Positions 1 to 32,200 of a stretch of DNA of 32,200 nucleotides are shown in pieces. The notes under the pieces are model-generated. The model was not told the origin of the DNA and did not search any database. It saw only the letters and a list, made by a program, of their open reading frames with translations. The stretch spans positions 1 to 32,200 of the forward strand of contig JAPOXB010000076.1 in assembly GCA_026707335.1 (NCBI GenBank), written 5' to 3'. Source of the DNA: Chloroflexota bacterium (lineage in GTDB: Bacteria; Chloroflexota; Dehalococcoidia; Bin125). Every line of letters begins with the position of its first letter. Within the stretch, counting starts at the first letter, position 1. A program made the position numbers and the translations under genes.

Positions 1-665
1 GCGTCGATGCCCAGCGGCACGAGCGCCGCCACGGCCGCCCCGATCTCGGAGCCGACCAGCATCTGGCCGGTCGTTTCGATGGTCACGGAGACGAGGATCG
101 GGACTTCGCGGCCGGCCTCGGCGCAGGCGTCCTGCGCGCCGAGAATCGCGGCCTTGCCCTGCAGCAGGTCGTAGACGGTCTCGACCAGCAGCGCGTCGGC
201 GCCGCCGTCGAGCAGGCCGCGGGCCTGCTCCCGGTAGGCGGCGCTGAGGCTGTCGAAGTCGATCTGCCCCAGGCTGGGCAGCTTGGTGCCCGGCCCCATC
301 GACCCCACGACCCAGCGCGGACGGCCGTCCCCGGCGCTGCGCTCGTCGGCCGCCTCGCGCGCCAGGCTCGCGGCGGCGGCGTTGATCTCGTGGGCGCGGT
401 CGGCCAAGTCGTACTCCGCCAGCGTGATCGCCGAGGCGCCGAAGCTGTTGGTGAGCACCGCGTCGACGCCCGCATCGAGGTTGAGCCGGTGCAGCCGCCG
501 CACGACGTCGGGGTTGCACAGGTTGAGGTACTCGTTGCAGCCGTCGAGCCCGCCGAAGTCGTCGGGCGTCAGGCGGAAGCCCTGCAGGCCGGTGCCGGTG
601 GCGCTGTCGAAGATGACGACGCGCTCTCGCGCGGTGTCGAGCAAGGAGGGGCGTGGGGCCGACAC
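1..665 (-). CDS. Homocysteine S-methyltransferase domain protein (N-terminal part of MetH or a stand-alone methyltransferase), 3' end cut by window edge
   Basis: Reverse-strand translation from a GTG at 665 (SD-like GGAGAGGG upstream): VSAPRPSLLDTARERVVIFDSATGTGLQGFRLTPDDFGGLDGCNEYLNLCNPDVVRRLH...TNSFGASAITLAEYDLADRAHEIN...GSMGPGTKLPSLG...; typical Hcy-methyltransferase motifs. Divergent from metF. Confidence 0.85.
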   Translation of the reverse strand, partial: MSAPRPSLLDTARERVVIFDSATGTGLQGFRLTPDDFGGLDGCNEYLNLCNPDVVRRLHRLNLDAGVDAVLTNSFGASAITLAEYDLADRAHEINAAAASLAREAADERSAGDGRPRWVVGSMGPGTKLPSLGQIDFDSLSAAYREQARGLLDGGADALLVETVYDLLQGKAAILGAQDACAEAGREVPILVSVTIETTGQMLVGSEIGAAVAALVPLGID

Positions 666-851
666 TGGAATCCCTCTCCGGAACGATCCCGCCCGCCGCG
701 CCGGGTCGCCGGGTCCGCCCGTCGGCGCGCGTCCCGGCGGCGGCGACAGACGGCGATCGAGGCGGTGTTATGTGGCAGTGTACGGAGCCGGCGGCGCCCC
801 TCCCCACCCGGGTAGTCCCGCTCGCCGCATCTCCGGGTAGCATCGCGGGCG

Positions 852-3049
<2,198 letters not shown>

Positions 3050-3051
3050 CC

Positions 3052-4287
<1,236 letters not shown>

Positions 4288-4300
4288 GCCGCGGGCGCGG

Positions 4301-5521
4301 TCAGGGCGCGGCCGCCCGCTCCCGCTCGACCGCCGCCTGCCAGCGGTCGGCCAGGTCGGCCGAGCGGACCGTCTCCAGGACGTAGTCGCCGAACTCGCGC
4401 GACGTCGCGCCGGTGGCGCGGCCGGTCATCTGAATGCGCTTCTCGTACTGGCTGCAGAGGTCCATCGCCATGTCGAGCTTCTGGCCCAGGTCGGGGAAGC
4501 CGATGTGGCTGAGCAGCATCGCCGAGGCGCGGATCATCGACGAGGGGTCGGCGTACTGCGCGCGGCCCTCGCGGACCATGCGCGGGGCGGAGCCGTGGAT
4601 CGCCTCGAACATCGCGTAGCGCGTGCCGATGTTGGCGCTGCCGGCCGTGCCGACGCCGCCCTGAAACTCGGCCGCCTCGTCGGTCAGGATGTCGCCGTAG
4701 AGGTTGGGCAGCACCAGCACCTGGAAGCTCGTGCGCCGCTTCGGGTCGACGAGCTTGGCGGTCATGATGTCGATGTACCAGCCCTCCCAGCGGATGTCGG
4801 GGAAGTCCCGCGCGACCAGCCGGGCGGCGTCGAGGAAGGCGCCGTCAGTCGTCTTGACGACGTTGGCCTTCGTCACGACCGTGACGGACTCCTTGCCGTT
4901 CGCGCGGGCGTATTCGAAGGCCATGCGGATGATGCGCTCGGCGCCCGGGTCCGAGATGAGCCGGAAGTCCATGTTGATGTCGCCCAGCGAGAGGCCCTGG
5001 CTGCCCAGCGCGTACATGTCCTCCGTGTTCTCGCGGAAGAACATCCAGTCGATGCCCAGGCGCGGCACGCGCACCGGGCGCACGTTGGCGAACAGGTCGA
5101 GCTCCTTGCGCATGGCGACGTTGGCGCTCTCGATGTTGGGCCATTCGTCGCCCTGCTCCGGGGTGGTGGTGGGGCCCTTGAGCGTGACGTGGTAGTCGCG
5201 GATCTCGGCCAGCACGTCGTCGGGGATGGCCTTCTGCTGCGCGGCGCGGTTCTCGATCGTCAGCCCGTCGATCGTGCCGAACTCGACCTTGCCCGACGCC
5301 ACCTGGGCGGCCAGCAACTCCTCGAGCAAGCGCTGCGCCTCGGCGGCGATCGCGGGGCCGATGCCGTCGCCGCCGATGATGCCGATCTTGATCGTGTCGA
5401 GGGCGGCGAAGTCGGTCGGGGGCGGGGCCTCGCGGATCCCGGCCACGCGGGCCGCCTGCTGCTCCAGCAGCGTCCCGAACCGCTCCTGAGCCTCCGCGAT
5501 GCTGCCGACTTCCGCCACCAT
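4301..5521 (-). CDS. Isocitrate/isopropylmalate dehydrogenase family protein, probably isocitrate dehydrogenase
   Basis: ATG at 5521 with AAAGGGGG SD; IKIGIIGGDGIGP, LKGPTTTPEQ, ESANVAMRKELDLFANVRPV, FRENTEDMY, NLYGDILTDEAAEFQGGVGTAGSANIG, FEAIHGSAPRMVREGRAQYADPSSMIRA. Confidence 0.85.
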   Translation of the reverse strand: MVAEVGSIAEAQERFGTLLEQQAARVAGIREAPPPTDFAALDTIKIGIIGGDGIGPAIAAEAQRLLEELLAAQVASGKVEFGTIDGLTIENRAAQQKAIPDDVLAEIRDYHVTLKGPTTTPEQGDEWPNIESANVAMRKELDLFANVRPVRVPRLGIDWMFFRENTEDMYALGSQGLSLGDINMDFRLISDPGAERIIRMAFEYARANGKESVTVVTKANVVKTTDGAFLDAARLVARDFPDIRWEGWYIDIMTAKLVDPKRRTSFQVLVLPNLYGDILTDEAAEFQGGVGTAGSANIGTRYAMFEAIHGSAPRMVREGRAQYADPSSMIRASAMLLSHIGFPDLGQKLDMAMDLCSQYEKRIQMTGRATGATSREFGDYVLETVRSADLADRWQAAVERERAAAP

Positions 5522-5685
5522 GGCGCCCCCCTTTGCTGTCGGTACGGCCGGCGCCGGTGGAAACCAGCGCGCGCGCCGCGGCGGGCGTCGATTCGGCGAA
5601 CTCCCCCAAGAGCGCCGTCGCCCGGCCCATCGGAGTGTGCTGCAAGAGCGGGCGCGGCGCAATCGCGCCGGCCTCACTCGCATGC

Positions 5686-7683
5686 TCAGGAGGGAGCCTC
5701 GGGATCGAGCCCCAGATCGCGCAGGAACGCCGCCGGCGACGGCTCGCGGCCCAGGAAGTCGCGCACCAGCGCGTCGCCGTCGCGGGTGCCCCCGGGCTCC
5801 AGGATGCCCCGCCGGTAGGCGCGGCCCACCTCCGGCGCGGGCAGCCCCGCCTCGGCGAAGCGGGTGAACATGTCGTCGCCGGAAACCTTCGACCAGAGGT
5901 AGCCGTAGTAGCCGGCGTCGTAGCCGAAGAGGTGCCCGAAGCCGGCCTGGAAGTGCGTCTCCTCGGGGAAGGGGAAGCCGGTGATGGGGTGCAACTCCCG
6001 CGCCACGGCGTCGGTGTCCAGGGCCGCCCCGTCGCCGGCGGCGCGGGGACCGTGGTAGGCCATGTCGAGCCGCGAGAAGTAGATCTGCCGTAGCGTCGCG
6101 ATGCCGCTGCCGGCGTTCTTGGCCGCGACCATGCGCCGCACGAGCGCCTCCGGGATCGGGTCGCCCGTGCGGTGATGGCGGGTGAAGCCGCGCAGCACCT
6201 CGGGCTGCCAGCACCAGTGCTCCAGCATCTGCGACGGCGCCTCGACGAAGTCCCGCTCGACGCTGGTGCCCGAGAAGCGCAGGTAGCGGGCGCGGGTCAG
6301 CGTCTGGTGCAGGATGTGGCCGAACTCGTGGAAGAGCGTGACGACCTCGGAGTGCTGCAGCAGCGACGGCGCCGCCGGCGTGGGCTTGGTGAAGTTGGCG
6401 ACGATGGCGCTCACGGGGCGCTGGTAGCCCTCGCCGCCGGGCGCCGCCCGGCCGCCCTGCAGGGTGAACGCGGCCGCGTGGCCGAACTCGCCGGGGCGGG
6501 GATGCAGGTCCATGTAGAAGTGCCCCACGACCTCGCCGCTCGCCTGGTCTTCGATGTCGAAGAAGCGCACGTCGGGGTGCCACGCGCCGGCCTGGGGATG
6601 CGGCAGGAAGCGCACGCCGGTCAGCCCCTCGTAGACGGCGAAGAGTCCCTCCAGCACCGCGTCGAGGGGGAAGTACTCCGCCACCTCGAAGGCGTCGACG
6701 TCGTACTGTTCGCGGCGCAGCCGCTGCGTCAGGTAGCGCCAGTCCCAGATGTCGCATTCGCCGCCGTTGAGCGCGCGCAGGGCGGCCAGGTCCGACTCGG
6801 CCTTGGGGCGCACGCGCGCCTCGAGGTCGGTCAGGAAGTCCAGCACGAAGCCCGGCGAGCGGGCCACCCGGACCTCCGTGCGGTAGTCGGCCCACGAGGG
6901 GTAGTCGAGGATCGACGCGATCTCCGCGCGCAGTCCGATCGCCTCCTCCAGGATCGGCACGTTCGCCTCGGCGGCCTTGTTGTGGTTCTTGCGGAAGAGT
7001 TCCTCGCGCAGGGCGCCGTCGTGGGCGTTCTCCAGGAAGGGGATCAGGTCGGGGTAGTCCAGCGAGACGCGGTAGCGGGCCTCGCCCTCTCCGGGCTCCG
7101 TGCTCAGCCCGTCGATGTAGGCGTCCGGCAGCCCGTCCAGCCGGGCGCGCGAGACGACGATCGCGTCCTCGTACTCGTCGATGTTGCGGCGGAAGGCGAT
7201 CCCCAGCCGCACCAGGCGCTCCTTGAGGTCCTGCAGGCGGCTCCGCTCGGGCTTCCCCAGCCGCATGCCGTTGCGGCGGAAGTCACGCAACTCGAAGTCG
7301 AGGAAGCGGGCCGCCTCCGGTGCCATCGCCCGGTCCTGCGACGCCCCGTCGAGCGCGCGCAGGGCCGTGTCGAGTTCCTCGCGGAAGCCGAGGCCGGTCG
7401 CGAAGGTGTCGAGCTTCTCCTCGCCCGCGTGGGCGGCCTCGCGCAGGGCGGCGTCGGCGGCGACCTGCGAGAGGAAGCCGTAGCGCCCGCCCGCCTGCGT
7501 CAGCAGGTCGCTGATCTCGTCGAGCGGGTGCAGCGTGTTCTCGACGCCGCGGCCGGCGTCGGGCACGGCGGCGATCTCCCCGACCAGCGCTTCCGCGCGG
7601 GCGATGGCGGAGTCGACCCCGGCCTCGACATCGCCGGCGCTGACCGACGCGTAGTCGAAGGGGACGGCGTGTTCGGGGTCCAT
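5686..7683 (-). CDS. M3 family oligopeptidase (thimet/oligopeptidase-like)
   Basis: ATG at 7683 after GAGAGAGGA; 665 aa; VVTLFHEFGHILHQTLT zinc motif, YFHMDLHPRPGEFGHAAAFTLQ-type region, DFVEAPSQMLEHWCW, YDAGYYGYLWSKV. The ORF track extension to 8229 is out of place (overlaps rmuC). Confidence 0.92.
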   Translation of the reverse strand: MDPEHAVPFDYASVSAGDVEAGVDSAIARAEALVGEIAAVPDAGRGVENTLHPLDEISDLLTQAGGRYGFLSQVAADAALREAAHAGEEKLDTFATGLGFREELDTALRALDGASQDRAMAPEAARFLDFELRDFRRNGMRLGKPERSRLQDLKERLVRLGIAFRRNIDEYEDAIVVSRARLDGLPDAYIDGLSTEPGEGEARYRVSLDYPDLIPFLENAHDGALREELFRKNHNKAAEANVPILEEAIGLRAEIASILDYPSWADYRTEVRVARSPGFVLDFLTDLEARVRPKAESDLAALRALNGGECDIWDWRYLTQRLRREQYDVDAFEVAEYFPLDAVLEGLFAVYEGLTGVRFLPHPQAGAWHPDVRFFDIEDQASGEVVGHFYMDLHPRPGEFGHAAAFTLQGGRAAPGGEGYQRPVSAIVANFTKPTPAAPSLLQHSEVVTLFHEFGHILHQTLTRARYLRFSGTSVERDFVEAPSQMLEHWCWQPEVLRGFTRHHRTGDPIPEALVRRMVAAKNAGSGIATLRQIYFSRLDMAYHGPRAAGDGAALDTDAVARELHPITGFPFPEETHFQAGFGHLFGYDAGYYGYLWSKVSGDDMFTRFAEAGLPAPEVGRAYRRGILEPGGTRDGDALVRDFLGREPSPAAFLRDLGLDPEAPS

Positions 7684-7837
7684 CGCGTTCCTCTCTCGCG
7701 TGCGCCGGGCGTGGGCGTCCAGCGGGCAGGTTAACAGCGGAGTCCCCGTCGCTGTGCCCACGGGCCGCGCGCGTGCGACCATGGGGGCGCCGCGCCGGGG
7801 AGTCGCGCCGCGCGGCGCAGGACGGGAGGCTGCCGGC

Positions 7838-9031
7838 ATGGAGATCGCGGTGGGGGTCCTCGTGGCGCTGGTGGTCGTGCTGGCGGCGGGGCTGCTGATG
7901 CAGCGCCGCGCCGCGGCCCGGCGCGACGAGGCGCAGTCGGCCGCGGCCGCCGACCTGCTGGCGACGCTGCGGCCGGAGCTGGCCTCGTTGCAGCAGCAGG
8001 CGCTGCAGCAGAACAACGAGCAGTTCATGGCCCTGGCCAAGACGCAGCTGGGCGCCGAAACGGCCCGAGGCGAGGAGCAGTTGCGCGCGCGCGGCGAGGC
8101 CATCGAGAAGGGCCTGACCCGCGTCGGCGAGACGCTCGACTCGATGAAGAAGTTCGTGCAGGAGGTGGACTCGAAGCGGGCCGAGAGCATCACGCAACTG
8201 ACGGCGCTGACCGAGGCCGGCCAGCGCACGATGCAGAACCTGGGGGCCGAGACCGCCCGCCTGCAACGGACCTTGAGCGGCGGTCAGACGCGGGGCCAGT
8301 GGGGCGAGCGGATGGCGGAGGACGTGCTGCGCGTGGCGGGGATGCTGGAGGGACTCAACTACCGCAAGAACCGCCAACTCGAAGGCGGAAGCGGCCGGCC
8401 CGACTACACGTTCCTGCTGCCGCAGGATCGAGTGCTGCACATGGACGTGAAGTTCCCGCTGGCCGGCTACCTGCGGTACCTGGAGGCCGGTAGCGAGGCG
8501 GACCGGGAGACGGCGACGAGTGACTTCCTGCGCGACGTCCGCCAGCGCGTCCGCGAGGTGACCACGCGCGACTACATCGATCCCACGGCGGGCACGCTCG
8601 ACTACGTGCTGGTCTTCATCCCCAACGAGCAGGTGTACGGCTTCATCCACCAGCACGACGCGACGATCGCGGACTCGGCGCTGGAGAAGCGGGTGGTGCT
8701 GTGCTCGCCGCTGACGCTGTTCGCGGTGCTGGCGGTGATCCGGCAGTCGGTGGAATCGGTCCGGCTGGAGGAGCACGCGCACGAGATCCTGGCGGCGCTC
8801 GATGCGTTCCAGCGCGAGTGGGGCAAGTACCAGGACGCGGTCGAGACGGTCGGCCGGCGGATCACGTCGGCCCAGAACGCCTACGGCGACCTCAGCGGCA
8901 CGCGCACGCGCCAACTGGAGCGCCAACTCGATAAGGTGAAGCAGCTGCGCGAGCAGACCGGCATCGACGCGGGCGCGGGGCTGGAGAGCGGAGACGCTCC
9001 GGAGGAACTTCCGGCTCGCGTCGATCCGTAG
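7838..9031 (+). CDS. rmuC: DNA recombination protein RmuC
   Basis: N-terminal TM helix MEIAVGVLVALVVVLAAGLLM, coiled coil, RGQWGERMAEDVLRVAGMLEGLNYRKN, PDYTFLLPQDRVLHMDVKFPL, VLCSPLTLFAVLAVIRQ; GGGAGG SD before ATG 7838. Confidence 0.92.
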   Translation: MEIAVGVLVALVVVLAAGLLMQRRAAARRDEAQSAAAADLLATLRPELASLQQQALQQNNEQFMALAKTQLGAETARGEEQLRARGEAIEKGLTRVGETLDSMKKFVQEVDSKRAESITQLTALTEAGQRTMQNLGAETARLQRTLSGGQTRGQWGERMAEDVLRVAGMLEGLNYRKNRQLEGGSGRPDYTFLLPQDRVLHMDVKFPLAGYLRYLEAGSEADRETATSDFLRDVRQRVREVTTRDYIDPTAGTLDYVLVFIPNEQVYGFIHQHDATIADSALEKRVVLCSPLTLFAVLAVIRQSVESVRLEEHAHEILAALDAFQREWGKYQDAVETVGRRITSAQNAYGDLSGTRTRQLERQLDKVKQLREQTGIDAGAGLESGDAPEELPARVDP

Positions 9032-9073
9032 CGGCTATCCTCCGAGGGACGCTATCAGGAAGAGTGGACCCCA

Positions 9074-10477
9074 GTGACCGACGACGACCTCAACTTCGCT
9101 TCGATCAGACAACTCGCGGAGTTGGTGCGGGAGAAGCAGATCTCCCCGCTGGAGCTGATGGACCACACGCTGGCCCGCATCGAGGCGCTCAACCCACAGT
9201 TGAACGCGGTCGTCCAACTCGACGCGGAGGCGGCGCGGGCGGAAGCGGCCGCGCAGACGGCGCGGCTCGCCGCCGGGGAGGATCTCGGGCCGCTGGGCGG
9301 CGTGCCCGCCGGGATCAAGGACCTGGAGAACGCCAAGGGCTTCATCACGACGTTTGGGTCGCCGCTGCACGCGCACGACGCGCCAGCGGACTTCGACGAC
9401 GTGCACATCGAGCGGCTCAAGGCGGCGGGCGCGATCGTGGTGGGCAAGACCAACACACCCGAGTTCGGCATGTTCGCCTTCACCAACAACGAGGTCTTCG
9501 GGGTGACGCGCAACCCCTGGAACCTGGAGCGCACGGCCGGCGGATCGAGCGGCGGCTCCTCGGCCGCCCTCGCGTCGGGGATGCTGGCCCTGGCCACGGC
9601 ATCGGACGGGGGCGGCTCGATCCGGATTCCGGCCTGCTACACGGGGCTGTACGGGCTCAAGCCGTCCTTCGGGCGCGTGCCGATCGCGCCGCGCCGGCAC
9701 GACTTCTGGCTTGACACCAGCGTCTACGGCCCGTTGACGCGGACCGTGGCCGACGCCGTGCTGCTGATGGACGTCATGGCGGGCCCGGACGACCGCGACC
9801 GCAACACGCTGCCGGCAGAGCCGCGCTCGTACGGGGAGCGGGTGACGGAGGCGCTGCCGCCGCTGCGCATCGCCTTCAACCGCACCCTGGGCGTCACGCG
9901 GCTGCAGACCGACGTCGAGCGGGAGGTCGAGGCGGCGGTGGCGGTCTTCCGGGAGCTGGGGCACGAGGTGGAGGAGAACGACGACGCGATCCCGGAGACG
10001 GGCCGCTTCTGGAACGACGTGATGGGGTGGACCAACGTCGCGATGCACTGGCAGGACTACACGACGCGCCACAGCGAGTACGGGGAGGCGGTCGTGCAGA
10101 TCCTCGACCACGGCCTGGGCCTCGACCCGGAGCGGATGGGGCGCTTCATGGAGCTGCGGCAGACGATCACGGCCTGGACGGCGGAGTTGTTCGGCGCCTA
10201 CGACCTGCTGCTGACGCCCACCCTGCCGACGGAGGCCTTCGCCGCGTCGGGGCCGGTCCCGCTCACGCTGTACGGCGAGAAGTTCGTCCCCATCGCGATG
10301 ACCTACCCGTTCAACTTCAGCGGCCACCCGGCGGCCAGCGTGCCCGCGGGCCTGACCGACGCGGGCCTGCCCTGCGGCCTGCAGATCGTGGGGCCGCGCT
10401 TCGGCGACGCCCTCGTGCTGCGGGCGTCGCTGGCGTACGAGGAGGCGCGGCCCTGGGACCGCTGGCCGCGCCACTGA
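9074..10477 (+). CDS. Amidase (amidase-signature family)
   Basis: GTG start; [79 protein letters not shown] with Lys/Ser/Ser catalytic residues visible. Confidence 0.92.
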
Positions 10478-10556
10478 GGGCCGATCGCCGGCGCAGGCGT
10501 CGATATACTCGATGCTCGCCGGCCCACGGCACGCGCACGCACACCTTGGGGGCTCA

Positions 10557-13196
10557 ATGATCAGCCACGACGACCCCACGGGTCCGAACGTCCTGACGCA
10601 GGAGGAGGCCGCCGCTCGAGCGGCCGTGATCCACGGCGTCGAATACGACCTAGCCCTCTCGCTGCGAGCCGGCGCGCCCGGCTACGACGGCGACGTCACG
10701 ATCCGCTTCGAGCACCGCGACCCGTCGGCGGGCGTCTTCCTCGACTGCACGGGCGAAGAGATCGTCCGCCTCGACGTCAACGACGCCGACGCGCTGGAGT
10801 CGGAGGGGGTGCGCTGGTCGCGCAACCGGCTGGAGTTGCCCGGGGCGCTGCTGCGCGAGGCGAACATCGTGCGGATCGTGTACCGCAACGCCTACGACCA
10901 CAGCGGCGTGGGGCTGCATCAGTTCCGCGACCCGGAGGACGGCGCGGAGTACCTCTACACCCAGTTCGAGCCCTACGAAGCGCACCGCATGCTGCCCTGC
11001 TTCGACCAGCCCGACATCAAGGCGCGCTACCGGCTGCGTGTCGCGGCGCCCAGCGAGTGGGTGGTGGTGTCGAACGCGCCCGAGACGGGCGCCGCGCCCG
11101 CGCCCGGCCCCTCCGATGACGCCGACGGCGAGCCGGCGCGCACCCTGCACGAGTTCGCCCAGACGCAACTCTTCAGCCCCTACCTGCTGGCGCTGATCGC
11201 GGGGCCGTACCACGTCTTCACCGACAGCCACGCCGGCGATGGGAACGGCGAGACACCGCTGGGCATCTACTGCCGCAAGTCGCTGGCGGACTACATGGAC
11301 CCGGAGGAGTTCTTCGAGATCACGAAGCAGGGGCTGACCTTCTTCGCCGACTTCTTCGACTGGCCCTACCCGTTCGAGAAGTACGACCAACTCTTCGTGC
11401 CGGAGTTCAACTTCGGCGCGATGGAGAACGTGGGCGCGATCACGTTCAGCGAGCGCATGGTCTTCCGCGACCCGCCCACCGACCTGCAGCGCCTCAATCG
11501 CGCCGAGGTCGTGCTGCACGAGATGGCGCACATGTGGTTCGGCGACCTGGTGACGATGCGCTGGTGGAACGACCTCTGGCTGAACGAGAGCTTCGCGACG
11601 TACATGTCGTACCTGGCGATGGAGGAGGCGACGCGCTTCCGCGGCGGCGCCTGGCCGGCCTTCCACGCGCGCATGAAGGCCTGGGCCTACGAGCAGGACC
11701 AACTGGTCACGACGCACCCGATCTCGGGCGAGGTGCCCGACACCGACGCGACCTTCCTCAACTTCGACGGCATCACCTACGGCAAGGGGGCGTCGGTGCT
11801 GAAGCAGCTCGTCGCGGCGATCGGGCCGGCCGGCTTCCGCGAGGGCATGCGCCACTACTTCCGCACGCACGCCTGGGGCAGCACGACGCTGTCCGAGTTC
11901 CTGGCGGCGCTGTCGCACGGGGCCGGGCGGGAACTGGAGGGGTGGTCGCAGTCGTGGCTCGAGCAGGCGGGGCTGAACACGCTGCGCGCCGAGTGGGAGG
12001 CCCCGGACGGACGCCTGCCGGGGCTGGCCGTGGTCCAGGACGCGCCCGAGGACCATCCGACGCTGCGCCCGCACCGGGTCGAGATCGCCCTGTTCGACGC
12101 GGACGCCGACGGCGCGCCGTCCTTGCGGACGGCCGTCCCGGCCGACGTCGAGGGCGAGCGCACGGTGATCGAGGCGCTCGCGGGGGCAGACGCGCCGGCG
12201 GCGGTCTTCCCCAACTACGACGACCACGGCTACGCGAAGATCGCGCTCGACCCGGTCTCGCTCGACTTCGTGCGGGAGCGGCTGGAGCGCTTCGAGGATC
12301 CGCTGCTGCGGCTGCAGCTCTGGCAGTCGCTGTGGGAGATGGTGCGCGACCGGCAGTTCCGCTCGACCGACTGGCTGGCGATGGTGCGCGCCAAGCTGCC
12401 GCACGAGCCGGCGCTGGAGCTGGTCTCGACGACGCTGGCGCACGCGCAGCACGCGGTCGGCAGCTACGTGCCGGAGCCGCGCCGGCTGGAGGAGGCGCGC
12501 GCGCTGTTCGAGCTGGCGGGGGAGCAGCTGCCTCGGGCCGCGAGCCAGGACCTGCGCATCACCTGGGCGCGCAACCTCGTGGCGGCGGCGGCGGAGCCCG
12601 ACACGGTGGCCGCCGCCTGGCGGCTCGTCGATGAGGGCAGCGGCGTCGAGGGCTTCGAGCTGGACCAGGACATGCGCTGGTCGCTGGCGATCCGGTCGGC
12701 CGCGTACAGCCTGCCCGACGCGGAGGCGCGCCTGGCGGGCGAGCGGGAGCGGGACGGCAGCGACCGCGGGCAGCGGTCGCTGGAGACGGCGGCGGTGGCG
12801 CGCCCGGAGCGAAGCGTGAAGGCCGCCGCCTGGACCCGCTTCCGCGAGGACCGCGAGTCGTCGCTGCACATCATCCGCTCGGCGATGGGCGGCTTCTGGT
12901 CGAACCGGACCTGGTGGCTGGAGGAGGAAGTGCTGCAGCGCCAGTACGTGACGCGCTTCTTTTCGGAGATCCGGGCCATCTTCGAGGGCCGCGACAAGGA
13001 CTTCGCGGTCAACTATTTCCGGCAGCTCTACCCGTCGCACATCCCGACGGAGGACACGATCAGCCGCACGCGCGCGGTGCTCGAGGCGCTGAACCCGGAC
13101 GAGGTGCTGCTGCGCCGCAACCTGCGCGAGGCGCTCGACGAGGCAGAGCGCGCCGAGGCCTGCCGCACGTTCGCGGCGTCCCCCGCCGCTGAGTAG
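10557..13196 (+). CDS. pepN: M1 family aminopeptidase N with ERAP1-like C-terminal domain
   Basis: MISHDDPTGPNVLTQEEAAARAAVIHGVEYDLAL..., FNFGAMENVGAITFSE, VVLHEMAHMWFGDLVTMRWWNDLWLNESFATYMSYL (HExxH-x18-E). Start set at internal ATG 10557. Confidence 0.93.
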   Translation: MISHDDPTGPNVLTQEEAAARAAVIHGVEYDLALSLRAGAPGYDGDVTIRFEHRDPSAGVFLDCTGEEIVRLDVNDADALESEGVRWSRNRLELPGALLREANIVRIVYRNAYDHSGVGLHQFRDPEDGAEYLYTQFEPYEAHRMLPCFDQPDIKARYRLRVAAPSEWVVVSNAPETGAAPAPGPSDDADGEPARTLHEFAQTQLFSPYLLALIAGPYHVFTDSHAGDGNGETPLGIYCRKSLADYMDPEEFFEITKQGLTFFADFFDWPYPFEKYDQLFVPEFNFGAMENVGAITFSERMVFRDPPTDLQRLNRAEVVLHEMAHMWFGDLVTMRWWNDLWLNESFATYMSYLAMEEATRFRGGAWPAFHARMKAWAYEQDQLVTTHPISGEVPDTDATFLNFDGITYGKGASVLKQLVAAIGPAGFREGMRHYFRTHAWGSTTLSEFLAALSHGAGRELEGWSQSWLEQAGLNTLRAEWEAPDGRLPGLAVVQDAPEDHPTLRPHRVEIALFDADADGAPSLRTAVPADVEGERTVIEALAGADAPAAVFPNYDDHGYAKIALDPVSLDFVRERLERFEDPLLRLQLWQSLWEMVRDRQFRSTDWLAMVRAKLPHEPALELVSTTLAHAQHAVGSYVPEPRRLEEARALFELAGEQLPRAASQDLRITWARNLVAAAAEPDTVAAAWRLVDEGSGVEGFELDQDMRWSLAIRSAAYSLPDAEARLAGERERDGSDRGQRSLETAAVARPERSVKAAAWTRFREDRESSLHIIRSAMGGFWSNRTWWLEEEVLQRQYVTRFFSEIRAIFEGRDKDFAVNYFRQLYPSHIPTEDTISRTRAVLEALNPDEVLLRRNLREALDEAERAEACRTFAASPAAE

Positions 13197-13229
13197 CGGG
13201 CGGGCGGCGGCGGGAGAGCGGGGCGAGGC

Positions 13230-13997
13230 ATGGACCGCTTCCCGGACCGCGCCTGGGACCCCGGCCGTCCCGACATCGCGCGGCTGCTGCGCGAGTCCGC
13301 GGTCACCGACTCCGGCCTGATCCCTTCGGCGTCGAACTACGTCTTCGTGCTGGCGCTGGCCCCGCCCGGCGACGCGGACGGCGACCCCGGTCCCGGCGCC
13401 GCCGTCTACAAGCCCGCCCGAGGCGAGACGCCGCTGTGGGACTTCCCGCCCGACCTCTACCGGCGGGAGGTCGCCAGCTACGTCGTCTGCGAGGCGATCG
13501 GCTGGCGGCTGGTCCCGCCGACGATCGTGCGGGACGACGGCCTGCCGCACGGGCCGGGGTCGCTGCAGGCCTTCATCCCCAGCGACCGCGACGCCACCTA
13601 CTTCGACCTGCGCGCCGACCACCCAGACGCGATGCGCCGCATGGCGACCTTCGACTGGCTGACGAACAACGCCGACCGCAAGGGCGGCCACGTCCTGCGC
13701 GGCGAGGACGGCACGATCTGGGGGATCGACAACGCGCTGTCGTTCCACGTCGAGGACAAGCTGCGCACCGTGATCTGGGACTACGCCGGCGAGCCGGTGC
13801 CGCCTGCCCTGCTGGCCGACGTGGAGGCGTTCCTGGGCCGCTTCCAGCCGGAATCCCCGCTGTGGGCGTCGCTGTCGGAGTACTTGGAGGCGGAGGAGTG
13901 CGAGGCGCTGCGCGCCCGGGCCGGGCAGATCCTGGAGTCGCGCGTCTTCCCGCAGCCGCCGGACTGGCGTCGCCCCTACCCCTGGCCGCTGATCTAG
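13230..13997 (+). CDS. SCO1664/TIGR03843-family protein with PI3/4-kinase-like motifs, function unknown
   Basis: AAVYKPARGETPLWDFPPDLYRREVASYVVCEAIGWRLVPPTIV, FDWLTNNADRKGGHVLRGEDGTIWGIDNALSFH; GGGGCGAGG SD; 33 bp after pepN. Confidence 0.8.
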   Translation: MDRFPDRAWDPGRPDIARLLRESAVTDSGLIPSASNYVFVLALAPPGDADGDPGPGAAVYKPARGETPLWDFPPDLYRREVASYVVCEAIGWRLVPPTIVRDDGLPHGPGSLQAFIPSDRDATYFDLRADHPDAMRRMATFDWLTNNADRKGGHVLRGEDGTIWGIDNALSFHVEDKLRTVIWDYAGEPVPPALLADVEAFLGRFQPESPLWASLSEYLEAEECEALRARAGQILESRVFPQPPDWRRPYPWPLI

Positions 13998-14011
13998 CGC
14001 GGGCCGCGGGC

Positions 14012-14764
14012 TCAGGCGTCGTGGGCGTTGCGGACGAGGATGCTGCCCGCTCCGCCGTCGATGGGGATCGTCTTGACGGCCAGGGCGACGCGGTTGTCCG
14101 CGTCGAGGGCGGCCCAGTAGGTCGCGAGCACGTGGCCGGCGCCGCCCGCCAGCGGCAGCCAGAGGGGGTCGCCGCGGAACGGCGGCAGCGGATCGCCGTC
14201 GCCGGCGTAGGTCGTGATGCCGAGGCCCAGGCCGGGCGGCGGCAGCGCCGGGCGGGTCGTCACGCGGTCCGAGCGCGCGGGGTCGGCGTCGGCGGCGCGC
14301 AGGATGCTGATCGCGACGCGCGGCTCCACGCCGTGCATGTGCCCCCGCAGGTCGAGCAGGCCGCTGATGCGGGGCGTGTAGTTGGGGGCGTCGTCCTCGC
14401 GCTCGCGGGTGGCGAGCGCGTCCTCGAAGGTCCCGCCCGCCGCCAGCCCCTCGACGATGGTGCGCGTCTGGTCGCCGTTCGAGACGACGTAGAGGTCGGG
14501 CAGCTCCAGCATCGCCTCGTAGATCACGTTGGTCGGGTCGCTGAGCTTGGCCGGGTCGACGGCCTCCGTGCGCATCGACGCCCCGTCGGCGACGAAGCGC
14601 CTGTTTCGGCTGTTCTCGCTGCGGCCCATGATCCAGTAGACCTGCAGCCAGGCGGCCCCGTCGGCGCTGCGGCCGATGACGAGCCCGCGGCCCGGATAGG
14701 GGTTCTCGCGCAGGTGGCGCTGCAGGTTGCCCTCGGCGGCGGCGGCCAGATCGGCGGCGGGCAT
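14012..14764 (-). CDS. purO: IMP cyclohydrolase, PurO family
   Basis: ENPYPGRGLVIGRSADGAAWLQVYWIMGRSENSRNRRFVADG...LSDPTNVIYEAM...LYVVSNGDQTRTI..., YTPRISGLLDL; start ATG overlaps AICAR transformylase stop (TGATG). Confidence 0.82.
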   Translation of the reverse strand: MPAADLAAAAEGNLQRHLRENPYPGRGLVIGRSADGAAWLQVYWIMGRSENSRNRRFVADGASMRTEAVDPAKLSDPTNVIYEAMLELPDLYVVSNGDQTRTIVEGLAAGGTFEDALATREREDDAPNYTPRISGLLDLRGHMHGVEPRVAISILRAADADPARSDRVTTRPALPPPGLGLGITTYAGDGDPLPPFRGDPLWLPLAGGAGHVLATYWAALDADNRVALAVKTIPIDGGAGSILVRNAHDA

Positions 14765-15939
14765 CAGTGCCGGAACAATCGCAGGCCCGAGAGGGCCATC
14801 GTCATGCCGTACTCGTCGGCGGCGGCGGTGACGCCCGCGTCGGCGATGCTGCCGCCGGGCTGCAGCACGTAGCGCACGGCGCTGGCCTGGGCGCGGTCGA
14901 TGTTGTCGCGGAAGGGCATGAAGGCGTCGTGGCTCAGCGCGGTGCGGAAGCCGCCGATCCACTCGCGGCGCTCGGCATCGGAGAGCGGCTCGACGGGGGC
15001 GCTGAACTGGGCCCGCAGGTGCTCCCGCTCGGGCTCCGACAACTCCGCCCAGGCGATGAACTGCTCCCGCGCGGTGAAGCGCTCGGGGCGCTTGATGCCG
15101 GACGCGAACGGCAGCGCCAGCACGCGGGGGTGCTGCTGCAACATCCAGCGGTCGGCCTTGCCGCAGGCGATGCGCGAGCAGTGGATGCGCGACTGCTGCC
15201 CCGCGCCCAACCCGATCACCTGGCCGTCGGCGGCGAGACAGACGGAGTTCGACTGGGTGTAGCGCAGGGCGATCGTCGCGACCATGAGGTCGCGGACGGC
15301 GTCGGGCGGGAACTCCCGCTTCCGCGTGACCACGTTGTCCAGCAGATCGGGCGTGATGGGGGCGGTGTCGGCGGGCGCCTCCATCGTCAGCCCGAAGGCC
15401 GAGCGGCGCTCCAGCGCCGGGGGATGGAAATCGGGGTCGGCCTGGATGACGAGGTACTTGCCGCCCTTCTTGGCCCGCAGGACCTCCAAGGCGTCATCGT
15501 CGAAGGCGGGGGCGACGATGGCGTCCGACACCTCGCGCTTCAGCACCATGGCGAGGGAGAGGTCGACCCGGTCGCTGACGGCCGCGACATCGCCGTAGGA
15601 GGAGACGAGGTCGCCGCCGCGGGCGCTCACATAGGCGGTCGCGACGGGGGAGAGTTCCCGATCGCCGACCTGGTAGGCCGCGCGCAGGGCGTCGGAGAGC
15701 GGCAGACCGATGGCGGCCCCGGCGGGGCTGACGTGCTTGAAGCTGGCCCCGGCGGGCTCGCCCAGGGCCGCGCGCAGCTCGCGCACCAACTGCCAGGCGG
15801 AGATCGCGTCGAGCAGGTTGATGTAGCCGGGGGCCCCATTGAGGACGCGGAACGGGCCCGGCCCGTCCCCCTCGATGACGGCGCGGGCGGGCGTCTGATG
15901 CGGGTTCAGCCCGTAGCGCAGCGCGATCTCGCGATCCAT
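14764..15939 (-). CDS. purH: Stand-alone AICAR formyltransferase (PurH C-terminal domain only, eukaryotic ATIC-like)
   Basis: RYGLNPHQTPA, FRVLNGAPGYINLLDAISAWQLV, SFKHVSPAGAAIGLPL, REVSDAIVAPAF, ALRYTQSNSVCLA, GAGQQSRIHCSRIACGKADRWML, FMPFRDNIDRA; no N-terminal MGS-like/IMP cyclohydrolase domain (protein begins at RYGLNPHQ). Confidence 0.92.
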   Translation of the reverse strand: MDREIALRYGLNPHQTPARAVIEGDGPGPFRVLNGAPGYINLLDAISAWQLVRELRAALGEPAGASFKHVSPAGAAIGLPLSDALRAAYQVGDRELSPVATAYVSARGGDLVSSYGDVAAVSDRVDLSLAMVLKREVSDAIVAPAFDDDALEVLRAKKGGKYLVIQADPDFHPPALERRSAFGLTMEAPADTAPITPDLLDNVVTRKREFPPDAVRDLMVATIALRYTQSNSVCLAADGQVIGLGAGQQSRIHCSRIACGKADRWMLQQHPRVLALPFASGIKRPERFTAREQFIAWAELSEPEREHLRAQFSAPVEPLSDAERREWIGGFRTALSHDAFMPFRDNIDRAQASAVRYVLQPGGSIADAGVTAAADEYGMTMALSGLRLFRH

Positions 15940-15980
15940 GCCTCAGCTTCCTCCGCGGTGCGCGCTCGCTGCCTCGTCCG

Positions 15981-16862
15981 TCAACCGACGAGGTCGCGCA
16001 GCGCCCCGCCGATCTCGGGGTGGCGGAACGTGTAGCCCGACTCCAGCGCTCGATCGGCGCTCACCCGCTGGCTGGCCGTCAGCACGCCGGCGCGCTCGCC
16101 GAGCAGCAGCCGCAGGGCGAGGGGCGGCATCGGCATGAGGGCGGGACGCCGCAGCGCCGCGCCCAGCGCCTTGCTGAAGACGGCGTTAGTCACCGGCTCG
16201 GGGGCGACGCCGTTCAGCGCGCCCTCCAAGCCCGGCGTGTCGATCGCGTGGAGGATCAGCCCCACGATGTCGTCGCGATGGATCCAGGCCATCTGCTGCC
16301 GCCCGCGGCCGATGGGTCCGCCCGCGCCCAGCTTGAACGGCGGCAGCAGCTTCGCCAGCGCGCCGCCCTCTCTCGCCAGCACGACGCCGGTGCGCAGGAT
16401 CCCCGTACGCACGCCCGCGCCCTGCGCGGCCGCCTCCCAATCGACGCAGAGCCGCGCCAGGAAGTCGTCGCCGGGCGCGCTCTCCTCGGTCAGCAGCTCG
16501 TCGCCGCGCGACCCGTAGATGCCGACGGCCGAGCCGGAGACGAAGACCGCCGGCTTGTCGTCCGCGGCCTGGATGGCGGCGACGATCCGCCGGGCGGTGT
16601 CGACGCGGCTCTCCCGCATCTCCCGCTTGCGCGCGGCCGACCAGCGCTTGTCGGCGACGCCCGCCCCGGCCAGGTGCACCACCGCGTCCGACCCGGCGAC
16701 GGCGGCCGCGAGGTCGTCCCAGGACCGCCAGTCGACGCCGGCGGCGGCGGGCTGGCCCGCGGGCGACCGGCTGATGCCGATCACCGTGTCGCCGCGGTCG
16801 CGCAGCGCCCGCGCCAGCGCCCCGCCGATCGTCCCGCTCGCGCCGGTCACGACAACACGCAT
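15981..16862 (-). CDS. TIGR01777 family epimerase (SDR, YfcH-like)
   Basis: MRVVVTGASGTIGGALARALRDRGD, VVHLAGAGVADKRWSAARKREMRESRVDTARRIV, SGSAVGIYGSRGDELLTEESAPGDDFLARLCVDWEAAA, GPIGRGRQQMAWIHRDDIVGLILHAI, GVAPEPVTNAVFSKALGAALRRP. Confidence 0.92.
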   Translation of the reverse strand: MRVVVTGASGTIGGALARALRDRGDTVIGISRSPAGQPAAAGVDWRSWDDLAAAVAGSDAVVHLAGAGVADKRWSAARKREMRESRVDTARRIVAAIQAADDKPAVFVSGSAVGIYGSRGDELLTEESAPGDDFLARLCVDWEAAAQGAGVRTGILRTGVVLAREGGALAKLLPPFKLGAGGPIGRGRQQMAWIHRDDIVGLILHAIDTPGLEGALNGVAPEPVTNAVFSKALGAALRRPALMPMPPLALRLLLGERAGVLTASQRVSADRALESGYTFRHPEIGGALRDLVG

Positions 16863-16891
16863 CGTCTGTCCCTTCGCTCGCCGAACCGGCG

Positions 16892-17401
16892 CTACCGCGG
16901 CGCCGCCGCGGGCGGGGGCTCGGCCTCATCGTCTTCAGCGTCGGCGCCCGCGTCGGCGCCGGCGTCGTCGAGCGGTGGGTCGGGTGGGAGGGGCGGCCAG
17001 TCGGGCCGCTCGCCGGGCGGGACGTCGAGGCCCAGCGCCTTCGAGAGTTGCTCGGCCGTCGCGTCGTCGAGGCCGCCCAACTCCTGAAGCTGGCGGGTCA
17101 GGTCCTGCAGTTGGTCCTGCGTGACGCCCATGCTGCGCATGGTCTCGCGCACCAGCCGGCGGACCTCCTCCGTGTCGCCGCGGATCAGCGCGTCGGCGAG
17201 TTCCAGTTGCGTCTCCACGGCGCGGAAGCCGGCCCGGCGCTCGGTCTCGTTCTCGGTCGCGAGGAGGGTCGAGGCGAGCCGCGTGAACAGGGTGACCGTG
17301 CGGGCGATGCGCATCCGGTCGTCGGGGTGGGCCGGGAACTCCCCCGTGACGGAGACCTCGACCCCGGTGCGCTTGTCGGACGCGACGTACTGATCGGGCA
17401 T
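16892..17401 (-). CDS. Hypothetical protein, helical N-terminal domain plus acidic Pro/Ala/Asp-rich tail
   Basis: ORF 169 aa; MPDQYVASDKRTGVEVSVTGEFPAHPDDRMRIARTVTLFTRLAS...; 29 bp upstream of the TIGR01777 gene; TATGCT -10-like box 6 nt before ATG. Confidence 0.7.
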   Translation of the reverse strand: MPDQYVASDKRTGVEVSVTGEFPAHPDDRMRIARTVTLFTRLASTLLATENETERRAGFRAVETQLELADALIRGDTEEVRRLVRETMRSMGVTQDQLQDLTRQLQELGGLDDATAEQLSKALGLDVPPGERPDWPPLPPDPPLDDAGADAGADAEDDEAEPPPAAAPR

Positions 17402-17516
17402 GCCGCCAGCATATCGGGGCGGGCATCCACCCGCGCGTCGTGCGGGCCGCTATCATGCGCGATGGTGCACACCCGCGGCGCGATGCCCTAGTATTGCCGC
17501 GAGAGGGAGACCCACC

Positions 17517-18569
17517 ATGACCACTCAAACCCCGCCCAACGCCCCGGCCCCAGCCCTCGACCTGTCCTGGCTGAACCTGGACGACCAGTTCGACACGCAG
17601 GCCACGCCCGGCCGCCACGGGCTGACCCTGGACGGCATGAACCAGGCCGCCTTCCCGCCCGACGCCCCGCAGGCCGGCAACCACACGATGCGCCTGCGCG
17701 GCGCCGCCCCGCGCGAGGGCGCGCAGCGCTTCGGCTACGCCTACGTCGGCAAGGCGGAGAGCTGGTCGGAAGCCGTGCCGAAGCTCTACGAGGAGGCCGT
17801 CCAGCGACAGTGGTCGTCGGCGACGGACATCCCCTGGGACACGGTCGAGCCGCTGCCCGACGCGGTCGAGCGCGCGATGTGCCAGTTCTGCACCCTCCTC
17901 AACGAGGTCGAGTTCATCGCCGCCGACGTTCCCGGGCAGTGGCTGCCGCGGCTCTCGCCCGAGTACTACGAGGTCGGCCTGTTCCTGATGACGCAGATCA
18001 TGGACGAGGCGCGCCACATGGACGTCTTCCGCAAGCGCGCCCTGGTCAACGGCGGCGGCCTGCTCAAGCAGGGGCCGGGCAGCGGCCTGCGCCTGGTCAT
18101 CGAGGCGCGCGACTTCACCGAGATGTCGGCGGTCCTGCACGTGCAGGGCGAGGGCGCCGTGCAGTCGCTCTTCCGCATGGGCGAGCTGATCGGCCAGAAC
18201 GAGGCCGAGAAGACGATCTTCCGGCTCTGCGCCCAGGACGAGTCGCGGCACCTGGCCTTCGGCGTGATGCACCTCAAGCACATCCTGGAGAGCGAGCCCG
18301 AGCGGCGCGAGGAGATCCACTCCTACCTCGACCGCGCCGACCGCATCAACGGCGGCGCGGGCGCGCTGGACCGGCAGCTCACGGAGTCGATCATCGTGCT
18401 GCTGGGCGGCGGCACGTCGCCGGAGCAGCTCGACGAGGGCTGGCGTCTGCAGCAGTTCATCCAGCGCAAGCAGTTCAGCGAGTACTACCACCGCCTCAAG
18501 GTCGCGGGCTTGGGCGAGCGCCTCGAGCGCATGCCCGAGTCGGTGCAGCAGATGATCAAGAGCAACTAG
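17517..18569 (+). CDS. Ferritin-like / R2-like diiron protein, substrate unknown
   Basis: 350 aa; carboxylate-histidine ligand pattern ...LLNEVEF..., IMDEARHMDVF, VQGEGAVQSLF, AQDESRHLAFGVMHL; GAGAGGGAGA SD before ATG 17517. Confidence 0.78.
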   Translation: MTTQTPPNAPAPALDLSWLNLDDQFDTQATPGRHGLTLDGMNQAAFPPDAPQAGNHTMRLRGAAPREGAQRFGYAYVGKAESWSEAVPKLYEEAVQRQWSSATDIPWDTVEPLPDAVERAMCQFCTLLNEVEFIAADVPGQWLPRLSPEYYEVGLFLMTQIMDEARHMDVFRKRALVNGGGLLKQGPGSGLRLVIEARDFTEMSAVLHVQGEGAVQSLFRMGELIGQNEAEKTIFRLCAQDESRHLAFGVMHLKHILESEPERREEIHSYLDRADRINGGAGALDRQLTESIIVLLGGGTSPEQLDEGWRLQQFIQRKQFSEYYHRLKVAGLGERLERMPESVQQMIKSN

Positions 18570-18578
18570 GGCGGCCGG

Positions 18579-19544
18579 CTAGACGCGGGCGGCGTCGAGC
18601 GCCGTCAGGAACGGCTGCACGGCCGCCAGGAAGCCGGGCGTGTTCTGCGAGTGCACGTTGTGCCCGCAGTCGGGCACGGTGACCAGCCGCCCGTCCGGCA
18701 GCGCCGCGACGAAGCGCTCCGCCCCCTCCGCCTCCAGCACGTTCGACTGCGCGCCGCGCACGACCAGCGTGGGCGTGTCGATCGCCCGCACGTCGTCCAT
18801 GCCCAGGCGCGGCGCGTGCTCGTAGCGGGCGCGGCGGAAGCCCTCGTCGTGCAGGATGCGATCCGACTTGCTGATGTACTTGCCGTCGATGCGGCGGATG
18901 AGGTTGTAGCGCGCCGTGCGCTCCATGTGCGCCCGCGTGCGGAAGGGGTCGTACTTGACGACCCGCTCCACGAACTCGTCGATCGAGTCGAACTCCCGGT
19001 TCTTGCTGACGAAGTTGCCGATGATGCGGGTGCCCGCCTCGGAGACCTGGGGGCCCATGTCGACGATGACGAGGCCCCGCGCGACGCCGGGATGGCTGAG
19101 CGCCAGATTCAGCGTGACCATGCCGCCCATGCTGTGGCCGAACACGATCGGGTCGCGGAGGCCCTCGCCGGCGATGAAGGCGGCGGCGTCGGCGGCCATG
19201 GCGGGCGACGAGTAGTCGGCGTCGCGCACCCACTCCGTGTCGCCGTGCCCCCGCTGGTCGAGCGCGTAGACGTGGTAGCGATCGGCCAGGTGCAGGCTGA
19301 CGAGGTCCCAGGAGTGCGCCGATTGGTTGCCGCCGTGCAGCAGCACCACCGGCGGCGCCGACGGGTCGCCCCACTCCAGCAGGTGCAGCCGCAGGTGATT
19401 GACGACGACGTTGCGGGAGACGTAGCGCACGAACCCCGGATGCGGGATGCCCAGTTCGGCGGCGCTGCGCTGCAGGCTGGCGAACTCGTCGAACGTGGTC
19501 ATGTCCAGCGGGCCGGCGTCGGCGGCGAATTCGTTCAGGTGCAT
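18579..19544 (-). CDS. Alpha/beta hydrolase
   Basis: PPVVLLHGGNQSAHSWDLVSLHLADRYHVYALDQRGHGDTEW, IVFGHSMGGMVTLNLAL, VPDCGHNVHSQNTPGF; GGGAGAG SD. Confidence 0.9.
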   Translation of the reverse strand: MHLNEFAADAGPLDMTTFDEFASLQRSAAELGIPHPGFVRYVSRNVVVNHLRLHLLEWGDPSAPPVVLLHGGNQSAHSWDLVSLHLADRYHVYALDQRGHGDTEWVRDADYSSPAMAADAAAFIAGEGLRDPIVFGHSMGGMVTLNLALSHPGVARGLVIVDMGPQVSEAGTRIIGNFVSKNREFDSIDEFVERVVKYDPFRTRAHMERTARYNLIRRIDGKYISKSDRILHDEGFRRARYEHAPRLGMDDVRAIDTPTLVVRGAQSNVLEAEGAERFVAALPDGRLVTVPDCGHNVHSQNTPGFLAAVQPFLTALDAARV

Positions 19545-19599
19545 GGCTCTCCCGGACCGCGTCGGCGCCGTCGCGCGGCGCCCGACCGGCACGCTGGGG

Positions 19600-19608
19600 A
19601 ATATATCA
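19600..19608 (-). promoter_or_regulatory. Extended -10 promoter element (TGATATATT) for the alpha/beta hydrolase gene
   Basis: Reverse strand CTGATATATTCCCC in an otherwise very GC-rich intergenic gap, ~55 nt before ATG 19544 that has its own SD. Confidence 0.4.
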
Positions 19609-19700
19609 GCCGCCGCCGTCCCGGCCGGGCCGACGGCGGCGCGCGCATTCGCTAGCCTGCCGCTTGGCCGTCGCGGGACGGCGCGCGCATGGAGGGCGCC

Positions 19701-20537
19701 ATGGCACGGCTCGACGGCAAGGTGGCGGTCATCACGGGCGGCGCCTCCGGCATCGGGGAGAGCGCGGTGCGCCTGTTCGTGGCCGAGGGGGCGCGCGTCG
19801 TCATCGGCGACGTGCAGGAGGAGCGCGCACGGGCGCTCGCCGCCGAGTTGGGGTCGGCGACGCGGGCCGTCGTCGCGGACGTGCGCGAGGACCGCGCCGT
19901 CGCGGGGCTGGTGGCGACGGCGGTCGAGGAGTTCGGCGCGCTGGACGTGATGTACAACAACGCCGGCGTGGGCATGGTGGAGGGCGAGATCGCGGACGCG
20001 CCGGAGGAGACGTTCGACTTCGTTACGGCGATCAACCTCAAGGGCGTCTGGCTGGGCATCAAGCACGCGGCGCGGCGGATGCGGGAGCACGGCGGCGGCG
20101 CGATCATCTCCACCGCCTCGGTCGCCGGGTTGCACGGCTTCGAGCGCCAGGCGGTCTACGCGATGACGAAGGCCGGCGTGATCTCGCTCACGAGCAGCGC
20201 CGCCGCCGAGGGCGGGCCCCACGGCATCCGCGTCAACTGCATCTGCCCTGGCGGGATCGTCACGCCGCTCTCGGCGCCGTCCCCGCGGGCGGAGGAGATC
20301 GTCGCGGAGCGCTTCGCCGACATCCATCCGCTGGGGCGCGCGGGGCAGCCGCTCGACATCGCGCAGGCGGCGCTGTGGCTGGCCAGCGACGAGTCGAGCC
20401 TCGTCACCGGGCAGGCGATCGTCGTGGACGGGGGCTGGAGCAGCGTCGACGCCCGCTGGCAGCGCCTGATCGGGCAGATGAGCGATCGCAATCGGGCCGG
20501 CGTGCGGCCGGGCGGCGCGCCGCTCGACGCCGAGTGA
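19701..20537 (+). CDS. SDR family oxidoreductase
   Basis: MARLDGKVAVITGGASGIGESAVRLFVAEGARVVIGDV, YNNAGVG, STASVAGLHGFERQAVYAMTKAG (YxxxK), INLKGVWLG; GGAGGG SD favours ATG 19701 over 19689. Confidence 0.92.
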   Translation: MARLDGKVAVITGGASGIGESAVRLFVAEGARVVIGDVQEERARALAAELGSATRAVVADVREDRAVAGLVATAVEEFGALDVMYNNAGVGMVEGEIADAPEETFDFVTAINLKGVWLGIKHAARRMREHGGGAIISTASVAGLHGFERQAVYAMTKAGVISLTSSAAAEGGPHGIRVNCICPGGIVTPLSAPSPRAEEIVAERFADIHPLGRAGQPLDIAQAALWLASDESSLVTGQAIVVDGGWSSVDARWQRLIGQMSDRNRAGVRPGGAPLDAE

Positions 20538-20546
20538 CCGGCCGGG

Positions 20547-21599
20547 CTAAGCGCCGCCGCGCGTACCGGCGAGGTCGGCCATGAGTTCCAGCGCCTCCGG
20601 CTGGCGGGCCGTGACGGTGATCCCCGTGATGCCGCAGTCCTCCCAAGCCTTGTAGCGCTCGCGAATGCGGTCGGCGGGGCCGATCAGCGCCATCTCGTCG
20701 ATGAACTCGTCGGGCACGGCCTCCATCGCCTCCGCCCGCCGGCCCGACAGGTAGAGGTCCTGCACGGTCTCCGCGGCCTCGCCGTAGCCGTAGCGGACCA
20801 TGACGTCGTTGTGGAAGTTCTTCGAGCGCGCACCCATGCCGCCCATGTACAGCGCCACGTTGGGCCGCATCTGGCGGATGCACTCGCCCACGTCGTCGTT
20901 GACGATGACGGTGCAGGCGGCCTGGATCTCGAAGTCGTCCAGCGCCTTGGGCGCGTCGCTCGCCGTGCCGCGCTGCATGCCCTCGTCGAGCCAGGGCTGA
21001 TACTGCTCCATGCGGTAGGGCGAGAACCACATCGGCAGCCAGCCGTCGGCCAGCTCGGCGGTGGCCTTGACGTTCGCCGGGCCCAGGGAGGCGACGTAGA
21101 TCGGCAGTTGCTGCATGTGCAGGATCGACTTGAGCGGCTTGCCGAGGCCGCTCGACCCGGGGCCCTGATAGGGCAGTTGGTACTCCGACCCCTCGTAGGT
21201 GACCGGCTCCTCGCGGGCGAGGATCTTGCGCAGCACCTCGATGTACTCCCGCACGCGCGTGGCCGGCTTGCCCCAGGGCTGCCCGTGCCAGCCCTCGACG
21301 ACCTGCGGGCCGGAGAGGCCCAGCCCGACGATCACGCGGCCGCCGCCGGCCAGTTGATCGAGCGTCGCCATGGTCATCGCCGTCATCGCGGGCGTGCGCG
21401 CGGGGATCTGCAGGATGCCCGTGCCCAGCTTGATCCGCTCCGTGTGCGCGGCGATGAAGGCCAGCGGCGTGACCGCGTCGGAGCCGTAGGCCTCCGCCGT
21501 CCAGACCGAGTCGTAGCCCAACGCCTCGACGCGCTGGATGAGATCGAGGTCGAGCTGGTACCGCGGGCCGAACGCCCCCGCGCTGAATCCGAGTTTCAT
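20547..21599 (-). CDS. LLM-class (luciferase-like) flavin/F420-dependent oxidoreductase
   Basis: MKLGFSAGAFGPRYQLDLDLIQRVEALGYDSVWTAEAYGSDAVTPLAFIAAHTERIKLGTGILQIPARTPAMTAMTMATLDQLAGGGRVIVGLGLSGPQVVEGWHG. Confidence 0.93.
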   Translation of the reverse strand: MKLGFSAGAFGPRYQLDLDLIQRVEALGYDSVWTAEAYGSDAVTPLAFIAAHTERIKLGTGILQIPARTPAMTAMTMATLDQLAGGGRVIVGLGLSGPQVVEGWHGQPWGKPATRVREYIEVLRKILAREEPVTYEGSEYQLPYQGPGSSGLGKPLKSILHMQQLPIYVASLGPANVKATAELADGWLPMWFSPYRMEQYQPWLDEGMQRGTASDAPKALDDFEIQAACTVIVNDDVGECIRQMRPNVALYMGGMGARSKNFHNDVMVRYGYGEAAETVQDLYLSGRRAEAMEAVPDEFIDEMALIGPADRIRERYKAWEDCGITGITVTARQPEALELMADLAGTRGGA

Positions 21600-21651
21600 G
21601 CGTGGTCCCCCTCACCAAGCCCGGCCCGGATGGAGCGGGCGCGTACGCCGG

Positions 21652-22296
21652 TCAGGTTAGCCGCACGACACCGTTCGGTGTGTCCAACGTGGCCAGGAGT
21701 GCGGCGGGCCCCTCCTCGACCGGCAGCGCCAGGCCGAGCGCCGCGAGGGCGGCCTCCACCTCGGCCGGGCGCGGGTGGCGCCCGGCGAGGGCCGTGAGGC
21801 GGCAGCCGATCGGCGCGGTCGCCGCGGGGTGGGGCGCGTCGCCCCAGTCGATCAGGAAGGGAACCAGGCCGCCCGCCGCCGGCCCGCCGCGCGTGAGCGT
21901 CCAGACCAGTTCGACGCCGTCCGGCCGGCGACGGCGCATGGTGCGCGCCTCTCCCGGATCGAAGCCGCGCGCCCGCGCCGCGGCCACGCGCGCCTCGAGG
22001 TTGGTCGCCTTCGCCGCCCAGCCGGCCAGCCGCGGCGCATCGAGGTCGTCGAGCCCGAAGGGGCGCCGCCGTCCGACCGGGTCGGGCTGACCGGGGTCCG
22101 GCGCGATGATCTCCAGGTAGGCGCCGTCGCCCAGATCGAGCAGGGCGTTGTGCGACCCCGCGCCCGGGTGACTGCCGCCGTAGGCCGGGCGCACCCCCAG
22201 CCGCGCCTCCAGATCGGCGACGGCGGCGTCCAGGTCGGGCGCGGCGTAGACGACGTGATCCACGATCTGGTCGGGCGTCGGCGCGGCGGCGCTCAC
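21652..22296 (-). CDS. VOC/glyoxalase-like domain protein
   Basis: IVDHVVYAAPDLDAAVADLEARLGVRPAYGGSHPGAGSHNALLDLGDGAYLEIIAPDP...; GTG start overlaps stop of upstream M20 gene (GTGA). Confidence 0.85.
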   Translation of the reverse strand: MSAAAPTPDQIVDHVVYAAPDLDAAVADLEARLGVRPAYGGSHPGAGSHNALLDLGDGAYLEIIAPDPGQPDPVGRRRPFGLDDLDAPRLAGWAAKATNLEARVAAARARGFDPGEARTMRRRRPDGVELVWTLTRGGPAAGGLVPFLIDWGDAPHPAATAPIGCRLTALAGRHPRPAEVEAALAALGLALPVEEGPAALLATLDTPNGVVRLT

Positions 22297-23501
22297 GGCG
22301 CGGCCCCCGTCCCGGCGTCGAAGTCGGCCCGCGCGCGGCTGCGCAGGCCGGCGTCGGTGAGTAGGTCGAGGGCCGTAATCGCCATCGCCTTGGCCGCGAC
22401 GATCATCGCGTCGTGGGCGGCCGGGGTCGCCGCGGCCTCGGCGAACTCGGGCGTATGGTTCCCGGCCGCGGCGGGGATGCCGAAGACGGGGTGGATCGAC
22501 GGCACGACGTAGCTGACGTTGCCCATGTCGGTGCTGAAGGCGCTGAAGCCCGCCGGATCCTCACGGGGCGGCGCGCCCAGGGCGCACAGGTTGTCGGCGT
22601 AGCGCGCGACGATGGGCTCGCAGTGCCGCATGTCGAGGTACTCGGGGCCGTTCTCCCCCACCTCCAGGGTGCAACCGGCCGACTCGGCGCCGGCCCGGAA
22701 GCAGGCGAGGACGCGCTCCTTGACCTCGGCCAGCATCGCCCGCTCGCGCGCGCGCACGATGAACTCGGCCCGAGTCAGGCTGGGGATGATGTTGGGCTTG
22801 TCGCCGCCGTGCGTGATGACGCCGTGCACCAGCGCGCCGGGCGGCAACTGCTGCCGCAGGGCCGAGATCGCGCTGTAGGCGACCACCATCGCGTCGAGCG
22901 CGTTGCGGCCCTCCCAGGGCGCGCCGGCCGCGTGGGCGTTGCGCCCCCGGTAGACCACGTCGAGCTGCTGCAGCGCGCTGACCGCCGGTCGCAGGAGGTC
23001 GGTGGGGGCGGGGTGCGCCATCAGGGCCGCGTCGGCGTCGGCGAAGGCGCCCCGTTCGATCAGCGCGATCTTGCCGCCGCCGCCCTCCTCGGCGGGCGTG
23101 CCCAGCACGACGACCCGGCCCGGCCCGCCCGACGCCGCCAGTCCGGCGGCCGCGCCGATGCCGGCACCCAGCCCCGCCGCCGCAATCAGGTTGTGCCCGC
23201 AGGCGTGGCCGATCTCCGGCAGCGCGTCGTACTCGCAGCAGATGACGACGCGGGGGCCGTCGCCGCCGGCGCTCGCGCTGAACGCAGTGGGAAGATCGAA
23301 CGCGCCGCGCCGCACCGACAGCCCCGCGGCCTCGGCGGCGTCGGTCAGCACGTCGTGCGCGTGGCGCTCCTCGAAGTTGAGCTCCGGCCGGCCGTGGATC
23401 CGCGCGCTGACCCGGCGCAGTTCCGGCGCGGCGGCGTCGATCGCGGCGATGGCGCGGGCGTGCAGCGCCTCGCGCCCGGACGCGGATGCGGACTGCGGCA
23501 T
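22293..23501 (-). CDS. M20 family metallopeptidase/amidohydrolase (AbgA/ACY1L2-like)
   Basis: RIHGRPELNFEERHAHDVLTDAAEAAG, VICCEYDALPEIGHACGHNLIAAAGLGAG, GTPAEEGGGGKIALIERGAF, GRNAHAAGAPWEGRNALDAMV; GGAGGG SD supports ATG 23501 (track ORF begins at 23522). Confidence 0.9.
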   Translation of the reverse strand: MPQSASASGREALHARAIAAIDAAAPELRRVSARIHGRPELNFEERHAHDVLTDAAEAAGLSVRRGAFDLPTAFSASAGGDGPRVVICCEYDALPEIGHACGHNLIAAAGLGAGIGAAAGLAASGGPGRVVVLGTPAEEGGGGKIALIERGAFADADAALMAHPAPTDLLRPAVSALQQLDVVYRGRNAHAAGAPWEGRNALDAMVVAYSAISALRQQLPPGALVHGVITHGGDKPNIIPSLTRAEFIVRARERAMLAEVKERVLACFRAGAESAGCTLEVGENGPEYLDMRHCEPIVARYADNLCALGAPPREDPAGFSAFSTDMGNVSYVVPSIHPVFGIPAAAGNHTPEFAEAAATPAAHDAMIVAAKAMAITALDLLTDAGLRSRARADFDAGTGAAP

Positions 23502-23583
23502 GGGCCCTCCAGTTGTCGCCATCGCTGTGAGCAGGATAGGGGGCCGCCGGGGCTGGGCGCCCCGCGCGCCGGCGCCGCCGCGA

Positions 23584-23601
23584 ACGTAACCGCCACGTAA
23601 C
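23584..23601 (+). repeat. Direct repeat ACGTAAC x2 with 11-bp period upstream of korAB
   Basis: aACGTAACcgccACGTAACgctg at 23584-23590 and 23595-23601, in the M20/korA divergent intergenic region. Confidence 0.4.
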
Positions 23602-23798
23602 GCTGCAAAGGTCGCAACGGAAGGTGGCTGCGTGCGATGATCGCGCTGCTACGATGCAAATGGGTGTGAACGGGTGCGTCCGCACGGGAGGCGACGCAAG
23701 AGTGAGACACCTCATGGACCGGCCGGCCGAGCGGGTGACGACGCGCCCGAAGATCGCAATGATCGGGGCGCGCGACAAGGCAGGGAGGGCCAGCACAC

Positions 23799-25685
23799 GT
23801 GGCTGAGTCGCCCACGCCCGGATCGTACTCACGGGCGCCGATCGCCGAGCGCGAGCGGGCCACCATCCGTTTCGCGGGCGATTCCGGCGACGGGATGCAA
23901 CTGGCGGGCAACCGCTTCACCGACGCCACCGCCCTGTTCGGTAACGACTTCAGCACGCTGCCCGATTTCCCGGCCGAGATCCGCGCGCCCGCCGGCTCCC
24001 TGGCGGGCGTGAGTTCGTTCCAGATCAGCTTCTCCCGCAACACGATCCACACGCCCGGCGACGCGCCCGACGCGCTGGTCGCGATGAACCCGGCGGCGCT
24101 GCGCGTGCACGCCAAGGAACTGGTCCGCGGCGGGCTGCTGATCGTCAACGCCGACGCGTTCACGGGCGCCAACCTGCGCAAGGCCGGCTACACGAGCAAC
24201 CCGCTCAAGGACGGTTCCTTGGCCGACTACCGCCTGCTCGAGGTCCCGATCACGAAGCTCGCAACGACAGCGGCGGCCGAGGCGGGCGTCAGCGGCCAGA
24301 ACGCCGAGCGCACGAAGAACTTCTTCGCGCTGGGCATGATCTACTGGCTCTACGACCGCGACCTCGCGCCGAGCATCGCCTGGATCGAGGAGAAGTTCGC
24401 CCGGCGTCCGGCCATCGTCGAGGCGAACACGGCGGCGCTCAAGGCCGGCCACGCCTACGCCGAGACGGCCGAGCTCGCCGACGCGCACGTCGCGGTGCCG
24501 CCGGCCGCGCTCGCGCCCGGCACCTACCGCACGGTCACCGGCAACGAGGCGACCGCCATCGGACTGGTGGCCGCGCAGGAGTTGAGCGGGCTGCAGCTCT
24601 TCTACGGCAGCTACCCCATCACGCCGGCCAGCGACATCCTGCATTCGCTGGCCTCGTACCAGCGCTTCGGCGTCAAGACGTTCCAGGCGGAGGATGAGAT
24701 CGCGGCGGTGGGGGCGGCCATCGGGGCGGCCTTCGGCGGTTCCATCGGCGTGACCGGCACCAGCGGGCCCGGCCTGGCGCTGAAGAGCGAGGCGATCGGC
24801 CTGGCCGTGATGACCGAGCTGCCGATCATCGTGCTCGACATCCAGCGCGGCGGGCCCAGCACCGGCCTGCCCACGAAGACCGAGCAGGCCGACCTGCTGC
24901 AGGCGATGTTCGGCCGCAACGGCGAGAGCCCCGTCTGCGTCGTCGCGCCGCGCAGCCCCGGCGACTGCTTCTACATGGTGATGGAGGCCGTGCGCCTGGC
25001 CTTCGCCGCGATGACCCCGGTCGTCTTCCTGTCGGACGGCTACCTGGCCAACACGGCCGAGCCCTGGCCGGTGCCCGACGTGGCCGAGCTGCCCCGCATC
25101 GAGGTGCGATTCCACGAGGACCCGCGCACCTTCGCGCCCTACTCCCGCGACCCGGAGACGCTGGCGCGGCAGTACGCGGTGCCCGGCACGACCGGCCTGC
25201 AGCACCGCATCGGCGGGCTGGAGAAGGCCGACGGCTCGGGCGACGTGTCGTACGACCCGGCCAACCACCAGCAGATGGTCGCCCTGCGAGCCGAGAAGAT
25301 CGCGCGCATCGCGCGGATGATCCCGGCGCAAGAGGTGGAGGGGCCGCCGTCGGGCGACGTGCTGGTGCTCTCCTGGGGCAGCACCTACGGCCCGGCGGTC
25401 ACGGCCGTCGAGGAGGCGCGCGCGCAGGGCGCCGACGTTTCGCTCGCGCACCTGCGCTACCTCAACCCCTTCCCGGCCAACCTGGGCGACGTGCTGCGCG
25501 GCTTCCGCACGGTGCTGATCCCCGAGAACAACGCCGGCCAGTTGCGCATGCTGGTGCGCGCGAAGTTCCTAGTCGACGCCCGCGGCCTCAACAAGGTCTC
25601 CGGGCAGCCGTTCAGCGCCGGTGAGATCACGGACCAGATCATGGCGCTGCGCAGCGCGCGACCGTCGGCCGTGCGCGCGTCGTAG
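23799..25685 (+). CDS. korA: 2-oxoacid:acceptor (2-oxoglutarate:ferredoxin) oxidoreductase, fused gamma-alpha subunit
   Basis: TIRFAGDSGDGMQLAGNRFTDATALFGNDFSTLPDFPAEIRAPAG, GNEATAIGLVAAQELSGLQLFYGSYPITPASDIL, FQAEDEIAAVGAAIGAAFGG, TGTSGPGLALKSEAIGLAVMTELP; GTG start. Confidence 0.94.
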   Translation: MAESPTPGSYSRAPIAERERATIRFAGDSGDGMQLAGNRFTDATALFGNDFSTLPDFPAEIRAPAGSLAGVSSFQISFSRNTIHTPGDAPDALVAMNPAALRVHAKELVRGGLLIVNADAFTGANLRKAGYTSNPLKDGSLADYRLLEVPITKLATTAAAEAGVSGQNAERTKNFFALGMIYWLYDRDLAPSIAWIEEKFARRPAIVEANTAALKAGHAYAETAELADAHVAVPPAALAPGTYRTVTGNEATAIGLVAAQELSGLQLFYGSYPITPASDILHSLASYQRFGVKTFQAEDEIAAVGAAIGAAFGGSIGVTGTSGPGLALKSEAIGLAVMTELPIIVLDIQRGGPSTGLPTKTEQADLLQAMFGRNGESPVCVVAPRSPGDCFYMVMEAVRLAFAAMTPVVFLSDGYLANTAEPWPVPDVAELPRIEVRFHEDPRTFAPYSRDPETLARQYAVPGTTGLQHRIGGLEKADGSGDVSYDPANHQQMVALRAEKIARIARMIPAQEVEGPPSGDVLVLSWGSTYGPAVTAVEEARAQGADVSLAHLRYLNPFPANLGDVLRGFRTVLIPENNAGQLRMLVRAKFLVDARGLNKVSGQPFSAGEITDQIMALRSARPSAVRAS

Positions 25686-25725
25686 CGGGAACGCGAGAGC
25701 GACGAGAGAGCGAGGAGACGCGGAG

Positions 25726-26760
25726 ATGGTGACCATCGACCGGGAGCCGGCGCCGACGGAGCCCGTGCGCCTCGCGAAGAAGGACTTCGCCTCCGACCAG
25801 GACACCCGCTGGTGCCCCGGCTGCGGCGACTACTCGATCCTCGCGCAGATGCAGCGCATGCTGCCCAACCTCGGCCGGCGCCGGGAGGACATCGTCTTCA
25901 TCTCCGGGATCGGCTGCTCCAGCCGCTTCCCCTACTACATGAACACCTACGGCTTCCACTCGATCCACGGCCGCGCGCCGACGCTGGCGACGGGCCTGAA
26001 GCTGACCCGGCCCGACCTGCTGCTGTTCGTGATCACCGGCGACGGCGACGGGCTCAGCATCGGCGGCAACCACCTGCTGCACGCCCTGCGCCGCAACCAG
26101 GACCTCAACATCCTGCTGTTCAACAACCGCATCTACGGCCTGACGAAGGGGCAGTACTCGCCGACCTCCGAGGTGGGAAAGGTGACCAAGTCGTCGCCGA
26201 TGGGCTCGATCGAGAACCCGCTCAACCCGATCGCGGTGGCGCTGGCCGCCGAGGCGACGTTCGTGGCGCGGACCTTCGACACGGACCCCCACCACCTCGT
26301 CAGCACCATCGAGGCGGCGGCGCGGCACAAGGGCGCGACGTTCGTGGAGATCTACCAGAACTGCAACATCTTCAACGACGGCGCCTTCCGCGACTTCACC
26401 GACAAGCCGGTGCGGGGCGAGCGCCTGCTCTACATGGAGCCGGGCGAGCCGCTGCTGTTCGGCGACGAGAAGCAGCGCGGCGTCGCGATGAACGGGACCG
26501 TGCCCGAGCTGGTGGAGGTCAACGGCGACCGCTCCCGCATCCTGGTGCACGACCCGGCCGAGCCGACGCCGATCACGGCCAACATGCTGGCGCGCTTCCA
26601 GTACCCGGAGCAACCGGTGCCGATGGGCATCTTCCGCCAGGTGCAGAAGCCGACCTACGGCGAGCGCCTGGGCCATCAGGTCGACGAGGCGCGGGCGGGG
26701 GTCGGCGCCGGCGACCTGGCGGCGCTCATCGCGGGCGACAACACCTGGGTCGTCGAGTAG
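25726..26760 (+). CDS. korB: 2-oxoacid:acceptor oxidoreductase beta subunit (TPP-binding)
   Basis: TRWCPGCGDYSILAQMQRMLPNLG, FISGIGCSSRFPYYMNTYGFHSIHGRAPTLATGLKLTRPDLLLFVITGDGDGLSIGGNHLLHALRRN, IYGLTKGQYSPTS; GGAG before ATG. Confidence 0.95.
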   Translation: MVTIDREPAPTEPVRLAKKDFASDQDTRWCPGCGDYSILAQMQRMLPNLGRRREDIVFISGIGCSSRFPYYMNTYGFHSIHGRAPTLATGLKLTRPDLLLFVITGDGDGLSIGGNHLLHALRRNQDLNILLFNNRIYGLTKGQYSPTSEVGKVTKSSPMGSIENPLNPIAVALAAEATFVARTFDTDPHHLVSTIEAAARHKGATFVEIYQNCNIFNDGAFRDFTDKPVRGERLLYMEPGEPLLFGDEKQRGVAMNGTVPELVEVNGDRSRILVHDPAEPTPITANMLARFQYPEQPVPMGIFRQVQKPTYGERLGHQVDEARAGVGAGDLAALIAGDNTWVVE

Positions 26761-26781
26761 CAACCAGCCCAGCCGGCGGAG

Positions 26782-27720
26782 CTACGCGGGCGTCGCCGCA
26801 CGCTCGTGCACGGCCGGCAGCACGTCCTCGATCAGGCGCTGCGTTTGGGCCCGCATCTCGGCGTCGCCGTCGGCGATGGGGCGCAGGACGAACTTCGACG
26901 CCCCCGCCGCGACGTACTCGGCGATGCGCTCCCGGATGCGCCCGGCGTCGCCCACGGCGAAGTAGCCGTCCGGGTCGACGTCGGGCAGGCGGCGGCGGAA
27001 GCCGGCCGCCAGCCGTTGCACCGCCGCATCGTCGGGGCTGCCGAAGCGGTAGGCGAAGGCCGCCCCGTAGTGGTCTTCGTCGATCGTGCGCCCGGCCGCC
27101 GCGGCCGCCGCCTTGATCGCCGGGACCACGCGCGCCACCTGGGCCGGGCTGTGCAGGCCGCCCAGCCAGCCGCTGCCGATGGTCGCCGTGCGGCGGATCG
27201 CGGCCTTGCTGTCGCCGCCGATCCAGAGCGGCAGCGGCTGCTGCACGGGCAGCGGCGCGATGACGGCGTCGCGGTAGTCGTAGTGCTCGCCCGCGCAGGT
27301 GACGGCCTCGCCCGCCCACAGGCGCGCCATCAGGCGCAGGGCCTCGTCGGCCAACCCGCCGCGCCCCGCCATGGGACGGCTCGTGGCGCGGAACTCCGGC
27401 GCGACCGCCCCGCCCACGCCGAAGGCCGGCAGCAGCCGCCCGTCGCTGAGGAAGTCGATCGTGGCGCACTCCTTGGCGAGCACCAGCGGGTCGCGGAACG
27501 GCACCACGACCACGTTCATGCCGAACTTGAGCCGCTCCGTCGCTCCGGCCAGGGCCGCCATCGTGGACATTGATTCGAGGAAGGGCTGCGCGCCGATGAG
27601 GCGGTCGGTCTGCCAGATGGAGTCGACGTCGCCAGCCTCGCACTGCTCCACCCAGCGCCAGAAGCCGCGCGGCTCCTCGAAGGGGAAGTTGGCGATCCCC
27701 AGGCCGATGCGCACGCTCAT
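26782..27720 (-). CDS. LLM-class flavin/F420-dependent oxidoreductase
   Basis: VRIGLGIANFPFEEPRGFWRWVEQCEAGDVDSIWQTDRL...LKFGMNVVVVPFRDPLVLAKECATIDFLSDGRLLPAFGVG...LPLWIGGDSKAAIRRTATIGSGWLGG. Confidence 0.92.
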   Translation of the reverse strand: MSVRIGLGIANFPFEEPRGFWRWVEQCEAGDVDSIWQTDRLIGAQPFLESMSTMAALAGATERLKFGMNVVVVPFRDPLVLAKECATIDFLSDGRLLPAFGVGGAVAPEFRATSRPMAGRGGLADEALRLMARLWAGEAVTCAGEHYDYRDAVIAPLPVQQPLPLWIGGDSKAAIRRTATIGSGWLGGLHSPAQVARVVPAIKAAAAAAGRTIDEDHYGAAFAYRFGSPDDAAVQRLAAGFRRRLPDVDPDGYFAVGDAGRIRERIAEYVAAGASKFVLRPIADGDAEMRAQTQRLIEDVLPAVHERAATPA

Positions 27721-27729
27721 CGGTTCCCC

Positions 27730-28254
27730 CTACTCCGCCGCCGCGGCGGCCTCGTCGCCGTACTTGCTGCCGGCGGCGTAGTAGCGACGATGCCAGATGC
27801 CGCTGCGCGGCTCGTCGCCCATGGGTATGCGCCAGCTTCGGATGCGCGCCGACGCGAGGGGGAGCGCGCAGAGCGCGCGCGGCTGGTCGATCGTGTTGCC
27901 GATGTAGGCCGCGGCGGCGGCCGGCGGGATGTATCGCTCCGCGATGCGGCGGTAGAGGTCGCGCCAGACGTCGTCCGCGCCGAGGTCGTGGACGATCTCC
28001 GCCTCGCCCTCCACGACGAGCTTGCGCGCCGGCGGGACCGTCTCGTCGATCGCGCAGGAGATGCGGGGATGCGCGCGGATGTGCGCCAGCCAATCCGACA
28101 TCGCGCGCGGGGTGAACCAGAGGCGCCCCTCCTCGTGCAGGAACCAGATCGGGGCGACGTGCGGGTCGCCGTCCGCGTCGACGGTGGCGATGCGCATCAG
28201 CACCCCGGGGGCGTCGAGGAAGGCGTCGCGTTCGGCGGGGGTCAGGGGCGGCAT
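27730..28254 (-). CDS. Pyridoxamine 5'-phosphate oxidase-like FMN/F420-binding split-barrel protein
   Basis: VLMRIATVDADGDPHVAPIWFLHEEGRLWFTPRAMSDWLAHIRAHPRISCAIDETVPPARKLVVEGEAEIVHD. Confidence 0.88.
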   Translation of the reverse strand: MPPLTPAERDAFLDAPGVLMRIATVDADGDPHVAPIWFLHEEGRLWFTPRAMSDWLAHIRAHPRISCAIDETVPPARKLVVEGEAEIVHDLGADDVWRDLYRRIAERYIPPAAAAAYIGNTIDQPRALCALPLASARIRSWRIPMGDEPRSGIWHRRYYAAGSKYGDEAAAAAE

Positions 28255-28283
28255 GGGGTCCTCGTTTCGGTGCAGTGGCGGCG

Positions 28284-29243
28284 CTACGCCGGAGGCAGCC
28301 CGGCCAGCCAGTCGAGCAGGATGCGGTTCAGTTCGTCGGGGCGTTCCTGCTGCGTCCAGTGGCCGCACGCCTCGATGTGGCCGCGCTGCAGCTGCGGGAT
28401 GACACGCTCCATCCCCTCGGAGAGCTTGGGCGTGAGGACCGGGTCCTTGCCGGCCGTGACCATCAGCGCCGGGCAGGTGATGCGCGCCTCCTTGCTCTCC
28501 TCGCCCCACTCCCAGTTCCGGCGGTCGTTGCGGTACCAGTTGAGCGGCCCGCGGAAGCCGGTCGCGCGGAACGCCTCCACGAAGACGGCCAGGTCCTCGG
28601 CGCTGAGCATGATGCTGCGCGACGGCCGCTCCGGCAGACCCACCAGCATGCCGCCGCGCTCGCGGACGCTCAGCGTCCCTTGCAAGGCGTCGATCCGATC
28701 GGCCGGGTCGCTGCTGCGCAGGAGCAGCGACATCGTGCGCTCCGGGTCCGCCTCCAGCTCGGCCTCGGCGACGCCGGGCTCCTGGAAGTAGAACTGGTAG
28801 TCCCACACGCCGGGGCGCCCCTTGACCATCTCCAGCATCGGCGCGGGCGGCTGGCCGCGGTAGGGCGTGTTGATCCCCGCGACGGCCCGCACCCGCTCCG
28901 GGTGATGCAGCGCCATGGCCCAGACGATCGCGCCGCCCCAGTCGTGGCCCACGAAGACGGCCTGCTCCAGCGACAGCGCATCGAGCAGTGCGACCAGGTC
29001 GTCGCAGACCAGGCGGTGGGCGTAGTCCTCGACGTTGGGGGGCGCGCTGGTCCGGCCGTAGCCGCGCATGTCGGGCGCGATGGCGCGAAGGCCCGCCGCC
29101 GCCAGGGCCGGCAACTGGTGCCGCCACGAGTACCACAGCTCGGGGAAGCCGTGCACGAAGACGACGGCCGGTCCGTCGCCTTGCTCCGCGATGTGCATGG
29201 AGATGCCGGTCGGCAGTTCAATCTGCTGTTGCTCGACTGTCAC
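28284..29243 (-). CDS. Alpha/beta hydrolase, epoxide hydrolase-like
   Basis: FVHGFPELWYSWRHQLPALAAAGLRAIAPDMRGYGRTSAPP, AVFVGHDWGGAIVWAMALHHPERV, EACGHWTQQERPDELN; GTG start with GGAGGGAGG SD. Confidence 0.9.
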   Translation of the reverse strand: MTVEQQQIELPTGISMHIAEQGDGPAVVFVHGFPELWYSWRHQLPALAAAGLRAIAPDMRGYGRTSAPPNVEDYAHRLVCDDLVALLDALSLEQAVFVGHDWGGAIVWAMALHHPERVRAVAGINTPYRGQPPAPMLEMVKGRPGVWDYQFYFQEPGVAEAELEADPERTMSLLLRSSDPADRIDALQGTLSVRERGGMLVGLPERPSRSIMLSAEDLAVFVEAFRATGFRGPLNWYRNDRRNWEWGEESKEARITCPALMVTAGKDPVLTPKLSEGMERVIPQLQRGHIEACGHWTQQERPDELNRILLDWLAGLPPA

Positions 29244-29260
29244 GCTCGCCTCCCTCCGGC

Positions 29261-29285
29261 GGCCGTGGCGGTGGCGGCCACGGCC
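29261..29285. repeat. Perfect 9-bp inverted repeat (GGCCGTGGC-7nt-GCCACGGCC), intercistronic hairpin
   Basis: Read directly: ggccgtggc ggtggcg gccacggcc between the radical SAM stop (29297) and epoxide-hydrolase-like start (29243). Confidence 0.6.
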
Positions 29286-29296
29286 CGACGGTGAGG

Positions 29297-30190
29297 CTAG
29301 CGCAGGGGCAGGCCCAACTGCTGCACGGGAGGCGTCACGGCACGGGGCAGAACGGGCCGATCCGGGACGCCGGCGGCCTCCTTCAACTCCTGCACGCGCG
29401 CGGCGACGCGGTCGCGGTAGCGCTTGGGGGCGTACTTCTCACCGTAGAGCCGGCGGTAGCCGTCGAGGAGGGCCGGGTACTCCGCCGCCAGGAAGCCGAA
29501 GTAGTAGTCGCGCAGCTCGGGGCTCAGGTTGAGCAGGCCCGATCCGACGAAGCGCGCGCCGTGATCGGCGGAGGCGCGCACCGTCCGCTCGACCTGCGCC
29601 CGGTCGGCGGACAACCCGGGCAGCAGCGGGGCCATCAGCACGCCGGCGCTGATGCCCGCGTCGACGAGGCGGCGCATCGCCGCGAGGCGCTGCCGGGGCG
29701 GCGCCGTGCCCGGCTCCGTGCGGCGCCAAATCTCCCGATCGACCGTCGGGACGCTGAAGGCGACGCTGAGCCCCGCGCGGGTCTCGACCTCCCGCAGCAC
29801 GTCGAGGTCGCGCACGATGAGCGGATTCTTGGTGAGCAGCGAGACGGGGCTGCGAAAGCGGGCGAACTGCTCGATCGCCGCCCGCGTCAGGCGGTAGCGA
29901 CCCTCGGCGGGCTGGTAGGGGTCGGTCGCGGTGCCCAGCGCGACCTGCTCCCGCCGCCAGCCGGGGCGCGACAACTCCCCGGCCAGCACCGCGGCCAAGT
30001 TCCGCTTGACGTAGATGATGCCCGTGAAGTCGTCGCCGATGCCCAACTCGAAGAAGCGATGAGTGGGACGCGCAAAGCAGTAGTGGCAGGCGTGCGCGCA
30101 GCCCCGGTACGGGTTGAGCGACCAGGCGAAGGGCATCCCCCGCACCCGGTTGAGCGCCGACTTGCACTCGATCTCGCGGTACTCGACCAC
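29297..30190 (-). CDS. Radical SAM protein, Rv2578c/SplB-like family
   Basis: ALNRVRGMPFAWSLNPYRGCAHACHYCFARPTHRFFELGIGDDF (CxxxCxxC), VALGTATDPYQPAEGRYRLTRAAIEQFARFRSPVSLLTKNPLIVRDLDVL; GTG start at 30190. Confidence 0.9.
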   Translation of the reverse strand: MVEYREIECKSALNRVRGMPFAWSLNPYRGCAHACHYCFARPTHRFFELGIGDDFTGIIYVKRNLAAVLAGELSRPGWRREQVALGTATDPYQPAEGRYRLTRAAIEQFARFRSPVSLLTKNPLIVRDLDVLREVETRAGLSVAFSVPTVDREIWRRTEPGTAPPRQRLAAMRRLVDAGISAGVLMAPLLPGLSADRAQVERTVRASADHGARFVGSGLLNLSPELRDYYFGFLAAEYPALLDGYRRLYGEKYAPKRYRDRVAARVQELKEAAGVPDRPVLPRAVTPPVQQLGLPLR

Positions 30191-30217
30191 GCCATCCGCC
30201 CTTCCCGCCCGGACAAG

Positions 30218-30246
30218 AGTAGAACACGTGTGCTACCTGTTGTCAA
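30218..30246 (-). promoter_or_regulatory. Sigma70-type promoter TTGACA-N17-TCTACT with LexA-like palindrome in spacer/-10, upstream of the radical SAM gene
   Basis: Reverse strand reads TTGACA ACAGGTAGCACACGTGT TCTACT; palindrome TAGAACACGTGTGCTA at 30220-30235 (7 of 8 arm positions pair). Confidence 0.55.
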
Positions 30247-30257
30247 GGGCGCGGCCG

Positions 30258-31493
30258 CTAGCGCAGCGTGCCGGCGGCCTCGCCGGCGGCGACCTCCTCG
30301 GCGGACGTGCCCAGCCAGTCGGCGAGCACGGCGGCGGTGTCCGCCCCGGTCAGGCGCGAGGCGGCGTAGGTCTCGACCGGCGTCGCCGAGAAGCGCAGCG
30401 GCAGCCGATCGATCTGCTGCGCGCCGATCGTGGCGTGTTCCTCGTCGGCGGTGGTGAAGAAGCCGGTCGCGGCCAACTGTGGGTCGCGCTGCGTGAGGTC
30501 GACGCCCGACTGCACCACGCCCGCCGGCACGCCGGCCGCCTGGCAGCGCTCCATGACGGCCTCCGCGTCCTGCGTGCTGGTCCAGGCCGCCATCTCGCGA
30601 TCGATCGCCTCCATCGCCGCCACGCGGCCCGCCGCGCTATCAAGGGCGGGGTCGCGGGCCCAGGCTGGCTCGCCCAGCAGCGCGCGCAGGGCCCGCCACT
30701 GGCCGTCGCTCATGACGGCGATCGCGACCCAGCGCTCCTCCTCGCCGGGGACCGCGCCGGCCAGCGGCCGGCACGGATAGCAGCCGTGCGGGGCGGCGGC
30801 GTCGTAGGGCAGACGGTTGCCGGTGGCCTCCGCCCGGCCCCCGTTGACGGCCAGGTCGAGCAGGGTGGGACCCAGGAAGTTGACGCCCGTCTCGAACTGC
30901 GCGACCTCGATCCGCTGGCCGCGCCCGTCGCGGCGGCGCGCCTCGAGCGCGGCCAGCACCGCCAGCGCCGCGTGCAGCCCGGCGGCGTGGTCGTTGTAGG
31001 AGAAGCCGATGCCGATGTCGTCGCGGCCGGGCACGCCGGTCAGGGCGGTCAGGCCCGAGAGCGCATGGATCGTGGGGGCGTAGGTGACGTAACCGGACCA
31101 GGGACCGCCGGGGCCCATGCCCGACATGCCGACGGCGATCAGGCCGGGATTGGCCGCGCGCAGCACGGACTCGCCCAGCCCCCAGCGATCGAGCACGCCC
31201 GGCGAGAAGTTGTCGATCAGCACATCGGCGCGGGTCGCGAGGTCCAGCGCGATGCGCCGCGCCTCGTCCGTCGCCATGTCGAGCGCCAGCGCGCGCTTGT
31301 TGCGGTTCCACATGGCGAAGTAGGGCTGCGCCGGGTCGGACCCCACGCCCTGGGAGCGGCCGGCCGTGGACACCTTGACCACGTCGGCGCCCAGATCGCC
31401 GAGGACGCGCGTCCCGAAGGGCCCCGCGAGCACGTGCGTGAAGTCGAGCACGCGCACGCCGTCGAGGGGGCGGGGGCCGCTACGCGAGTCCAT
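30258..31493 (-). CDS. CoA transferase family III (CaiB/BaiF)
   Basis: LDGVRVLDFTHVLAGPFGTRVLGDLGADVVKV, NRNKRALALDMATDEARRIALDLATRADVLIDNFSPGVLDRWGLG, GMGPGGPWSGYVTYAPTIHALSGL; ATG at 31493 overlaps the upstream gene by 14 nt. Confidence 0.93.
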   Translation of the reverse strand: MDSRSGPRPLDGVRVLDFTHVLAGPFGTRVLGDLGADVVKVSTAGRSQGVGSDPAQPYFAMWNRNKRALALDMATDEARRIALDLATRADVLIDNFSPGVLDRWGLGESVLRAANPGLIAVGMSGMGPGGPWSGYVTYAPTIHALSGLTALTGVPGRDDIGIGFSYNDHAAGLHAALAVLAALEARRRDGRGQRIEVAQFETGVNFLGPTLLDLAVNGGRAEATGNRLPYDAAAPHGCYPCRPLAGAVPGEEERWVAIAVMSDGQWRALRALLGEPAWARDPALDSAAGRVAAMEAIDREMAAWTSTQDAEAVMERCQAAGVPAGVVQSGVDLTQRDPQLAATGFFTTADEEHATIGAQQIDRLPLRFSATPVETYAASRLTGADTAAVLADWLGTSAEEVAAGEAAGTLR

Positions 31494-32200
31494 GCTGCTC
31501 CAGGAACGCCAGCATCAGCGCGGCGCACTCGCCGGGATTCTCCAGCTGGAGGAAGTGCGTCGTATCGGGCACGAAGTCGTAGTTGAGGCCGGTCAGCCCG
31601 GCGAGATCCAGGCGCGGCAGGAAGGAGAACGGCATCGTCGGGTCGCAGCCGATGACCTTGACCGGGCAGCGGAACGCGGCGGGCTCGGGCTCCTGGTTGT
31701 AGGCGAACGCGTACTCGAGCACCTGCGCCTCATACTCGGCCGGGCAGCGCAGTTCGTACCCCGTCTCATCGGTCGTGGGCCGCAGCGTGGCCCGCGCGAT
31801 GAGGTCCGGCACGCCCGGCAGCAGGCGCGCGTACGCGGGCGCGCGCGCGATGCGTTCGGCCAGCTGCTCGCGCGTCTCGAACCGCTCCCGCCGCGACCGG
31901 GTGGCGCCCGCGAGTTGCCGCCACTGCTTGTCGGCCTGGAGCAGGTCGCCGCCGGGCAGGTGGATGGCCGGATCGAACAGCACCAGCGCCGCGAAGCCCT
32001 CGCCGGGCGGATCCTGGAGGATCGCGGTCGTCGCCGACAGGGAGTGGAACACGCCGACCTTCGATTTCGCTCCGAAGTGGCGGTCGATGCCCCGGAAGAC
32101 GAGTTGGTTGTCCTCGACGAAGGTGGCGATGGTATGGCTGCGAACGTCGCTGCGACCGCTCCAGCCGTGGTTGCGGAAGTCGTACAGCACGAGGTCGAAG
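31480..32200 (-). CDS. Alpha/beta hydrolase, 5' end beyond window
   Basis: FDLVLYDFRNHGWSGRSDVRSHTIATFVEDNQLVFRGIDRHFGAKSKVGVFHSLSATTAILQ..., FVPDTTHFLQLENPGECAALMLAFL; reading frame continues through 32200. Confidence 0.8.
   Translation of the reverse strand, partial: FDLVLYDFRNHGWSGRSDVRSHTIATFVEDNQLVFRGIDRHFGAKSKVGVFHSLSATTAILQDPPGEGFAALVLFDPAIHLPGGDLLQADKQWRQLAGATRSRRERFETREQLAERIARAPAYARLLPGVPDLIARATLRPTTDETGYELRCPAEYEAQVLEYAFAYNQEPEPAAFRCPVKVIGCDPTMPFSFLPRLDLAGLTGLNYDFVPDTTHFLQLENPGECAALMLAFLEQHGLA

Follow-up and report, generated by a model that had tools for sequence, protein, structure and literature searches.

GAAC-N4-GTTC is the LexA motif of Gram-positive bacteria (PMC3323433), and direct-repeat LexA motifs are known in alpha-Proteobacteria and Balneolaeota (PMC3323433, PMC7739468). 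LexA control of splB has been predicted in alpha- and beta-Proteobacteria (PMC3323433), in Bacteroidetes (PMC8565304), and in Gram-positives and Balneolaeota (PMC7739468). The SOS core reported for Gram-positives also counts a radical SAM protein among its members (PMC7739468), and in Streptomyces venezuelae the radical SAM gene vnz_31145 is tabulated in the LexA regulon (PMC9380542). Gram-positives, Proteobacteria and Bacteroidetes have known SOS-controlled radical SAM (‘SplB’) genes, to which the predicted Chloroflexota case presented here is added; by description, the SOS-regulated splB/COG1533 genes share with it a radical SAM gene (SplB-like in several papers) under LexA, in lineages with differing LexA motifs. 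A literature search on LexA binding and SOS in Chloroflexi matched only PMC3323433, whose single mention of Chloroflexi concerns multi-chromosome genomes, and found no report of an SOS-controlled radical SAM gene in Chloroflexota.

We analysed a 32,200-nucleotide stretch of Chloroflexota DNA (the window), contig C178 of source assembly G000 (2.64 Mb, 265 contigs, 87% complete). Positions 30220–30246 very probably hold a housekeeping-type promoter whose −10 element is overlaid by a GAAC-N4-GTTC-class LexA operator, which would make the gene behind it an SOS-switched radical SAM gene; LexA binding, induction by damage and a role in DNA repair are inferred. The features of the locus are as follows.

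29297..30190, minus strand: radical SAM protein of 297 aa with a GTG start and CX3CX2C at C31/C35/C38, Rv2578c/PA0069-like, with an SPL fold (from profiles, alignment and predicted structure).
30218..30223, minus strand: −10 element TCTACT, sharing bases with the operator's right half (from the sequence and 40 aligned ortholog promoters).
30222..30233, unstranded: predicted LexA (SOS) box core, GAACACGTGTGC on the plus strand and GCACACGTGTTC on the minus strand, within an extended palindrome at 30220–30235.
30241..30246, minus strand: −35 element TTGACA (consensus), in the sole TTGACA-N16..18-TNTANT match of the window.

The promoter occupies the gap between a CoA-transferase gene, whose stop is at 30258, and the radical SAM gene, whose GTG is at 30190, and on the minus strand it reads 5'-TTGACA (30246–30241) ACAGGTAGCACACGTGT TCTACT (30223–30218)-3', with a spacer of exactly 17 nt and 27 nt between the −10 element and the GTG. 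Over the spacer and the −10 element stands a 16-bp palindrome, TAGMACACGTGTKCTA (30235–30220), in which one of the eight base pairs is mismatched (TAGCACACGTGTTCTA on the coding, minus, strand and TAGAACACGTGTGCTA on the plus strand); its centre, ACACGTGT, is a perfect palindrome by itself. Both the promoter and the imperfect palindrome had been named in a preliminary description of this DNA and were found where it placed them, and its remark that consensus −35 boxes are scarce holds as well, with TTGACA occurring only twice in the whole window.

TTGACA-N16..18-TNTANT was found once in the window and not at all in 100 shuffles. The site was not returned by a simple promoter scan, because its second hexamer, TCTACT, lacks an A in position 2. 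The core GAACACGTGTGC matches GAAC-N4-GTTC in 7/8 core bases, with GCAC/GTGC as the deviant half-site. Allowing up to three mismatches, TAGAACACGTGTTCTA occurs once in the window and never in 100 shuffles, the 16-mer itself having been taken from the site. For a GAAC-N4-GTKC core, the count in the window does not exceed chance (one found, 1.47 expected), so sequence alone could not settle what the site means. The LexA-operator case is therefore carried by relatives of the locus and not by window statistics.

The preliminary description had left its reading dependent on the SOS genes of the same genome, and their motif proved not to be unrelated. Pattern matches in the assembly place two boxes, GAACGCATGTGC and GAACGCGTGTTC, about 30 bp apart at recA (Pfam RecA, 418 bits), and GAACATGCGTTC 21 bp ahead of the ATG of a DinB-type polymerase gene. 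Across the class, an exact GAAC-N4-GTTC was present in the lexA promoter at 13 of 18 LexA loci; the lexA promoter of the same-genus genome G001 carries GAACGTCTGTTC (locus plus strand), and two more lexA promoters carry GTGC half-site variants (G016, GAACTGATGTGC; G013, GAACATTGGTGC). The recA promoters of the family have one or two boxes each, and the GCAC/GTGC half-site of the window recurs at recA in G000, G001, G002, G004 and G006–G012. Because this variant is common at the family's recA genes, the window box, GCACACGTGTTC on the coding strand, falls within the family's range. Being off GAAC-N4-GTTC in one half-site, it could be bound weakly by LexA.

Core, spacing, presence at lexA, recA and dinB, and overlap with the promoter are all shared with the Gram-positive SOS box of B. 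subtilis and M. tuberculosis. What differs is the lineage, Chloroflexota, and the GTGC half-site, which in this family is frequent at recA and also occurs at the radical SAM gene. Of the earlier label, a Gram-positive or actinobacterial type of SOS box, the first half is borne out by the motif at recA, dinB and lexA; ‘actinobacterial’ does not suit a lineage whose nearest named orthologs come from Chloroflexota MAGs, one of them (L082) nearly identical to G003 in the protein tree.

The same-genus genome G001 encodes a LexA with an Ala-Gly pair, which we take to be its cleavage site, and with Ser/Lys residues that presumably have their usual roles. A search of the 87%-complete own assembly with the family model and the G001 LexA as queries did not find lexA, most simply because the assembly is incomplete. 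The sole LexA-like sequence there (L001, G000 C210:9763–9954) has a LexA-like N-terminal DNA-binding domain and no peptidase match. In this lineage a pair of SOS boxes ~30 bp, or about three helical turns, apart is frequent in recA promoters (L221 at 1163 and 1193; also L219, L218 and L216).

Boxes of this kind also occur at other genes of the assembly. An exact SOS box, GAACGTTTGTTC, lies upstream of a RelA/SpoT-domain gene (L047:2064; G000 C232:5563–5574), and a same-genus relative of this gene (52%; L204:2165) is likewise boxed upstream, with GAACATGTGTTC on the locus plus strand; the two boxes suggest that an alarmone-type enzyme may be under damage control. On contig C86, two SOS-box-like sites 29 bp apart (L044, at 493 and 522) are flanked by a minus-strand gene and by a Crp-family regulator at 823.

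Conservation in orthologous promoters, the other point on which the preliminary reading hung, extends through the genus, family and class to other phyla, and the palindrome is more perfect there than in the window. An exact GAAC-N4-GTTC stands at the same place in G001 (same genus, 84% identity), G003 (same family, about 65–66%) and G015 (same class, 52%), where the coding-strand boxes read GAACATGTGTTC (84%), GAACATCTGTTC (65%) and GAACAAATGTTC (52%), respectively; the G016 ortholog (52%) has GCACGGATGTGC within TTGACG...TAGGTT. No box was found over the promoter of distant paralogs (29–41% identity). Within about 170 bp upstream, the exact box was present in 32/80 named orthologs versus 7/1,941 control windows of equal length from the same loci, and a box with one mismatch in 43 of 80 versus 121/1,941. 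The record titles of the MAGs with an exact box label them as Chloroflexota, Actinomycetota, Armatimonadota, Eremiobacterota, Bacillota and Deltaproteobacteria.

When 40 ortholog promoters were aligned on the box, GAAC and GTTC were near invariant and the centre variable; as these promoters had been picked by their GAAC/GTTC core, the variable centre alone is independent evidence. Downstream of the box the same alignment shows T-A-T and, at +17, T, corresponding to a −10 element fused to the GTTC half-site, as in the window. Boxed rows are clustered on the protein tree, where they require 7 changes and shuffled states 16.1 on average; nine rows, the window included, were scored as boxed on a one-mismatch or near match. 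A close ortholog is absent from most genomes of genera g4 and g5 of the family (G004–G012), which have kept only the 29–41% paralogs; the radical SAM gene is thus not an obligatory SOS gene, and its distribution indicates that it was lost or gained within the family. Among the genes downstream of the orthologs no conserved partner was found, and with neighbours that are not conserved the box is assigned to the radical SAM gene.

These comparisons bear on two other accounts of the palindrome. It could have arisen by chance, or be what is left of a LexA box that has decayed and lost its function, with the gene expressed constitutively from its near-consensus promoter; the 1.47 core matches expected by chance and the imperfect GTGC half-site would fit. 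We consider this very unlikely, as the position over the −10 element is that of the perfect boxes of all near orthologs, and the same imperfect half-site is kept in the family's recA promoters and in another radical SAM promoter (L096, GCACGTTTGTTC). A chance origin of the box is rejected on the ortholog counts (32/80 versus 7/1,941), not on window statistics. Control by another dimeric repressor, with an operator of the ACACGTGT type, would accord with the many repressors that bind short palindromes and with the perfect symmetry of the centre itself, yet this centre varies over the 40 orthologs while GAAC/GTTC, by which the set was chosen, is near invariant, and the same motif stands ahead of recA, dinB and lexA, all of which makes such a repressor extremely improbable. 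The predicted LexA-operator reading of the palindrome is strongly supported; what was observed in its favour is the site with its architecture, the conservation of that site and the presence of the motif at recA, dinB and lexA too.

What the gene encodes calls for a similar weighing. Its product scores 51.6 bits against Pfam Radical_SAM (PF04055; gathering score 29.5) and has CX3CX2C at C31, C35 and C38, which places it in the superfamily. The profile of the Rv2578c family (NF038135) is its top NCBIfam match, at 306.8 bits over 272 residues, although the protein stays under the curated cut-off of 430 bits and is ~38 N-terminal profile positions short; the PA0069 family profile gives 229 bits versus a cut-off of 360. 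In a high-confidence AlphaFold2 model (pLDDT 95), each of the top six PDB fold matches is a spore photoproduct lyase (TM 0.67–0.69), at 17% identity. In spore photoproduct lyase, C140/C141 is the fourth, hydrogen-donating cysteine. The only invariant cysteines across 57 orthologs of the window protein are the three cluster ligands of CX3CX2C, and no fourth conserved cysteine that could be a hydrogen-donor candidate was found among them. The protein is thus modelled with a DNA-lesion-lyase (SPL) fold but does not retain the catalytic set known from SPL. The term ‘SplB-like’, used in the preliminary description, is apt for the fold and not for family membership, given the missed profile cut-offs.

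A true spore photoproduct lyase, reversing the UV-made lesion 5-thyminyl-5,6-dihydrothymine, would agree with these fold matches and with a weak match of the sequence profile that takes in the EPGT motif, and DNA repair would be compatible with SOS control. We regard this identity as very unlikely, since the score against TIGR04070 (spore photoproduct lyase) is 19.3 bits versus a cut-off of 400, a cysteine like C140/C141 is not conserved in the 57 orthologs and, to our knowledge, spore formation is not expected in the Chloroflexota lineage of the window. Radical chemistry on damaged nucleic acid is the probable activity of the radical SAM protein, possibly in the repair or processing of DNA.

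Under the LexA-operator reading, and by analogy with known LexA biology, a LexA dimer on the palindrome over the −10 element would block RNA polymerase sterically in undamaged cells. After DNA damage, RecA on single-stranded DNA would bring about self-cleavage of LexA and so release the repression, and the radical SAM gene would then come on together with recA and dinB, as a stand-alone SOS target. The role of the enzyme on damaged DNA is the less certain part of this scheme.

Orthologs from Acidobacteriota (L085–L142), whose rows form one clade of the protein tree, do not have the palindrome. A direct repeat, GCGAACAAAANGCGAA, stands near their own, more upstream, start in 18 of 26 of them versus 0/644 control windows, counts that are descriptive because the pattern was built after both promoter sets had been viewed; several of the remaining orthologs carry apparent one-base variants. 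The same element occurs, mostly in reverse orientation, in Acidobacteriota lexA promoters (L164–L175, L186), in 7 of 10 by regex and in one further lexA locus. With a stricter pattern, 19 places were found in ten acidobacterial genomes and none with the reversed control, and these places include the radical SAM gene, lexA and a RecA-like gene resembling imuA. As the control counts are zero, chance is unlikely, and the direct repeat is predicted to be the probable LexA operator of Acidobacteriota, with GCGAACAAAAGGCGAA as a candidate operator sequence. The element also lies directly upstream of HlyD-type efflux adaptor genes in two Acidobacteriota genomes (L196, L202).

As a broader and more tentative proposal, doubtful at present, this radical SAM subfamily may belong to the SOS core as a stand-alone effector, undoing a DNA lesion in growing cells through a chemistry unlike that of spore photoproduct lyase. 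Its LexA control would then have persisted in Chloroflexota, Actinomycetota, Armatimonadota and others, and in Acidobacteriota would have outlasted the replacement of the GAAC-N4-GTTC palindrome by the direct repeat GCGAACAAAANGCGAA as operator. With this locus, predicted LexA control of SplB-type radical SAM genes reaches into Chloroflexota, a poorly studied phylum that thereby gains a working SOS box in which GTGC is tolerated as a half-site. Conservation of the predicted control over several phyla marks an uncharacterised enzyme as a likely DNA-damage protein.
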